A DNA stretch of 61,954 nucleotides. Source: Lachnospiraceae bacterium (lineage in GTDB: Bacteria > Bacillota > Clostridia > Lachnospirales > Lachnospiraceae). Where the stretch lies: contig JAMPGL010000018.1 of the NCBI GenBank assembly GCA_023663945.1, forward strand, positions 1 through 61,954, in the 5' to 3' direction. The translations under genes were made by a program, and so were the position numbers. Of the stretch, positions 1-61,954 are shown in pieces; the stretch's first letter is position 1; each line of letters opens with the position of its first letter. The notes under the pieces are model-generated. The model saw only the letters and a program-made list of their open reading frames with translations. It ran no database searches and had not been told where the DNA came from.

Positions 1-435
1 ACCGTGCAGTATATGATTGACGAGATGCAGGAGACGATTGACCAGCAGAAGGATATGCTTGGGGAACAGCAGTCAGCTATCGATATGCAGGAAGCAAAAA
101 TAAAGGAACAGAACGCAACAATAAAGGGACAGAACGAGACAATAAAGGAGCAGGAGCAGATCATTGGCGAATTGCAGGAGGAACATAGAATAAAAGCAAA
201 CAAAATGCAGGAGGAATATAAAAGAAAAGCAGACGAAGCACAAGAAGAATATAGAAAGAAGATGGACGAAATACAAGAGGAACGTACAAGGGCAGTAGAT
301 GAAACATGGAGGCATGGGATTAGAAATGCAGCTGCTCTTTTAAAAAATTTGAAGATGCCGGAGCAGGAAATCAGGATTCGCATTTGTGAGCAGTTTCAAA
401 TCAGCGTAGAACAGGTGCAGGAATTTTTGGCATAA
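1..435 (+). CDS. C-terminal part of a coiled-coil protein, probably an Rpn-family nuclease (5' end outside window)
   Basis: The frame is open from base 1, so the 5' end is missing; the GTG at 4 is not a convincing start because no ribosome site can be seen. The visible part is almost entirely a charged coiled coil rich in Gln, Glu and Lys, with repeating EQ.A.IK.Q.E.I heptad-like units at about residues 15-60 and EEY.RKADE units to about 95. It ends in a small globular tail (GIRNAAALLKNLKMPEQEI...) of the kind found at the C-terminus of many Lachnospiraceae Rpn-type (PD-(D/E)XK, recombination-promoting nuclease) proteins. The catalytic domain is not in the window, so the family is inferred from the tail and from two other Rpn-like genes here. 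A terminator follows at 499-546. Confidence 0.5.
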   Translation, partial: TVQYMIDEMQETIDQQKDMLGEQQSAIDMQEAKIKEQNATIKGQNETIKEQEQIIGELQEEHRIKANKMQEEYKRKADEAQEEYRKKMDEIQEERTRAVDETWRHGIRNAAALLKNLKMPEQEIRIRICEQFQISVEQVQEFLA

Positions 436-444
436 AAAGAAAAT

Positions 445-483
445 GATGCAACTTTGATGCAAAAATGATGCAATTATGATGCA
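445..483 (+). repeat. Four GATGCA hexamers at exact 11-nt spacing
   Basis: GATGCA occurs at 445, 456, 467 and 478, each 11 nt after the last, just behind the stop codon of the preceding gene. The period is not a multiple of three, so it is not a continuation of the coding repeat. It could be a DNA-face binding array or simple slippage; nothing in the sequence decides this. Confidence 0.5.
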
Positions 484-498
484 TTAAGGATGTAAAAT

Positions 499-546
499 AA
501 CAGTGTGGAATGAGATTCATATGGAACTCATTACGCACTGTTTTTT
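499..546 (+). terminator. Rho-independent terminator after the Rpn-like gene
   Basis: AACAGTG at 499-505 pairs with CACTGTT at 536-542, and an inner TGAG/CTCA stem continues the arm. A run of six T follows the stem. Confidence 0.7.
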
Positions 547-639
547 AAATTGAGGTTGTAGAGATGAAAAAATGGGGAAGCAGAGAAGGCATATGATGAC
601 TTTGCAGATAAGAATTGATATGGCAGGAGGACGCATATT

Positions 640-2220
640 ATGAAAAAACTTCTTAGAATTGGAGTATTTTTATTCTCATTCATAGTAAACTGCAAAGCAG
701 AAACAGAACAGGTTACATTCCCGGCAGAAAACGTAGGTGCTGAAATGGAAGCAAGTGAAGACAAAGCGGACGATATATATACATTCTTTGTAAGAGACCT
801 TGACGAAGTGGGATTGAACGGGGAAAGTGCAGAAGATTTTTACATTACAAACACGGGAAACTTCCCGGACACTATATATTATATTAATTCTGAAAAACAA
901 TTATATAGGTATCAAAAAAAGCTGACCAGCGATAAGACTCAAACACAATTGATTGCAGAAAATGTAGTTCACGTGGATTGCGGGGGCGCGTATTTTATCT
1001 TTCTGACAGGAGATGGAATGCTTTATGGTATGGGATACAATAGATATGGGATTCTGCTGACGGAAAATGAATCTGTTGAAACTCCGGTATTGCTTATGGA
1101 GGATGTAAGTTATGCTTTATGCGGATATGCGGATGTTGTGGTTTTAAAAAAGGATGGCACCGTATGGACATGGAGAGAAAGAGAAGATGAGCACATTGAT
1201 GAATATATGGATAAAGTGCCAACGCCTCACAGAGTGGTAGAAAATGCGGTTATGATTTCCGGAAGAAGAGACAGCCATGCGGTGCTTCTGGAAGATGGCA
1301 CCGTATGGACATGGGGAGATAATGCCTATGATAAGTGTGGCGTTGCAGGGCAGGGAGCTGTCGAGGAACCGGTGTGCGTTGCTTCCGATGGGGTAATGAT
1401 ATGGATGGAGAAGCTTCAAATAAATGATATGTGTAAGAATTGGGAAAAGATGCTTCATTATGGTTATGATAATGGATATAACGACAATCTTGTCATCAAA
1501 AAGGCGGATGGGAGTTTATGGGCATGTGGGAGAGAGATTGAAGATAAAGAAAACCATATGGAGCAGGATGGAATCGTGTATACATGTAATTTTGTTCCCT
1601 GCGAGATTGTGCAGACTCCGTATATTGCCTATGACGGATTAAAAACATATCAGTCTGTTTTAGAAGAATATGAAAGAGCTCTGAAAGACGAAAAATATAC
1701 GGAAGAGCGGTGGAAAGAAATTGACGTCTCATTTGCCATTTTTAATCATAATGAAGATCACACATTATGTTACAGCTTGGCGGATCTTGCAAATGACGGG
1801 ATAGAAGAATTGATTTTGGGTTTTCTTTATGACGGAGAATACCGAACAACGGCTATTTATGCTTATGATGAAGGAATAGTGATAGGGGTGTGGAATAATA
1901 TGGAAAGAAATCTTAGTTTATATGAGGGGGGAATTATTGAAAGTGTGTCAGTGTCGGCGGGCCATACATATTATTCCTATTATCAATTACAGAAGAATTC
2001 CGGATTAGAGGAATATCTGGAGACGGTTTCAGATGTTCCAAAGAATTGGGGAAGAGGAGATGAGGAGGAGCTGCTATACTATCGAAGCACAGCAGTTTCG
2101 GATGAGGAAGAGGTGATTACGGAAGAAGAATATAACAGGATTAGGAATCAGTATGAAACAACTCCTATAGAACTTGAGTGGAAGGTATTGGAGGGGTTCT
2201 GGGAAGGTGATAATGATTGA
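640..2220 (+). CDS. RCC1-repeat extracytoplasmic protein
   Basis: A 526-residue protein starting at ATG 640 behind a GGCAGGAGG ribosome site. The N-terminus has a short hydrophobic export segment ending in a cysteine (FIVNC), so it may be a lipoprotein, although Asn at -1 is unusual for a lipobox. Residues of about 85-260 contain RCC1/beta-propeller signatures (FLTGDGMLYGMG, VVLKKDGTVWTW, VLLEDGTVWTWGD, VIKKADGSLWACG), typically forming a blade-like ligand-binding surface. The C-terminal 170 residues (ADLANDGIEELILGF onward) resemble an unnamed module common in clostridial surface proteins. No catalytic residues are evident. It stands alone between a terminator and a repeat-rich gap. The function is unknown; binding of a partner outside the cell is inference. 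Confidence 0.7.
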   Translation: MKKLLRIGVFLFSFIVNCKAETEQVTFPAENVGAEMEASEDKADDIYTFFVRDLDEVGLNGESAEDFYITNTGNFPDTIYYINSEKQLYRYQKKLTSDKTQTQLIAENVVHVDCGGAYFIFLTGDGMLYGMGYNRYGILLTENESVETPVLLMEDVSYALCGYADVVVLKKDGTVWTWREREDEHIDEYMDKVPTPHRVVENAVMISGRRDSHAVLLEDGTVWTWGDNAYDKCGVAGQGAVEEPVCVASDGVMIWMEKLQINDMCKNWEKMLHYGYDNGYNDNLVIKKADGSLWACGREIEDKENHMEQDGIVYTCNFVPCEIVQTPYIAYDGLKTYQSVLEEYERALKDEKYTEERWKEIDVSFAIFNHNEDHTLCYSLADLANDGIEELILGFLYDGEYRTTAIYAYDEGIVIGVWNNMERNLSLYEGGIIESVSVSAGHTYYSYYQLQKNSGLEEYLETVSDVPKNWGRGDEEELLYYRSTAVSDEEEVITEEEYNRIRNQYETTPIELEWKVLEGFWEGDND

Positions 2221-2348
2221 TTTTAGAACCATTTAGAAAATGGCGGAATGCGGAATTTGCTTTACACTTTATGAGCAATCTGTTATACTTTTTTAAAGTA
2301 ATACTTTCAGCATCAGGTGTTGACCTGACAGAGCTTGACAGGGCCAAC

Positions 2349-2436
2349 AACCTTGATGCAAAGCATAGCACATCTTCGATGTGGGGTATCAAGTAGGATA
2401 CGATGCAGGGCATAGCACATCTCCGATGTGAGGTAT
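2349..2436 (+). repeat. Two copies of the CACATC-hairpin dispersed repeat
   Basis: Two units share GATGCA..GCATAGCACATC, then a short loop, then GATGTG and a GGGGTAT-like tail. The core CACATCTTCGATGTG is a 6-bp hairpin with a 3-nt loop. Related copies lie, in the opposite orientation, at about 33152-33245 and 61630-61680. With the adjacent unit at 2441-2517 it fills most of the gene-free gap 2221-2599. Confidence 0.7.
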
Positions 2437-2440
2437 GTGG

Positions 2441-2517
2441 CTTTCGCGGCAGTCGTCAAATGTCTAAACCAGCCTTGGCTGGTTCTAAGCAGACCACTTG
2501 GCTCGTTGCTCGCGGGA
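2441..2517 (+). repeat. Dispersed CTCGCGG / GCTCGCGGGAA hairpin repeat, copy 1
   Basis: The unit begins TTCGCGGCAGTCGTCAA and ends GTTGCTCGCGGGAA, with a variable hairpin in the middle (ACCAGCC TTGGC TGGTT here). Copies with a different middle hairpin occur at about 26016-26075 and 48711-48763, always between genes. Confidence 0.7.
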
Positions 2518-2599
2518 ATCAGGGAGTAATGTAGGAGAGATTAGCCGTCCAGCCATTGTCAATGAGCAGGGCGGCTATTGTTAACAAGGGGGCAGGACT

Positions 2600-3316
2600 A
2601 TGGAACAAATTGAAAAGTTAAGGGAAATCATTCAGGGCAGTAACAACATTGTATTTTTTGGCGGAGCGGGGGTGTCCACGGAGAGCGGTATTCCGGACTT
2701 CCGCAGCGTGGATGGTCTTTATAATCAGAAGTACGATTATCCGCCCGAAACAATTTTGAGCCACACGTTTTATCGGAGCAGACCGGAGGAGTTTTTCCGT
2801 TTTTACAAGGATAAAATGCTGTGTCTGACGGCGAAACCGAATGCGGCGCATCTGAAACTGGCGCAGTGGGAGCAGGAGGGAAAGCTGAAAGCGGTGATTA
2901 CGCAGAATATTGACGGGCTTCATCAGGCGGCAGGCAGTAAGAGGGTGCTGGAGCTTCACGGAAGCGTGCTTCGGAACTATTGTGAAAAGTGCGGTAAGTT
3001 TTTTGATGCAGAGTACATGCTTCACGCTGAGGGGGTTCCCATGTGTGATGCCTGCGGCGGAGCCATCAAGCCGGATGTGGTGTTATACGAGGAGGGGCTT
3101 GACAACAAAACTTTGTCGGATGCGGTAAGCTATATCAGCAATGCGGATGTGCTGATCATTGGAGGCACTTCGCTGGTGGTATACCCGGCGGCGGGGCTGA
3201 TCGACTATTACCGGGGAAATAAGCTGGTTTTGATCAATAAGACGCCCACGGCGCGGGATAGTGCGGCGGACTTGGTGGTATCGGGCAGTATTGGAGAGAT
3301 TTTTGCGGCATTATAA
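2600..3316 (+). CDS. cobB: NAD-dependent protein deacylase, SIR2 family
   Basis: This 238-residue sirtuin removes acetyl or other acyl groups from protein lysines, using NAD and releasing nicotinamide and O-acyl-ADP-ribose in the cytoplasm. All family motifs are present: the Rossmann motif GAGVSTESGIPDFRS (about residues 23-36), TQNIDGLHQ (about 101-109), the catalytic His120 in LELHGS, the zinc cysteines Cys128, Cys131, Cys149 and Cys152, and GTSLVVYPA in the distal NAD site. Length matches class U/III bacterial sirtuins. ATG 2600 is preceded by a GGGGGCAGG ribosome site. It has no clear operon partner: a repeat lies upstream, and an unrelated lipoprotein starts 23 bases downstream. The general activity is secure; the acyl preference is not visible. 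Confidence 0.95.
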   Translation: MEQIEKLREIIQGSNNIVFFGGAGVSTESGIPDFRSVDGLYNQKYDYPPETILSHTFYRSRPEEFFRFYKDKMLCLTAKPNAAHLKLAQWEQEGKLKAVITQNIDGLHQAAGSKRVLELHGSVLRNYCEKCGKFFDAEYMLHAEGVPMCDACGGAIKPDVVLYEEGLDNKTLSDAVSYISNADVLIIGGTSLVVYPAAGLIDYYRGNKLVLINKTPTARDSAADLVVSGSIGEIFAAL

Positions 3317-3339
3317 CAATTCAAAAGAGGGGAAAGAGG

Positions 3340-5106
3340 ATGAAGAAGAAATTACCACTGCCGGCAAAGCTGGCGATAGGAATATTGTTATGTCTGACGC
3401 TGGCAGGCTGCGCAGACAAGGGCGGCCGTTACGAAGGCGCAGGGATGAGTTTTCAGTATGATCCTTCCGCGTGGAGTATTTTTTACCGGGAGGCTGATGA
3501 GGATAATCGCGTAATCGAACTGTATTCCGACAAGGGAGCAGGTTTATCGATTGTGGCTTGTGAGTCAAATGTGGAGAGCGCGGAAGAGATTTATCAGGGA
3601 ATGATCACTGCCGATCAGATTTTGGGACAGGTATCCGGCATGGCGGCTCAGAATAATATGTCTGAGGAGGGCGGAACGGCTTCTTACGCGCACCGCACCA
3701 AAACGAATTTTTCCAGCGATTATTGGACGCTGTTTTTTGGCAAAAACCTGGGTGATGGTAAGGTGATGCTGGCGGCGGCTACCATTTACATTACGGAAGA
3801 GGAGGAGGCAGACCAGAGCAGGCAGGAGATTGAAAAGATGATTGCTTCCTTGAAGGTTTCCGACCAAACGGACACCGGGGAGATTACCAAGGCACTGGTG
3901 GATCCGGATGTGCAGACCAATGTGCTGGTAAACTATTTAAACGGCGGACAGAAGGTTTACAGTTATATGGAAGGGTCACAGGCGGCGCAGGCGGAGCCAG
4001 TCTCGCTGGAAGGCTTTGAATATGTGGAAATGGTGACCTTGACGGATGGGGTATCCAAGCAGGAGGTAAACGTCTATGTTCCCATCGGCAAGGACAGGCA
4101 TTTGAGTGATGACAATGTATATTATTACGAGCATGGGCTGGATTTCTCCCTGTTCTTGATCGGAGAGTGGCTTTATATCAGCCCGGAGGAGCAGATTTCA
4201 ACGTGGATGCAGATGGAAATTGACGATGTGAGTGACAATGCTGCCCGCTATCAGAATCTGGTGGTTGACGACATGGTCACCGTGGAAGAGGGGCTGTGCT
4301 GTTATCAGCATATGTCGGTGGATGAGTTAGATACCAGAGAGATTGCCACAACGAACCACGGTCTCGTTTATGCGGGAACGGCTCCGAACGGAATCGGATA
4401 TTTATTTACCTTGGGGGTGACGGCAAGCTGGACGGACAGCGAAACCAATGCAATCCTTGAAGAACTTGGAAAATGCTACAATTTGGATTTGTCAGAGTAT
4501 GGAACCTCCAACGAGGATTTGACCAATGCAGGGACACGCGTAGATATGGCGCAGGATAATTATGTGCAAAAATCTGACGAGCCTGAGATTCAGTTCTTGG
4601 ATGGGTATACTTACATGGGCGTAACGGAGATGACGGATTACGATGACAATATTTACGAGCTTTGGATTCCTATGGGGCGGAATACTTCAAACAGAGGCAG
4701 CAGTCTGTCCGCAAACATGCACGGCGTAAGTGTTTCTATTTATCCTTCATACACTTATGGCGGCGAGACTCTTATGGAATCCGTTCAAAAGACCATACAG
4801 AACCGATATGACTCTATGGCGGAAAACAGCCGTGACTATAAGGATTTGTCCATGGGAGACCCTCAGATGACTACGGAGGGAGAGGGCGTTTACAGCTCAG
4901 CCACTGCCGGAGAGCATATCAATTATGACGGAAAGAGTTTTCCTTATCATGAGATTTATTATGAACTGAGGCTTCAAGGGAGAAATATTTTAACAATGAC
5001 GATCCGCTTGGATGAATACTCTTATGACGCTTATACCAATGTACTGTTAGAAGAATTGGAACAGGTATATCGCATGGATCTTTCGGATTTTTATTACAAT
5101 GATTAA
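3340..5106 (+). CDS. Large lipoprotein of unknown function
   Basis: A 588-residue exported protein with a clear lipoprotein signal: positive start MKKK, hydrophobic stretch, then LTLAGC with the lipidated cysteine at about residue 24. RBS GAGGGGAAAGAGG-like sequence precedes ATG 3340. The mature part appears to hold similar modules, each with a strand pattern ending in a small helix (ANAILEELGKCYNLDLSEY near 375-395; YTNVLLEELEQVYRMDLSDF near the C-terminus), suggesting internal duplication. I do not recognise a named family. It overlaps the reading frame of the next lipoprotein region only at its end and is probably co-transcribed with it, since 13 bases separate the stop from the next ATG. 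Confidence 0.7.
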   Translation: MKKKLPLPAKLAIGILLCLTLAGCADKGGRYEGAGMSFQYDPSAWSIFYREADEDNRVIELYSDKGAGLSIVACESNVESAEEIYQGMITADQILGQVSGMAAQNNMSEEGGTASYAHRTKTNFSSDYWTLFFGKNLGDGKVMLAAATIYITEEEEADQSRQEIEKMIASLKVSDQTDTGEITKALVDPDVQTNVLVNYLNGGQKVYSYMEGSQAAQAEPVSLEGFEYVEMVTLTDGVSKQEVNVYVPIGKDRHLSDDNVYYYEHGLDFSLFLIGEWLYISPEEQISTWMQMEIDDVSDNAARYQNLVVDDMVTVEEGLCCYQHMSVDELDTREIATTNHGLVYAGTAPNGIGYLFTLGVTASWTDSETNAILEELGKCYNLDLSEYGTSNEDLTNAGTRVDMAQDNYVQKSDEPEIQFLDGYTYMGVTEMTDYDDNIYELWIPMGRNTSNRGSSLSANMHGVSVSIYPSYTYGGETLMESVQKTIQNRYDSMAENSRDYKDLSMGDPQMTTEGEGVYSSATAGEHINYDGKSFPYHEIYYELRLQGRNILTMTIRLDEYSYDAYTNVLLEELEQVYRMDLSDFYYND

Positions 5107-5119
5107 GGAGAGCCAAGGT

Positions 5120-6322
5120 ATGCAGAGAAGGAAAATATTAATAGCGTTACTTACCGTTTCCATGCTTGTTTCCACAACAGGATGCGGAGCAGGGGGAAAG
5201 GTTTTGCGGGGGCTGGGAAAGGCAATTGAAAAGTCATCGGAGCAGAAGAATCAAGAGATGGAAGACGCCATAGGAGAAGAGGCTTCTGTTCTGGCAGATG
5301 CGGAAGAGTTGGCGGATGTGGAAGAAACGCCTTCACCATCCAAAGAGCCGGATCTGTCAGGCGGCATTTTCGATGAGGATGATTTGAACAAGAAACCGCC
5401 TGGGACTGCACCCGGCGAAGAGAATGGCGGGGAGCGGACAGCCAGAGAAGGGGTTACCAGTCTGGACGATATTTTTTCCGGCGCAGGCGGTGCGGAGGAA
5501 TCGGATGATTCTGAGGATTTTTATGGGGATTTGATGGATGAGATGCTGGATTATGATGAGTTTATATCCGCCAATCTGGAGAAGTGCAAAGCTGATCTGG
5601 AGGCGGATAAAGGCTCTGTCCAGTCAGAGGTGGATTCCGATACGGTGCAGTGGATGAACGCCACTTATGCGATTATCACGGAGAGCAACGGCGGAGACCG
5701 GACGCTGGTGGGAGGAATGAAAAGAGACTTGGTTAACGCAGTGTTTATGCGTTACCAGTTATACTCAGGCTGGGATATTGAGGATCATGAGAGCGCTGAC
5801 GAGACCATTGAGTGGCTCAGGAGTGAGGGGCACAGGCAGGAGTTTATGGAATATGTTGAGGTTTTTAAGGCGACCGGGCTGCTTTCTCTGGATGAGGAGG
5901 AGTTTAACCAGACGGTAGAGGATGCATTCGGAGCCTATGGAAACTACACCCTCAACTATCTGAAGGCTGTTTATGAGTGTTACCAAAGCTGCGGAGAGAC
6001 CGGGATTCTGGCGTGGGATCTCTGCAGGCTGAATCAGGTTGCTTCCTGGTGCTATGTAGCGGGATATTATACGCTGGATGAATCGCTTGAAATTCAGTAT
6101 CAGAATTGTCTGCTGATGCAGGACAGCTTTTCCTCATGGGATGAGATGATGGAAAGCTATCTGTACGGTTTTCAATACTGGAAGGGAGATTCAAGCTCTT
6201 CTGCGATGAGCGATACGGCAAAACGCCGGAATATTTACAACAGTCTGAAAGAGCTCACAAGCGGACCGTACCAAAATGATTTCGGCAGGGAGCTTCAAAG
6301 AAGCTGGCAGGTGGAATTTTAA
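5120..6322 (+). CDS. Lipoprotein of unknown function
   Basis: Start chosen at ATG 5120 because AAGGAG at 5105-5110 sits at the right distance; an ATG at 5099 inside the previous gene has no ribosome site. About 400 residues: export signal MQRRKILIALLTVSMLVSTTGC with a probable lipidated cysteine near residue 22, although Thr at -3 is atypical. Residues 30-150 are low-complexity, acidic and proline-rich (a linker on the cell surface), and the last 200 or so are helical with many Trp and Tyr residues, including DUF1266-like repeats such as AWDLCRLNQVASWCYVAGY. That last pattern resembles the DUF1266 domain (known function none). It probably forms a two-gene unit with the lipoprotein upstream. 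Confidence 0.7.
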   Translation: MQRRKILIALLTVSMLVSTTGCGAGGKVLRGLGKAIEKSSEQKNQEMEDAIGEEASVLADAEELADVEETPSPSKEPDLSGGIFDEDDLNKKPPGTAPGEENGGERTAREGVTSLDDIFSGAGGAEESDDSEDFYGDLMDEMLDYDEFISANLEKCKADLEADKGSVQSEVDSDTVQWMNATYAIITESNGGDRTLVGGMKRDLVNAVFMRYQLYSGWDIEDHESADETIEWLRSEGHRQEFMEYVEVFKATGLLSLDEEEFNQTVEDAFGAYGNYTLNYLKAVYECYQSCGETGILAWDLCRLNQVASWCYVAGYYTLDESLEIQYQNCLLMQDSFSSWDEMMESYLYGFQYWKGDSSSSAMSDTAKRRNIYNSLKELTSGPYQNDFGRELQRSWQVEF

Positions 6323-6377
6323 TGGAATCTTTAAGGAAAGCTTTATACCAAACCTTGAGGAAAGCATGGAGGTAAAA

Positions 6378-6566
6378 ATGGATATTCAGGCAGGAGACAG
6401 GGTTCTGCTCAAAAAGGCGCACCCCTGCGGGAGCAAAGAGTGGGAGGTTTTAAGGATTGGCGCGGACTTCAGGCTAAAGTGCACAGGATGCGGACACCAG
6501 ATTATGACGCCCCGCAGGCAGGTGGAAAAAAATATTAGAGAGGTCAGAAAAATACTTGAAAAATAA
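6378..6566 (+). CDS. DUF951 family small zinc-ribbon-like protein
   Basis: A 62-residue protein. The start is set at ATG 6378 because GGAGG at 6368-6372 lies 5 bases upstream and the family begins with a GD.V..KK.HPCG motif close to the N-terminus. The sequence shows GDRVLLKKAHPCGS, EWEVLRIGADFRLKC, and CTGCG, matching the DUF951 family, which is often found beside rpsF in Firmicutes. The function is unknown; the cysteine pair and basic charge suggest nucleic-acid or metal binding, which is inference. Its 3' end contains the -35 element of the rpsF promoter. Confidence 0.85.
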   Translation: MDIQAGDRVLLKKAHPCGSKEWEVLRIGADFRLKCTGCGHQIMTPRRQVEKNIREVRKILEK

Positions 6567-6584
6567 AGAAAATCATGGTATTAT
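6556..6584 (+). promoter_or_regulatory. Sigma-A promoter of rpsF-ssb-rpsR
   Basis: TTGAAA at 6556-6561 and TATTAT at 6579-6584 with a 17-base spacer. The -35 overlaps the last codons of the DUF951 gene. Confidence 0.75.
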
Positions 6585-6607
6585 ATTTATCCGTGATATG
6601 TTTTAAC

Positions 6608-6652
6608 AGCAGTCAGGCGGATTACAATACGCTTACTGCTCCGCCAAGGCGG
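6608..6652 (+). promoter_or_regulatory. Structured leader of rpsF, possible S6:S18 autoregulatory site
   Basis: AGCAGT (6608-6613) can pair with ACTGCT (6635-6640), or GGCGGA (6616-6621) with TCCGCC (6640-6645); CCGCC/GGCGG (6641-6652) is a third competing stem. Many bacteria carry an S6:S18-binding mRNA motif ahead of rpsF. The position fits, but I could not match the consensus base by base. Confidence 0.35.
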
Positions 6653-6703
6653 AACATTCCTTGCTCCCTAAGCGGGGCCAGAGACCAAAAGGAGGTAACA
6701 AGC

Positions 6704-6991
6704 ATGAACAAATATGAATTAGCCGTTGTTGTTAGTGCGAAAATCGAAGACGAGGAAAGAGCAGCAGTGATTGATAAGTGCAAAGCTCTGATCGAGAGAT
6801 TCGGCGGCGTGATCACCAATGTTGATGACTGGGGCAAGAAGAGACTTGCATACGAAGTTCAGAAGATGAAAGAAGCTTACTATTACTTCATCCAGTTTGA
6901 TGCAGAGAGCACAGCGCCCATTGAAATCGAAAGCCGTGTCCGCATTATGGACAACGTTATCAGATTTTTATGCGTTAAACAGGAAGCATAA
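6704..6991 (+). CDS. rpsF: 30S ribosomal protein S6
   Basis: A 95-residue S6, which binds the platform of the 30S subunit as a heterodimer with S18. ATG 6704 is chosen because AAGGAGG (6689-6695) precedes it and the S6 family starts with M.KYE.; the open frame upstream is the leader. Family motifs are present: MNKYELAVVVSAKIEDEER at the start, then DWGKKRLAYEVQKMKEAYY, and the RIMDNVIRFL helix near the end. It is the first gene of rpsF-ssb-rpsR, the standard arrangement in Firmicutes, transcribed from the promoter at 6556-6584. Confidence 0.97.
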   Translation: MNKYELAVVVSAKIEDEERAAVIDKCKALIERFGGVITNVDDWGKKRLAYEVQKMKEAYYYFIQFDAESTAPIEIESRVRIMDNVIRFLCVKQEA

Positions 6992-7029
6992 GGCATACAG
7001 TTGAGATATGCCGGGAAGATGAGGAAGGT

Positions 7030-7476
7030 ATGAATAAAGTAATACTGATGGGGCGTTTAACAAGAGATCCTGAGGTGAGATATTCACAGGGGGAGAACTC
7101 AACGGCGGTTGCAAGATATACACTTGCCGTAGACCGCAGATTTAACCGTAATAACGACGAACAGACTGCGGATTTCATTGGATGCGTGGCATTTGGAAGG
7201 GCAGGGGAATTTGCTGAGAAGTATCTCAGAAAGGGAACCAAGATTGCCATTACGGGTCGTATCCAGACAGGCAGCTATACCAACAGGGATGGCGTTAAAG
7301 TGTACACCACCGACGTTGTGGTAGAGGAGCAGGAGTTTGCTGAGAGCAAGAACAGCAATAATTCAAATTCTGACAACGGATTTTCCGGTGCAGGCAGGGC
7401 TCCCGAACCTTCAGGAGCAGGCGACGGTTTCATGAACATTCCGGATGGAATTGATGAGGAACTGCCCTTTAACTAA
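7030..7476 (+). CDS. ssb: Single-stranded DNA-binding protein
   Basis: A 148-residue SSB that coats single-stranded DNA during replication, repair and recombination. The OB fold spans about residues 1-105 (MNKVILMGRLTRDPEVRYS, FIGCVAFGRAGEFAEKYLRKG, GRIQTGSYTNRDGVKVYTT). A flexible Asn/Ser/Gly-rich linker follows, and the chain ends in the acidic tip GIDEELPFN, the docking site for partner proteins in this family. It starts 38 bases after rpsF with a GAGGAAGG site and is co-transcribed with rpsF and rpsR. Confidence 0.97.
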   Translation: MNKVILMGRLTRDPEVRYSQGENSTAVARYTLAVDRRFNRNNDEQTADFIGCVAFGRAGEFAEKYLRKGTKIAITGRIQTGSYTNRDGVKVYTTDVVVEEQEFAESKNSNNSNSDNGFSGAGRAPEPSGAGDGFMNIPDGIDEELPFN

Positions 7477-7510
7477 GGTTTTATTTTAATTAAGATAGGA
7501 GGCAATTATT

Positions 7511-7774
7511 ATGGCATACAATAAAGCAGAGAAGTCTGATTCTCCCATGAGAAAAAAAGGCGGAATCCGCAGAAGAAAAAAGGTTTGTGTGTTCTGCGGC
7601 AAGGATAATGTGATCGATTACAAAGACGTAAATAAATTAAAAAGATATGTATCTGAGCGTGGGAAAATTCTTCCCCGCAGAATCACAGGAAACTGTGCAA
7701 AGCATCAGAGAGCTCTCACGGTTGCAATCAAGAGAGCGCGCCACGTTGCATTGATGCCTTATGTTCAGGATTAG
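7511..7774 (+). CDS. rpsR: 30S ribosomal protein S18
   Basis: An 87-residue S18, partner of S6 on the 30S platform. The [21 protein letters not shown] segment with its CxxC pair suggests the zinc-binding (C+) form, although only this pair is visible here. The core [24 protein letters not shown] and the basic tail [13 protein letters not shown] are diagnostic. AGGAGG precedes ATG 7511. It is the last gene of the operon; a terminator lies 25 bases past the stop. Confidence 0.97.
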
Positions 7775-7798
7775 TCAATCAGTGGGACAAAGGAGATA

Positions 7799-7824
7799 AC
7801 GGCTGCCGTAAGGCGGCCGTTTTT
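7799..7824 (+). terminator. Terminator of the rpsF operon
   Basis: CGGCTGCC (7800-7807) pairs with GGCGGCCG (7812-7819) across a GTAA loop with one G-U pair, followed by five T. Confidence 0.9.
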
Positions 7825-7831
7825 GTACAAT

Positions 7832-7873
7832 AGGAAATTTCTTAATGAGGGATAACCGCGAGGCGGTTTTTTG
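7832..7873 (+). repeat. Post-terminator repeat, copy 1 (GGAAATT...ATAACCGCG hairpin)
   Basis: AGGAAATTTCTT, then ATAACCGCGAGGCGGTT followed by T6. AACCGC/GCGGTT is a hairpin that could act as a second terminator. A similar unit lies at 12045-12086, again directly behind a terminator. Confidence 0.55.
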
Positions 7874-7947
7874 TACATAGAGGTAAGATTTTGGGGATTT
7901 CTGTCAAAAACCTTCAAAATAATAATGTGGAAACTTGACCGAAAAGA

Positions 7948-7956
7948 TGTTATAAT
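7948..7956 (+). promoter_or_regulatory. Extended -10 promoter of gdpP-rplI-dnaB
   Basis: TGTTATAAT is a TGn-extended -10. The -35 region 17 bases upstream (TGGAAA) is weak, as usual for this promoter class. No other good promoter was seen in the 303-base gap. Confidence 0.55.
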
Positions 7957-7977
7957 GACTTTACGTGTATATGTATG

Positions 7978-8031
7978 CCTATATGTTTGCAAACATATAG
8001 GGTTATAAACATATATGTTTACAAACATATA
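7978..8031 (+). promoter_or_regulatory. Paired palindromes in the gdpP 5' untranslated region
   Basis: Bases 7978-8001 form a perfect 24-nt palindrome with core TATATGTTTGCAAACATATA. A second near-identical 20-nt copy at 8012-8031 (TATATGTTT ACAAACATATA) is imperfect only at the centre. They lie just downstream of the likely start of transcription, so they could be operator sites or RNA hairpins. Confidence 0.6.
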
Positions 8032-8077
8032 GTTATACATATTAAAATCAAGGTTACAGAAGGGTAATTTCCGAAAG

Positions 8078-10141
8078 ATGGCTCCGTTAAAAAGTAAGAT
8101 TAAGTTAAAAGGAAGGATGAAGCGATACGTTCAGACTTCTTTATATCTGGGATTTTTGCTTGCAATCGTGAATCTGGTGGTATATCTGATCAGCGTGCCG
8201 GCTGGACTTGTGATTACTTGCTTTGCCCTGCTTTATTTTGCGATTGTCTTATCCCTGCAGTTTTATAACAAGCCGGTAATTATGAATGAACTGATCAGTT
8301 TTGCCACTCAGTACGGTCAGGTTCAAAAGGTGCTGCTCCGGGAGTTAGAGCTTCCTTATGCGATATTAGATGATACCGGCAAGATTGTCTGGACGAATGA
8401 GGCGTTTGAGAGGATTGTACATAAAGAAAAAGGCTACAAGAAATCGATTACTTCGCTGTTTCCGTCAGTGACCAGAGAGCGCCTTCCGGAAGACCAGAAC
8501 ATTGTAGAGCTTGACATTTCTTACGAGGAGAGCAGTTATATTGCTAAGATGCGCAGGATTTCCCTAGGCGAAATGCTGGTAAACAGTGATGTTGTGGAAG
8601 GCGAAGACTACGCTGGGTATTTGATTGCCTTTTATCTGTTTGATGAGACGGCACTGCGGATTGCCCTGCAGGAGGTGGATGACCAGAGTCTTGCGGTGGG
8701 AATGATTTACTTGGACAATTACGAGGAGGCGCTTGAGAGCGTAGAAGAGGTCAGAAGGTCTCTTCTGGTAGCGCTGATTGACCGGAAAGTCAATAAATAT
8801 GTGTCTGCTTTGGACGGAATCTGCAAAAAGATGGAGAAGGACAAGTACTTGGTAATCCTTAGGAAGAAGGCAACGGAGACGCTGAGAGAAAATAAATTCG
8901 ACCTTTTGGACGAGGTGAAGACGGTAAATATCGGTAATGAGATGGCAGTCACCATCAGTATCGGCATGGGATTCGACGGGCTGACTTATGCGCAGAATTA
9001 TGAGTTTGCAAGGAACGCCATTGAGCTTGCTTTAGGAAGAGGCGGAGATCAGGCGGTAGTCAAGACACCGGGTGAGATCATTTATTTTGGCGGAAAGAGC
9101 CAGCAGGTAGAAAAGAATACCAGAGTAAAAGCGCGGGTAAAGGCGCAGGCACTGCGGGAAATCATCAGCGGAAAGGAAAAGGTGCTTATCATGGGGCACC
9201 GGCTGGCGGACGAGGACAGCTTTGGAGCCGCGGTAGGCATTTACCGGATTGCCACCACGTTAGAGCGCGAGGCGCATATTGTGTTAAATGATGTGAGCAT
9301 GTCCATGAGCCCGATGGTGGAGCTGTTTAAGAGTCATGAGGATTATCAGGATGACATGATCATAGGAAGCCAGCAGGCAATTGAGCTGGCGGGGAGCAAT
9401 ACGGTGCTTGTGGTGGTGGATGTCAATAAACCTTCCATTACAGAATGCCCGGAGCTGCTCAGGCTGTGCAAGTCTATCGTAGTCCTTGATCATCACAGGC
9501 AGGGGACAGAAGTGATTGAGAACGCTACCTTGTCCTACGTGGAAGCTTATGCATCTTCCGCCTGCGAGATGGTTTCTGAGATTTTGCAGTATATCGGCGA
9601 CAATATTAAGATTTCGCCGGAAGAGGCGGACTGCATGTACTCGGGAATTATGATTGACACCAACAACTTTATGACCAAGACGGGCGTCAGAACCTTCGAG
9701 GCGGCGGCTTTCCTGCGAAGGAACGGCGCGGATGTAACAAGAGTGCGGAAGCTTTTCCGCGAGAATGCGATTGAATATAAGACCAGGGCGGATGCGGTCA
9801 GTCAGGCGGAGATTTACAGGAATGCTTTTGCCATATCTACCTGCAGCAGTGAAGGGATTCAGAGTCCTACGGTGGTGGGAGCTCAGGCGGCTAACGAGCT
9901 TCTCAACATCAAGGGGGTAAAGGCAAGCTTTGTGCTGACGGAGTATCAGAACCAGATTTTTGTGAGTGCCAGATCTATTGACGAGGTCAATGTACAGGTC
10001 ATCATGGAAAAGATGGGCGGAGGAGGCCACTTAAGCGTAGCCGGATGCCAGTTGACCGGAGTGTCCATTTTAGAAGGAATCGGCATCGTAAAGGGTACCT
10101 TGGACAAGATGATCGCAGAGGGCGATCTGGTAATCGAATAG
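8078..10141 (+). CDS. gdpP: Cyclic di-AMP phosphodiesterase GdpP (DHH family)
   Basis: A 687-residue membrane enzyme that hydrolyses c-di-AMP to pApA and so controls potassium, osmotic and cell-wall homeostasis. Two membrane helices occupy about residues 20-60, followed by a PAS domain (about 85-190), a degenerate GGDEF domain (about 190-330), the DHH domain (from MGHRLADEDSFG near 371, through VVVDVNKP near 445 and the DHH of LDHHRQG near 470, to SGIMIDTNNF near 523) and DHHA1 ending with GGGGHLSVAG near 647. All manganese-binding motifs are intact. ATG 8078 follows GAAGGGTAATTTCCGAAAG, a weak ribosome site. rplI starts 24 bases after the stop and dnaB follows, the usual Firmicute order. Confidence 0.96.
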   Translation: MAPLKSKIKLKGRMKRYVQTSLYLGFLLAIVNLVVYLISVPAGLVITCFALLYFAIVLSLQFYNKPVIMNELISFATQYGQVQKVLLRELELPYAILDDTGKIVWTNEAFERIVHKEKGYKKSITSLFPSVTRERLPEDQNIVELDISYEESSYIAKMRRISLGEMLVNSDVVEGEDYAGYLIAFYLFDETALRIALQEVDDQSLAVGMIYLDNYEEALESVEEVRRSLLVALIDRKVNKYVSALDGICKKMEKDKYLVILRKKATETLRENKFDLLDEVKTVNIGNEMAVTISIGMGFDGLTYAQNYEFARNAIELALGRGGDQAVVKTPGEIIYFGGKSQQVEKNTRVKARVKAQALREIISGKEKVLIMGHRLADEDSFGAAVGIYRIATTLEREAHIVLNDVSMSMSPMVELFKSHEDYQDDMIIGSQQAIELAGSNTVLVVVDVNKPSITECPELLRLCKSIVVLDHHRQGTEVIENATLSYVEAYASSACEMVSEILQYIGDNIKISPEEADCMYSGIMIDTNNFMTKTGVRTFEAAAFLRRNGADVTRVRKLFRENAIEYKTRADAVSQAEIYRNAFAISTCSSEGIQSPTVVGAQAANELLNIKGVKASFVLTEYQNQIFVSARSIDEVNVQVIMEKMGGGGHLSVAGCQLTGVSILEGIGIVKGTLDKMIAEGDLVIE

Positions 10142-10165
10142 ACAGAACGAAAGAAGGGAATCAAA

Positions 10166-10615
10166 ATGAAAGTTATTTTGTTAGAAGATGTCAAGAAGTT
10201 AGGCAAAAAAGGTGAAGTGATAGAGGTAAGCGACGGATATGCCAGAAATTATGTACTGCCCAAGAAGCTGGGCGTGGAAGCCAGCGGCAAGAATATGAAC
10301 GACTTAAAGCTTCAAAAGGCAAACAAAGAAAAGGTTGAAAAAGAAAATCTGGAAGCCGCAAAAGTGATGGCGCAGCAGATGGAACAGGATCAGGTGGTGG
10401 TTTCCATTAAGTCCGGAGAGGGAGGAAGGACCTTTGGTTCAATCTCCTCCAAGGAAATTGCCCAGAGCTACAAGGAGCAGTGCGGAAAGGAAATCGACAA
10501 AAAGAAGATTATTCTCCCGGAACCCATTAAGAGTCTCGGCGTATACGAGGTAAGCGTTAAGCTCCATCCCAGTGTGACCGGAAAGTTAAAGGTAAAGGTT
10601 ACGGAGATGAAATAG
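10166..10615 (+). CDS. rplI: 50S ribosomal protein L9
   Basis: A 149-residue L9 that binds 23S rRNA near the L1 stalk and helps frame maintenance. The N-terminal rRNA-binding domain has the family signature MKVILLEDVKKLGKKGEVIEV and the GYARNYVLPK loop; a long connecting helix (about residues 45-75) leads to the C-terminal domain with GRTFGSISSKEIA and IKSLGVYEVSVKLHP. GAAAGAAGGG precedes ATG 10166. It lies between gdpP and dnaB and is probably co-transcribed with both. Confidence 0.97.
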   Translation: MKVILLEDVKKLGKKGEVIEVSDGYARNYVLPKKLGVEASGKNMNDLKLQKANKEKVEKENLEAAKVMAQQMEQDQVVVSIKSGEGGRTFGSISSKEIAQSYKEQCGKEIDKKKIILPEPIKSLGVYEVSVKLHPSVTGKLKVKVTEMK

Positions 10616-10623
10616 CAAAGACA

Positions 10624-11985
10624 ATGGATGGAAAGGGCAGACAGCCAATGGCAGCAGAGGAAGCTCTCTTAAAAAGAGTATTACCCCACAGCATAGAGGC
10701 GGAGCAGTCCGTAATCGGTTCCATGATTATGGACCGGGAGGCAATCACGATAGCCGCGGAGCTGATATGCGGAGATGATTTTTACGGCAGACAGTACGGG
10801 GTGCTGTTTGATACGATGGTTGAATTAAATGATGAAGGAAAACCGGTTGACCTTGTGACGCTGCAGGACAGGCTTCGGGAAAAGGATGTTCCGCCGGAGA
10901 CTTGCAGTTTGGAATTTATCCGGGATCTGGTAACGGCTGTCCCCACGTCAGCCAATATCAAGCATTATGCCAATATTGTGGCGGAGAAGTCCACGCTTCG
11001 GAAGATGATTCGTCTGAACGAGGAGATTGCCAATACCTGCTACACGGGCAAGGAAAGCCTTGAGGTTATCTTGGAGGATACCGAGAAGCGGGTGTTTGAG
11101 CTGGTGCAGAAGAGAAATACCGGTGAGTTTGTGCCAATCCGTCAAGTGGTCATGAACGCCATGGATCGGATTGAAAAGGCATCTAAGAGTGACGGAAACG
11201 TGACGGGAATTGCAACCGGATTTATCGACTTGGACTACCGGACTGCCGGAATGCAGCCTTCCGACCTGATTTTGATAGCCGCAAGACCTTCCATGGGAAA
11301 GACGGCGTTTGTGCTTAATATTGCCCAGTATATGGCGTTTAAGCTTGACCAGACGGTGGCAATTTTCAGTCTGGAAATGAGCAAGGAACAGCTGGTGAAT
11401 CGGTTGTTTTCCTTAGAATCAAGGGTAGACTCCCAGCATCTGCGTACCGGAAACCTGACGGATGCAGAATGGGAAAAGCTGATTGAGAGCGCGGGGGTAA
11501 TCGGGAAATCGAAGCTGATTATCGATGATACGCCGGGAATCAGCATTTCGGAGCTTCGCTCTAAGTGCCGGAAGTACAAGCTGGAACATGACCTGAAGAT
11601 TATCATCATAGATTATTTACAGCTTATGAGCGGCAGCGGCAGGGGAACCGATTCCAGACAGCAGGAGATTTCCGATATATCAAGGTCTCTAAAGGCGCTG
11701 GCAAGGGAGCTGAATGTTCCGGTAATCGCCTTATCCCAGCTAAGCCGTGCGGTAGAGCAGAGACCGGATCACAGACCGATGCTTTCCGACCTCAGGGAGT
11801 CGGGAGCCATCGAGCAGGACGCGGACGTGGTCATGTTTATTTACCGGGACGATTACTACAACAAGGATACAGAAAAGAAGGGAATTGCCGAAATTATCAT
11901 TGCGAAGCAGAGAAACGGTCCCATCGGCACGGTGGAGCTGGTATGGCTGCCGGATTATACCAAGTTTGCAAACCTTCAAAGATAA
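10624..11985 (+). CDS. dnaB: Replicative DNA helicase DnaB/DnaC
   Basis: A 453-residue hexameric 5'-3' helicase of the replication fork. The N-terminal domain (about 15-120, LPHSIEAEQSVIGSMI) is followed by the RecA-like ATPase: Walker A in AARPSMGKTAF (about residue 220), the SLEMSKEQL motif, Walker B IIIIDYLQLM, and SDLRESGAIEQDADVV near the C-terminus. The start is uncertain: ATG 10624 and ATG 10648 (MAAEEALL) both lack a strong ribosome site, and translational coupling to rplI, 8 bases upstream, is likely. 10624 is kept as the longer choice. Confidence 0.96.
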   Translation: MDGKGRQPMAAEEALLKRVLPHSIEAEQSVIGSMIMDREAITIAAELICGDDFYGRQYGVLFDTMVELNDEGKPVDLVTLQDRLREKDVPPETCSLEFIRDLVTAVPTSANIKHYANIVAEKSTLRKMIRLNEEIANTCYTGKESLEVILEDTEKRVFELVQKRNTGEFVPIRQVVMNAMDRIEKASKSDGNVTGIATGFIDLDYRTAGMQPSDLILIAARPSMGKTAFVLNIAQYMAFKLDQTVAIFSLEMSKEQLVNRLFSLESRVDSQHLRTGNLTDAEWEKLIESAGVIGKSKLIIDDTPGISISELRSKCRKYKLEHDLKIIIIDYLQLMSGSGRGTDSRQQEISDISRSLKALARELNVPVIALSQLSRAVEQRPDHRPMLSDLRESGAIEQDADVVMFIYRDDYYNKDTEKKGIAEIIIAKQRNGPIGTVELVWLPDYTKFANLQR

Positions 11986-12002
11986 ATAAAGACAGTACAC
12001 CA

Positions 12003-12036
12003 AAGAGGACAAGCCGTAAGGCGGGTTCTCTTTTTT
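12003..12036 (+). terminator. Terminator after dnaB
   Basis: AAGAGGACAAGCC pairs, with an internal mismatch, with GGCGGGTTCTCTT around a GTAA loop; six T follow. Confidence 0.65.
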
Positions 12037-12044
12037 GGCGAAAC

Positions 12045-12086
12045 AGGAAATTCCTTCAAAGAGAAAATAACCGCGAAGCGATTTTC
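12045..12086 (+). repeat. Post-terminator repeat, copy 2
   Basis: AGGAAATTCCTT, then AAAATAACCGCGAAGCGATTTTC, which folds as GAAAAT/ATTTTC plus CGC/GCG. It matches the unit at 7832-7873 in sequence order and in position behind a terminator. Confidence 0.55.
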
Positions 12087-12210
12087 TTATGCGGAGGCGT
12101 GCGGAGGAATACAGCGTGCAATGCATGGGAAGAGCATGGGAAACTATGAAGATAAAGAACAGGAGAACGAAGGACAATCACAAAACAAAGTCTGGAAAGG
12201 AGATAGAAGG

Positions 12211-12897
12211 ATGAAACAGGCAGAAAAGATTTTCATGATTTCCGATGCCGCAAAGCAGGTAAAGGTGGAGGCTCACGTACTGCGCTATTGGGAGGAGGAG
12301 CTGGAGCTCCCGGTAAAGCGGAACGAGATGGGGCATCGGTTTTATACGGAAGAGGATTTGGAGATGTTCCGGCGGATTAAGGAACTAAAGGAAAAGGGGA
12401 TTCAGCTTAAGGGAATCAAAACCATTTTGAAAAACGGCGGTCTTATGGAGCCTGAGGGGCTTTTGGAGCGGGAAGACCGCGGGGAGACAAATGAACTGGA
12501 AAAGCGGCATGTAGTCATGGTGAAGAAGGGTGAGTTTCTGCCGGTGACAGAAAAGACCTTTCCTATCCGTGAAGAATCCAGAGAACAGAAGAGCCTGCGC
12601 CTCCAACAGCTTTTAAAGGAGATGATCTCGGAAGCAGTTGCAAGCAATAATCAGGAGATTTACCGGGATATGAAGGAAAGCATTTTAAAGGAGATGGATT
12701 ATCAATTTCGCCTTCAGGAAGAACGGGAAGAAACCAGGGAAAAGGAACGGATGCAGAGGGAGGAGGAGCACTTCAAGCAGATTGATGAACTGCTCCGCAC
12801 AAGAAGCGTCAAAAAGGAGGCAGCCCCCAAGCGGAAAAAGATATTTGAAGGGAAACTGTTAAACGGGTTTACAGGAAAAAAGCGTTCAATCACTTGA
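12211..12897 (+). CDS. MerR-type helix-turn-helix protein with coiled-coil tail
   Basis: A 228-residue protein. ATG 12211 is chosen because GGAAAGGAG (12194-12202) precedes it and the MerR domain begins at once; the upstream open frame is not needed. Residues 5-75 form a MerR-like DNA-binding domain (FMISDAAKQVKVEAHVLRYWEEE, GHRFYTEEDLEMFRRIKELKEKGIQLKGIKTIL). The rest is a highly charged coiled coil (about 130-205) with a basic tail, and no effector-binding domain is visible. This layout resembles RacA-like chromosome-anchoring proteins as well as plain regulators, so either role is possible. Its last codons form one arm of the terminator shared with the convergent ferredoxin gene. Confidence 0.7.
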   Translation: MKQAEKIFMISDAAKQVKVEAHVLRYWEEELELPVKRNEMGHRFYTEEDLEMFRRIKELKEKGIQLKGIKTILKNGGLMEPEGLLEREDRGETNELEKRHVVMVKKGEFLPVTEKTFPIREESREQKSLRLQQLLKEMISEAVASNNQEIYRDMKESILKEMDYQFRLQEEREETREKERMQREEEHFKQIDELLRTRSVKKEAAPKRKKIFEGKLLNGFTGKKRSIT

Positions 12898-12908
12898 CTG
12901 AACGCTTT
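12879..12908 (-). terminator. Terminator of the ferredoxin gene, overlapping the end of the MerR gene
   Basis: AAAGCGTTCA (12879-12888) pairs perfectly with TGAACGCTTT (12899-12908). The T run is on the minus strand, so it serves the ferredoxin gene; its arm lies inside the final codons of the plus-strand gene. Confidence 0.8.
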
Positions 12909-12922
12909 AAAATCCTATGAAC

Positions 12923-13093
12923 TTATTCTTCGGAAATAGCACCAACGGGGCATCCGCCAGCGCAGGAACCGCAGCTGATGCAGGTATCAGGATTGATTTC
13001 AAACTTTCCATCACCTTCAGCAATAGCGCCTACAGGACACTGTCCAGCACAAGCACCACAAGAAATGCAAGCGTCACCAATTACATATGCCAT
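12923..13093 (-). CDS. 2[4Fe-4S] ferredoxin
   Basis: A 56-residue clostridial-type ferredoxin, a low-potential electron carrier for fermentative metabolism. It holds two complete cluster motifs, CISCGACAGQCP and CISCGSCAGGCP, separated by about 25 residues, with the internal pseudo-symmetry of the family. Start at 13093 (MAYVIGD) is set by AAGGAGG 8 bases upstream; two earlier ATGs at 13114 and 13099 are too close to, or upstream of, that site. It is convergent with the MerR-type gene and lies next to pflA on the same strand, separated by 111 bases. Confidence 0.95.
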   Translation of the reverse strand: MAYVIGDACISCGACAGQCPVGAIAEGDGKFEINPDTCISCGSCAGGCPVGAISEE

Positions 13094-13204
13094 GATCATA
13101 TCCTCCTTAATCATATCTATGCTGTGATTGATATTTTATCATCAATCTCTTAATTCATTTTAATATAAATACGTAGGGAATACAAGCAAAACCTGTCTAA
13201 AAAA

Positions 13205-13954
13205 TTATGAAGATTCCCTTCGTTTGCGGATGCCGTTTAAAATAACTTCTTTCTTTTCGATCACCTTGCTCTTTTCCATAGCGGGGATGCCTTTCAGCTT
13301 GTAGGGAATGCCCAGCTTCTGGTATTTGCTTTCGCCCATGGTATGGTAGGGAAGGACATCGAGGGCTTTCAAATTAGAAAATTGCCCGATAAAATACCCC
13401 AGCTCAAACAAGTACTTATCATCATCGGTGATGCCGGGAACCACCACATGGCGGATCCACATATCCACGCCCTTTTCATTCAGATAAGAAGCGAAAGCTA
13501 AAATGCCGTCGTTGGGCTGGCTGGTCAGCTCCTTGTGCTTTTGGGGGTCAATGTGCTTAATGTCCAGCATCACCAGATCCGTTAACTCCATCAGCTTGTC
13601 CAGCTTTTCAATAAAGGGTTTATTGTCAGGATTAAAAGCAATTCCGGAGGAATCAATGCAGGTGTGGACGTGATCCTTTTTGGCAATCGTAAATAGGTCA
13701 ATCAAAAAATCCACCTGCATAAGAGGCTCGCCGCCGGTTACGGTGATTCCCCCCTTGGTATAAAAGCTTTCATTTCGTTTGTATTGTTCGTAAATCTCTT
13801 CCGGCTCCATCATAGTGCCGCCGGTCATCGGCCAAGTGTCCGGATTATGGCAATAGGCACAGCGCATGGGACAGCCTTGGACAAAAACTACAAATCTGGT
13901 GCCCGGACCGTCTACGGTGCCGAAGCTTTCTAAAGAATGGATTCTGCCTTGCAT
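13205..13954 (-). CDS. pflA: Pyruvate formate-lyase-activating enzyme (radical SAM)
   Basis: A 249-residue radical SAM enzyme that installs the glycyl radical on pyruvate formate-lyase, using S-adenosylmethionine and a [4Fe-4S] cluster. The start at 13954 (MQGRIHS) has AAAGGAG upstream; a longer open frame reaching 14077 has no ribosome site. The cluster motif is CPMRCAYC (Cys28, Cys32, Cys35), preceded by SFGTVDGPGTRFVVF, and followed by VTGGEPLMQ, the SAM-binding GGEP loop. Length and motifs match PflA closely. Its target is presumably the split PFL at 17237-19814, about 3.3 kb away. A palindromic operator-like site spans its transcription start. Confidence 0.95.
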   Translation of the reverse strand: MQGRIHSLESFGTVDGPGTRFVVFVQGCPMRCAYCHNPDTWPMTGGTMMEPEEIYEQYKRNESFYTKGGITVTGGEPLMQVDFLIDLFTIAKKDHVHTCIDSSGIAFNPDNKPFIEKLDKLMELTDLVMLDIKHIDPQKHKELTSQPNDGILAFASYLNEKGVDMWIRHVVVPGITDDDKYLFELGYFIGQFSNLKALDVLPYHTMGESKYQKLGIPYKLKGIPAMEKSKVIEKKEVILNGIRKRRESS

Positions 13955-13981
13955 AATGAACTCCTTTCCGCAAAACAAGTA

Positions 13982-14040
13982 ATTTGCCAAAGAACTGCCT
14001 TTGGCAAATATAGTATAGCAGATTAGCTTGAATTTCACAA
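13982..14040 (-). promoter_or_regulatory. pflA promoter with overlapping 11-bp palindrome
   Basis: On the minus strand TTGTGA (14035-14040) and TATACT (14012-14017) are 17 bases apart. Directly downstream, ATTTGCCAAAG (13982-13992) and CTTTGGCAAAT (13999-14009) form a perfect inverted repeat with a 6-base spacer covering the likely +1, a typical repressor position. The motif is not a recognisable Rex or CcpA site. Confidence 0.65.
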
Positions 14041-14120
14041 TATTTGATAAGGAGTGATGCGGTAAGTCAATGTCCATAATTTATAAGATTAAAAATTTAA
14101 CGATAAACATTAAAAATATA

Positions 14121-14149
14121 TTGACAAACGTAATATCCTGTCTTATACT
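14121..14149 (+). promoter_or_regulatory. Consensus sigma-A promoter of the DUF2975/HTH pair
   Basis: TTGACA at 14121-14126 and TATACT at 14144-14149 with a 17-base spacer. Confidence 0.8.
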
Positions 14150-14190
14150 CGACTCATAACCCATCAACAGGAAAGGAACGGAGGATTATT

Positions 14191-14751
14191 ATGAGCGAGA
14201 GTGATACAAAAGTTGCGGCAAAAATTGCAAAAATCAAAAAGAGCAGCAATGCAGCGCTTATCGTAGTGAAGATTTTAAAGACATTCTGCATTATTATGAC
14301 GGTTGTATCGATTGGATGCGGCTGTGCATTTATCGCGGCAAAGGATTATATCGATCAGGAGTTTGCAAGGGCGTTAGAAACAGGGGAATTGGAACTCGAT
14401 GAAATTTATATTAATGCGGGAGGATTTTTAGATAGTGCGCTTAATATGGCGGAGGTAGAATCCGTAGCGGTAACAGTGGGAACATATCTGTTTGCCATAG
14501 GAATTGTCCTGATCTGCTTTTCCGTTTTGGCGCATTGCATGGGAAAGATATTTAAAGACATTAAGGAAAGTTATTCGCCTTTTCAACAGGAGATTATCAA
14601 AAATTTTAAGGTAGTGTTTGTGCTTATCACGCTCCTTGCGCTGTACAACAGCCTTTTGATTGGAGCGGCTATCGGATTTTCGCTGTGGTGCATGTTTTGG
14701 ATTTTTGAATACGGGTGTGAGCTTCAGCGTCAGTCAGACGAGACGCTATAG
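14191..14751 (+). CDS. DUF2975 family membrane protein
   Basis: A 186-residue membrane protein with about four membrane segments: near residues 22-48 (VVKILKTFCIIMTVVSIGCGCAF), 92-115 (TYLFAIGIVLICFSVLAHC), 135-155 and 158-175. It matches the DUF2975 pattern, including the cytoplasmic SPFQQEIIKNFKV segment between helices two and three. The family's role is unknown, but it is nearly always followed by a small YozG-like HTH protein, as here 30 bases downstream. AGGAACGGAGG precedes ATG 14191. The pair probably forms an autoregulated membrane-signal module (inference). Confidence 0.8.
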   Translation: MSESDTKVAAKIAKIKKSSNAALIVVKILKTFCIIMTVVSIGCGCAFIAAKDYIDQEFARALETGELELDEIYINAGGFLDSALNMAEVESVAVTVGTYLFAIGIVLICFSVLAHCMGKIFKDIKESYSPFQQEIIKNFKVVFVLITLLALYNSLLIGAAIGFSLWCMFWIFEYGCELQRQSDETL

Positions 14752-14781
14752 GCGCGCAGTGCGAAAGGAACAGGTGAAAAT

Positions 14782-14988
14782 ATGGCAATTATATTAAGAT
14801 TAGACCGGATGATGGCGGATCGCAAGATTTCTTTAAACGAGCTGGCGGATAAGGTGGGAATTGCCAATGTGAATCTTTCCAATATTAAGACGGGAAAGGT
14901 CAGCGCGATACGGTTTTCCACCCTGAATGCAATCTGTGACGTGTTAGACTGCCAGCCCGGGGACTTGCTGGAGTTTCAGAGAGACTAA
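14782..14988 (+). CDS. Small XRE-type transcriptional regulator (YozG-like)
   Basis: A 68-residue protein that is just one helix-turn-helix domain: LDRMMADRKISLNELADKVGIANVNLSNIKTGK, then STLNAICDVLDCQPGDLLEF, the ending typical of the YozG/HTH_26 type. The start at ATG 14782 follows GAAAGGAACAGGTG. It belongs to the operon with the DUF2975 membrane protein. This class usually binds the promoter of its own operon. Confidence 0.85.
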   Translation: MAIILRLDRMMADRKISLNELADKVGIANVNLSNIKTGKVSAIRFSTLNAICDVLDCQPGDLLEFQRD

Positions 14989-15116
14989 TACGCAGATTTA
15001 CGGCCGGGTTCAAAGGCTGCAGGTTATAGATTATAAAAAGGATATGGTTACCGAGGAGAAAATTTGCCTGAATGTGAACAAATTGCAATAAATCTGCAAT
15101 TTATTGAGCGGAGGTA

Positions 15117-15146
15117 TTGAACTGTCTCAGGGAAAAGAAGTATAAT
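15117..15146 (+). promoter_or_regulatory. Promoter of the sensor diguanylate cyclase gene
   Basis: TTGAAC at 15117-15122 and TATAAT at 15141-15146 with an 18-base spacer. The transcript would have a leader of about 60 bases. Confidence 0.65.
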
Positions 15147-15211
15147 ATTTGTAGGCACCGTGGGTCAGGCAATGCCGGACAGCCTGTTTTGTGACACAGG
15201 AGGGTAAGCAA

Positions 15212-17098
15212 ATGAGAAAGAAAATCGGCGTTTTTATCGGAGAAGTGGAGTCAGAATATCAGGAGGTAATTTTAAAATCTGTTTTCCGCAGGGCAGAGGA
15301 ACTTAATTATGACGTATTTGTGTTTTGTAATTTTGGTTCCTACGGGGATAACGTGCTTTATGCAGAGGGCGAGAAGAGTGTTATCCGGATTCCGGATGTA
15401 TCCAAGCTGGATGGGATTATGGTTGCGGAGGACACCTTTGATATTGACGGGATGGCAAGCGAAGTTTACCGACTGGTGAAGGAACAAGCCAAGTGCCCGG
15501 TAGTCTACCTTAGGGATTCCAAGGATGATTTTTATAATGTTCTGGTGGAGGATGGAGAGGCGATTGCGGATATTACCAGACATTTTATTCACCATCATGG
15601 ATTCCGCGATATTTGCTTTATGACCGGAGACATGAAGAGTGAGGATGCGCAGAAGAGGTATCGGTGGTTTCTTACGGTCATGGAAGAGGAAAAGATTCCC
15701 GTCACGGAACATATGGTTTTTGAAGGCGATTATTGGAGAACCAAAGGCAAAGAGGCGGTAGACTGGTATATGGAGGGCAGGGATACCTATCCGCAGGCGA
15801 TTATCTGCTCTAATGACTATATGGCTTTATCCATATGCAATGAATTAAAGAGGCGGGGCGTGCGGATTCCAGAGGATGTGTGCGTGTCCGGTTATGATGA
15901 TATTTTGGAGGTGCGCAGATACCAGCCGTCAATTACCAGCATCAGCGCTCCCTTTGCGGCTATGGGCAAAAAGGCGGTGGAGATGATAGATAATGTCTGT
16001 AACCACCGGGAGCAGGAGCGCGTGGAGTGGCTTAAGCCTGCGCTGCAGCTTCGCGAGAGCTGTGGATGCGGGGACGGAAAGATGGACTTAGACATTACTG
16101 CCCTGCTTCATAAGATTTATATTCAGGAGGATCATGTCAAGCAGTCCGTTTATATGACTACAGAATATCAGGATGCTTTTGAGGAGGATGAGTATCTCCG
16201 CATTGCAGAAAAGTATCTTAAGAACATCAGGTGCAGCAGGGCATATCTGTGTATCTGTAATCAAGAGGAAAAGGAGTTTGAAAAGGCGGAGAGCGATAAC
16301 TCTTACACTCGGAAGATTATTTTGAAAAGGGTTTATGGACAGGATCATAAAAGCACCGCCCTTAACGAGGAGTTTGACCGTGGGGAGATTCTTCCCAGTG
16401 AAATCTTTGAAAGGGAGCAGGCGCATGGATATCATGTGTTCCCGGTTCATTACAAAAATAAATGTTATGGGTACATGGTGATGCTGTTCGAGGACGAGGA
16501 GTGGCCGGATGTCTATGTGCAGACGTATCTGTTAGGGCTTGCCAATGTGATTGAGGAGGCGGCAATGCACCGGGAAGTATCTTCTCTGGAGCAGATTCGG
16601 ACGCTGTATCACAAGGACGCACTGACTGGCATCTATAACCGCCGTGGATTTGAAAAGCATATGAGGAGCCTTCATGACCGCTATCAGGAGGAAGGAAAGT
16701 TCTTAAGCATTGTCAGCATTGACATGAACGGACTGAAATATATCAACGATAACTTTGGGCACTCTGAGGGCGATGAGGCGCTCTGCAGGCTTGCTAAGAT
16801 TTTGGAAGAGCTGATGGGAGAGGATGAGATTTGCGCACGAGTGGGCGGAGACGAGTATTTTGTGCTTCTTTATTCGGACAAGAAGGAGCGTGAGCTGGAA
16901 TTTGCGGAGCAGTTCATTCACGCCATGCGTGAATCGGAGGAGCGGACGCCCAAGCCGTATCCCTTCCGCGCGAGCTTTGGAATCTGCTGTATCAGCGATG
17001 AGCAGGGGCTTTCCCTGATGTCCTGCATGCAGCTTGCGGATAAGAGGATGTATGTGCAAAAGAAGCAGTATAAAATGATGCATGAGAAGTTTGCATAA
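15212..17098 (+). CDS. Diguanylate cyclase with LacI-type sugar-binding sensor domain
   Basis: A 628-residue protein starting at ATG 15212 behind AGGAGG (an in-frame ATG at 15191 lies upstream of that site). Residues 1-285 are a periplasmic-binding-protein-like sensor of the LacI/GalR kind (KKIGVFIGEVESEYQEVILKSVFRRAEEL, FITGD..., PQAIICSNDYMALSICNELKRRG, VSGYDD), without the DNA-binding headpiece and without a signal peptide, so it would sense a cytoplasmic ligand. A helical/GAF-like linker follows to about 460. The GGDEF domain (about 465-625) has DALTGIYNRRGF, DMNGLKYINDNFGHSEGDEAL and the active-site loop GGDEY at about 546. The loop is intact, so synthesis of c-di-GMP is likely. Confidence 0.85.
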   Translation: MRKKIGVFIGEVESEYQEVILKSVFRRAEELNYDVFVFCNFGSYGDNVLYAEGEKSVIRIPDVSKLDGIMVAEDTFDIDGMASEVYRLVKEQAKCPVVYLRDSKDDFYNVLVEDGEAIADITRHFIHHHGFRDICFMTGDMKSEDAQKRYRWFLTVMEEEKIPVTEHMVFEGDYWRTKGKEAVDWYMEGRDTYPQAIICSNDYMALSICNELKRRGVRIPEDVCVSGYDDILEVRRYQPSITSISAPFAAMGKKAVEMIDNVCNHREQERVEWLKPALQLRESCGCGDGKMDLDITALLHKIYIQEDHVKQSVYMTTEYQDAFEEDEYLRIAEKYLKNIRCSRAYLCICNQEEKEFEKAESDNSYTRKIILKRVYGQDHKSTALNEEFDRGEILPSEIFEREQAHGYHVFPVHYKNKCYGYMVMLFEDEEWPDVYVQTYLLGLANVIEEAAMHREVSSLEQIRTLYHKDALTGIYNRRGFEKHMRSLHDRYQEEGKFLSIVSIDMNGLKYINDNFGHSEGDEALCRLAKILEELMGEDEICARVGGDEYFVLLYSDKKERELEFAEQFIHAMRESEERTPKPYPFRASFGICCISDEQGLSLMSCMQLADKRMYVQKKQYKMMHEKFA

Positions 17099-17145
17099 GA
17101 GGTTTGCATAAACGGATATTGATGGAAAGTGAATAATGGACAGCA

Positions 17146-17178
17146 AAACGCCCGCTCTGAAATTTGAAGCGGGCGTTT
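17146..17178. terminator. Bidirectional terminator between the cyclase gene and the pfl operon
   Basis: AAACGCCCGCT (17146-17156) pairs perfectly with AGCGGGCGTTT (17168-17178). T-rich tails occur on both strands. A smaller hairpin ACGCAGG/CCTGCGT lies at 17181-17201. Confidence 0.85.
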
Positions 17179-17236
17179 GCACGCAGGCAGGCAACCTGCG
17201 TAAATATATGGCTTATGATGTAAGCAAAGTTAATGG

Positions 17237-17479
17237 TTAGATGGACTCATGGAAAGTACGGGAAATAACATCAGCCTGCTGTTCGGGAGTTAATTTGATA
17301 AAATTAACTGCATATCCGGAAACACGGATTGTAAGCTGAGGATAATTCTCGGGATGCTTCTGAGCGTCCAATAATGTATCTCTGTTTAAAACGTTAACGT
17401 TAAGATGATGTCCGCCCTTTGTTGCATAGCCATCTAATAATGATACTAAGTTATCTACCTGAGCAGTATTTGTTGCCAT
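17237..17479 (-). CDS. grcA: Stand-alone glycyl-radical domain of pyruvate formate-lyase (GrcA-like)
   Basis: An 80-residue protein equal to the C-terminal domain of pyruvate formate-lyase: a [20 protein letters not shown] segment, [19 protein letters not shown], and the radical site RVSGYAVNF, where the glycine is converted to a glycyl radical by PflA. The family ending ([16 protein letters not shown]) is complete. The start at 17479 (MATNTAQ) is set by AAAGGAGG 10 bases upstream. In E. coli the similar YfiD/GrcA is a spare part that replaces a damaged PFL domain. Here the main PFL gene lacks this domain, so this protein is probably essential for its activity rather than a backup. It is the last gene of the pfl operon. 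Confidence 0.9.
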
Positions 17480-17499
17480 GGTAATCATACCTCCTTTAA

Positions 17500-17703
17500 T
17501 TAATGAAAATCATCCAATCCATCCTGCAGGGTGGGTACGCTGCACGCCAGAGGAGTTCTGGAACAGTCTGTGCATCCCATGGTCTGAACAGTTTTGGATT
17601 GTTCCTCGGCAGCGTCAGTGTCCACGTTAACGTGCCCGACACCCATTGCCATACCGGAATCCAGCATTTTCACAAGATCGTCGATCATACTTTTTTCATC
17701 CAT
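17500..17703 (-). CDS. Small cysteine-containing paralogue of the start of the glycyl-radical domain
   Basis: A 67-residue ORF between pflB and the radical-domain gene, with an AGGAGG site 8 bases before ATG 17703. Its first half ([24 protein letters not shown]) aligns with the first part of the radical domain ([23 protein letters not shown]), but the RVSGY radical site is absent. The second half has a CTDC pair and another Cys (LACS) in a segment unlike PFL. It is not a frameshifted PFL piece, because it has its own ribosome site and stop. The function is unknown; a scaffold or protector of the split enzyme is only a guess. Confidence 0.7.
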
Positions 17704-17774
17704 TTGTCGTACCTCCTGAAGGTGGATTGTGTTATAAGCTCTTATATTCCAAGGCGCATTGTGCCTATGGAAAA

Positions 17775-19814
17775 TTATTTATTCAGGTCAACTTCGATGT
17801 CGCCTGCAAATACCTGATCCTCTTTGCCGAGAGCTCCGGGAATGATGGTGAAGGTATTGGAGATACCATCCTGTGCATCATTGAAAGGAAGCTTGGATAC
17901 GGAAGATAAGGATGCTACTGCACCGTGGGTGTCGCGTCCATGCATCGGGTTAGCACCGGGAGCGAAAGGCTGTCCTTTCTTACGTCCGTCAGGCGTGTTT
18001 CCGGTAGCCTTACCATAAGTTACGTTGGAAGTAATGGTAAGGATGGAGGTTGTAGGAACGCCGTTCCGGTAGGTGTGGTGTCTCCGGATAGCCGTCATGA
18101 ATTTATGAACAACATCCTGAGCGATTGCATCTACACGGTCATCATCGTTGCCGTATTTCGGGAAGTCTCCGGTTGTCTTGAAGTCAACGATAATGCCGTC
18201 TTCGTCACGGATCACTTCAACCTTGGCATACTTGATAGCTGATAAGGAGTCAGCTACGATGGAAAGACCTGCAACGCCGGTTGCAAAGTAGCGCTTAACG
18301 TCTCTGTCATGGAGCGCCATCTCAGCTCTCTCATAGCAGTATTTGTCATGCATATAATGAATGATGTTCAGGGTGTTAACGTAAACGTCAGCCTGCCATT
18401 CCATCATATCGATGAATTTGCTGTAAACATCATCATAATCAAGAACATCGCCGGTAACAGGACGATACTTCGGTCCAACCTGCTTCTTGGTAACTTCGTC
18501 GATACCGCCGTTTAATGCGTAAAGCAGACACTTAGCAAGGTTTGCTCTTGCTCCGAAGAACTGCATTTCCTTACCGATAACCATGGAGGATACGCAGCAT
18601 GCAATACCGTAGTCGTCACCGTGGGTTACTCTCATCAGGTCGTCGTTCTCATACTGGATAGAAGAGGTCTGGATAGACATCTTAGCGCAGTATCTCTTCC
18701 AGTTCTCAGGAAGTCTTGTAGACCAGAGAACGGTAAGGTTGGGCTCCGGGCTGGGTCCTAAGTTGGTCAAGGTGTGCAGATAACGGAAGCTCATCTTTGT
18801 AACCATAGGACGACCGTCAACGCCAACGCCGCCTAAGGATTCGGTTACCCATACAGGATCGCCTGCGAAAATCTGGTTGTACTCAGGAGTACGTGCAAAT
18901 TTAACGCAGCGCAGCTTCATGATGAAGTGATCAACAAATTCCTGAATCTCCTGTTCGGTAAAGGTTCCGTTCTTAAGGTCTCTCTCTGCATAGCAGTCAA
19001 GGAAGGTAGAGGTACGTCCGAGGGACATAGCAGCACCGTTCTGCTCCTTAACGGAACATAAGTATCCAAAGTAGGTAGCCTGGATTGCTTCTTTTACGTT
19101 GGTTGCGGGTTTGGAAATATCGCAGCCGTAAGAAGCAGCCATTTCTTTCATCATCTTAAGGGCAACCATCTGCTCGGAAAGCTCCTCACGAAGGCGAATC
19201 ACGTCGTCAGTCATAACACGTCCGGTAGAATCCTTCTGTGCCTGTTTGTCCTCGATCAGTCTGTCAATACCATAAAGAGCGACACGTCTGTAGTCGCCGA
19301 TGATACGTCCGCGTCCATAAGCATCCGGAAGACCTGTGATGATATGTGCGGAACGGCATGCTCTCATCTCTGCATTGTATGCATCGAAGCAGCCTGCATT
19401 GTGTGTTTTTCTGTGAGTGTTGAAAAATTCGCTGATCTCAGGATCTACTTTGTATCCGTTGTCCTCACATGCCTTTTCTGCCATTCTGATACCGCCGTAA
19501 GGCTGCAGGGAACGCTTAAAAGGAGCATCTGTCTGGAAACCAACGATTTTTTCTTTGGATTTGTCAAGGTAACCGGGACCGTGTGATGTAATGGTGGATA
19601 CAACCTTGGTATCCATATCAAGAACACCGCCTGCCTCGCGTTCCTTCTTTTGCAGATCAAGAACCATCTGCCATAAGTCTTTTGTGTCTTGCGTAGCTTC
19701 AGCTAAGAAGGATTCGTCACCATCATAAGGATGGTAGTTTCTCTGAATGAAGTCACGTACGTTAACCTCGTTCTCCCACTTGCCGCCTACAAAATCTGTC
19801 CATTCTGGTCTCAT
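17775..19814 (-). CDS. pflB: Pyruvate formate-lyase catalytic subunit lacking the glycyl-radical domain
   Basis: A 679-residue formate C-acetyltransferase body. It converts pyruvate and CoA to acetyl-CoA and formate in the cytoplasm. The catalytic cysteine pair is Cys406-Cys407 in GIACCVSSM, equivalent to Cys418/419 of E. coli. The full-length family is about 760 residues; this one stops after [20 protein letters not shown], exactly where the C-terminal radical domain begins in other PFLs, and that domain is a separate gene at 17237-17479. The end is a genuine TAA, not a frame break. The operon order is pflB, a 67-residue ORF, then grcA. The promoter is at 19884-19913, and AGGAGG precedes the start. 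Confidence 0.95.
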
Positions 19815-19883
19815 TTTGCGTAAGCCTCCTACATTAAATTTTTGATATATTTTTGCATAACACTATGCTTTTACCGTAGTTTC

Positions 19884-19913
19884 ATTATATGTTACAAGGT
19901 AAGAAACAGTCAA
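19884..19913 (-). promoter_or_regulatory. Promoter of the pfl operon
   Basis: On the minus strand TTGACT (19908-19913) and TATAAT (19884-19889) are separated by 18 bases, about 70 bases upstream of pflB. Confidence 0.75.
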
Positions 19914-20001
19914 GGCAAAGAGTGTACTTTTTTATGAACAAAGTATGGATTTTACGGAAATTTTAGAAATCTTTTGTAAAAAGTGCTGTCAGAGTTTAGT
20001 C

Positions 20002-20030
20002 TTGCCAGAAATCGGGTAAAGTATTATACT
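20002..20030 (+). promoter_or_regulatory. Promoter of the DUF1858 gene
   Basis: TTGCCA at 20002-20007 and TATACT at 20025-20030 with a 17-base spacer, divergent from the pfl promoter. Confidence 0.7.
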
Positions 20031-20070
20031 GTAGAAGTTCACAGATTAGACGATAAGGAGGTTATGAGAT

Positions 20071-20262
20071 ATGGCACAGATTACCAAAGACATGACGATT
20101 GGTGAGATTTTAAGAACAAATCCGAATGTTGCACCGATTCTTATGGAAGCAGGCATGCACTGTCTGGGCTGTCCTTCTGCGCAGGGAGAAAGCCTTGAGG
20201 AGGCGGCGATGGTTCACGGAATGGATATAAATGATCTGATGGCAAAGATTGAGGTTTTATAA
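20071..20262 (+). CDS. DUF1858 domain protein
   Basis: A 63-residue protein that is entirely one DUF1858 domain: [43 protein letters not shown]. The CLGC pair at about residues 27-30 is the conserved feature of the family, which is found alone or fused to redox and iron-sulfur enzymes; the molecular role is not settled. AAGGAGG precedes ATG 20071. It is divergent from pflB, an anaerobic context that fits a redox role (inference). Confidence 0.85.
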
Positions 20263-20288
20263 TTTTTTTTGTCATAGAATTTGTCATG

Positions 20289-20330
20289 AAAAAGGAGCTT
20301 TCGGACTGATTAATCCGGAAGCTCCTTTTT
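20289..20330. terminator. Bidirectional terminator between DUF1858 and nhaC genes
   Basis: A 16-bp stem, AAAAAGGAGCTTTCGG with CCGGAAGCTCCTTTTT, with one G-U pair and a 10-base loop. U runs on both strands. Confidence 0.9.
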
Positions 20331-20381
20331 GCCAATAAGCCGGTCCGCTTTACGGGGCGGCGTTTGCTCAATATGCTTACT

Positions 20382-21998
20382 TTACTCTTCACTGATAGGA
20401 CGCGTGCGAAGCTTGATGATGAATAAAACTCCCAGCATCAGCACGATGCCGACAGGAAGGGAAATCCAAGCATTCTGCGTAAATCCTGCCACAATGTAAG
20501 TGACAAAAGAAACCGCGGCGGCAACTATCGCATAGGGAAGCTGGGTGGACACATGGTTTACATGATTACACTGCGCACCGGCGCTTGCCATAATGGTAGT
20601 ATCCGAAATGGGAGAGCAGTGGTCTCCGCATACAGCGCCTGCCATGCAGGCGGAAATGGATATAATCATAAGCTGCGGGTTGGAGTTTGCAAATACGGCA
20701 ACCACAATGGGAATCAGGATTCCGAAAGTACCCCATGAGGTTCCGGTGGAGAATGCCAAAAAGCATCCTACCAGGAAAATAATGGCAGGCAGGAAGTTCA
20801 TCAGACCGCGTGCGCTGTTTTCCATAGCTCCTGCAACAAATACTGCGGCGCCGAGGCTGTCCGTCATTGCCTTGAGCGTCCATGCAAAGGTCAAAATCAA
20901 AATAGCGGGAACCATCGCCTTAAAACCGGAGGGAAGGCAGTCCATACATTCGGAAAATGTCAGAACCCTTCTGCACAGGTAAATGATGATGGTGATGATG
21001 ATAGCAAAAATACTTCCCAGAGCAAGTCCGACGGATGCATCGGAATTGGAAAAGGCGGCAACAAAGCCTTCTCCCTCAAAGAAACCGCCGGTGTAGATCA
21101 TGCCGATCACACAGCAGATAATCAATGTGACAATGGGAATGATCAGGTCGATTACTTTACCCTTTGCGCCTGCGGGAGCGGTTTCCTCTGCGGAAGAAAC
21201 ATCCCCGGAAGTAAAGAGGTCGCCCTTTATTGCATTCTGCTCGTGAGTGCGCATGGAGCCGAACTCAACCCCCATAAGAATCATAGCGATCATCATAACG
21301 ATAGTCAGCAGTGCGTAATAGTTGTAAGGGATTGCCCGGATAAAAATGGAAAATCCGTCTTCGCCCTCCACAAAGCCGGTTACTGCGGCGGCCCATGAGG
21401 AAATCGGCGCAATGATGCATACCGGAGCGGCAGTGGCATCGATTAAGTAAGCAAGCTTTGCGCGGGACACCTTATGCCGGTCGGTGACAGGCTTCATAAC
21501 GCTTCCTACGGTAAGGCAGTTAAAATAGTCGTCAATAAAAATCAGGACGCCCAGCGCAATCGTTGCAAGCTGTGCACCGGCGCGGGACTTAATCTTTTCT
21601 TTGGCAAATTCGCCAAAGGCAGCCGAACCGCCTGCGCGGTTCATCAGGCTGACCATAGCACCCAAAATTACAAGGAATACTAAGATTCCCACATTATAGC
21701 TGTCGGATAAAACAGCTACAAAGCCATCGTTAAAGATATGGGTGATGGTTCCTTCAAAACTAAAATTGGAATAGAACAGCCCGCCCACCAGAATACCGAT
21801 AAACAGGGAACTGTAAACCTCCTTGGTGATCAGTGCAAGCACAATTGCAACGATGGGAGGAACAAGTGCCCAAAAGGTAGCGTACATGGGTGGAAGCGCG
21901 GCTTCCTCTTCAGCGGCAAGAGCCATAAGCGGAGAAAGAAGCATACAGATAGATAATACGCTTGCCCCGGCAATCAGCCCTTTTTTTAAATTTTTCAT
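20382..21998 (-). CDS. NhaC-family Na+/H+ or Na+/substrate antiporter
   Basis: A 538-residue membrane carrier with about 11-12 transmembrane segments. Recognisable stretches of the NhaC family are VYSSLFIGILVGGLF, LGVLIFIDDYFNCLTVGSVMKPVTD, PVCIIAPISSWAAAVTG, and FSTGTSWGTFGILIPI with ICGDHCSPISDTTIMAS near the C-terminal end. The N-terminus looks like a cleavable or first membrane segment ending in ALAAEEE. AAAGGAG precedes the start codon at 21998. The family exchanges sodium for protons or for organic substrates (malate/lactate, amino acids); the substrate cannot be told here. It has its own promoter and is monocistronic. Confidence 0.9.
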   Translation of the reverse strand: MKNLKKGLIAGASVLSICMLLSPLMALAAEEEAALPPMYATFWALVPPIVAIVLALITKEVYSSLFIGILVGGLFYSNFSFEGTITHIFNDGFVAVLSDSYNVGILVFLVILGAMVSLMNRAGGSAAFGEFAKEKIKSRAGAQLATIALGVLIFIDDYFNCLTVGSVMKPVTDRHKVSRAKLAYLIDATAAPVCIIAPISSWAAAVTGFVEGEDGFSIFIRAIPYNYYALLTIVMMIAMILMGVEFGSMRTHEQNAIKGDLFTSGDVSSAEETAPAGAKGKVIDLIIPIVTLIICCVIGMIYTGGFFEGEGFVAAFSNSDASVGLALGSIFAIIITIIIYLCRRVLTFSECMDCLPSGFKAMVPAILILTFAWTLKAMTDSLGAAVFVAGAMENSARGLMNFLPAIIFLVGCFLAFSTGTSWGTFGILIPIVVAVFANSNPQLMIISISACMAGAVCGDHCSPISDTTIMASAGAQCNHVNHVSTQLPYAIVAAAVSFVTYIVAGFTQNAWISLPVGIVLMLGVLFIIKLRTRPISEE

Positions 21999-22032
21999 AA
22001 TTATACTCCTTTCGCTTTCGTTTAAACACTTT

Positions 22033-22061
22033 ATTCTAGCATTAAATGATTAAAAATCCAA
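22033..22061 (-). promoter_or_regulatory. Promoter of the nhaC-like gene
   Basis: Minus-strand TTGGAT (22056-22061) and TAGAAT (22033-22038) with a 17-base spacer. Confidence 0.6.
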
Positions 22062-22088
22062 GCTTTTTTAATATTTATGCAAAAAAAT

Positions 22089-22115
22089 CTCCGCCTCTGA
22101 TAAACAGAAGCGGAG
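22089..22115 (-). terminator. Terminator of mecA
   Basis: CTCCGCCTCTG pairs with CAGAAGCGGAG (one G-U pair), with seven T following on the minus strand, 8 bases past the mecA stop. Confidence 0.85.
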
Positions 22116-22122
22116 GAACCGT

Positions 22123-22911
22123 TTAGATACAGGATAACGATTGTATTGCGACATTTTTGATTACAGGCTCAAAGTGTTCTTCCAGATAAGCTTCCGATGC
22201 GGGAACGGATTTTACGCCGGAGCCGTATTCGGAAAGGATATTGCACACCTTGTTAAATTCTACCGGTGAGTGCATGCTCTTGGAAACAACCAGCAAAAAG
22301 CTGCCGTCCTGCTGTTTGTACAGAGAGTTGGAACCGGCATAAAAGCTGCATAACACATGCGAGGCCGCGCATGCCTCGCGCAGGCTCTTGAAAGAAAAGA
22401 TCTTGGTAAGCTCCGTGGGAACAGAGGTGTCAGAAAGCTTTTTCTGGAGAGCGTTTTTGAAAGAACGCTTTACCTCTTCCGTGGAATCTATTTCAAGAGA
22501 GCCTGTATCCGAAGCATCGGCTGTCCGTCCGTTTTGGATTTTTTTGAAAAGATCGAGAACGGCGTCGGCGCCGTCGCTGAGCGTATCCAAAACTTCATCC
22601 AGAGTGCTGTCGTCCTGATGGACGGAAGGAGCAAACTTGGAAAAACGGGTATCCAGCTCGTCGGGATCTTCTACTTTGGTGATGATCAGGACAATGCATT
22701 CGGAATTTAACGGGATTGCTTCTATCATTAAAGGAATATCCTCTGCCTCAAACCCAAATTCGAAAGACGCCTGCTGCATCATGTCCCGGAACAAATCTTT
22801 TGCCTTTTCGGTACCGTAAGCAAGTTCACTGAGCTTTAGTTCCCTATCTGCCAGATCCTCTCTGGTAAGAGTGCAGCGAATTTGATGATCGTTTACTTTT
22901 TCTATTTTCAT
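22123..22911 (-). CDS. mecA: Adaptor protein MecA
   Basis: A 262-residue adaptor that delivers substrate proteins to the ClpC-ClpP protease in Firmicutes. The N-terminal domain (MKIEKVNDHQIRCTLTREDL, ELAYGTEKAKDLFRDMM, about 1-80) and the C-terminal domain (IFSFKSLREACAAS, SLYKQQDGSFLLVV, LSEYGSG near the end) are both recognisable, joined by an acidic linker of about 60 residues. The linker is longer than in Bacillus. The gene is monocistronic. The minus strand upstream carries TTGACT and TATAAT 15 bases apart, a possible promoter with a short spacer. Confidence 0.9.
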   Translation of the reverse strand: MKIEKVNDHQIRCTLTREDLADRELKLSELAYGTEKAKDLFRDMMQQASFEFGFEAEDIPLMIEAIPLNSECIVLIITKVEDPDELDTRFSKFAPSVHQDDSTLDEVLDTLSDGADAVLDLFKKIQNGRTADASDTGSLEIDSTEEVKRSFKNALQKKLSDTSVPTELTKIFSFKSLREACAASHVLCSFYAGSNSLYKQQDGSFLLVVSKSMHSPVEFNKVCNILSEYGSGVKSVPASEAYLEEHFEPVIKNVAIQSLSCI

Positions 22912-23137
22912 ATTATTATCACATCCTTACTATTAAGATACTGTTATCCTGTTGTTTGGTGACACCCAAATCCTTTCTTTCTATATAAATAAGGGCATTC
23001 ACTAAAAATATATTATACTTTGTGAGAATTTAAGTCAATAGGACAGGAAAACAGTTTAAAAAAATTTTATAAAATCAGCTAAATTCTTCACTTTTTGCCC
23101 TATTTGTTAAAAATAAATAAAAATTTTAAAATTATGC

Positions 23138-23166
23138 TTGCATATTTTGGTAAAAAGTACTATAAT
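23138..23166 (+). promoter_or_regulatory. Strong promoter facing the 52-nt repeat array
   Basis: TTGCAT at 23138-23143 and a perfect TATAAT at 23161-23166 with a 17-base spacer. No ORF of useful length starts within 600 bases. Confidence 0.75.
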
Positions 23167-23172
23167 CTTCCA

Positions 23173-23222
23173 TGTAAGATGCCTCCGGGTAAATCAAGTA
23201 TCGGAAGGAGGCATGGTTTTAG
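23173..23222 (+). ncRNA. Candidate short RNA or attenuator hairpin
   Basis: Directly at the expected start of transcription, ATGCCTCC (23179-23186) pairs with GGAGGCAT (23207-23214), followed by GGTTTTAGCTTTAATTT. It may terminate a short RNA of about 50 nt or act as an attenuator ahead of the array. Confidence 0.4.
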
Positions 23223-23267
23223 CTTTAATTTAATACGATCTAAATAAATAATCAACTAATATTTCCA

Positions 23268-23580
23268 ATCCCGCAGGGGGAATGCTCTTATCTGAGGAGA
23301 TACTCCCATTACAGAAATACTCTCATCAAAGGGAACGCTCTTAGTTAAAGAAATACTTTCATAGAGAAATATCCTCATTAAAGGGAATGTTCTGATCACG
23401 AGACATTTTCATGAAAAGAAATACCCTCATTAAAGGGAACGTTCTGATCACGAAGTGCTTTCATGAAAAGAAGTTTCCTCATTAAAGGGAATGTTCTGAT
23501 CACGAAGTGCTTTCATGAAAAGAAATTTCCTCACCGGAGAGAATGCTCTTAGCAAGTAGATCCTCATAGGAGAGCAGGAG
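23268..23580 (+). repeat. Six contiguous 52-nt tandem repeats in a gene-free region
   Basis: The motif GGGAA(T/C)G recurs at 23278, 23331, 23383, 23435, 23487 and (as GAGAATG) 23539, a period of 52-53. The central three units are nearly identical (CTCATTAAAGGGAA, GTTCTGATCACGA, TTTCATGAAAAGAA); the outer ones diverge. There are no spacers, so it is not CRISPR. The period is not a multiple of three and no ORF covers it. Each unit contains the small palindromes TGATCA and TTTCATGAAA. A hairpin CAGGCA/TGCCTG follows at 23594-23608. Confidence 0.85.
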
Positions 23581-23832
23581 ATATATAGTCTTGCAGGCAT
23601 CGTGCCTGTCGTACAGAGTCGTTCAAATTTTCATTTGTTATAATTCACTTTAATTTGAATGTTCGAAGCGGAAGTTTAAATTGGATACGTACCCGGCATC
23701 TTATCTGTTTTTATTATCGTCATTATCAGAAAAAGTATAATCAGTTTCGGAATTAATTTATCTTTTTGACATGACATATCACGGATCCTTTTGGAAAATG
23801 TCAAAGTCCGGAACGGATGGGAGAAAAATAAA

Positions 23833-24039
23833 ATGAATGCCAAATATGAACCTTTAAGGTCACGTCTTGAAAGAATGGAAAGGGCAGGCGTAAAGCTGTA
23901 CTTAAATGGCGCTCCGTCCACTACGGAATATATTTTGCGAAGATGTGTAAGAGAAGGCACAGTGTATATGCCTGACTATGTGACCGATAGAGATGGAAAC
24001 GTAAAAGAGATCCGGTATGACCGGGTCCGCAGGAGATGA
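23833..24039 (+). CDS. Small basic protein of unknown function
   Basis: A 68-residue ORF. ATG 23833 is preferred over an upstream ATG at 23791 because GGGAG lies 9 bases before it. The protein is rich in Arg and Glu (YEPLRSRLERMERAGVKLYLNGAP, then YILRRCVREGTVYMPDYV) and ends in a basic tail DRVRRR. I do not recognise a family, though short helical proteins of this kind are common in Lachnospiraceae. A TGTTATAAT extended -10 at about 23637-23645 could drive it. Coding potential is supported by clean codon use but not certain. Confidence 0.5.
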   Translation: MNAKYEPLRSRLERMERAGVKLYLNGAPSTTEYILRRCVREGTVYMPDYVTDRDGNVKEIRYDRVRRR

Positions 24040-24219
24040 TTGCCTCCTATCAATCTGGCACCGGGGGAAAGAGATGATTTAGCAGGAAAGCCCCTAAAAC
24101 GATTAGTTAAAGAATACTCCGGTACCCCGGCGTCAGCATAATTTGTTAAAAAAAGTCAAAATTGGTAATGACGATGTAGGAATAGTCTGCTATAATTAGG
24201 GCGATTGGAGGGTTATGGG

Positions 24220-25917
24220 ATGAAGAAAAAAATATTGCCTGTTGTCATCGCAATCGTCCTTATTATAGTCATTGCCGGAGCAAGCTTCGGGACTGCGCTG
24301 TGGGAGAAATATTCGTACTCCAGGGAACGTGCGGATTTGACGGATTATTTTGAAATGGCGGGAGAGACGGATGTTGCGATCGTGTTACAGGATGAGATCA
24401 TAGAGGAGCGCGCCAGACTTTGGGATGGCACTTATTATCTGGATCTCGATACGGTTCATAAATACTTTAACACACGTTTTTATGAGGATCAGGGAGAGGG
24501 GCTTCTGCTTTATACGGTGCCGGATGATATTATCAGGACAGTAACCGGAAGCGGTGAGGTGACGGACAAAGACGGAAGCAGGACGATGGATTATATCCCT
24601 GCCAGATATGAGGGCGATACCCTGTATGTGGCAATCGATTATGTAAAACAGTATACAAATTTTGAATATGAGAGTTTTGCGGAGCCGGACAGGCTGCAGA
24701 TTTACACGGAATGGAAGGAACGTCAGGTGACGGACGTTAAGAAGGATACGGCAGTGAGAGTTTTGGGGGGCGTGAAAAGCGCAATTCTTGAGGATGCCGC
24801 AGCCGGAGATAAAGTAATCGTGTTAGAGCAGATGGAGACCTGGAGTAAGGTCAAGACGGCGGACTCCGTAATCGGCTATGTGGAAAATAAACGGCTTAAC
24901 GATGTGCGGGTGGAACTTCCCATCCCCGTCACGGATTATGAGGAGCCTGTATATACCAGCCAGACCAGAGATTATAAGATTAATCTGGGATGGCATGTGA
25001 TCGGGGGAGAGACAGGCAATGACACCTTAGGTACAGTGACCGCGAATACAAAGGGCTTAAATGTGATTTCCCCTACTTGGTTTAAGTTAAATGACAATGA
25101 CGGCGGGTTTACCAGCTTTGCCAGTCAGAATTATGTGGACAAGGCTCACGATATGGGAATGGAAGTCTGGGGGCTTGTAGAAAATATTGAATACAAAGAC
25201 AGCTTGGATATGTTTGCAATCCTTTCCTCTACCTCCACCAGAGCGAAATTGATTGAAGGATTGGTGAATGAGGCACTTGCCTATGAATTGGACGGCATCA
25301 ATATCGACTTTGAGCAGATCAGCTCGGACTGCGGAGAACATTTCACGGAGTTTATCAGAGAGCTTTCCATCCCCTGCCGGCAGAATGGTCTGGTGTTATC
25401 CATCGATAATTATGTTCCCATGGGCGGAACGGACCATTATAATCGGACGGAACAGGGAATTGTGGCGGACTATGTGATTATCATGGGGTATGACGAGCAC
25501 TATGCAGGAAGCAAGGAGGCGGGAAGCGTCGCGTCCATTAACTTTGTAGAAAAGGGGATTGAACAGACGGTTGCGCAGGTTCCGGCAGAAAAGGTGATCA
25601 ATGCAGTGCCCTTTTACACCCGGATTTGGGAGACCAAGGATGGAGCAATCGGCAGTCAGGCAGTGGGAATGGATGTGGCGGAGGAATATGTCCGTGCCCA
25701 CAATATTGCGGTGGAGTGGGATGAGACAACCTGCCAGAATTATGGAGAATACACGGCGGATGGAAGTCTGTTCCAAGTATGGCTTGAAGATGAACGTTCC
25801 ATAGAAGTAAAGCTGAACATTATGGAAAAGTACCAGATTGCGGGAGTGGCAAGCTGGAGACTGGGATTTGAAAAGCCGGAGATATGGGATCAGATTGAGA
25901 GCTATCTGAACCGATAG
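24220..25917 (+). CDS. Membrane-anchored family 18 glycosyl hydrolase with SH3 domain (spore/cell-wall type)
   Basis: A 565-residue protein. ATG 24220 follows GGAGGG at the proper distance; the longer frame begins with TTG and is not favoured. One N-terminal membrane anchor (about 5-25). Residues 35-165 resemble copper amine oxidase-like domain modules (VAIVLQDEIIEERARLWDGTYYL). An SH3b domain follows (about 185-235, TAVRVLGGVKSAILEDAAAGDKV, then VIGYVENKRL). The GH18 domain runs from about 255 to the end, with the catalytic motif DGINIDFEQ at about 358-366 and the acid/base Glu at about 365. The closest relatives by layout are YaaH/SleL-like cortex-lytic or cell-wall hydrolases. A complex dispersed repeat follows. 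Confidence 0.88.
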   Translation: MKKKILPVVIAIVLIIVIAGASFGTALWEKYSYSRERADLTDYFEMAGETDVAIVLQDEIIEERARLWDGTYYLDLDTVHKYFNTRFYEDQGEGLLLYTVPDDIIRTVTGSGEVTDKDGSRTMDYIPARYEGDTLYVAIDYVKQYTNFEYESFAEPDRLQIYTEWKERQVTDVKKDTAVRVLGGVKSAILEDAAAGDKVIVLEQMETWSKVKTADSVIGYVENKRLNDVRVELPIPVTDYEEPVYTSQTRDYKINLGWHVIGGETGNDTLGTVTANTKGLNVISPTWFKLNDNDGGFTSFASQNYVDKAHDMGMEVWGLVENIEYKDSLDMFAILSSTSTRAKLIEGLVNEALAYELDGINIDFEQISSDCGEHFTEFIRELSIPCRQNGLVLSIDNYVPMGGTDHYNRTEQGIVADYVIIMGYDEHYAGSKEAGSVASINFVEKGIEQTVAQVPAEKVINAVPFYTRIWETKDGAIGSQAVGMDVAEEYVRAHNIAVEWDETTCQNYGEYTADGSLFQVWLEDERSIEVKLNIMEKYQIAGVASWRLGFEKPEIWDQIESYLNR

Positions 25918-25949
25918 AAAATTCATGGAAGAGTCAACAAAATAATTAG

Positions 25950-26075
25950 TCAAATACCTCGTAGCAAGCTGACGGGGCATCAAACTTGTAACGCAGCAAG
26001 CTGCGGGGTATTAGACCCTCGCGGCAGTCGTCAAGGTCATGCAAGCATGACTTTGACTCGTTGCTCGCGGGAATA
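25950..26075 (+). repeat. Dispersed hairpin repeat, composite copy (CAGCAAGCTGC + CTCGCGG units)
   Basis: Two units GTAGCAAGCTGACGGGGCATCAA and GCAGCAAGCTGCGGGGTATTA are followed by CCTCGCGGCAGTCGTCAA, a GGTCATGC/GCATGACT hairpin, and GTTGCTCGCGGGAATAAA. The last part matches 2441-2517 and 48711-48763 with a different inner hairpin. Confidence 0.7.
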
Positions 26076-26082
26076 AAGACGG

Positions 26083-26114
26083 GGAAGGGCGGACGAAAGT
26101 CCGTCCCTTCTTCT
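26083..26114 (+). terminator. Terminator-like hairpin before cwlD
   Basis: GAAGGGCGGAC pairs with GTCCGTCCCTTC (one bulge) around GAAA; only TTCT follows, so it is moderate. Confidence 0.5.
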
Positions 26115-26199
26115 GAAAGAGAGGATTGACAAATCGGTGGAATTTCAATTCATTTTTCTTCATATATATTAGGAAAACCTCTGATATGGGGCGGATGAT

Positions 26200-26907
26200 A
26201 TGACGGAAAAGTGTAATCATATCCTGCAGGTTGTTATGGCGGGGATTTTGCTGGTATCCATGTTTTTTGTGGCAAAGGAAGGCGCGGTTTATGTGAGCTC
26301 CATGCAGGTTAAAAATAAAGAGAAAATCTGCGTGGTGATCGATGCCGGACACGGGGGAGCGGATCCGGGCAAGGTAGGGGTCAATGACCAGCTGGAAAAA
26401 GATATTAATTTAAAGATTGCCGGGCTTTTAAAGCAGTTTCTTCAGGCGGAGGGAATTGAAGTCGTTATGACGAGGGAGGGAGAGGATGGGCTGTATGATG
26501 AGGACGCTTCCAACAAAAAGGTTCAGGATATGAAACGCCGTCTGGAAATCATTGAATCTTCCGGCGCGGAGCTTGTGGTAAGCATTCATCAGAACAGCTA
26601 TCATGAAGAGTATGTAAAAGGGGCGCAGGTCTTTTATTACGCCACTAGCGAGAAGAGCAGGCTGCTTGCCGAAATCCTTCAGGAACAGCTTAAGGAAGTG
26701 GATCCGGAAAATAAAAGAGAGGCAAAGGGAAATGACAGCTACTTTCTTCTAAAAAAGACGTCGAAGCCCATTGTCATTGTGGAATGCGGTTTTTTGTCGA
26801 ACCGGGAGGAAGCGTCAAAGCTTTCTGACGAGGTGTATCAGGAAAAGCTCGCCTTTCAGATACATATGGGAATCATGAAATACTTAAATCAGAAAAAAGA
26901 GGTTTAA
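26200..26907 (+). CDS. cwlD: N-acetylmuramoyl-L-alanine amidase (CwlD-type)
   Basis: A 235-residue, membrane-anchored Amidase_3 enzyme that cleaves the bond between muramic acid and L-alanine in peptidoglycan. One N-terminal membrane segment (about 8-28) places the catalytic domain outside. Zinc and catalytic motifs are visible: VVIDAGHGGADPG (His51), VSIHQNSY, and VECGFLSNREEA near the end. A length of 235 and absence of binding repeats fit the germination-specific CwlD, which makes muramic delta-lactam in spore cortex, rather than a general autolysin; this is inference. The ribosome site GGGGCGG is weak. The last 23 bases belong to a duplicated segment. Confidence 0.88.
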   Translation: MTEKCNHILQVVMAGILLVSMFFVAKEGAVYVSSMQVKNKEKICVVIDAGHGGADPGKVGVNDQLEKDINLKIAGLLKQFLQAEGIEVVMTREGEDGLYDEDASNKKVQDMKRRLEIIESSGAELVVSIHQNSYHEEYVKGAQVFYYATSEKSRLLAEILQEQLKEVDPENKREAKGNDSYFLLKKTSKPIVIVECGFLSNREEASKLSDEVYQEKLAFQIHMGIMKYLNQKKEV

Positions 26908-26955
26908 GACTTTGGGAATAATTTAAATCAGAAAAAAGAGGTTTAAAACTTTGGG
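26884..26955 (+). repeat. 39-nt tandem duplication across the cwlD stop codon
   Basis: Bases 26884-26916 recur at 26923-26955 with one change. The copy repeats the last codons of cwlD and its stop. It looks like a recent tandem duplication. Confidence 0.8.
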
Positions 26956-27078
26956 CACAAAATTTTGAGGAGGAAAGCTTTGGCAGGTAAATTGCAGAAA
27001 CTATTACAGGGGACAGTTGCACAAAAGGGTGTTTGATGATACAATCCATTCATCTTGCTGATCCGCAGGGGCAGGGAA

Positions 27079-28059
27079 ATGGAGCGTGATGGACGAATGA
27101 GCAGGAAAAAGGGAAAAAGAAGGAGGTCTAAGCTGAAAAGACTGCTGGTTTTTGTGTTGGTGTTTTTGGCGGCGGCGCTTGGATGCTGGTATCTTCTCTT
27201 GGGAAAACTGTACGGTGAGATGACTTACGAGGAGGCGGAAGGTTTCGCGGATAAGCCTTGGAAGGAAGAGGGCGTGATCAATATCCTCTTGATTGGAAAC
27301 GACTCCAGAGAAAATGTAGAAGGAAGCAGGTCGGACGCCATGATTCTTCTGAGCATCAGCAGTAAGAATAAGTCAATTTATATGACTTCCCTGCTTCGGG
27401 ATATTTATGTGGAGATTCCGGGGCATGAGGGAAACCGCTTAAACGCGGCGTACGCTTACGGAGGTTCCGAACTTCTGCTTGAGACCATCAATACTAATTT
27501 TGACCTGTCCGTAAACCGCTATATGCTGGTGGATTTTGTGGCATTTGCGAATCTGGTGGATGGAGTGGGCGGCGTGGATTTGGAGCTGACCGAGCCGGAG
27601 CTTGAATACGTGAATGCTTATCTGGTAGAATACAACAGCATCAATGACCGCCCGGAGGGAACGGATTACATGGATACTTCCAAGGCGGGACAAGTTCACC
27701 TGAACGGAGCGCAGGCGCTTGCGTACAGCAGAAACCGATATATCGGTACGGATTTTGGAAGGACGGAGCGCCAGAGAAAGGTTCTCTCGGAAGTAATAAA
27801 AAAGGCGCCGGGGGCACTGATCAAGAATCCTGCCGGGCTGATGGAAGGGCTGCTCCCCAATCTGACAACCAACCTGACAAAGGAGGAGTGCTTTGCGCTG
27901 AGCCTCCGCGCCGGAAATTTTGTTTTGTGGGATCTCTGTCAGGGGAGCGTACCGCTTGAAGGGACTTACCGCTCGGCGGACATTCGGGGAATGAGCGTTC
28001 TGGAAATTGATTTTGAGCAGAACAGGGAATATCTGCATGAAATCATGTATGGAGAATGA
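27079..28059 (+). CDS. LytR-CpsA-Psr family cell-wall polymer ligase
   Basis: A 326-residue LCP enzyme which attaches undecaprenyl-linked polymers (teichoic acid-like or capsule) to peptidoglycan outside the membrane. One N-terminal membrane segment (about 20-40) follows a basic start. The LCP domain carries NILLIGNDSRENVEGSRSDAM, YMTSLLRDIYVEIPGHEGNRLNAAYAYGG, DGVGGVDLEL and AQALAYSRNR with its conserved arginines, the lipid-phosphate binding residues. The start is uncertain: ATG 27079 (AGGGGCAGGG upstream) is preferred over TTG 27055 and ATG 27097. Confidence 0.92.
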   Translation: MERDGRMSRKKGKRRRSKLKRLLVFVLVFLAAALGCWYLLLGKLYGEMTYEEAEGFADKPWKEEGVINILLIGNDSRENVEGSRSDAMILLSISSKNKSIYMTSLLRDIYVEIPGHEGNRLNAAYAYGGSELLLETINTNFDLSVNRYMLVDFVAFANLVDGVGGVDLELTEPELEYVNAYLVEYNSINDRPEGTDYMDTSKAGQVHLNGAQALAYSRNRYIGTDFGRTERQRKVLSEVIKKAPGALIKNPAGLMEGLLPNLTTNLTKEECFALSLRAGNFVLWDLCQGSVPLEGTYRSADIRGMSVLEIDFEQNREYLHEIMYGE

Positions 28060-28062
28060 TTT

Positions 28063-28112
28063 TCGCGAGCAGCGTGTTAAGTGTTTTGCATCGGGACTGT
28101 TGACTGCGAAGG
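28063..28112 (-). repeat. Partial dispersed repeat (GCATCGGG..CTGTTGACT unit)
   Basis: TTGCATCGGGACTGTTGACT matches TGCATCGGGGCTGTTGACT at 61660-61678, and CGCGAGCAGCGTG matches the GCTGCTCGCG end of the other repeat family on the opposite strand. Confidence 0.5.
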
Positions 28113-28221
28113 GGGAGACAGCACAATGAGCGCAAAGGACATTTTCAATGTCATTAACGATAAGGGGCTGTGGGTAGTCAAATTAGAGAAAATATGATAA
28201 AGTAAAAGAAGGCTGCTATCG

Positions 28222-29271
28222 ATGAAAACAAGGATTATACGACTGGATGAAGAGAATATTGACCGGACGGCGGTTGAGGAAGCGGGCAGGGTCATCCGCG
28301 CAGGCGGATTGGTGGCTTTTCCAACGGAAACGGTGTACGGGCTTGGGGGAGACGCTTTAAATGCGGAATCTTCCGGCAGGATTTATGCGGCCAAAGGAAG
28401 ACCTTCTGATAATCCGCTGATTGTGCATATTGCAGATTTGGAGGGGCTTAAGAAGGTTGTGGCAAAGATACCGGAGGAGGCGCTTCTGCTGGCGGAACGC
28501 TTTTGGCCGGGTCCATTGACCATGATTTTCGAGAAAGCAGATGTCGTGCCTTATGCCACGACAGGAGGGCTCGACACGGTAGCGGTGCGGATGCCCTCCA
28601 ATAAGATTGCAAGGGAATTAATCCGCGCATCCGGAAGATACCTTGCGGCACCCAGCGCCAATCTTTCCGGAAGGCCCAGCCCCACGGATGCCAAATATGT
28701 GATTCAGGATCTTGACGGAAGAGTGGATATGATTCTTGACGGCGGAGAATCGGAGATTGGTCTGGAATCTACGATCATTGACCTTTCCGGGGAGGCTCCG
28801 GTTATCTTAAGACCGGGATACATCACGGAAGAAATGTTAAAGGCTGTGATTGCGGGGGTGGATACGGATTGGACGATTTTGGATACGGATTCCGGCACTG
28901 CTCCCAAAGCACCGGGAATGAAATACCGTCATTATGCGCCGAAGGGAAGCCTTGTTCTTGTGGAAGGAGCGCAGGAGCAGGTGGTTTCGTATATTAACGG
29001 CAGGCTGGAAGCGCATCGAAAGGAAGGAAAACGTACCGGCGTCATTGCCGCCGATGAGACAGCACCGTGGTATCGGGCGGACAGCGTCAAAAGCGTCGGG
29101 AAGCGCGGGGACGAAAGCGCAATCGCAAAGCATTTATTCCGGATCCTCAGAGAGTTTGATGATGAGGAAGTCCAGATGATTTATGCGGAATCTTTTGACC
29201 GCAGGGGAATCGGATGCGCGATTATGAACAGGCTCCTTAAGGCGGCGGGACATCAGGTGATTACTTTATAA
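28222..29271 (+). CDS. tsaC: Threonylcarbamoyl-AMP synthase (Sua5/YwlC type)
   Basis: A 349-residue enzyme that makes L-threonylcarbamoyl-AMP from threonine, bicarbonate and ATP, the first step of t6A formation at position 37 of ANN-decoding tRNAs. The YrdC domain occupies about 15-205 (GLVAFPTETVYGLGGDALN, KGRPSDNPLIVHI, PGPLTMIFEK, VAVRMPSN, APSANLSGRPSPT, LRPG). A C-terminal Sua5 domain (about 230-349) is present, ending IMNRLLKAAGHQVI. Hence it is the long Sua5 form. RBS AAGAAGG precedes ATG 28222; rpiB follows 77 bases downstream. Confidence 0.95.
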   Translation: MKTRIIRLDEENIDRTAVEEAGRVIRAGGLVAFPTETVYGLGGDALNAESSGRIYAAKGRPSDNPLIVHIADLEGLKKVVAKIPEEALLLAERFWPGPLTMIFEKADVVPYATTGGLDTVAVRMPSNKIARELIRASGRYLAAPSANLSGRPSPTDAKYVIQDLDGRVDMILDGGESEIGLESTIIDLSGEAPVILRPGYITEEMLKAVIAGVDTDWTILDTDSGTAPKAPGMKYRHYAPKGSLVLVEGAQEQVVSYINGRLEAHRKEGKRTGVIAADETAPWYRADSVKSVGKRGDESAIAKHLFRILREFDDEEVQMIYAESFDRRGIGCAIMNRLLKAAGHQVITL

Positions 29272-29348
29272 AAAGAAGATGTATATAAATAAAAGGATGT
29301 TTATATAGCAAAAGAATATTAATTTATTAAGAGGACGGAGGAAGGAAA

Positions 29349-29777
29349 ATGATTGCACTAGGAAGCGACCACGGCGGTTATGATTTGAAATGTCAGATTA
29401 TGGAGCATCTCAAAGAGAGAGGGCTGGAATATAAGGATTTTGGATGCTTCGATAAAAGCTCCTGCGACTATCCAGATTTTGGACAAGCGGCGGCAAAGGC
29501 AGTTGCGGCGGGAGAGTGCGAAAAGGGAATTGTGGTGTGCACCACAGGAATTGGAATATCCATAGCGGCAAACAAGATTCCGGGCATCCGGTGCGCGCTG
29601 TGTACGGATTCCTATCTTGCCAAAATGACAAGACTGCACAATGACGCCAACATGCTGGCGCTTGGGGGCGGCTTTACCGGAAAGAATCTTGCGCTGGAAA
29701 TCGTAGACACCTTTTTGGATACGGAGTTTTCTCAGGGGGAAAACCATAAGCGCAGGATTGCCAAGATTGAGGCGTAA
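29349..29777 (+). CDS. rpiB: Ribose 5-phosphate isomerase B
   Basis: A 142-residue isomerase that interconverts ribose 5-phosphate and ribulose 5-phosphate in the pentose phosphate pathway. The phosphate-binding start IALGSDHGGYDLK, the catalytic cysteine loop VVCTTGIGISIAANK and CTDSYLAKMTRLHNDANMLALGG are all intact, and the ALCTDS segment is typical of RpiB. GACGGAGGAAGG precedes ATG 29349. It may be co-transcribed with tsaC. Some RpiB-like proteins act on allose or galactose phosphates, but the motifs here are the ribose type. Confidence 0.95.
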   Translation: MIALGSDHGGYDLKCQIMEHLKERGLEYKDFGCFDKSSCDYPDFGQAAAKAVAAGECEKGIVVCTTGIGISIAANKIPGIRCALCTDSYLAKMTRLHNDANMLALGGGFTGKNLALEIVDTFLDTEFSQGENHKRRIAKIEA

Positions 29778-29792
29778 AGACGATTGGCGAAA

Positions 29793-29843
29793 CTGTCAGG
29801 GCGAGGCGCAAAGGAAGACAGCAAAGCTGTCAGGGCGAGGCGC
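29793..29843 (+). repeat. Short direct repeat between rpiB and the SleB-like gene
   Basis: CTGTCAGGGCGAGGCGC occurs at 29793-29809 and again at 29827-29843, with a 34-base period. No function is evident. Confidence 0.7.
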
Positions 29844-29883
29844 TGGATCGAAGACAAATGACGAAAGAAGGGCAGGTGAGACG

Positions 29884-31056
29884 GTGAAAAGAGCAGAGAA
29901 AAAAGTAATTGCGGCATTGATGGCAGCAGTTCTTTTCCTATGTATTTTTCCAACCGCCGCATATGCTGACAACGACAAAATTTCTGCACTGGAAGAGCAG
30001 ATCCGGAGGAACAAGGAGGAGCAGGAGCAGACGGAGGGAAAGATTGGAGAGAGCAGGGAAGAGTTAGAGAATCTTCAGGAGACCACGGAGGGGCTTAAAG
30101 GGCAGTTAAATAATTTGAACTCCGACCTGACAGAGGTCAGCAATAACCTTGCTGATCTGGAAGAACAGATTAAAGCCAAAAATGAAGAGATTGAACAGAC
30201 TAACATAGAATTGGCAGAGGCGAAGGAAGTTGAAGAGGCGCAGTATGCCGCAATGAAAAAGCGGATCCAGTTTATGTACGAAAAGCAGGATTACGTCCTG
30301 TTGGAAATGCTGTTTGGGGCAGCCAGCTTTTCCGACTTGCTGAACCGGAATGACTATATTGAGCAGTTATCCAAGTATGACCGGGAACAGCTTGAAGAAT
30401 TTAAAGCCACCAGAACGGCGATTGAAGAAAAGGAAGCGGAGCTTGAACGGGAAAAGAAAGAGCTGGATGAGTTAAAGATAGAGGTAGAGGCGGAGCAAAG
30501 CCGTGTGGCAGGGCTGGTCAGCCAGACGTCCGGCAAGATTTCCACTTATCAGCATGAGATTTCCAGCACGGAAGCGGAGATGCTGGAATATGAGAAGCAG
30601 CTTGCAGAACAAAAGAACAATCTTGCCCAGCTTCAAAAGGAACTGGAAGAGGAGCGCCGTCTGTCACAGCTGGCGGCACAGTCCGCCTGGAGGGACATTT
30701 CAGAAATATCCTTTGCAGATGGAGACCGTTATCTGCTTGCCAACTTGATTTATTGTGAGGCGGGAAATCAGCCTTACGAGGGACAGGTTGCAGTGGGGGC
30801 GGTGGTTATGAACCGGGTTATGAGTTCCGTATTTCCGGATACGGTTGTAGGCGTGATTTATCAGAATAAGCAGTTTTCGCCGGTGGCAAGCGGAAGGCTG
30901 GCGCTTGCACTTGCAGAAGACCATGCGACAGCGGCATGCTACCGTGCCGCCGATGAGGCAATGGCTGGCAAGACTACAGTGGGGAACTGCCTGTTTTTCC
31001 GAACCCCGATAGAAGGCTTAACGGGAACACAGATTGGAGGGCATATTTTTTACTAG
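29884..31056 (+). CDS. Exported cell-wall hydrolase with coiled coil and SleB domain
   Basis: A 390-residue exported protein. GTG 29884 (VKRAEKKVIAALMAA) is chosen because it gives a normal signal peptide ending AYA-DN and has a GGGCAGGTGAG site; the longer frame starts with a TTG inside rpiB. After cleavage a long coiled coil runs from about 30 to 225 (PcsB/CwlO-like, e.g. LEEQIKAKNEEIEQTNIEL). The C-terminal Hydrolase_2/SleB domain (about 265-390) has LANLIYCEAGNQPYEGQVAVGAVVMNRV with the catalytic Glu, and VIYQNKQFSPV. It should cut peptidoglycan, probably as a lytic transglycosylase. The 3' end overlaps the convergent DUF402 gene by 39 bases. Confidence 0.88.
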   Translation: MKRAEKKVIAALMAAVLFLCIFPTAAYADNDKISALEEQIRRNKEEQEQTEGKIGESREELENLQETTEGLKGQLNNLNSDLTEVSNNLADLEEQIKAKNEEIEQTNIELAEAKEVEEAQYAAMKKRIQFMYEKQDYVLLEMLFGAASFSDLLNRNDYIEQLSKYDREQLEEFKATRTAIEEKEAELEREKKELDELKIEVEAEQSRVAGLVSQTSGKISTYQHEISSTEAEMLEYEKQLAEQKNNLAQLQKELEEERRLSQLAAQSAWRDISEISFADGDRYLLANLIYCEAGNQPYEGQVAVGAVVMNRVMSSVFPDTVVGVIYQNKQFSPVASGRLALALAEDHATAACYRAADEAMAGKTTVGNCLFFRTPIEGLTGTQIGGHIFY

Positions 31057-31533
31057 AGTTCCTGCCTGCTCAATATATGCTTTTAATACGTCAAACTGCT
31101 TGGAATAAATAAGGTTCAGAAGCTTGTTGAGCCGTATGAGACTGGACTTTAGGGTGTCCAGAGAGATGGATCGGGATTCCAGCGCCGTGACAAGCTCATC
31201 TAAATCGACTACCTTGACGAAGCCGTCAGGGTAGATGATCACGTCAGCAAGAAGATCGGTGACAATCAGACTGTTATCGGAAGCATGATAATTGTAATCT
31301 ACAATATCACAGTACCAGTAGAGAAGACTGCCATCCTCGTAACAGAATTTACTTATTTTAAATCCCTCTTTCAAGAAATAACAGGACATGCCGTGGTGCA
31401 GGTCCTTTTTGGGATGAAGGGCATTCCAGGAAGTGATGATCCGCTCTTCATCGCAGGACAAAATAATGTCGTCCTTTAACATAATACATTCTTCCGGAAT
31501 AATCCGCCTGCGGTATAAAATAGGATTTGCCAT
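31018..31533 (-). CDS. DUF402 domain protein
   Basis: A 171-residue protein with the DUF402 fold: LYRRRIIPEECIMLKDD, HHGMSCYFLKEGFKISKFCYEDGSLLYWYCDIV, and VTDLLADVIIYPDGFVKVVDLDEL with the acidic residues that bind divalent metal in this family, followed by a C-terminal helical region. Known members are nucleoside di/triphosphate phosphatases (Ntdp) and related nucleotide-binding proteins. The activity here is inferred from the family. TAAGGAGG precedes the start at 31533. Its 3' end overlaps the convergent hydrolase gene by 39 bases. Confidence 0.85.
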   Translation of the reverse strand: MANPILYRRRIIPEECIMLKDDIILSCDEERIITSWNALHPKKDLHHGMSCYFLKEGFKISKFCYEDGSLLYWYCDIVDYNYHASDNSLIVTDLLADVIIYPDGFVKVVDLDELVTALESRSISLDTLKSSLIRLNKLLNLIYSKQFDVLKAYIEQAGTLVKNMPSNLCSR

Positions 31534-31587
31534 AAGACCTCCTTAGCGATTGCTTTACAAAAATAGTACTCTCAAATCAGAGGAAAG

Positions 31588-32094
31588 TCAATAAGAATGC
31601 ACATCTGCTTTTTCCAACTCTAACAGCTTAATTTTCTTGTCAATGCCTCCGGCATATCCGGTCAGGCTGCCGCCTATACCTACAACGCGGTGGCAGGGGA
31701 CGATGATGGAAATTTTGTTGTGTCCCACGGCGCCGCCCACCGCCCGGGCGGACATGCGCGGCACGCCTCTTTCAGATGCAAGCTGTTCTGCGATCTGCCC
31801 GTAAGTGGTGGTCTGTCCGTAAGGGATAGAACAGAGGATTTTCCACACTTCATTTTGAAAGGCTGTCCCCGTAAAATGCAGCGGTACGGAAAAGTCAGGC
31901 TCTTTTCCTGAAAAATAAATGTCGAGCCAGCGCTTTGCCTGCTCGAATACAGGCAGTTCCTTTTCTTCGTGCTCCTTATCTAAATGAAGGGCGTAGTATT
32001 TTTGCCCCTCAAACCATAATCCGGTTAATCCGATTGCATCCGCCGCCAAAAGAATACTGCCGATGGGTGATTGGTAATGACTGATGTATTGCAT
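31588..32094 (-). CDS. ogt: Methylated-DNA-protein-cysteine methyltransferase
   Basis: A 168-residue DNA repair protein that transfers the methyl group of O6-methylguanine to its own cysteine. The active site is IVPCHRVVG (Cys at about 139), with the helix-turn-helix GQIAEQLASERG, the arginine finger RAVGGAVGHNKI and a short N-terminal domain. AGGTGCCAT-type ribosome site: AGGAGGTGCC precedes the start at 32094. Length fits the small Ogt class without an Ada domain. Confidence 0.95.
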   Translation of the reverse strand: MQYISHYQSPIGSILLAADAIGLTGLWFEGQKYYALHLDKEHEEKELPVFEQAKRWLDIYFSGKEPDFSVPLHFTGTAFQNEVWKILCSIPYGQTTTYGQIAEQLASERGVPRMSARAVGGAVGHNKISIIVPCHRVVGIGGSLTGYAGGIDKKIKLLELEKADVHSY

Positions 32095-32269
32095 ATGGCA
32101 CCTCCTGATTTGACTGGTATATTAAGATTTTACCATAAAATATGCAGGGTGGTGCAATTTTGGGGGAAACAAATTTATTGTAAACAGAAGTGATTTTTTG
32201 TATAATTGAGGCATAGCAGGAGTAACGTAATCGTATCTTCTGTTAATTTGTCAGGGGTGAGGTGATAGA

Positions 32270-33109
32270 GTGACGGAAAACGTTCCAAGACGTACGATAA
32301 AGGACAGCGTATTTACCAATTTATTTCAAGATAAAAAGTATTTGCTTCAATTGTATAAGGCACTTCATCCGGAAGATAGTGATGTGACCGAGGATGAAAT
32401 TGCCGATGTGACGATTAAGCATGTACTGATTGATGCAGATTATAATGATTTGGGATTTTCGGTTGGAAACCGTTTAATGATACTGGTTGAGAGTCAGTCA
32501 ACGTGGACGGTGAATATTATTATAAGGGCGCTTATGTACTTGATACAGACTTATCATGATTATTTCAAGCGTACGAATCAAAATTTGTACGGGAGCAAGA
32601 GAGTGGATATGCCGAAGCCGGAATTATATGTAATCTACACGGGAGAACGTCAAAATATTCCCGATGCGATTTCACTATCCAAGGAATTTTTTGATGGAGA
32701 AAAGGTTTCTATCGATGCGGAAGTAAAAGTCCTGTATCAGGAGAATGAGAAAGATATTATCGGGCAGTATATCATTTTCAGTAAAGTATATAATGAACAA
32801 AGAAAACTGCATGGAAAAACTAAACAGGCAGTAACGGAAACAATTCGTATATGTAAAGACAGAAATGTGCTGAAGGAGTATCTTGAAAGCAGGGAACAGG
32901 AGGTTGTTGATATAATGATGACGTTATTTGATGACGAGCAGATTTTAAAGGCATATACAAAGGATATTGAGAAGGAAACGGCAAGAGAAACAGCGGAAAG
33001 AATGATAAAAGACGGAGAAATGTCACTAGAAAAAATTGCACGCTATGTACCGGCGTTGACGCTGGAAGAACTAAAGGAACTTGAAGCAGAAATTATGCAG
33101 TTGGCGTAA
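32270..33109 (+). CDS. Rpn-family PD-(D/E)XK nuclease / putative transposase
   Basis: A 279-residue protein starting at GTG 32270 with a GAGGTGAT site. The N-terminus (PRRTIKDSVFTNLFQDKKYLLQLYKALHP) and the core (VSFVGNRLMILVESQSTWTVNIIIRALMYL-like segment, with D..F and E.Q residues) match the Rpn/PDDEXK transposase-like family (recombination-promoting nucleases). After about residue 190 the chain becomes charged and helical, ending IEKETARETAERMIKDGEM, then SLEKIARYVPALTLEELKELEAEI. The same C-terminal tail occurs in the partial gene at 61869. Rpn proteins have been linked to recombination and to phage defence; the role here is unknown. A cluster of CACATC repeats lies directly downstream. 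Confidence 0.8.
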   Translation: MTENVPRRTIKDSVFTNLFQDKKYLLQLYKALHPEDSDVTEDEIADVTIKHVLIDADYNDLGFSVGNRLMILVESQSTWTVNIIIRALMYLIQTYHDYFKRTNQNLYGSKRVDMPKPELYVIYTGERQNIPDAISLSKEFFDGEKVSIDAEVKVLYQENEKDIIGQYIIFSKVYNEQRKLHGKTKQAVTETIRICKDRNVLKEYLESREQEVVDIMMTLFDDEQILKAYTKDIEKETARETAERMIKDGEMSLEKIARYVPALTLEELKELEAEIMQLA

Positions 33110-33151
33110 TTGCAGAAACAATTTATGTAGTTGAAACGCTGGTGTTTGATT

Positions 33152-33245
33152 TTACACATCGAAGATGTGATATGCTTTGCATGGGGGGTGTTGATTCCCG
33201 GCATCGAAGATGTGATATGCTCTGTGCTAGAGTTGTTGACTGCAC
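33152..33245 (-). repeat. Two CACATC-hairpin repeats behind the Rpn gene
   Basis: CACATCGAAGATGTGATATGC at 33155 and GCATCGAAGATGTGATATGC at 33201 are two units of the family seen at 2349-2436, here in reverse orientation, 46 bases apart. Confidence 0.7.
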
Positions 33246-33283
33246 ATATTAAAATAACACGCACCTGTGGAGATTAGCAAAGG

Positions 33284-33318
33284 CGTATGGAACAATAATG
33301 AAACCATACGTCTTTTTT
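33284..33318 (+). terminator. Terminator before the pst operon
   Basis: CGTATGG (33284-33290) pairs with CCATACG (33304-33310) and is followed by TCTTTTTTG. Confidence 0.7.
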
Positions 33319-33352
33319 GTGCCTAAAAAGGGAATAAACGCTGCCCTTTAAT

Positions 33353-33392
33353 TTTACATAGATTTTACATAGGAATGATAGTGGATTTTACA
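33353..33392 (+). promoter_or_regulatory. PHO box upstream of pstS
   Basis: TTTACATAGATTTTACA at 33353-33369 is two PhoP hexamers with the usual 5-base gap; a third TTTACA lies at 33387. The Bacillus PhoP site is the repeated TT(A/C/T)ACA with 4-6 base gaps, so this fits well. The genes of PhoP and PhoR themselves are in the same cluster. Confidence 0.8.
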
Positions 33393-33452
33393 GTGGGTGT
33401 TTATCATAAACATTGTAAAACAAAATAAGCATTAGAAAAAGGAGAACTTATT

Positions 33453-34322
33453 ATGAAAAAAATGAAAAAATTTATCAGTCTCATTGCTGTCACTTTGCTT
33501 ACATTTGCAGTGATGGCAGGGTGTGGTAAAGCGGCAGACAGCAATGTCATATCCGGAAATGCAGGCAGTGATGTTTTAAGCGGAACAGTATCCACGGACG
33601 GCTCAACTTCCATGGAAAAGGTAATCGGCGCCTTGGGAGAATCCTTTGAGGAGAAGAATCCCGGAGTAACCTTTACCTACAATCCTACCGGCTCCGGTTC
33701 CGGAATTACGGCAGCGGCGGAGGGACGCTGCGACATCGGTCTTTCCAGCCGAAGCCTTAAGGAAGAGGAAAGGGCGCAGGGGCTGACGGAAACGACACTT
33801 GCTCTTGACGGAATTGCTGTTATTGTAAATCCGGAGAATCCGGTAAATGACCTTGACCTTGAAACGATAGGAAAGATTTATACGGGAGAAATAACAAACT
33901 GGAAAGATATTGGAGGCAATGATTTGGAGATTGTCCTGATTGGGCGGGAAGCGGGAAGCGGTACAAGGGATGGATTTGAATCCATCACAGGGACAGAGGA
34001 TTCCTGTAAATACCGTCAGGAGCTTACGTCTACCGGAGATGTGATAACAACAGTAGCAGGGAATCCGGGGGCAATCGGGTATGCATCCCTTGCATCGGTG
34101 AAGGAAACGGTGAAAGCACTTTCTGTTGGAGGGATTGTGCCGACGGAAGAAACTGTGAAAGACGGCAGTTATGCAGTACAGCGTCCTTTTGTGCTGGTGA
34201 CAAAGGACGGTACAGAGCTTTCAACGACAGCGCAGAAATTTTTCGACTATATTACATCGGCGGAAGCAAATGAGATTATCTCATCGGCAGGTGCAGTTCC
34301 TGTGAAAGGAGGAGCTGAATGA
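33453..34322 (+). CDS. pstS: Phosphate ABC transporter, phosphate-binding lipoprotein
   Basis: A 289-residue lipoprotein (signal peptide ending VMAGC, Cys at about 24) that binds phosphate outside and delivers it to PstC-PstA. The phosphate site is visible as TDGSTSMEKV, NPTGSGSGITAA and GREAGSGTRDGFE. Length matches the shorter clostridial PstS. AAGGAGAAC precedes ATG 33453. First gene of pstSCAB-phoU-phoPR, controlled by the PHO box upstream, and therefore expected to be induced by phosphate limitation. Confidence 0.96.
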   Translation: MKKMKKFISLIAVTLLTFAVMAGCGKAADSNVISGNAGSDVLSGTVSTDGSTSMEKVIGALGESFEEKNPGVTFTYNPTGSGSGITAAAEGRCDIGLSSRSLKEEERAQGLTETTLALDGIAVIVNPENPVNDLDLETIGKIYTGEITNWKDIGGNDLEIVLIGREAGSGTRDGFESITGTEDSCKYRQELTSTGDVITTVAGNPGAIGYASLASVKETVKALSVGGIVPTEETVKDGSYAVQRPFVLVTKDGTELSTTAQKFFDYITSAEANEIISSAGAVPVKGGAE

Positions 34323-35197
34323 AAAGCAGAAAGCGGTTCATGGAAAATGCTGTACACGGCATTTTCCTGATACTCGGCTTGATTACAGTCGGCTGTGTGC
34401 TTTTAATTACGGTATACCTTGTCATATCGGGAATCCCGGCTGTCCGCAAAATAGGTATTTTAAACTTTCTTTTTGGAAAAAGGTGGGCTTCTACGGCGGC
34501 ACAGCCGGAGTATGGGATTCTGCCTTTTATCCTTACCAGCATTTATGGCACGGCTGGCGCGATTGTTATCGGGGTGCCGATTGGCTTTATGACGGCGGTT
34601 TATCTTTCTAAGCTTGCACCGCCTAAGTTGAAAGCCGTAATCGAAGCGGCGGTCAGCCTGCTGGCAGGTATTCCATCGGTGGTTTACGGGCTGGTGGGAA
34701 TGATGGTGCTTGTGCCCGGAATACGGCTTCTTTTCCGTATCCCGGATGGGGCAAGTCTGTTTGCGGCAATGATTGTGCTCGCCATCATGATATTGCCTTC
34801 TATCATTAAGGTATCATTTACGGCGCTGAATGCAGTTCCAAAAGAATATGAGGATGCCTCCCTTGCGCTTGGGGCAACGCCTGTTGAGACTTATTTCCGG
34901 GTATCCGTTCCGGCGGCAAAAAGCGGGATTGCGGCGGCGGTGGCGCTGGGGGTCGGCAGGGCAGTTGGCGAAGCAATGGCTGTCATGATGGTTGCAGGCA
35001 ACGCTCCTAACATGCCGGGAATATTTCAGAGCGTGCGCTTTCTCACAACTGCCGTGGCAAGTGAAATGTCCTACGCGGCTGACGGGAGTTTACAAAAGCA
35101 GGCGCTGTTTTCGATAGCGTTGGTGTTGTTTTTCTTTATCATGTTGATAAATGCCGCACTGAACTTCTTTTTAAAATCAGATAAAAATGGGCATTAA
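34319..35197 (+). CDS. pstC: Phosphate ABC transporter permease PstC
   Basis: A 292-residue inner-membrane permease with about six membrane segments and the ABC-coupling motif EYEDASLALGATPVETYFRVSVPAA in the cytoplasmic loop. Other family marks are TTAVASEMS and the GIPSVVYGLVGMMVLVP helix shared with PstA. ATGA overlap (4 bases) with pstS indicates translational coupling. It forms the membrane channel together with PstA. Confidence 0.95.
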   Translation: MKSRKRFMENAVHGIFLILGLITVGCVLLITVYLVISGIPAVRKIGILNFLFGKRWASTAAQPEYGILPFILTSIYGTAGAIVIGVPIGFMTAVYLSKLAPPKLKAVIEAAVSLLAGIPSVVYGLVGMMVLVPGIRLLFRIPDGASLFAAMIVLAIMILPSIIKVSFTALNAVPKEYEDASLALGATPVETYFRVSVPAAKSGIAAAVALGVGRAVGEAMAVMMVAGNAPNMPGIFQSVRFLTTAVASEMSYAADGSLQKQALFSIALVLFFFIMLINAALNFFLKSDKNGH

Positions 35198-35244
35198 AAG
35201 GAGTTAAAGAATTTACAAGAAATATTCAGATGGAGTAAAAGAAA

Positions 35245-36162
35245 ATGCAAAAACAATCAATTTCCCTAAAGAGAAAAGTATATCTTACAGTTATGCGTGC
35301 ACTGATGGGAATCTCGGCAGGAATTACCTGCATATTAGTGTTATTTTTAATCGGCTATGTGCTATGGAAGGGGCTGCCGCATATCTCGTGGGAGCTGCTT
35401 ACCACAAAGCCCAGCTATCTGGCTGGCAGGATAGGAATACTGCCGGACATTCTCAATACCGTTTACATTGTGCTGGCATCTTTGGCATTGGTTATCCCTC
35501 TTGGAGTGGGTGCCGCGATTTATCTCACGGAATACGCGGAAAATAAAAAGCTGGTGGAAATAATTGAGTATGCGGCTGAAACTTTATCAGGGATTCCGTC
35601 CATTATTTACGGGCTTGTGGGGATGCTGTTTTTTTGTCAGTTTTTCGGAATGAAAACGTCTCTTCTGGCAGGAGCGTTTACATTGGCAGTAATGAACCTG
35701 CCTACGGTTATGCGCACCACGCAGGAGAGCTTGAAAACGGTGCCGGTAAGCTACAGGGAGGGGGCTTTCGGACTGGGAGCGGGAAAGTGGCGCGTGATTT
35801 ATACGGTAGTGATTCCCGGCTGTATTGACGGCGTGATAACGGGCTGTATTTTGTCCATCGGGCGTATCCTTGGAGAGTCGGCGGCTCTTCTTTTTACTGC
35901 GGGTTTTGCTCATGCCTTGAACGGAATTTTTGAAGGGCTCAGCAGTGCGGGGGCAACCTTGACCGTTGCTCTGTATGTCTATGCAAAAGAGAATGGAGAG
36001 TTTGGGGTTGCATTTGCCATTGCCGCGATTCTAATGATTTTGACGGTAGTCATCAACTTGACGGCAGAGCTGGCGGGGAGAGCCTTCAGAAAAAGAGCGC
36101 AGGGCATCCGGGGAATATCGGCTTTGAGCAGTTCGGACAAAAAGGAGAAACGGTATGAGTGA
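35245..36162 (+). CDS. pstA: Phosphate ABC transporter permease PstA
   Basis: A 305-residue permease, partner of PstC, with six predicted membrane segments, the [20 protein letters not shown] helix and the coupling motif [24 protein letters not shown]. It begins with a short cytoplasmic N-terminal stretch ([11 protein letters not shown]). It starts 47 bases after pstC, with GGAGTAAAAGAAAATG as a spaced ribosome site. It overlaps pstB by 8 bases. Confidence 0.95.
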
Positions 36163-36922
36163 TGTGATAAATCATGTAATGACGGTAAAAGACCTGTGTC
36201 TCTGGTACGGAAATGCACAGGCACTGAAAAATATTAATATGGAGATTGAGGAGGGGCGCATTACGGCTTTGATTGGGCCTTCCGGATGCGGAAAGTCTAC
36301 CTTTTTGAAGGTGTTAAATAGAATGAATGACTTAATCTCCGGGGTAAGGATCACAGGGGAAGTGAATTACAGGGACAGGAATATCTTTGATGCCGGTATC
36401 GATGTCAATGAGCTTCGACGCAGTATCGGAATGGTCTTTCAAAAACCCAATCCTTTTCCCATGAGCATTTACGATAATGTTGCTTACGGTCCAAGAACCC
36501 ATGGAATGAAAAATAAGGCAAAGCTGGATGATATAGTAGAACGCTCCCTGCGGGGCGCGGCAATATGGGATGAGGTAAAAGACCGGTTGAAAAAGTCTGC
36601 TTTGGGGCTGTCCGGAGGTCAGCAGCAGCGTCTCTGCATTGCCCGCGCCCTGGCGGTGGAGCCGGATGTGCTTTTGATGGATGAACCCACAAGCGCCCTC
36701 GACCCAATTTCTACATTGAAAATTGAGGAGCTTGCAATGGAATTGAAAGATAAGTATACTATTATCATTGTGACGCACAATATGCAGCAGGCTGTGCGGA
36801 TTTCTGACAATACGGCTTTTTTTCTTCTGGGTGAATTAATCGAATATGGAAATACGCAAAAGATGTTTGAACAGCCAAAGGACAAACGGACAGAAGATTA
36901 TATTACAGGGAGGTTTGGATAA
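36155..36922 (+). CDS. pstB: Phosphate ABC transporter ATPase PstB
   Basis: A 255-residue ATPase that powers phosphate import. Walker A is GPSGCGKST, the signature is [15 protein letters not shown], Walker B is [13 protein letters not shown], and the switch histidine is in [11 protein letters not shown]. The PstB-type [16 protein letters not shown] insert is present. It overlaps pstA by 8 bases, and its stop overlaps the phoU start by one base, so the genes are tightly coupled. Confidence 0.97.
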
Positions 36923-37569
36923 TGAGAAGTCGTTTTGATGAGCAGCTTGCCACGCTGAACAAGGAACTGACCCAGATGGGGGCAATGTGCGAGGAGGCAA
37001 TTGCCATTGCTTCCAGTGCGCTGGTTATGGGTGATGCGAAGCTGACAGATAAGGTTTTTACCCTTGACGGGGAGATTGACCAGATGGAGCGTACCATAGA
37101 AACCCTGTGCCTGAAGCTGTTGTTACAGCAGCAGCCGGTGGCGGGGGATTTGAGACAGATTTCCGCCGCTCTTAAAATGATTACTGATATGGGGCGCATT
37201 GGAACGCAGGCAGGGGATATTGCGGAAATCATCACGTTTCTTGACGGCAGGACCGGTGAAGAATGTGAGCAGATTCGATTTATGGCGGAAGCGGCAAGCC
37301 GGATGGTCACAGAAAGCATTGATGCTTATGTAAAACAGGATGTGGGATTGGCTGGCAGGGCGATTGAACGTGACGATGTGGTGGATGATTTGTTTCTACA
37401 GGTAAAGTCATCCTTGATTAAGCTGATAGCAGAAAATCATGCAGACGGGGGATATGCGCTGGATTTACTGATGATTGCCAAATATTTTGAGCGGATTGGA
37501 GATCATGCGGTAAATATTGCAGAGTGGGTGGTCTTTTCGGTGACAGGGGTACACAAAGGAGCAGATTGA
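36922..37569 (+). CDS. phoU: Phosphate signalling protein PhoU
   Basis: A 215-residue helical protein with two PhoU repeats: SRFDEQLATLNKELTQMGAMCEEAI onward, and LAGRAIERDDVVDDLFLQVKSSLIKLIAEN, with acidic metal-cluster residues and a DHAVNIAEW motif near the end. It links PstB and the sensor kinase PhoR so that signalling stays off when phosphate is plentiful. The start overlaps pstB by one base (TAATG), and the stop overlaps the next start (TGATG). Confidence 0.95.
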   Translation: MRSRFDEQLATLNKELTQMGAMCEEAIAIASSALVMGDAKLTDKVFTLDGEIDQMERTIETLCLKLLLQQQPVAGDLRQISAALKMITDMGRIGTQAGDIAEIITFLDGRTGEECEQIRFMAEAASRMVTESIDAYVKQDVGLAGRAIERDDVVDDLFLQVKSSLIKLIAENHADGGYALDLLMIAKYFERIGDHAVNIAEWVVFSVTGVHKGAD

Positions 37570-38261
37570 TGAAAATATGGTGTGTGGAGGATGACGAGAG
37601 CATCCGGGACATTGAAGTATATACGCTTAATTCCACTGATTTTGAGGCAGAGGGCTTTTCGGATGCCGCTGCCTTTCGGGAAGCTTTAGGGAAAGAAAAA
37701 CCGGATTTGATTATTCTTGACATTATGCTGCCCGGAGAGGATGGCGTGAATCTGTTGAAATTTTTGAAGGATAATCCGGACACCTGCAGGATTCCGGTTA
37801 TTATGGCTACCGCTAAGGGGATGGAATACGACAAAATCCAGAGCCTCGACATGGGGGCGGATGATTATCTGGTGAAGCCCTTTGGGATGATGGAAATGGT
37901 TTCCCGCGTAAAGGCGGTGCTTCGGCGGTGCGGTTCCGTGGAGGCACAGCGTCTTTTGAAAGTGGGCGGCCTGATTATGAACTTGGATGAACATACCGTG
38001 ACGGTTGAGAAGGAAAGAATCCAGCTTACTTTAAAAGAGTTTGAACTTCTTAGAAAGTTTCTCTCTTATCCGGGGATTGTCTTTACCCGGAACCGGCTTT
38101 TTAATGATATATGGGGCGCGGACTATGTGGGTGAGACGCGGACGGTTGATATGCATATCCGTACTCTGCGCGCTAAATTGGGAAACTACGGGAAAATGAT
38201 TGAAACCGTGCGCGGTGTCGGATACCGGTTTGAAGCAGACGTGCAGGGAGGAAAAGCATGA
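37569..38261 (+). CDS. phoP: Phosphate response regulator, OmpR type
   Basis: A 230-residue response regulator. ATG 37569 is chosen because AAAGGAG precedes it and the receiver begins at once (MKIWCVEDDESIRD); the longer frame is inside phoU. The receiver has the acidic pocket (EDDES), the phospho-acceptor in LIILDIMLPGEDG, and the conserved lysine in LVKPFGMME. The C-terminal winged helix has TLKEFELLRKFLSYPG and RTVDMHIRTLRAKLG. Pairing with the kinase 4 bases downstream and the PHO box upstream of pstS make it the PhoP/PhoB regulator. Confidence 0.93.
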   Translation: MKIWCVEDDESIRDIEVYTLNSTDFEAEGFSDAAAFREALGKEKPDLIILDIMLPGEDGVNLLKFLKDNPDTCRIPVIMATAKGMEYDKIQSLDMGADDYLVKPFGMMEMVSRVKAVLRRCGSVEAQRLLKVGGLIMNLDEHTVTVEKERIQLTLKEFELLRKFLSYPGIVFTRNRLFNDIWGADYVGETRTVDMHIRTLRAKLGNYGKMIETVRGVGYRFEADVQGGKA

Positions 38262-39913
38262 CAAAGAAAATTTTTAAGTCGATTATGATTGTGGCGGGGG
38301 CTGTTCTGATTGCAAGCCTTGTTATCATCATGGGGTGCCTTTATGATTATTTCAGCGGTGTTCAGGAAAAACAGCTGGAGGATGAGCTGTCGCTGGCAGT
38401 TGCGGCGGTTGAAAAGAACGGACGGGAATATCTTGAGCAACTGCAATCCAATCAATACCGTCTGACCTGGGTTGCCGAAAACGGCGAAGTTCTATATGAT
38501 ACGCGGACGGATGAGGAAAGTATGGAAAATCATGCGGACAGGGAGGAAATCCGGCAGGCGCTGCAAAGCAGGGAGGGAAAAAGCCTGCGTTATTCCGCTA
38601 CGCTTATGGAAAAAACTCTTTACTGCGCAAGGCGCTTAAATGACGGTTCGGTGCTCAGAATTTCTGCCAGCAGCGTTACCGTGTGGGTACTGGTTATGGG
38701 AATGATGCAGCCGATTTTAATCGTGCTTGCAGCCGCCCTTATCCTATCAGGAATATTAGCCGGCAGGATTTCCAAGCATATTATGGAGCCGTTAAACAGC
38801 CTCGATTTGGAAGAACCATTGGAAAACAATACTTATGAGGAACTGGCTCCCCTGTTAAACCGCCTGAATAAACAACATAAACAGATTGCAATGCAGCTGT
38901 CGGAGCTTCAAAGAAAGAATGATGAGTTTACACAGATTACGTACAGCATGACAGAAGGGCTTGTGCTTTTAAACGATAAAAATGTAATTTTGAGCATTAA
39001 TCCTGCCGCGTTAGAGCTGTTTCGTACAAGAAAGTCCTGTGTCGGTAAGGATTTTTTGACGGTTGAAAGAAGCCATAATGTGAGCAGTGCAATTCAGGAG
39101 GCATTTTTGACCGGGCACAGTGAAACCCGTATGGAGCGGGAAGGAAAAGAGTATCAGCTTCACGTAAGCCGCATTGAGTCAAGCGGCTCTGTGATTGGTG
39201 CGGTGGCGCTTATCTTTGACATTACAGATACGGCTTTTGCGGAGAGAAACCGGAGAGAGTTTACCGCCAATGTATCACACGAATTGAAAACTCCCCTGCA
39301 GTCCATAATGGGAAGCGCGGAGCTGATGGAAAACGGCCTTGTGAAGCCGGAGGATATGACCCGCTTTGTAGGGCATATCCGTACGGAGGCATGTCGGCTT
39401 GTGACGCTGATTGATGATATTATCCGCCTGTCCAGGCTGGATGAGGGAGACGATATGCCTCTGGAAAATGTAGATTTGTATGAGATTGCGGAGGAGGTTA
39501 CTGCAGGGCTGGCGGATATGGCATCGGCAAAAAACATTAACATTTCTGTAACGGGAGAATCGGTGGAGCAAAAAAGCGTCCGGCATCTTTTAACGGAAAT
39601 TCTGTTTAATCTCTGTGACAATGCAGTCAAATATAATAAGGATGGCGGTACCGTGATGGTTTCTGTTGAGAAGCAGGAAAATGACGCTGTGATTTCTGTA
39701 AAGGATTCTGGAATCGGCATTCCGCCGGAACATCAGGCAAGGGTATTTGAACGCTTTTACCGGGTGGATAAGAGCCGTTCTAAGGAATCAGGCGGAACGG
39801 GGTTAGGTCTTTCGATTGTGAAACATGCGGTTCAGTACTTAAATGGTAAAATTGATCTAAAGAGCAGTCCCGGTGAAGGGACGCTTATACGGGTTTTCCT
39901 TCCGGGAAATTAA
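38258..39913 (+). CDS. phoR: Phosphate sensor histidine kinase PhoR
   Basis: A 551-residue membrane kinase. TM1 near residues 8-32, an extracytoplasmic segment to about 145, TM2 near 148-170, then a HAMP-like linker, a PAS domain (about 210-320, SMTEGLVLLNDKNVILSINPAA), the phospho-acceptor helix FTANVSHELKTPLQSIMGSAE (His at about 341) and the ATPase domain (NLCDNAVKYN, DSGIGIPPEH, RFYRVDKSRS, GGTGLGLSIVKHAV). It overlaps phoP by 4 bases. It is expected to phosphorylate PhoP at low phosphate. A strong terminator ends the operon. Confidence 0.93.
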   Translation: MTKKIFKSIMIVAGAVLIASLVIIMGCLYDYFSGVQEKQLEDELSLAVAAVEKNGREYLEQLQSNQYRLTWVAENGEVLYDTRTDEESMENHADREEIRQALQSREGKSLRYSATLMEKTLYCARRLNDGSVLRISASSVTVWVLVMGMMQPILIVLAAALILSGILAGRISKHIMEPLNSLDLEEPLENNTYEELAPLLNRLNKQHKQIAMQLSELQRKNDEFTQITYSMTEGLVLLNDKNVILSINPAALELFRTRKSCVGKDFLTVERSHNVSSAIQEAFLTGHSETRMEREGKEYQLHVSRIESSGSVIGAVALIFDITDTAFAERNRREFTANVSHELKTPLQSIMGSAELMENGLVKPEDMTRFVGHIRTEACRLVTLIDDIIRLSRLDEGDDMPLENVDLYEIAEEVTAGLADMASAKNINISVTGESVEQKSVRHLLTEILFNLCDNAVKYNKDGGTVMVSVEKQENDAVISVKDSGIGIPPEHQARVFERFYRVDKSRSKESGGTGLGLSIVKHAVQYLNGKIDLKSSPGEGTLIRVFLPGN

Positions 39914-39923
39914 AGTGATGAGG

Positions 39924-39952
39924 TGCAGGTTCTCTAAAGAACCTGCATTTTG
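39924..39952 (+). terminator. Terminator of the pst-pho operon
   Basis: TGCAGGTTCT (39924-39933) pairs perfectly with AGAACCTGCA (39938-39947), followed by TTTTG. Confidence 0.85.
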
Positions 39953-40036
39953 TCTGTGTCATATTGACGACAGCATCTATTTTTATTACCATATATTTAG
40001 AATAAGAAAATAAATGCGGAAAAGGAAAATCAGAAA

Positions 40037-41188
40037 ATGTATACTCTTTTGCTTATGCTTATTTATATTGCTTTTATAAGCCTTGGACTGCCGGATTCCC
40101 TTCTTGGAGCGGGCTGGCCCGTTATGCGTAACGCATTGAATGTCCCCACATCCTATATGGGAATTGTTTCCATGATTATATCGGGCGGAACAATTATATC
40201 GAGCCTTTTGTCGGATCGGCTGACGAGAAAATTCAGCACGCGGATTGTGACGACGGCAAGCGTATTTTTGACAGCCGCCGCACTGCTTGGTTTTTCTTTT
40301 TCCAGCCGATTTTCGATGCTTATGATATTTGCAGTTCCGTACGGGTTAGGAGCAGGTGCAATTGATGCGGCGTTAAATAACTATGTTGCGCTTCATTATA
40401 GTTCAAAACATATGAGCTGGCTGCATTGCTTTTGGGGCGTTGGGACGATTGTCAGTCCGTTTGTCATGAGCTATGCCTTGATGCACTCCGCATGGAATTA
40501 TGGCTATCGGACAGTTGGTTTTATCCAGCTTGGCATTGCTCTTCTGCTTTTAATCACGCTTCCGGTCTGGAAAGTGAACCGTCAGGCAGATTCAGAAAGT
40601 TCCAAAAGCATCGGACTGTCCGGCGCACTTAAAATCAAAGGCGTGCCTTCTCTTCTGCTCAGCTTTTTTGCTTATTGCGCTATGGAGGCTACTGTTATGA
40701 GCTGGGCAAGCACCTACATGGTTGAAGTAAAGGGTATCGCGGAAGAGCCGGCGGCAAGATTTGCCTCGTTAGTCTTTATAGGTATTACTGCCGGCAGGTT
40801 TTTAAGCGGATTTGTTATGAACAGGCTTGGCGATAGAAAAATGATTCAGCTTGGAACCTGTATTTTGGCATTTGGAATTATTCTGCTGTTATTTTCCGGC
40901 TCGGTTTTGGTTGTCGCGCTTGCAGGGTTTGTCGTGATTGGCTTTGGGTGTGCGCCGATTTATCCGTGCATCATTCATTCCACGCCGGATAATTTTGGAG
41001 CTGAAAATTCCGGGGCAGTCATCGGCATACAGATGGCGAGCGCTTACGTCGGCTCAACTTTTATGCCGCCGTTATATGGACTTCTTGGGAATCATTTCAG
41101 CTTTAAAATACTTCCCATGTATCTTGCTGTTTTTGCGATTTTGATGATAACGATGGCGGAAATGACGTTTAGAAAAACTGCAAAGTAG
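40037..41188 (+). CDS. Major facilitator superfamily transporter
   Basis: A 383-residue carrier with about 12 hydrophobic segments and MFS marks: SDRLTRKFSTRIVTT in the first cytoplasmic loop, GLGAGAIDAALNNYVALHY at about 95-113, SGFVMNRLGDRKMIQLG in the second half. It resembles the FucP/YfkF-like sugar or drug families. The FGCAPIYPCIIHSTP stretch is seen in such transporters. The substrate is not deducible. It stands alone between terminators; AAAGGAAAATC upstream is a weak ribosome site. Confidence 0.8.
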   Translation: MYTLLLMLIYIAFISLGLPDSLLGAGWPVMRNALNVPTSYMGIVSMIISGGTIISSLLSDRLTRKFSTRIVTTASVFLTAAALLGFSFSSRFSMLMIFAVPYGLGAGAIDAALNNYVALHYSSKHMSWLHCFWGVGTIVSPFVMSYALMHSAWNYGYRTVGFIQLGIALLLLITLPVWKVNRQADSESSKSIGLSGALKIKGVPSLLLSFFAYCAMEATVMSWASTYMVEVKGIAEEPAARFASLVFIGITAGRFLSGFVMNRLGDRKMIQLGTCILAFGIILLLFSGSVLVVALAGFVVIGFGCAPIYPCIIHSTPDNFGAENSGAVIGIQMASAYVGSTFMPPLYGLLGNHFSFKILPMYLAVFAILMITMAEMTFRKTAK

Positions 41189-41226
41189 GAATTAACCAGA
41201 AAGAAAAGACTGAACTGTTACAGAAA

Positions 41227-41263
41227 AGGCTGACAGAAAAGGTAAAAACTTGCCAGCTTTTTC
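41227..41263 (+). terminator. Possible terminator after the MFS gene
   Basis: AAAGGCTGACA can pair with TGCCAGCTTT with one bulge, followed by TTTCT. Weak. Confidence 0.4.
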
Positions 41264-41292
41264 TAGACAGAAAAGAAAAAAATGAGTATAAT
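41264..41292 (+). promoter_or_regulatory. Promoter of the atp operon
   Basis: TAGACA at 41264-41269 and TATAAT at 41287-41292 with a 17-base spacer, 33 bases before atpZ. Confidence 0.7.
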
Positions 41293-41324
41293 CAAATAGT
41301 AAGTGTTGTAAAGGGGAGACGTGT

Positions 41325-41630
41325 GTGAAATTTAATCGGAGCGTATATCAGGCATTATCAATGATAGGACAGTTCGGAATAAACATGCTTGTCCCTATTT
41401 TTGTTTGTTCCATTTTGGGAATGTTTCTGGACCGCAGGCTGGGAACGAACTTTCTGATTGTTATTTTCTTCTTTGTGGGGGCGCTGGCAGGAGGCTTTAA
41501 TGTGTTCCGCTTTGCCAGACGGATTTACATGAGCGATGCTGAGCAGTCCGCCTATCTGCATAAGGGGAGAAAGAACAGGAGCAAAACAGATGAAAAAGAA
41601 AATCACACAGATCAATCGGACTCTGTTTGA
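41325..41630 (+). CDS. atpZ: AtpZ-like membrane protein
   Basis: A 101-residue protein starting at GTG 41325 with GGGGAG upstream. Two membrane helices (about 18-38 and 45-65, with GMFLDRRLGTN between them) match the AtpZ/AtpI-type family that sits in front of F-ATPase operons and is thought to help magnesium or calcium supply and c-ring assembly. The last 30 residues are charged. Its end overlaps the next gene by 41 bases in a different frame. Confidence 0.85.
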   Translation: MKFNRSVYQALSMIGQFGINMLVPIFVCSILGMFLDRRLGTNFLIVIFFFVGALAGGFNVFRFARRIYMSDAEQSAYLHKGRKNRSKTDEKENHTDQSDSV

Positions 41631-42036
41631 GCTGGAAACAGGTATTTTGATTTTTGGCGCTGTCTGCCAGCTGTTGGTTTTGCTGATTGGGAATAAGCCG
41701 GGATACAGTCTGGGTCTTTGGATTGGGATTGTAACTGCAATGGCTGGAGCCTTTCATATGTGGTGGTCTTTGGATCGGGCGCTGGATCTTCCGGAGAAGG
41801 CGGCGGTTAAGAGCATGAGCACACACAATATTATCCGGTATTTAATCTTTGTGCTGGTCGCAGGAGCGGCGGCGGTCACGCAGACCGCAAATCCACTTTT
41901 CGTCTTTTTAGGAATTATATCTATCAAGGCGTCTGCTTACATGCATTTTTTGACTCAAAAGATCAGCGTGAAGATTTATGGAGAGGAGATTCTTCCTCCA
42001 TTGGTAGAAGAACCTGCCGGGGAGCAGGATAGGTAA
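41590..42036 (+). CDS. atpI: ATP synthase subunit I-like protein AtpI
   Basis: A 148-residue membrane protein with four hydrophobic segments. ATG 41590 follows CAGGAGC; the longer frame starting at 41536 is only an extension inside atpZ. It matches the AtpI family in topology (LETGILIFGAVCQLLVLLIG, GLWIGIVTAMAGAFHMW, IIRYLIFVLVAGAAAV, VFLGIISIKASAYMHF) and position. AtpI aids assembly of the c-ring in Na+ ATP synthases of acetogens (known from the family); here it is inferred. AAGGAGGTGA follows before atpB. Confidence 0.82.
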   Translation: MKKKITQINRTLFELETGILIFGAVCQLLVLLIGNKPGYSLGLWIGIVTAMAGAFHMWWSLDRALDLPEKAAVKSMSTHNIIRYLIFVLVAGAAAVTQTANPLFVFLGIISIKASAYMHFLTQKISVKIYGEEILPPLVEEPAGEQDR

Positions 42037-42048
42037 GGAGGTGAAGAT

Positions 42049-42771
42049 ATGGGACAGGGAATATTGTTATCTCAGGAAGCCAATGTAGACTTCATGATCC
42101 ACGGGGTATTTTCTTACGAACTGTTTGGTCAGACGGTATGGATCACTACAACGCATGTCTGCGTACTGATCGTTATGCTGATCATCATCGGGTTCTGCAT
42201 TGCCGCGAATCGAGCCGTAAAGCAAGCCACGGAAGTGCCGGGGGCATTTCAGAATGTGGTGGAGCTTATTGTGGAAAAGCTGGACGGCATGATAAGCGGC
42301 GTAATGGGAAAACAGGCTGTCAGGTTCCGGAACTATATCGGAACGATCTTTATATTTATTTTGATCAGCAATATCTCGGGACTATTGGGTCTCAGGCCGC
42401 CTACGGCGGATTACGGAGTGACCTTTGCACTGGGTATTATCACCTTTACGCTGATACATTTTAACAAGTTTAAGTATCAGAAGGTGTCCGGTGTGCTGAA
42501 AGGATTGTGCGAACCATGGCCGATATGGGCGCCGATTAATATTATCAGCGATCTGGCAGTTCCGGTTTCGCTGTCGCTGCGTCTGTTTGCGAATATTTTG
42601 TCGGGAACGGCGATCATGGCGCTTATTTATGCACTGCTTTCCAAGTTTGCGATTATCTGGCCGGCAGCGCTCCATGTGTATTTTGATTTGTTCTCGGGAG
42701 CAATTCAGACCTATGTATTTTGTATGCTGACCATGACTTACGTTACAGATGCATGCAATACAGGAGATTAA
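42049..42771 (+). CDS. atpB: F-type ATP synthase subunit a
   Basis: A 240-residue membrane stator subunit that forms the ion half-channels next to the c-ring. The essential arginine is in SLSLRLFANILSGTAIM, and GLRPPTADYGVTFALGI is also family-like. Five membrane helices are apparent. AAGGAGGTG precedes ATG 42049. It is the third gene of the operon, 12 bases after atpI. Confidence 0.95.
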   Translation: MGQGILLSQEANVDFMIHGVFSYELFGQTVWITTTHVCVLIVMLIIIGFCIAANRAVKQATEVPGAFQNVVELIVEKLDGMISGVMGKQAVRFRNYIGTIFIFILISNISGLLGLRPPTADYGVTFALGIITFTLIHFNKFKYQKVSGVLKGLCEPWPIWAPINIISDLAVPVSLSLRLFANILSGTAIMALIYALLSKFAIIWPAALHVYFDLFSGAIQTYVFCMLTMTYVTDACNTGD

Positions 42772-42786
42772 AACAAAATAAAATAA

Positions 42787-43080
<294 letters not shown>

Positions 43081-43083
43081 TAG

Positions 43084-43142
43084 AACCAAGAGTTATTCTA
43101 AGACGTTAAAGAACAACGTCTAAGAATAACTACAGCTTGGTT
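43084..43142 (+). repeat. Long hairpin between atpE and atpF
   Basis: AGTTATTCTAAGACGTT (43091-43107) and its exact complement (43115-43131) make a 17-bp perfect stem, extended by an outer AACCAAG/CTTGGTT pair. It has no T run directly after it, so it may be a processing or stability element rather than a terminator. Confidence 0.8.
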
Positions 43143-43145
43143 TAA

Positions 43146-43167
43146 AGAATGTCCTAAAGGACATTCT
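43146..43167 (+). repeat. Second hairpin between atpE and atpF
   Basis: AGAATGTCCT (43146-43155) pairs perfectly with AGGACATTCT (43158-43167). It sits 4 bases after the long hairpin. Confidence 0.75.
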
Positions 43168-43224
43168 TCTATGCGCAAAACAGCATTTTCGGATGCTGAT
43201 AATAATAAGAAAGGAGGCTTACGG

Positions 43225-43730
43225 ATGGAACCGAGATTGTTTGACCTTGACCTGCAGCTTTTGACAGATTCAGTGTTGATGATTATAGCGGTGTTTACGC
43301 TTTTTCTCGTGGCTTCTTATTTCCTGTTTAATCCGGTGAGGGAAATGCTTGCAAAAAGGCAGGCAAAAATTAAGGACGAGCTGGATGGTGCGGCGAAGGA
43401 TAAAGAAGATGCGGCGGCTCTGAAGCAGCAGTACGAAGAGAAGCTGAAGAACATTGATAAAGAAGCTGAGGAAATTTTAAGCGATGCCAGAAAGCGCGCT
43501 CAGGAAAATGAGAATCGGATCGTAGCGGAAGCGAAGGAAGAAGCCGGGCGGATCATTGAGAGAGCCAAGGTGGAAGCGGAGCTTGAAAAGCAGAAAGCGG
43601 CGGACGATGTTAAGCGTGAGATGGTAGTGCTTGCTTCCATTATGGCAGGTAAGGTAGTGAAAGCATCTATTGATACAACCGTACAGGAAAGCCTGATTAA
43701 TGAAACATTAAAGGAAATAGGTGAGAGCAC

Positions 43731-43743
<13 letters not shown>
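43225..43743 (+). CDS. atpF: F-type ATP synthase subunit b
   Basis: A 172-residue stator subunit. ATG 43225 (MEPRLFDLD) is preceded by AAAGGAGG; a longer frame from 43171 runs through a hairpin and is rejected. One N-terminal membrane helix (about 12-35, LTDSVLMIIAVFTLFLVAS) is followed by FNPVREMLAKRQAKI and a long charged coiled coil to about 145. It connects the a/c membrane part to F1 through delta. It overlaps atpH by 13 bases. Confidence 0.93.
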
Positions 43744-45813
<2,070 letters not shown>

Positions 45814-45833
45814 GGAAAGGATAGGGTAGTGTT

Positions 45834-46712
45834 ATGGCGTCAATGAGAGACATTAAAAGGCGTAAAGGCAGTATACAGAGCACTCAGCAGATTACCAAAG
45901 CCATGAAGCTTGTCTCCACGGTAAAGCTCCAGAGAGCCAAGCAGAATGCCGAAAAGTCACAGTCCTATTTCCATTACATGTTTGATACGGTAAACTCTAT
46001 TTTAAGCAAAACCGGAAATCTGGAACATAAGTATTTAAAAGCCGGAGAGACCGGAAAGAAGGCTGTGATCGTCATTACATCAAACCGCGGCCTTGCAGGG
46101 GGATACAACTCCAATGTGATTAAGCTTGTCACAAGAGGGGAGCTTGCGGACGAGGATTTGATGATATATGCAATCGGAAAAAAGGGCAGAGAGGCTTTGC
46201 AGAGAAAGTACGAGATCAAGGCGGATTACTCCGATGTGATCGAGGAGCCTGTCTATGCGGACGCTATGGCGATCTGCAGGGAAGTACTGGATGCTTTTGC
46301 CAAAGGGGAAATCAGTGAAATCTACCTTGCCTATACCGGGTTTAAAAATACGGTTGTCCATGTGCCCACGCTCTTAAAGCTTCTGCCTGTGGAAATCGAG
46401 GAGCAGGAAAGAGCGCTGGCGGAAGGCGTGGAGGAAAACGCGGGAGACAAAAAAGCGCTGATGAACTTCGAGCCGGACGATGAAGAGGCATTGAATATGC
46501 TGATTCCCAAATATATAACCAGCCTGATTTACGGAGCCATGATCGAATCGGTGGCAAGTGAGAACGGCGCCAGAATGCAGGCAATGGATTCTGCAACCAG
46601 CAATGCGGAGGAGATGATCGATCATCTGACCCTGCTTTATAACAGAGCCCGTCAGGGTTCCATCACGCAGGAGCTGACAGAGATTATTGCGGGAGCAAAT
46701 GCCATCTCATAA
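45834..46712 (+). CDS. atpG: F-type ATP synthase gamma subunit
   Basis: A 292-residue rotor shaft. The N-terminal helix MASMRDIKRRKGSIQSTQQITKAMKLVS and the C-terminal helix (SENGARMQAMDSATSNAEEMIDHL, RARQGSITQELTEIIAGANAI) that form the coiled-coil axle are both clear. The middle (VIVITSNRGLAGGYNSNVI) is the Rossmann-like part. An acidic insert at about 200-220 is longer than in Bacillus. AAAGGATAGGG precedes the start. Confidence 0.96.
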   Translation: MASMRDIKRRKGSIQSTQQITKAMKLVSTVKLQRAKQNAEKSQSYFHYMFDTVNSILSKTGNLEHKYLKAGETGKKAVIVITSNRGLAGGYNSNVIKLVTRGELADEDLMIYAIGKKGREALQRKYEIKADYSDVIEEPVYADAMAICREVLDAFAKGEISEIYLAYTGFKNTVVHVPTLLKLLPVEIEEQERALAEGVEENAGDKKALMNFEPDDEEALNMLIPKYITSLIYGAMIESVASENGARMQAMDSATSNAEEMIDHLTLLYNRARQGSITQELTEIIAGANAIS

Positions 46713-46816
46713 GCGCGGTTTGGAGTTTTAATCTCAAAGCATACCGCAAAGATGCTTTTGGCGAAAGGTGCAGAATGCAAATTTAGATAAAAGAATCCGG
46801 AAATGAGCCGGGTTAG

Positions 46817-48238
<1,422 letters not shown>

Positions 48239-48253
48239 TGAGGGAGGGTGCAG

Positions 48254-48661
48254 ATGGCAGAGAATAATTTATTTACGCTGAAAGTCATCACCCCCGACCG
48301 GGTTTTTTATGAAAATCAGGTTTCCATGGTAGAATTTAATACCACGGAGGGTGAGATTGGTGTATACAAAAGACATGTGCCCACCACCGTAATCTTAAGC
48401 CCCGGCATTCTGACAATCACGGAGCCGGAAGGAACCAAAGAGGCGGCGCTTCATGCAGGGTTTGCAGAAATCCTTCAAGATGAAGTAATCATTATGGCTG
48501 AGATTATTGAGTGGCCTCATGAGATTGATGTAAGCAGGGCGGAAGCGGCAAGAACGCGTGCGCAGGAGCGTTTAAGCTCCAAAACGCCGGAGACGGACGT
48601 GCTCCGGGCGGAGACGGCGCTGCAGAGAGCCCTTGCGCGTATTAATGTAATCAATAAATGA
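48254..48661 (+). CDS. atpC: F-type ATP synthase epsilon subunit
   Basis: A 135-residue regulatory rotor subunit. ATG 48254 (MAENNLF) is chosen over GTG 48248; GGGAGGG lies upstream. The N-terminal beta sandwich (FTLKVITPDRVFYENQVSMVEFNTTEGEIGVYKRHVP) is followed by a helical hairpin with RAEAARTRAQERL and the typical tail ALARINVINK. It is the last gene of the operon, followed by a terminator. Confidence 0.95.
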   Translation: MAENNLFTLKVITPDRVFYENQVSMVEFNTTEGEIGVYKRHVPTTVILSPGILTITEPEGTKEAALHAGFAEILQDEVIIMAEIIEWPHEIDVSRAEAARTRAQERLSSKTPETDVLRAETALQRALARINVINK

Positions 48662-48667
48662 CAGAGA

Positions 48668-48698
48668 AGAGGTATGTATGCAAATATATACCTCTTTG
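48668..48698 (+). terminator. Terminator of the atp operon
   Basis: AGAGGTAT (48668-48675) pairs with ATACCTCT (48688-48695), followed by TTG. Confidence 0.65.
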
Positions 48699-48710
48699 TC
48701 GTGAAAGCAG

Positions 48711-48763
48711 GCTGGCGCCAAGGTCATGCGGGCGTGACTTTGACCCGCTGCTCGCGGGAATAA
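48711..48763 (+). repeat. Dispersed hairpin repeat, copy 3 of the CTCGCGG family
   Basis: GCTGGCGCCAAGGTCATGC and GCGTGACTTTGACCCGCT pair in an imperfect hairpin, followed by GCTCGCGGGAATAAA. It matches 26016-26075. Confidence 0.65.
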
Positions 48764-48775
48764 AGGAGAGAACAG

Positions 48776-49729
48776 GTGAATATTGAACAGGCACGGCAGA
48801 TGGGAAAAGAGCTGATAGATAACATCGGCAGAGTCATTGTGGGAAAGGAAGAGGTCATAACATTGCTGCTTGGCGCCTTTTTGGCGGATGGGCATGTGCT
48901 TCTTGAGGATGTGCCGGGGGTGGGCAAAACGAAGCTGGCAAAATCTCTGGCAATGACCTTTGACGGCAAATTTGCGCGGATTCAGTTTACGCCGGATCTG
49001 CTTCCGGGAGATGTGACCGGAATGAACGTGTATAACCGAAAGAGCGGGGAGTTTGAGCTGCATAGGGGGTCTGTCTTTACCAATGTTCTTTTGGCGGATG
49101 AGATTAACCGCGCCACGCCCAGAACACAGTCCGGGCTTTTGGAGTGCATGGAAGAGAGGCAGGTCACAATTGACGGGGAAAGCCTTAAGCTGGATGCGCC
49201 GTTTTTTGTGATTGCCACACAAAATCCGGTGGAAAACGCCGGGACGTTTCCGCTTCCGGAGGCACAGCTGGATCGGTTTATGATGAAGCTTTCTTTAGGG
49301 CTTCCGGACAGAGAGCAGGAGCTTTTGATCATGGAGCGGTTTATGCGGGAAGACCCGATAGAAACCTTAAAGCCGGTGATGAATCCGGAGCAGTTTCTTC
49401 AGATGAGGGAGCTGATCCGGCAGGTTTATGTTCATCCGGAGCTGGAACGGTATGTGGTCGAGCTTGTGGCGGCTACCCGGGAAAAGAAGCAGGTGATCTT
49501 GGGCGTAAGCCCCAGAGGAACCTTAGCTCTCCTTAGAGCGGCGAGGGCGTATGCAGTTCTCATGGGAAGAACCTACTGTATTCCGGATGACATAAAAAGA
49601 ATGGCAGTTCCTGTGCTGGCGCATCGGCTGAAGCTCAGTTACGGGCATCAGGCGGATCGGGATGCAGAGGGACTGATCAATGAAATTTTAAGTGAGACAG
49701 CTGTTCCGGCAGAAAACTTTTCCCAGTGA
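48776..49729 (+). CDS. MoxR-family AAA+ ATPase
   Basis: A 317-residue ATPase. GTG 48776 is used, with AAGGAGAG upstream. Walker A is PGVGKTKLAKSLAM (about residue 45), Walker B LLADEINRATPRTQSGLLECMEE, and sensor FVIATQNPVENAGTFPLPEAQLDRFMMKL. MoxR proteins are chaperone-like and nearly always sit beside DUF58 and a transglutaminase-like or DUF4129 membrane protein, as here, in an operon of three genes. The exact client is not known. Confidence 0.93.
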   Translation: MNIEQARQMGKELIDNIGRVIVGKEEVITLLLGAFLADGHVLLEDVPGVGKTKLAKSLAMTFDGKFARIQFTPDLLPGDVTGMNVYNRKSGEFELHRGSVFTNVLLADEINRATPRTQSGLLECMEERQVTIDGESLKLDAPFFVIATQNPVENAGTFPLPEAQLDRFMMKLSLGLPDREQELLIMERFMREDPIETLKPVMNPEQFLQMRELIRQVYVHPELERYVVELVAATREKKQVILGVSPRGTLALLRAARAYAVLMGRTYCIPDDIKRMAVPVLAHRLKLSYGHQADRDAEGLINEILSETAVPAENFSQ

Positions 49730-49744
49730 CAGAGAGGCGCGGCG

Positions 49745-50866
49745 ATGGTGATTCTTTTTACACTGCTGGCAGGAGGCGGTCTCTTTTTCCTGCAGAGAAT
49801 CTTATATGCACGGTGGTGGAGCCGGGGCGTGACGGTCAGGCTTTCTTTTGATAAGGAAATCGTCCGTCCTGGAGAGCCGGTCAAGCTTTTCGAGGTGGTG
49901 GAAAATCAAAAGAAGCTTCCCCTTTCCTCCCTAAAGGTTAAGTTTCAGTGTTCCAGATATTTGGAGTTTTCGGATGGTCAAAATGGAAACGTGACGGATA
50001 AGTACTACCGGAATGACCTTTTTTCCGTGATGCCTTATCAGCGGATTACCAGAACGCATGAGGTCTCCTGCGCCCAAAGGGGATATTATGGAATTGACGA
50101 AATCAATCTGGTAGGGGCAGACCTCTTTTTTACGGAGGAGATGTCGGCGGACCGGAGGAGCGGCGCAGTCTTGCATGTGATTCCAAAGACTTTGCCGGAG
50201 GAGGCACAGCCTGCTTTCCGCAGGATCAACGGCGAAATTGCCGCCAGAAGATATGAGCTGGAAGACCCCTTTACCTTTCGGGGGATTCGTGATTATGCGC
50301 CCTATGACGAGATGAACCGGATTAGTTGGAAAGCCACTGCCAAAACGGACGAACTAAAGGTAAGGGAAAGAGAACACACCGCAGTCGGCAGTGTGAGAAT
50401 CTTTATGAATCTGGAGGATCACGGCATTCTGCGCAGGGAGGAGCTTTTGGAAATGAGCATCAGCCTTTGTGCGGGGCTTGCGGAGGAACTGCTGGGGCAG
50501 GGCATCCGGCTCAGCATCTTTGCCAACGCGCCGGACTGCGTCACGGGGCGTCTGCTTGTCTTGGAGGAGCTGACCCATCCGGCATGCATGGAGAGTATTT
50601 ACAAGGCGTTTGCAAGGCTTAATGTGCAGGAGGGGACGGTAAAGTTCGGAAATTGCATGAGGGAAAGACTCCATGAAGACAATTCCCTTTACACGATTTT
50701 TATTTCTCCGGACCGGCATGAGGATTTTATTCAGGAGATAGACGACTACCGAAAGGAAGCCGGGGAGGATTTTTTGTGGATCTGCCCGGTGAAAAGAACC
50801 GATAAGGTGAAACCCGTAGAAAAACTTCCGGAGCACAGAATCGTTTTGGTGGAGGAGCCTTTATGA
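49745..50866 (+). CDS. DUF58 domain protein
   Basis: A 373-residue protein with an N-terminal hydrophobic segment and the DUF58 core: YELEDPFTFRGIRDYAPYDEMNRISWKATAKTDEL-type motif at about residues 185-215, with the von Willebrand-like region after it (ISLCAGLAEELLGQG). It starts 15 bases after the MoxR gene. Together with MoxR it is thought to act in assembly or processing of extracytoplasmic or cell-wall proteins (family inference). Confidence 0.88.
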   Translation: MVILFTLLAGGGLFFLQRILYARWWSRGVTVRLSFDKEIVRPGEPVKLFEVVENQKKLPLSSLKVKFQCSRYLEFSDGQNGNVTDKYYRNDLFSVMPYQRITRTHEVSCAQRGYYGIDEINLVGADLFFTEEMSADRRSGAVLHVIPKTLPEEAQPAFRRINGEIAARRYELEDPFTFRGIRDYAPYDEMNRISWKATAKTDELKVREREHTAVGSVRIFMNLEDHGILRREELLEMSISLCAGLAEELLGQGIRLSIFANAPDCVTGRLLVLEELTHPACMESIYKAFARLNVQEGTVKFGNCMRERLHEDNSLYTIFISPDRHEDFIQEIDDYRKEAGEDFLWICPVKRTDKVKPVEKLPEHRIVLVEEPL

Positions 50867-52149
50867 ACCGGAAATTGGAGATTATCAAAAACATACTTGC
50901 CGAAGGGCTGAATGCGCTGATGCTGACTGCCGCAGGGGCGGTCTTTTTGACAGACTTTGTCAAAATGAGGATGAGCCCGGCGGTTCCCTGCGTGATTGTG
51001 CTTTTATCCCTGTTCTTTTACGGAATCAGGGAAAAATGCCGGAAATTTTTCCTTTTTCTCTTGTGGCATGTGCTTCCCGGCGTGCTGCTGTTTTTGTTTT
51101 ATGGAGGAAATCCTTTTCAAAAGGTATGGCTGTTCCTTGTTTATTTTGTGCTTTTGTTTCTCAGCTTCGGCAAGAAACTAAGGGGCGCAGAGATGGGAAT
51201 GGAAGCGGCTTTTCCTCCTGCGTTCGGCGGTGTCATGTGGATTTTGTACCTGATTGACCAAAGGCAGGGAGAGGGGGCGTGCGCCGGATTTCTTTTTGGG
51301 ATGACGGCAGGATACCTTTGCGGTTACTTTTTGTATTATTTTCTGCGGCAGTTTCTTCATTACATGGACATGAATAACCGGACGACGGAAAACATTCCCG
51401 TAAATCATGTGTTTCACTCTTCCGCGTTTCTTGCCGGAGGATTTGCCCTGCTCGCGGGAATTGTCATGATTTTGTGCGGAAACAGGGAGTGGATGAACCG
51501 TGCGGGAGAGATTCTGCAGCGGATAGTGATTGGATTTTTTACATTTTTATTTTCCCTGCTGAAAACAGACAGTCCGCAGCAGGCGGAAAGTTCATCGGGG
51601 TATGAGATGCAGGAAGCCATGCCCTGGGGGGAGGCGGAAGTGGTGGAAGCCCCGCTTCTCATGAAAATCTTAGAAGCGGTTCTGGGGATTGCGGCGCTAG
51701 GGGCGGTAATGATACTGCTTGTCCTGACAATTTTGGGAATCATAAGGCTGATACGGGAGCGGTTTGCTAAGAGGCGGAGGCTCCGCATATTGGAAGACGG
51801 AGTGCACGAGGATTTGGTGGAAACCATAAAAAGGGATAAGAAAAACAGAGAGAAGGCGCAGACCGGGGGACTGATAAAACGCGCACAGAGAGCTTTGTCG
51901 CCACAGGAGCGGATCCGCCGGATTTACCGCCGAACCATAGAAAAGAAAATGGCTTCCCTTGGCACAGAGGGGGAGAAATATCCGCCGGGCTTGACTCCCA
52001 GAGAACAGTGCCTGGAACTGTTTCAGGAGCAGGCAGGCGAAGCCCTTGAGTTTGCTGTTTTGTATGAAAAGGCGCGATACGGCGAAGGGCTGTGCGGCGG
52101 GGAGGACGTGAAAAAAGCCAGAAAGCTGGCGGAGGCGTTTCACGGATAA
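50863..52149 (+). CDS. Multi-pass membrane protein with DUF4129-like C-terminus
   Basis: A 428-residue protein with about six membrane segments in the first 200 residues and a further helix near 260-290, then a cytoplasmic basic region (RLIRERFAKRRRLRILEDG) and a C-terminal DUF4129-like helical module ending FAVLYEKARYGEGLC. It overlaps the DUF58 gene by 4 bases (ATGA). In related operons this position holds a transglutaminase-like protein, but no catalytic Cys-His-Asp triad is visible here. The role is unknown. Confidence 0.75.
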   Translation: MNRKLEIIKNILAEGLNALMLTAAGAVFLTDFVKMRMSPAVPCVIVLLSLFFYGIREKCRKFFLFLLWHVLPGVLLFLFYGGNPFQKVWLFLVYFVLLFLSFGKKLRGAEMGMEAAFPPAFGGVMWILYLIDQRQGEGACAGFLFGMTAGYLCGYFLYYFLRQFLHYMDMNNRTTENIPVNHVFHSSAFLAGGFALLAGIVMILCGNREWMNRAGEILQRIVIGFFTFLFSLLKTDSPQQAESSSGYEMQEAMPWGEAEVVEAPLLMKILEAVLGIAALGAVMILLVLTILGIIRLIRERFAKRRRLRILEDGVHEDLVETIKRDKKNREKAQTGGLIKRAQRALSPQERIRRIYRRTIEKKMASLGTEGEKYPPGLTPREQCLELFQEQAGEALEFAVLYEKARYGEGLCGGEDVKKARKLAEAFHG

Positions 52150-52197
52150 AAGCGGGAGCGCATATGATAGCTGTAAAGACAGAAGGAAGTTATCAAT

Positions 52198-52587
52198 ATG
52201 TATGAACGTAAAATTCTGCCCTTTTATATGACTTATCCGCTTCCCATGTATTATCAGGAGGAAGATTCCATTATCCGGGATTTGGAGTATCTTCAGCAGA
52301 TGTATCCCGCAGAAGCCAAAAGGTATCAGAAGGTCATTGCGGGGATTTTGGATAAGCTTGACTATGAGGGAAGCATGATTTATGATGAATATCCTGACAA
52401 ATGGCAGCTTTATAAGCTTTCAAAAGATATTCTTGACCGGATTAAAAGGGACGAGGAAAAGAATAACCCCGAAGCGGAAATTCCGCCGGAAAAATGGGAA
52501 TGGCTGGGCGATCTGGTGCAGATTCTTTTATTTTATGAGATTTATAAAAGAAGGCATAATTCACGGAGGGGAATCCTTAGATTCTGA
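52198..52587 (+). CDS. Conserved small protein of unknown function
   Basis: A 129-residue protein behind a good GAAGGAAG site. It is rich in aromatic residues and charged helices (MTYPLPMYYQEEDSIIRDLEYLQQMYPAEAKRYQKVI onward, ending YEIYKRRHNSRRG). No domain is recognised. Its lack of a signal peptide suggests it is cytoplasmic. Similar proteins of this length occur in Lachnospiraceae (recollection, not checked). Confidence 0.65.
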   Translation: MYERKILPFYMTYPLPMYYQEEDSIIRDLEYLQQMYPAEAKRYQKVIAGILDKLDYEGSMIYDEYPDKWQLYKLSKDILDRIKRDEEKNNPEAEIPPEKWEWLGDLVQILLFYEIYKRRHNSRRGILRF

Positions 52588-52734
52588 CCTAGAAAATTTT
52601 GGTTGTGGTTTTGCAGGTAAATAAGTAAAATATAGTCATGACGTATAATAAACGAAAGTCCGAAAAGGCAATTTCGAATGTCGTTTGCTATAAAGTTATG
52701 GCTATATTTGTGTCAAAAAAAGGACAGGCTGATT

Positions 52735-53883
52735 ATGGAAGAATTATATAACAGGATTTCCGGCTTTTTGTCGGAGGGGCTGTATCAGATTATCATTAGC
52801 AATCCTCGGAACAGACAGCAGGCGGAAAAGGTGAAGATACGCCCTGTTCTGTTAAAGGGAGCGGTTTGCTTTCAGGAAACGGTTACAAGGGGAACGCAGG
52901 TTTTTCACAGTAATTTTGACAAAGAAGAAATGCTGAGCCGTATCCTGCATTATATGAAAGAGGAGTTTAAGCAGTTGGAGGCGCACGGCGTGGAAGGACA
53001 GCTGACGGCACTTATCAGCAAAAAGGGCAGGGTCACTGTGAAATACAGCAGGCAGAGTGAGACTCCTAAGATACTGCCGGACATGTCCCACAACCGTACC
53101 AAGCGGTATTTGCTTCCGGAGGGGACGCCCGTTCCGTTTCTGATTGATTTGGGGGTGCAGACAGGCGAAGGTAAGATTGTGCGCTCCCGTTATGACAAAT
53201 TTAAGCAGATTAACCGTTATCTGGAATTTGTTGAGGATATTCTGCCTACACTGAATAAGGGAAAAACCGTTCATATTATTGACTTTGGGTGCGGAAAGTC
53301 CTATCTGACCTTTGCGCTGTACTATTACCTTCACGAACTGCAGGGAATAGATACTGTGATAACCGGACTGGACCTTAAGGCGGATGTGATTGCCAAATGC
53401 AGCCGTCTGGCAGAGAGTTACGGATACGAGAAGCTTCATTTTTATCAGGGAGATATCCGCACCTTTACGGGCGATAGGCAGGTAGACATGGTGGTTTCCC
53501 TTCATGCCTGCGACACTGCCACGGATTACGCAATCAAAAAGGCGGTGGATTGGAATGCAAAGGTTTTGTTTGCGGTGCCCTGCTGTCAGCACGAGGTAAA
53601 CGGGCAGATTCAGAGCGGGCTTTTGGAGCCGGTTTTAAAATACGGCTTGCTGAAAGAGCGTCTTTCTGCTATTTTGACGGACGCGGTGCGCGCCAATCTG
53701 CTGGAAGAGGCAGGATATGACACGCAGGTGCTGGAATTTATCGATATGGAGCACACCCCCAAGAATATACTGATAAGAGCCGTCAAAAAGGAGAGTCCTT
53801 CGGGAAAGGATACATTGATTACCGAACTGACCGACGCCGTAAGGGTGGAGACTACGCTTCAAAAGCTGATGAAGGAAGGATAA
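52735..53883 (+). CDS. Class I SAM-dependent methyltransferase
   Basis: A 382-residue methyltransferase. The start at ATG 52735 (MEELYNRISG) fits AGGACAGG; an earlier ATG at 52678 has no ribosome site. The C-terminal half holds the SAM-binding fold: motif I VHIIDFGCGKSYLTFAL, acidic GLDLKAD, and VSLHACDTATDYAIKKAV, followed by VLFAVPCCQHEVN, a pair of cysteines that is typical of this family (methyltransferase 32/GSTCD-like). The N-terminal 120 residues are a separate substrate-binding domain. The substrate is not evident. It is followed 15 bases later by a large secreted-protein gene and is probably co-transcribed with it. Confidence 0.82.
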   Translation: MEELYNRISGFLSEGLYQIIISNPRNRQQAEKVKIRPVLLKGAVCFQETVTRGTQVFHSNFDKEEMLSRILHYMKEEFKQLEAHGVEGQLTALISKKGRVTVKYSRQSETPKILPDMSHNRTKRYLLPEGTPVPFLIDLGVQTGEGKIVRSRYDKFKQINRYLEFVEDILPTLNKGKTVHIIDFGCGKSYLTFALYYYLHELQGIDTVITGLDLKADVIAKCSRLAESYGYEKLHFYQGDIRTFTGDRQVDMVVSLHACDTATDYAIKKAVDWNAKVLFAVPCCQHEVNGQIQSGLLEPVLKYGLLKERLSAILTDAVRANLLEEAGYDTQVLEFIDMEHTPKNILIRAVKKESPSGKDTLITELTDAVRVETTLQKLMKEG

Positions 53884-53898
53884 GGACAGGATTTTAGC

Positions 53899-56445
53899 AT
53901 GAAGAAAATGAGAAAAGCATTGATACAGGGAGTGATTGTTACCGCAGTCTTTTTTTCCGCCCTGTTTGTGATAAGTAATCTGATGAATAAAGGAAACACG
54001 GATATGACCGTAGAGATGGCGGAGGCCTCTTATCCCGTGATTACATTAAATTACGGGGGATTTCGGATTAATACCCTGCACGGCTACCGGGACGCTATGG
54101 AGGTGAGCCAGATGCGGGAGTGCTTAACTCCCCTCGTCTCCGGCAGAAAGGTGAATTTAGATATTGACACCTACGGGAACCGGGTAAGCGGAATCCGTTT
54201 CGAGGTCAGAAGCGTGGACGGAAGCAGGCTGATTGAAGATACTACGGTTGAGGAATACGAGCAGTCGGAGAATCAGGTTAAGACATCCTTTGGAATCAAG
54301 GACTTGATTGAGAATAACCGGGAATACCTGCTGGTGCTGATACTGACCGTGGCAAACGGCGGCCAGATCCGCTATTACACCAGAATTATCAATCCGGAAG
54401 AATATTACGTGGCGGATAAATTGGAATATATCACTGATTTTTCCAATAAAACCTTCGACAAGGAAGCGGCAAGGGAACTGACAAAATATCTGGAATCCAA
54501 CTCGGAGGGAGATAATACGACCTTTGGGCGGGTGACCATTCACAGCAGTTTTCAGCAGGTGACGTGGGGAGAGCTGGATGTCACCAAAGAGAGCGGTACG
54601 GAAATCACGATTAAGGACTTAGGACCGGAAACCGGTAATTTTGTGATGGAGTATTATGTGTCCATGCCCTACGGGGGAGAGACCTGTTATTACCGGGTGA
54701 AGGAGTATTACCGCATCCGCTACACGGAGGAGCGTATTTATCTGCTGGATTTTGAGCGCACCATGAACCAGATTTTTGATGAAAAGGGCAAAGCTTACGC
54801 CAACAATAAGATTATGCTGGGAATCACCGGGGAGGACACGCCCCTTAAGGAGAGCGACGGCGGTAACGTAGTGTCTTTTGTGACCGGAAACCGCCTTTAC
54901 AGCTACAATCTGGCGGATAATAAGCTGGCGCTGTTGTTCGGATTTTATGATAAGGAAAATCTGGATTCCAGAACCCTTTATGACGGGCACAAAATCAAGA
55001 TTTTAAATGTGGACGAGGCGGGAAATGTAATCTTTTTGGTTTACGGCTACATGAACAGGGGACGGCACGAGGGAGAGGTCGGCACGGCGGTGTCCTTTTA
55101 TGACAGCAGCGTAAACACGGTGGAGGAGATGATTTATATTCCCTGCAGCCAGCCTCAGGAGATTTTGATGGAAGAGATAGACCAGCTCGCCTACATCAAC
55201 AAGAACGGAAAGCTGTATCTGATGTGGGAAAACCGCATGTACGGCATTGACATTGTGAACCGGACCAGTGAAATTCTGGTGGAAAATCTTACGGAAGAAA
55301 ATTATAAGGTGTCGGACAGCAACCGCATGGTGGTGTGGCAGAAGCTGGATGACAGGCAGAAGAGCAGGGAGCTGGTACTGATGAACCTTGTCTCCGGCAG
55401 TCAGAAGACTATCCGCGCGGGAAGCGGTGAGCGGATTATTCCCATTGGCTTTATGGAGGAGGATTTGATTTACGGCATTGCCAAGGAAAATGACATTCAG
55501 GAGGATTATACGGGGAATGCAGTTGTTCCCATGTATGTCATCCGCATTGAAAACGAGACGGCGGGAGTGCTGAAGGAGTACCGGCAGGAGGATATCTATG
55601 TGGTGTCCGGACAGGTACAGGGAAATCAGATTATACTGGAACGGGTTGTGAAGCAGGAGGACGGCGGGTATGCCGCTGTGGCGGAGGATCAGATTATGAA
55701 CTCCGAGAGTGAGACGCAGAGCAAAAACACCATAGAGGTGGCGGCGGTGGATAAATACGCCAAGCTTACGCAGATTTCTCTCAAAAATAAGATTGATGCG
55801 GATTCCCTGATGCATCTGACCCCCAGGGAGGTCTTGTTTGAAGGTGGCAGGAACATTGTTCTGGCGGACAGCCCGGAGGAGGCTGAGAGATATTTTGTGT
55901 ATGGAAAATATGGGATTGAGACCGTGAGCACGGAGGCTGGAAAGGCGATTAAGCTTGCGGACAGCATTGCGGGGATTGTGACGGCGAAGGAAGGCGATTA
56001 TATCTGGAAAAAGGGAAACAGAAGCCTGCGCAATCAGATTATGGCGATTCAAGGGGAAAAAATGAGTGAGGAGAGAGATAATTCCCTGGCGGTATGCCTT
56101 GATACCATCCTTGCCTATGAAGGGATTGTCAGAAACTCGGAATACATGCTCCGAAGAGGCGATTCCGTACTTGACATTTTAAAGGAAAGCTTAGAGGATG
56201 AGCAGGTGCTTGACCTCACCGGATGTACACTGGATTCCGTGCTGTACTATGTAAATAAGGATATTCCTGTGCTGGTAATGATGGAAGACGGTTCGGCAGT
56301 TCTGCTCATAGGATTTAATGAAAAAAATACGGTTGTCATGAATCCGGAAACAGGAACCGTCTATAAAGTGGGAATGAACGACTCCGCGGCATGGTTTGAA
56401 CAAAATGGAAACCGTTTCATTACTTATGCCAGAAATGAAAAGTAA
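53899..56445 (+). CDS. Large membrane-anchored extracytoplasmic protein with degenerate C39-peptidase-like end
   Basis: An 848-residue protein with one N-terminal membrane anchor (about 8-28) and AAGGACAGG before ATG 53899. The bulk (about 35-640) is beta-rich, possibly a propeller or Ig-like region (VVSFVTGNRLYSYNLADNKLALLF, TYPE-free modules). The last 115 residues (RDNSLAVCLDTILAYEGI, GCTLDSVLYYVNKDIPVLVMMEDGSAVLLIGFNEKN, VVMNPETGTVYKVG) resemble a papain-like C39 peptidase domain, with a Cys early and an Asn/Pro-Glu late, but the usual catalytic His before VLL.G is Ser (GSAVLL). It may be inactive, serving for substrate binding. Not recognised otherwise. Confidence 0.65.
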   Translation: MKKMRKALIQGVIVTAVFFSALFVISNLMNKGNTDMTVEMAEASYPVITLNYGGFRINTLHGYRDAMEVSQMRECLTPLVSGRKVNLDIDTYGNRVSGIRFEVRSVDGSRLIEDTTVEEYEQSENQVKTSFGIKDLIENNREYLLVLILTVANGGQIRYYTRIINPEEYYVADKLEYITDFSNKTFDKEAARELTKYLESNSEGDNTTFGRVTIHSSFQQVTWGELDVTKESGTEITIKDLGPETGNFVMEYYVSMPYGGETCYYRVKEYYRIRYTEERIYLLDFERTMNQIFDEKGKAYANNKIMLGITGEDTPLKESDGGNVVSFVTGNRLYSYNLADNKLALLFGFYDKENLDSRTLYDGHKIKILNVDEAGNVIFLVYGYMNRGRHEGEVGTAVSFYDSSVNTVEEMIYIPCSQPQEILMEEIDQLAYINKNGKLYLMWENRMYGIDIVNRTSEILVENLTEENYKVSDSNRMVVWQKLDDRQKSRELVLMNLVSGSQKTIRAGSGERIIPIGFMEEDLIYGIAKENDIQEDYTGNAVVPMYVIRIENETAGVLKEYRQEDIYVVSGQVQGNQIILERVVKQEDGGYAAVAEDQIMNSESETQSKNTIEVAAVDKYAKLTQISLKNKIDADSLMHLTPREVLFEGGRNIVLADSPEEAERYFVYGKYGIETVSTEAGKAIKLADSIAGIVTAKEGDYIWKKGNRSLRNQIMAIQGEKMSEERDNSLAVCLDTILAYEGIVRNSEYMLRRGDSVLDILKESLEDEQVLDLTGCTLDSVLYYVNKDIPVLVMMEDGSAVLLIGFNEKNTVVMNPETGTVYKVGMNDSAAWFEQNGNRFITYARNEK

Positions 56446-56677
56446 AAAAGCCGTAGAACGGCATAAAGTGGGGGTAAAAAGCTCCAAAATGGTGCAGAAA
56501 GGCGTAAAAAGCCACAAAGCGGGGGGATTTTAGTGCCCGCAACTGACGGTTGCAACTGCTGGTTGCGGAGTTTCAAACTAGAGTTTCTGGCGCAACTGCA
56601 TTGAAATTTCGTATAATCGGCTCATAAGGCGTGCCGAAAAACAGCCCTTGTGAGGCGGAAAGTGAGAAGAGACATCA

Positions 56678-57493
56678 ATGAATATTGAAATTGCAAATCG
56701 ACTTGTACATTTGAGAAAAGAAAATAATCTTTCTCAGGAAGCACTGGCGGAAAAGCTGGGCATCAGCAGACAGGCAGTCAGTAAATGGGAGCGGGCGGAA
56801 GCTTCCCCCGATACCGACAATCTGATCCTGCTGTCACGGCTTTACGGTATTTCACTGGATGAACTTTTAAAAACGGAGGACGAGATACCAAGACCGGATC
56901 CTCAGCTGCCAGAAGCGCAAAACGCTCTTTCTGAGGAATCGTATACGGAGCAGGAAAGCTTTGGAGACCGGAACTCTTCGAATGACGGACAGGAGGATTA
57001 CGTGCACGTGGGATTCGAGGGAGTCCATGTGAAGGATAAGGACGGCGAAGTTCACGTAGGCTGGGACGGTATCCATGTGGATGATAAGAAAAAGGGAGAC
57101 AATGTTCATATTGACAAGAACGGCGTGTACGTAAACGGTGAGAAATATGATAAGGAATGGTTTTCTCATCACCATCACCACCAGTTCCCCATGTGGATTG
57201 TGATAACGATTTTGTATTTTGTGATTGGCGTGTGCTGGAATGCGTGGCATCCGGGCTGGCTTCTTTTTCTGCTGATTCCCATTTGGCATTCTCTGGTAGA
57301 AGCCATTGATAAAAAGAATCCCCATTGCTTTGCATATCCGGTGTTTGTGGTGTTTTTATATCTCTGCCTTGGAACCTTCTGCTCGTTGTGGCATCCCGGC
57401 TGGGTAATCTTTTTGACGATTCCTCTCTATTATCCTCTTATCTCATGGTTCCGCGATAAAGAGCGGGAGAAGGAGGAATATGATGGAGAATAA
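56678..57493 (+). CDS. Membrane-tethered XRE-family regulator
   Basis: A 271-residue protein. Residues 5-65 are a Cro/C1-type helix-turn-helix (IANRLVHLRKENNLSQEALAEKLGISRQAVSKWERAEASPDTDNLI). An unusual repetitive linker follows (VHVGFEGVHVKDKDGEVHVGWDGIHVDD and VHIDKNGVYVNG), then a His-rich HHHHH stretch and four hydrophobic segments arranged as two duplicated units (NAWHPGWLLFLLIPI and SLWHPGWVIFLTIPLY). The protein is therefore fixed in the membrane with its DNA-binding part in the cytoplasm. It overlaps the next gene, which encodes a DUF4097 protein, and is likely the one-component sensor of that pair (inference). Confidence 0.78.
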   Translation: MNIEIANRLVHLRKENNLSQEALAEKLGISRQAVSKWERAEASPDTDNLILLSRLYGISLDELLKTEDEIPRPDPQLPEAQNALSEESYTEQESFGDRNSSNDGQEDYVHVGFEGVHVKDKDGEVHVGWDGIHVDDKKKGDNVHIDKNGVYVNGEKYDKEWFSHHHHHQFPMWIVITILYFVIGVCWNAWHPGWLLFLLIPIWHSLVEAIDKKNPHCFAYPVFVVFLYLCLGTFCSLWHPGWVIFLTIPLYYPLISWFRDKEREKEEYDGE

Positions 57494-58466
57494 GCGTGAA
57501 TATAAGCGTGAACAGATAACCGCGGCTGCGGTAATAATTGTTATGGCAGGGGTGGTGGCGTTTCTTTCTGCCTTGTATGCTGAGAGAGGAGGCGGTTTCC
57601 GGATTATGGATGCAGGACTGCAAAATACCATAGAAATTCCGCTTTCGGATGCGGACAGCCTTTTGGCGGATTACGGAAGCAAAAATCTGAAGGTCTATGC
57701 GTGGCAGGAGGATCGGATTGTCATTAAGGAATATTTAAACAGTACGCACCCCGGTGCGAAAGCAACGGTTGAATATGAAGGGAAAAATGCGGTGGTGACC
57801 GGGGGAAAATGGCAATGGCGCTTCCCTAATCTGCTCTTCATGATGGGAAGCAATGAGCGGATTGAGATTTACCTTCCGGCACAGGGGATTAAAGAGCTGG
57901 AACTGCATACCTGTTCCGGAAATATCCGCGCGGAAGAGGGGTTTGCGATTGAGGCGCAGACGGCGGACATTCGTGCCGGGAGCGGAAATATTACTTGGAA
58001 AAACACCAGCGCGGGGCAGATTACTTTGTATGCAAACAGTGGAAATGTCCGCGGAAACGGACTGACGGGAAATGTGGATTTACATACCGGAAGCGGAAAC
58101 ATTACGGCAAAGGGGATAGAAGGAGCCGTCACTGCGGAGGCAGGAAGCGGAAACATCACGATAGAGGAGCTTGACGGTTCCTGCAGGGCAAAAACAGGCA
58201 GCGGGAATTTGAAGATAGAAGCCGGGAAAGTGACGGGGGATATTTCCACCCAGACCGGAAGCGGAAATCAGCATTTAGCGCTCCCGAAGGATCTTTCTTT
58301 TTCCTTGGAGGTCAGCACGGGAAGCGGCAACATTCACACGGATTATGACGGAGAGCTCAGTTATAATAAAAAAGGAAACCGGGCGGAAGGGCAGATTGGT
58401 GATGAGCCGGTGTGCCGGGTTACGGTTGATGCGGGGAGCGGGAATGTGACGATTAAGGGAGGGTGA
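57483..58466 (+). CDS. DUF4097 beta-helical membrane protein
   Basis: A 327-residue protein; ATG 57483 is favoured since AAGGAGG lies 7 bases before it, with ATG 57480 also possible. One N-terminal membrane helix (about 14-32) is followed by a right-handed beta-helix of DUF4097 type, seen as repeating SGNI/GSGNI units: CSGNIRA, AGSGNITW, NSGNVRG, TGSGNITAK, AGSGNITIE, TGSGNLKI, TGSGNQHL, TGSGNIHT, AGSGNVTI. The family is linked to envelope stress sensing and adhesion. It overlaps the membrane-tethered regulator by 11 bases. The island described below starts immediately after its stop. Confidence 0.85.
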   Translation: MENKREYKREQITAAAVIIVMAGVVAFLSALYAERGGGFRIMDAGLQNTIEIPLSDADSLLADYGSKNLKVYAWQEDRIVIKEYLNSTHPGAKATVEYEGKNAVVTGGKWQWRFPNLLFMMGSNERIEIYLPAQGIKELELHTCSGNIRAEEGFAIEAQTADIRAGSGNITWKNTSAGQITLYANSGNVRGNGLTGNVDLHTGSGNITAKGIEGAVTAEAGSGNITIEELDGSCRAKTGSGNLKIEAGKVTGDISTQTGSGNQHLALPKDLSFSLEVSTGSGNIHTDYDGELSYNKKGNRAEGQIGDEPVCRVTVDAGSGNVTIKGG

Positions 58467-58469
58467 GGG

Positions 58470-58672
58470 TTTCGGTTTAATGTGGTAAAGGATAGTTGAA
58501 GAACGGACGCTTGTATAGAGATTTATTTCTACGTCACCGCGCTCTCGCTCACTAAAAAGCGCAGCAGTACTAGGTTCGAAAATACCTCACCAAGTACTGG
58601 CGCTTTTTAATGGGCTCCTTTAGAAATAAATCTCTATACAAGCTGTCAGTGAACAACGTGTCTTTACCAATT
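58470..58672 (+). repeat. Left copy of a palindromic inverted element bordering the 58.7-60.9 kb island
   Basis: The copy begins TTTCGGTTTAATGTGGTAAAGG and ends GTCTTTACCAATT; inside it, TTGTATAGAGATTTATTTCT and its complement form long arms around a loop of about 80 bases. That loop holds a further AAAAAGCGC.AGTACT inverted repeat. The right copy (60884-61014) is the reverse complement, with a short loop. No transposase lies inside. Confidence 0.85.
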
Positions 58673-58851
58673 AAAGCCTCTGCTATAGTCGAATGGTTTA
58701 CTGTACTGGCTGTGATGCATGTGTTATGGTTAACAGTAATTTATAGGAAAATGACCATGTACCCCAACACTGCCCTTACTTATTGAGTCCATTTTGTTAA
58801 TATTTTGAACCGATACGAGTATAATATAGTTAAAAAAAGAGGGCGAAAATC

Positions 58852-59091
58852 ATGTCATAAGCAACATTTAGTGTACGTATGGATGAAAAGTTGAAAAGAC
58901 AGTTTGATGATTTGTGCTCAGACTTTGGAATGACTGCATCTACTGCAATCAACGTCTTTGCAAGGGCAGTGGTGCGCGAACGTAAAATTCCATTTGAAAT
59001 TGTATCTCCGGAACCTGAGATTACGAGAGAAAAAGCTATGCAGGCATGTATGTCAATTAGGGAGCAGTCGGAAAAGATTTTTTCGCAATGA
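58852..59091 (+). pseudogene. RelB/DinJ-family antitoxin with stop at codon 3
   Basis: The frame reads ATG-TCA-TAA-GCA-ACA-TTT from 58852, so a normal start (MSQATFSVRMDEKLKRQFDDL) appears to have a CAA to TAA change at codon 3. The ribosome-site region GAGGGCG lies before 58852. Translation could restart at ATG 58879, giving 70 residues (MDEKLKRQFDDLCSDFGM, RAVVRERKIPFEI), but the N-terminal ATFSVR beta strand used for DNA binding would be lost. No toxin gene follows; the downstream gene is on the other strand. It is an orphan, probably non-functional antitoxin. Confidence 0.75.
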
Positions 59092-59100
59092 TAGATGAAA

Positions 59101-59141
59101 TAAGGCTTAAGCGAGTGAATTTTGCTAAGCCTTTATTTTTT
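59101..59141. terminator. Bidirectional terminator between antitoxin and XRE genes
   Basis: AAGGCTTA (59102-59109) pairs with TAAGCCTT (59126-59133), followed by a T-rich stretch (TATTTTTT) on the plus strand. It lies right behind both convergent genes. Confidence 0.65.
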
Positions 59142-59357
59142 ACTGGAAGAATACGGTTTTTTTTCGTCTGTTAATCCTAATAAATAATCAACACTGGTTT
59201 CGTGTAGTTGAGCTAATTTTATAAGTATATTAGTTGGAATATCATTCTCACCAGTTTCATACTTCGAGTAGCCGGTTTGCGACATACCAATAAGTTCTGC
59301 TAATTTTGTCTGTGTCATATCTTTATCTTCTCGTAAATCTCTAATGCGTGAGTACAT
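59133..59357 (-). CDS. Small XRE-family regulator
   Basis: A 74-residue HTH protein: SRIRDLREDKDMTQTKLAELIGMSQTGYSKYETGENDIP, then ILIKLAQLHETSVDYLLGLTDEKK. The start at 59357 (MYSRIRDL) is set by GAGG 8 bases upstream; a GTG at 59366 in the same frame is less likely. It is alone and its promoter region holds a 13-bp perfect inverted repeat, so autoregulation is likely. AT-rich and different in composition from the flanking chromosome. Confidence 0.85.
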   Translation of the reverse strand: MYSRIRDLREDKDMTQTKLAELIGMSQTGYSKYETGENDIPTNILIKLAQLHETSVDYLLGLTDEKKPYSSSKK

Positions 59358-59383
59358 TATCTTCACCTCAATATTAGTATATG

Positions 59384-59425
59384 TAACCTGATTTAGATTA
59401 TTGACTTATAACCTAAATCAGGTTA
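59384..59425. promoter_or_regulatory. Operator-like inverted repeat in the XRE promoter region
   Basis: TAACCTGATTTAG (59384-59396) and its exact complement (59413-59425) are separated by 16 bases. It lies 27 bases upstream of the XRE start and 73 bases upstream of the divergent lipoprotein gene, so the XRE protein may control both. Confidence 0.75.
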
Positions 59426-59497
59426 AAATGAAGTGGCAGATAATTTGTTAGAGACATTAAGAATGTGATTTAAAAATCAAAAAAGAAGGGTGAATTT

Positions 59498-60850
59498 ATG
59501 ACAATGAAACAGAAAATAATTATTGCATTAATGATAGCGTTAAGCATGATGACAGTAGTATTGGCAGGGTGTGGGAGTAAACGAGCGGTAGACCTAACCA
59601 GAGAATCAGATGTATCAATTGAGATGTCCACCGAAGCAAGTGATAACATTATGACTGATTCATTATCAGGAACATCTTCCATATATAATGATGATGAATA
59701 TATTTCACCTGAAGCCTATTCTGAAGAAGAAGGAGCAGAAATAAATGGAGAAACTTTTAATGGAATGGGAGATGAAGAAGAGCTGACGGATGAGGACATT
59801 GAAAAAATGCTAGAAGGACTTTCAGATGAAGAACTTGCCGAAGCTGCAGCGACTGGAGAAATTCCAAAGCACGCTATTGAGTCTAAGGAGTTAACAACAG
59901 AAGAGGCTTTGGCGTCCACTGAAGAATCAAAAGATATTTCTGGCATTATTGTGATGAGAAGGCTGGTAACGAACACTCAGGCTTTGTTTATTATTTCGGC
60001 GGTCAATCCCGACACTGGTGCATCGCATGATATTTCTCAATTTGATGTGGCACACATTAATGGTGAAGAGAATTATACAACCGATTACTATTCCATTCCA
60101 GGACGATATAAAGATTTTGTCACATCTTCAACAGACTTTACGAGTGCTAATCATCGTGAATGGTTTTCAAGTGATTATAGTAAGTTGGCACTCACTAAGA
60201 CTTTTGGAGAAACTGGTGAGCAGCATGTTGGTTGGATAAATGCTGACGGAAATTTTTTTGATTTGACGGAGGCATTAAATGAAGGCATGCAGAGTGAGTT
60301 TGACAACCCTAAGGGATATCTGGCACTAGGTTTTTTGCCGGATGACTCGTTTGTATATGTAGAGATTGATCATGGGGAATGGACATACCATCGCACCAGT
60401 GCGGATTATTCATCGAGTGACGTAGGAGATCAAACCTTTAGGGACTATTATCTGGTTGACGACCATACGCTTAATACGAACAGAGATCATATGTGGGTTA
60501 ATCATTTGGTTTCAGATTGGATAGATGATCAACATTATATCGGTAATTCAAAATATTTCACTCATTATGAAACGGATAAAACTTGTTTCATAGTAGATAC
60601 CGAAACCCACGAAAAAGTTTCATTTATTCCTGGAGATTCTAGGTTAAATTGGAGTGGCGTGCTTAGTCCGAATAGTGATAAAGTCGCATTTCTTTCAGCA
60701 CCAATGGGTAATACATATATTGCTCCCAATGTATATGTTATACCAATAGAAGGTGGCGATCCGGTTAAAGTGGAATGTGGCAATGACTATTTTCAGACTA
60801 TTGTGCTCAATAGTCTGAAAAGTAATTATTTTTTGCTAGATTGGCTTTAG
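59498..60850 (+). CDS. Lipoprotein with acidic linker and beta-propeller-like domain
   Basis: A 450-residue protein with lipobox VVLAGC (Cys at about 25) and AGAAGGGTG before ATG 59498. Residues 30-150 are acidic and Ser/Thr-rich (low complexity). From about 160 to the end there are repeated Trp/Asp-rich strands (HVGWINADGNFFDLT, GFLPDDSFVYVEIDHGEW, SGVLSPNSDKVAFLSAP) similar to WD40/TolB-type propeller repeats; SPNSDKVAF is typical. No catalytic residues are seen. It differs in composition from the neighbouring genes and lies in the island. The last 60 coding bases contain a perfect 13-bp hairpin. Confidence 0.7.
   Translation: MTMKQKIIIALMIALSMMTVVLAGCGSKRAVDLTRESDVSIEMSTEASDNIMTDSLSGTSSIYNDDEYISPEAYSEEEGAEINGETFNGMGDEEELTDEDIEKMLEGLSDEELAEAAATGEIPKHAIESKELTTEEALASTEESKDISGIIVMRRLVTNTQALFIISAVNPDTGASHDISQFDVAHINGEENYTTDYYSIPGRYKDFVTSSTDFTSANHREWFSSDYSKLALTKTFGETGEQHVGWINADGNFFDLTEALNEGMQSEFDNPKGYLALGFLPDDSFVYVEIDHGEWTYHRTSADYSSSDVGDQTFRDYYLVDDHTLNTNRDHMWVNHLVSDWIDDQHYIGNSKYFTHYETDKTCFIVDTETHEKVSFIPGDSRLNWSGVLSPNSDKVAFLSAPMGNTYIAPNVYVIPIEGGDPVKVECGNDYFQTIVLNSLKSNYFLLDWL
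60790..60835 (+). terminator. Terminator hairpin inside the 3' end of the lipoprotein CDS
   Basis: TTTTCAGACTATT (60790-60802) pairs perfectly with AATAGTCTGAAAA (60809-60821), followed by GTAATTATTTTTTG. The stop codon is at 60848-60850, so transcription would end before or at it. Confidence 0.6.
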
Positions 60851-60883
60851 AATATTTTTTTTTCGACTGTAGCAGAAGTGCAG

Positions 60884-61014
60884 ATTGGTAAAGATGCGTT
60901 GGTCGCTGACAGCTTGTATAGAGATTTATTTCTACGCACCATGCATGGTGCGTAGAAATAAATCTCTATACAAACGTCCGCTCTTCAACCACCCTTTACC
61001 ACATTAAACCGAAA
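60884..61014 (-). repeat. Right copy of the palindromic inverted element; contains a perfect 60-nt palindrome
   Basis: Reverse complement of the left copy (58470-58672) at the outer 60 and inner 30 or so bases. Positions 60914-60973 are a perfect palindrome of 60 bases: 30 bases starting TTGTATAGAGATTTATTTCT and their exact complement. Flanks CACATTAAACCGAAA and ATTGGTAAAGATGCG match the left copy. Confidence 0.9.
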
Positions 61015-61029
61015 TTTAACGCCTTTATC

Positions 61030-61557
61030 CTAACCCTCTCTTTCTTTTTGCAAATAACCAAAAGGCTGTTCCGCAAAAAATCTTTTCATGGACTTTTCCA
61101 ATGCAAACAAAAGCAGCATACCAAGGACTCCGCAGGAAATAATTTCTCCGATGGTGACGGTTATGTAAGAAAACCATAGCGGTCTTATGCCGTAGGCGAA
61201 CAATAACACCGGGGGGATGATGACCGCATTTGCTAAGATGGGCGGAATCGGTGCAAACCATTTGTTTTGACGGAATTTGGCGGTGAGCAGTGCGCCGATC
61301 AGGGTAGCCAGACTGCCGAATACAATATCAGGGAGAGGCGCTCCTGTCAAAAAGTTGGAAAGAAGACATCCCGCAAACAATCCGGGAATGGCGGCAGGCG
61401 TAAAGTACGGTAAAATCGTGAGAGCCTCGGAAAACCGAACCTGAATGGCGCCGGAGGCTATACCCAGCATATTTGCAATGTAGGTAAGCACCACGTAGAG
61501 GGCGGCAATAAGCGCCGCATGAGTCAGAAATAAGATCTTTGCGTTTGATTTTTTCAT
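61030..61557 (-). CDS. queT: QueT family transporter (queuosine precursor)
   Basis: A 175-residue membrane protein with five to six membrane segments: ILFLTHAALIAALYVVLTYIANMLGIA, GAIQVRFSEALTILPYFTPAAIPGLFAGC and ITVTIGEIISCGVLGMLLLFAL. These match the QueT family of energy-coupling-factor S components that import a queuosine precursor such as preQ0/preQ1. A preQ1-I riboswitch lies directly upstream, which supports the substrate strongly. The start at 61557 follows AAAGGAG. Confidence 0.9.
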   Translation of the reverse strand: MKKSNAKILFLTHAALIAALYVVLTYIANMLGIASGAIQVRFSEALTILPYFTPAAIPGLFAGCLLSNFLTGAPLPDIVFGSLATLIGALLTAKFRQNKWFAPIPPILANAVIIPPVLLFAYGIRPLWFSYITVTIGEIISCGVLGMLLLFALEKSMKRFFAEQPFGYLQKEREG

Positions 61558-61570
61558 ATGAAATTCTCCT

Positions 61571-61609
61571 TTAGTTTTGTTTTACGTCAGGAAGGTCTCG
61601 AACTGACGT
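61571..61609 (-). promoter_or_regulatory. PreQ1-I riboswitch
   Basis: On the minus strand ACGTCAG pairs with CTGACGT (P1, 61603-61609 with 61584-61590). L1 begins TTCGAG, and an A-rich tail ends ACTAA at 61571-61575, as in class I aptamers (TTCTAG loop, AAAAAACTAA tail). ACTAA is followed at once by the AAGGAG ribosome site, so ligand binding should hide it and shut down QueT translation. Confidence 0.85.
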
Positions 61610-61629
61610 TGTGATATGGAAATCCTTGA

Positions 61630-61680
61630 TGACCCACATCGAAGATATGCTGTGCTCTGCATCGGGGCTGTTGACTTATG
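61630..61680 (-). repeat. CACATC-hairpin repeat near the QueT and Rpn genes
   Basis: CACATCGAAGATATGC then CTGCATCGGGGCTGTTGACT; related to units at 2349-2436 and 33152-33245. With the riboswitch and the terminator it explains most of the gap 61558-61868. Confidence 0.65.
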
Positions 61681-61769
61681 GGATTTCCCGAAAGTTTATT
61701 ATAAAGAAAAATAAGAGAAAGTCAAGCCCTCGTACCCTTTACATAAGGAAGTTCTGCTCCTTTACATAC

Positions 61770-61807
61770 AAAAAGGACACATGGCGTTTTCATTTTCTAT
61801 GTGTCCT
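61770..61807 (-). terminator. Terminator of the partial Rpn gene
   Basis: AGGACACAT (61774-61782) pairs with ATGTGTCCT (61799-61807); the T run lies on the minus strand after the stem. Confidence 0.7.
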
Positions 61808-61868
61808 AACACTGTTATTTTGAATTATACAATCAAACATTAGTAGTTTGATTGTCAAAAATTGTTGG

Positions 61869-61954
61869 TTATGCTAACTGCATGACCTCGGCTTCAATTT
61901 CTTTCAGTTCTTCCAGTGATAATGTTGGTAAATAACGTGCAATTTTTTCAATCG
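61869..61954 (-). CDS. C-terminal end of an Rpn-family nuclease (5' end outside window)
   Basis: Translation of the minus strand gives IEKIARYLPTLSLEELKEIE, followed by AEVMQLA and a TAA stop. The same tail (IARYVPALTLEELKELEAEI) closes the Rpn-like gene at 32270-33109. Only 28 codons are visible, so only the tail can be assigned. No coding frame crosses it on the other strand. Confidence 0.75.
   Translation of the reverse strand, partial: IEKIARYLPTLSLEELKEIEAEVMQLA

Follow-up and report, generated by a model that had tools for sequence, protein, structure and literature searches.

Can a pyruvate formate-lyase (PFL) whose gene stops short of the radical loop be completed by a domain encoded elsewhere, and what is the small protein encoded between the two? 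PFL is central to anaerobic fermentation and is the textbook case of oxygen damage to an enzyme. In the window, by which we mean the whole stretch of 61,954 nucleotides that was analysed (contig JAMPGL010000018.1 of the Lachnospiraceae bacterium assembly GCA_023663945.1), the minus strand encodes, in this order, a PFL body, a 67-aa open reading frame (ORF) and a free glycyl-radical domain. The original prediction described this locus as a PFL split into two genes with a third, related ORF between them, and the observation was correct. The features used below are as follows.

17775..19814, minus strand: PFL body lacking its radical domain, 679 aa (pflB core); TIGR01255 1091.6 bits, PF02901 E 1.1e-217
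17500..17703, minus strand: middle protein, 67 aa, proposed accessory subunit; conservation, dN/dS, gene order
17237..17479, minus strand: GrcA3, free glycyl-radical domain, 80 aa (83 aa from start 17488); NF038360, ribosome site
18594..18599, minus strand: active-site cysteine pair A-C-C-V, body residues 406-407; translation
17605..17703, minus strand: N-half of middle protein, similar to N-half of radical domain; hhalign E 1.5e-7
17503..17583, minus strand: Cys tail of middle protein; hhalign to tails of tailed bodies E 3.9e-8
17315..17317, minus strand: radical glycine codon of RVSGY in GrcA3; translation
19884..19913, minus strand: promoter-like site upstream of the three genes; pattern match only, 11/12 consensus bases
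13205..14077, minus strand: pflA, PFL-activating enzyme gene; TIGR02493 291.9 bits
20071..20262, plus strand: divergent neighbour, 63-aa DUF1858 redox-disulfide protein; TIGR03980 102.5 bits

The body is a pyruvate formate-lyase, its score lying above the curated TIGR01255 cut-off of 994.2 bits. The match spans positions 2-665 of the 744 in the model, and the body therefore stops inside the Pfam Gly_radical domain, of which it holds profile positions 1-51 while the free domain holds 49-106. The RVSGY loop is absent from the body's own C-terminus. The catalytic parts are divided between the two proteins: the adjacent active-site cysteines are present in the body (ACC at residues 405-407, aligned through a relative's body to the ACC of E. 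coli PFL, PDB 1h16) and RVSGY is present in the free domain. This free domain scores 161.1 bits against NF038360 (autonomous glycyl radical cofactor GrcA3), above the cut-off of 158, and as a free ORF with RVSGY it is a member of GrcA3. Its coordinates from the longer start are 17237-17488 on the minus strand; the start at 17479, giving 80 aa, is preferred because the ATG at 17488 abuts AGGAGGT.

A second, full-length PFL carrying the radical glycine was the main thing to look for elsewhere in the genome, as the original prediction had recognised. The assembly (3.74 Mb, 94% complete) contained a single PFL-like body, and no full-length PFL was found by the PF02901 search. The one match was the body without a radical domain and a hidden full-length enzyme was rejected on this basis. 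Two free radical domains exist in the genome, the window copy and a 79-aa near-copy on contig 19, so that both RVSGY-bearing domains are free ORFs. Given that there is no built-in radical site, the enzyme depends on a free domain, in agreement with the suggestion that this domain is obligatory here. The near-copy on contig 19 adjoins what appears by eye to be a Crp/Fnr-type regulator.

Ribosome sites (AGGAGG or GGAGG) precede all three genes, as had been noted. Upstream of the body a pattern scan found a -35/-10 pair, TTGACT-18-TATAAT, at 19913-19884, which is weak evidence for a promoter given seven such sites against 5.2 in shuffled sequence. The same type of scan found no terminator-like site between the three genes. 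The pflA gene lies within the window, 3.1 kb downstream and behind plus-strand ORFs. Neighbourhood counts show that a DUF1858 redox-disulfide protein, like the divergent one here, often adjoins split PFL operons.

The split is not peculiar to this genome. A family sample of 200 genomes was drawn evenly, one per genus by tally, some of them incomplete. TIGR01255 matched 173 of the 200 and the GrcA3 model 171, 70 of these above its cut-off. When the best 150 TIGR01255 matches were listed, 70 were split, meaning that the match stopped near position 665 or continued only through stop codons, and 80 reached positions 742-744 (manual count). Split PFLs below this best-150 list were included only if a middle protein was present. 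Together these gave 76 split bodies, each 560 aa or longer, 70 from the best-150 list (own genome included) and six found via their middle proteins. Since 76 bodies in the family sample, that of the window among them, show the same split, a frameshift or sequencing error was rejected, as had been anticipated, and truncated PFL genes in such genomes are probably not errors. The name GrcA3 for the free domain is already in NCBIfam, and the claim that the split itself was a novelty of this genome does not survive. The new part is the middle protein, not the split.

The middle protein has no family model in NCBIfam or Pfam. The window protein had no match in Pfam and fell short of the PF01228 gathering cut-off. 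Its match to the GrcA3 model is weak (residues 4-28, E 0.081). Across the 53 middle proteins of the family sample, PF01228 matched three at E<=0.1 (best 0.01) and the GrcA3 model matched 44 at the same threshold (best 8.6e-7). Profile-profile comparison gave a clearer answer: the N-half aligned with the N-half of the radical domain over 35 columns at E 1.5e-7, which makes it a homologue of the PF01228 N-half and upholds the likeness reported earlier. Conversely, a profile of the middle protein also finds GrcA3s and the radical domains of full-length PFLs through approximately its first 34 positions. When GrcA3 is aligned with E. coli PFL (PDB 1cm5), the N-half falls at about E. coli residues 682-713. 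RVSGY was not seen by eye in any of the 53 aligned middle proteins. D15 and G23 are invariant among them and L14, H24, N26, V39, C47, A53, C54, P57 and T58 are kept in at least 90%. The Cys-rich tail that had also been noted is present in the window protein, with cysteines at 44, 47 and 54. No PDB chain matched the middle-protein profile, the best hit being unrelated (E 0.013), and assignment to a known family in Pfam, NCBIfam or PDB was discarded.

Close relatives carry the middle ORF intact. For 66 equal-length sequences out of 77 close relatives found, the median dN/dS was 0.09 and none of the 774 pairs with dS between 0.1 and 1.5 reached 1. By part, pN/pS was lowest in the tail (0.045), intermediate in the N-half (0.13) and highest in the linker (0.39). 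These ratios indicate purifying selection on the middle protein, strongest on the tail, and the possibility of a chance ORF was rejected.

The three-gene order also recurs widely, as the original prediction had proposed to check in other Lachnospiraceae. The middle protein was found in 53 of the 200 family genomes, own included (54 matches at E<=0.01, one of which, L087 inside a 456-aa frame of G134, was discarded). The order body, middle protein, grcA3 on one strand was present in 50 of 52 fetched loci, which with the window makes 51 of 53 genomes, and in 44 of these 50 loci they were followed by pflA in the same orientation. The two exceptions are G002, where the middle-protein gene is unlinked, and G006, a genome only 67% complete in which no PFL was found. 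All four loci examined in other families of the order had this arrangement too. A relative covering most of the length was found in 42 of 295 genomes of an order-wide draw, 26 of them outside the family, and in 9 of 291 genomes of a class-wide draw (manual counts). A scan of the GTDB collection with a degenerate pattern found 490 stretches encoding a relative; Parablautia, Acetatifactor muris and Kineothrix alysoides are among the 80 that were kept.

The tail of the middle protein reads C-x6-A-C-x-V-P-T-L-x2-G-L-D. Split PFL bodies from genomes with no middle protein are longer (693-711 aa) and extend past ALGK into a Cys tail of their own, for example CPDEACRIPNLMEGLDREF or CGDMACKVPTLHKGIDDDDNN. 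The window body has no such tail. The tails of the middle protein and of these tailed bodies align at E 3.9e-8 over 19 columns (hhalign). The strict motif [AS]Cx[IVA]P[NT][LIM] was found in 48/52 middle proteins and 15/27 body tails; 1000 shuffles gave on average 0.001 and 0.0, respectively. The remaining 12 body tails lack it and Cys spacing in the body tails varies, from CxCC upward. Manual counts on the 52 middle proteins found a Cys pair in 49 and the first Cys of the CxxC missing in 15; L084 and L085 end before the ACxVPTL part. The ACSVPTL of the tail bears some resemblance to the active-site ACCVSSM. A second family of small proteins, with the tail YHHGRCDVGSP.., was also seen.

The two locations of the tail exclude each other in the sample. 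Among the 76 split systems, 27 have tailed bodies, with two or three Cys each after ALGK, and no middle protein, and 49 have tail-less bodies, without Cys after ALGK, and a middle protein. The 49 comprise 48 as labelled (window and G002 included) and G130, added later. G130 had seemed the sole exception in the family until a profile search found its middle protein on another contig; that of G002 is likewise unlinked. The 76 do not include four bodies cut off by contig ends (L035, L037, L042 and L064), all of which are tail-less with middle proteins. Sampling was uneven, in that tailed systems came from the best-150 PFL list and middle-protein systems also from the search for middle proteins. 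When the 27 tailed genomes were searched with the middle-protein profile, no match spanned both halves. The profile found the N-half of GrcA3 in 27/27 and the body's own tail in seven (G092, G018, G015, G065, G136, G133 and G085; E 4e-5 to 0.7), with a few scattered matches at chance level. The middle protein therefore reads as the sum of two pieces. The tailed bodies carry the Cys tail only, without a second half-domain. By this comparison, the element kept in nearly all sampled split PFLs is the Cys tail itself, whether fused to the body or supplied by the small protein. The earlier idea that the tail is special to the half-domain protein has to be given up, as a homologous tail is found on the body in other lineages.

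Outside the order, the comparison took in 12 genomes whose free GrcA3-like domain scored above the cut-off or only slightly below it. Six of the 12 bodies have a Cys tail (one only CCEDNID) and three of the 12 systems have a middle protein, including G623, where the body is tail-less and the middle protein lies behind grcA3. Neither was found in the other three, G626 (82% completeness), G722 and G662; the Cys element is therefore not universal. In one full-length PFL, L128 of genome G096, the linker that precedes the radical domain contains CGCEEVTCAV; judged by its sequence, this protein naturally fuses the body, the Cys element and the radical domain. Such Cys residues are missing from L129-L133, five full-length PFLs that have a GrcA3-like domain, and no middle protein was found in their genomes. 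On a tree of the bodies each trait, Cys tail or middle protein, changes eight times, and on starred, well-supported branches 4/4 independent pairs change together, though with so few pairs the sign test gives p 0.125. The tree was a quick one, with long-branch warnings on L110, L138 and two groups of full-length rows. It places L129-L133 inside the split clade. A tree keeping the 77 split-type rows together was not rejected by the AU test (p 0.388), and re-fusion of L129-L133 is therefore not claimed. If they were re-fused, the Cys element would have been dropped on re-fusion.

Starting from the split, the conservation, the two homologies and the exchange of the tail, all of which can be read in the sequences, we propose that the three genes encode one obligately split PFL, consisting of body, GrcA3 and an accessory subunit that docks by its half-domain and brings in a functional Cys tail. 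The probability of this reading is about one half. The catalytic body would supply the thiyl Cys pair and GrcA3 would be the free radical domain that PflA must activate. The half-domain would dock on the body where the first strand of the radical domain docks, in the way that the stub 696-733 of O2-cleaved E. coli PFL aids YfiD binding, and the docked half-domain would keep the Cys tail close to the unfilled slot of the radical domain. In that position the tail thiols could act as a guard, either holding or reducing the open active site or quenching or sensing a radical that is exposed, up to the point at which GrcA3 is bound and activated. The other GrcA3 copy, which is unlinked, would serve as a spare part. 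The operon would thus encode what damage makes of E. coli PFL, namely a body, a stub-related piece and a free radical domain. Binding, location and thiol function are the steps that we infer. Tailed bodies without a half-domain mean that docking by a half-domain is not needed everywhere. A more specific form of the proposal, put forward more tentatively, is that the middle protein is a pseudo radical domain with a redox Cys tail in place of the radical loop, that it caps the empty slot of a PFL assembled from parts and that the tail is a movable guard for a detachable radical.

The middle protein might instead be a recruiter only, a separately encoded counterpart of the stub 696-733 that recruits GrcA3 or positions PflA, with the cysteines in a structural role, as a clip formed by a metal or a disulfide. 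This fits the N-half, which is homologous to the beginning of the 696-733 region, and the E. coli result that without the stub ITC detects no binding of YfiD and activation falls 32-fold (PMC8683613). Such a role is possible but unlikely, given that tailed systems have no second half-domain and keep the Cys tail alone, which makes the tail the constant element, and that the tail is under tighter constraint (pN/pS 0.045, against 0.13 in the N-half). The related N-half in the middle protein and GrcA3 means that the two may share a site, and an inhibitor could then compete with GrcA3 for the slot and keep the enzyme off, for example under oxygen. That reading appears improbable; a covalent tail on the tailed bodies would inhibit permanently, and the fixed gene order suggests a fixed partnership.

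The tail cysteines could also make a metal site, two or three of them, alone or shared with the body or across a dimer, holding Zn or an Fe-S cluster. Benzylsuccinate synthase and 4-hydroxyphenylacetate decarboxylase offer parallels in their small subunits, and NrdD in its Zn site. A Cys pair in 49/52 middle proteins (manual count) and two or three Cys in 27/27 body tails would suit such a site, which nevertheless seems doubtful when only two Cys are widely conserved, their spacing is variable and 15/52 middle proteins lack the first Cys of the CxxC. Finally, the position between body and grcA3 and the homology to the radical domain would fit a decaying, functionless remnant of the original radical domain. 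This is highly improbable for an ORF with its own ribosome site and a dN/dS of 0.09 (0/774 pairs at or above 1), of which unlinked copies are retained in G002 and G130 and relatives are encoded in 490 stretches of the GTDB collection.

If the more tentative form, the pseudo radical domain, is correct, the middle protein represents a type of glycyl-radical-enzyme subunit that has not been described before. The radical domain seems to have become a replaceable subunit in a large group of gut bacteria, and the Cys element that they keep is named nowhere within the literature searched. This raises the question of how strict anaerobes protect or repair their radical enzymes. It also offers an enzyme in which the radical cofactor could be supplied, withdrawn and exchanged in vitro.

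The matches listed in the literature searched, which took in few subscription papers, contained no description of a split PFL or of the middle protein, and the accessible portions of PMC13252398 and PMC11528403 do not treat them. The middle protein and the exchange of its tail thus seem to be undescribed within that literature. PDB entries 38lb and 38la, in a 2026 copy of the database, are formate acetyltransferase bodies that align to the body here, and neither has a radical-domain match at E<=0.001. PFL bodies in a split or cut form have therefore been studied before. Past ALGK, 38lb has a stretch with Cys (GECDMCEM..), in a view that excludes its last 40 residues, and 30 residues of 38lb gave six weak matches in the 291 class genomes. 

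Small Cys-containing subunits encoded beside glycyl radical enzymes are familiar from BssB, BssC and HpdC, which bind Fe-S clusters, and a 4Fe-4S cluster needs at least four Cys. The middle protein differs from these subunits in being half a radical domain with two or three Cys, three in the window protein and two in many relatives, below the four or more of the BssB/HpdC type. The third gene of the locus is a GrcA3 by score, and a split body with GrcA3 is common in the family; NF038360 covers the free domain only, whereas the middle protein lies outside the NCBIfam and Pfam models.

A close parallel is GrcA/YfiD of E. coli (TIGR04365), likewise a free glycyl-radical domain that completes a PFL body without a radical site (PMC8683613). 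YfiD repairs O2-cleaved full-length PFL, whereas here no full-length PFL that could be cleaved was found in the 94% complete assembly; the window's free domain adjoins a body born without one, and a third protein is encoded between them. E. coli PFL cut by oxygen at Gly734 retains residues 696-733, which are required for the YfiD binding seen by ITC and whose loss lowers activation 32-fold (PMC8683613). The N-half of the middle protein aligns to the first part of this stub, which in E. coli is a recognition element for YfiD (PMC8683613). The E. coli stub, however, arises by damage, stays covalently on the body and has no Cys tail. If the proposal holds, the genes at this locus encode from the outset a body, a stub and a spare part, a state that E. 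coli PFL enters only when O2 damages it.

The Cys tail of the window's middle protein resembles part of the catalytic body: residues 52–59 (LACSVPTL) look similar to body residues 404–411 in the active-site stretch (IACCVSSM). One possibility is that the tail imitates the Cys loop opposite the radical glycine. In L128 (genome G096) the PFL is a full-length single chain with the Cys motif CGCEEVTC in the linker ahead of the radical domain, and the middle proteins of L084 (G012) and L085 (G026) end directly after CxxC, the ACxVPTL part being absent.

Two features of the window adjoin the split PFL genes:
20071-20262, plus strand: DUF1858/TIGR03980 redox-disulfide protein gene, divergent from the PFL body gene
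14191-17098, plus strand: three ORFs between grcA3 and pflA

Among fetched loci with upstream sequence, a divergent DUF1858/TIGR03980 gene was found within 1 kb of the body at 22 of the 46 loci bearing a middle protein and at 5 of the 27 where the tail is on the body. Its product may be a redox partner for this Cys tail. The genes grcA3 and pflA adjoin in most relatives; in the window they are parted by the three plus-strand ORFs, one of which encodes a 635-aa protein resembling, by eye, a LacI-type sensor that carries a GGDEF domain.

The N-half resembling IDDxIxMLD was also found in other small ORFs, on contig 52 of the window's genome (L229 5974-6162) and in loci L230 and L233-L236, all with a C-terminal tail resembling YHHGRCDVGSPxAxG; in L231 and L232 the tail is different, CCNxYGRPAxETVGLLDMYTD. 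Pfam and NCBIfam scans of four of these eight small ORFs gave no family match above chance. A paralogous small-protein family is possible.

The genome carries a second, orphan GrcA3 copy on contig 19 (133041-133274; L088 6032-6278), behind a gene for a Crp/Fnr-type regulator. Comparable pairs were found in L118 and L125; the orphan copies in L119, L121, L123, L124, L126 and L127 are without a close relative of this regulator. The contig 19 copy may be the true spare part.
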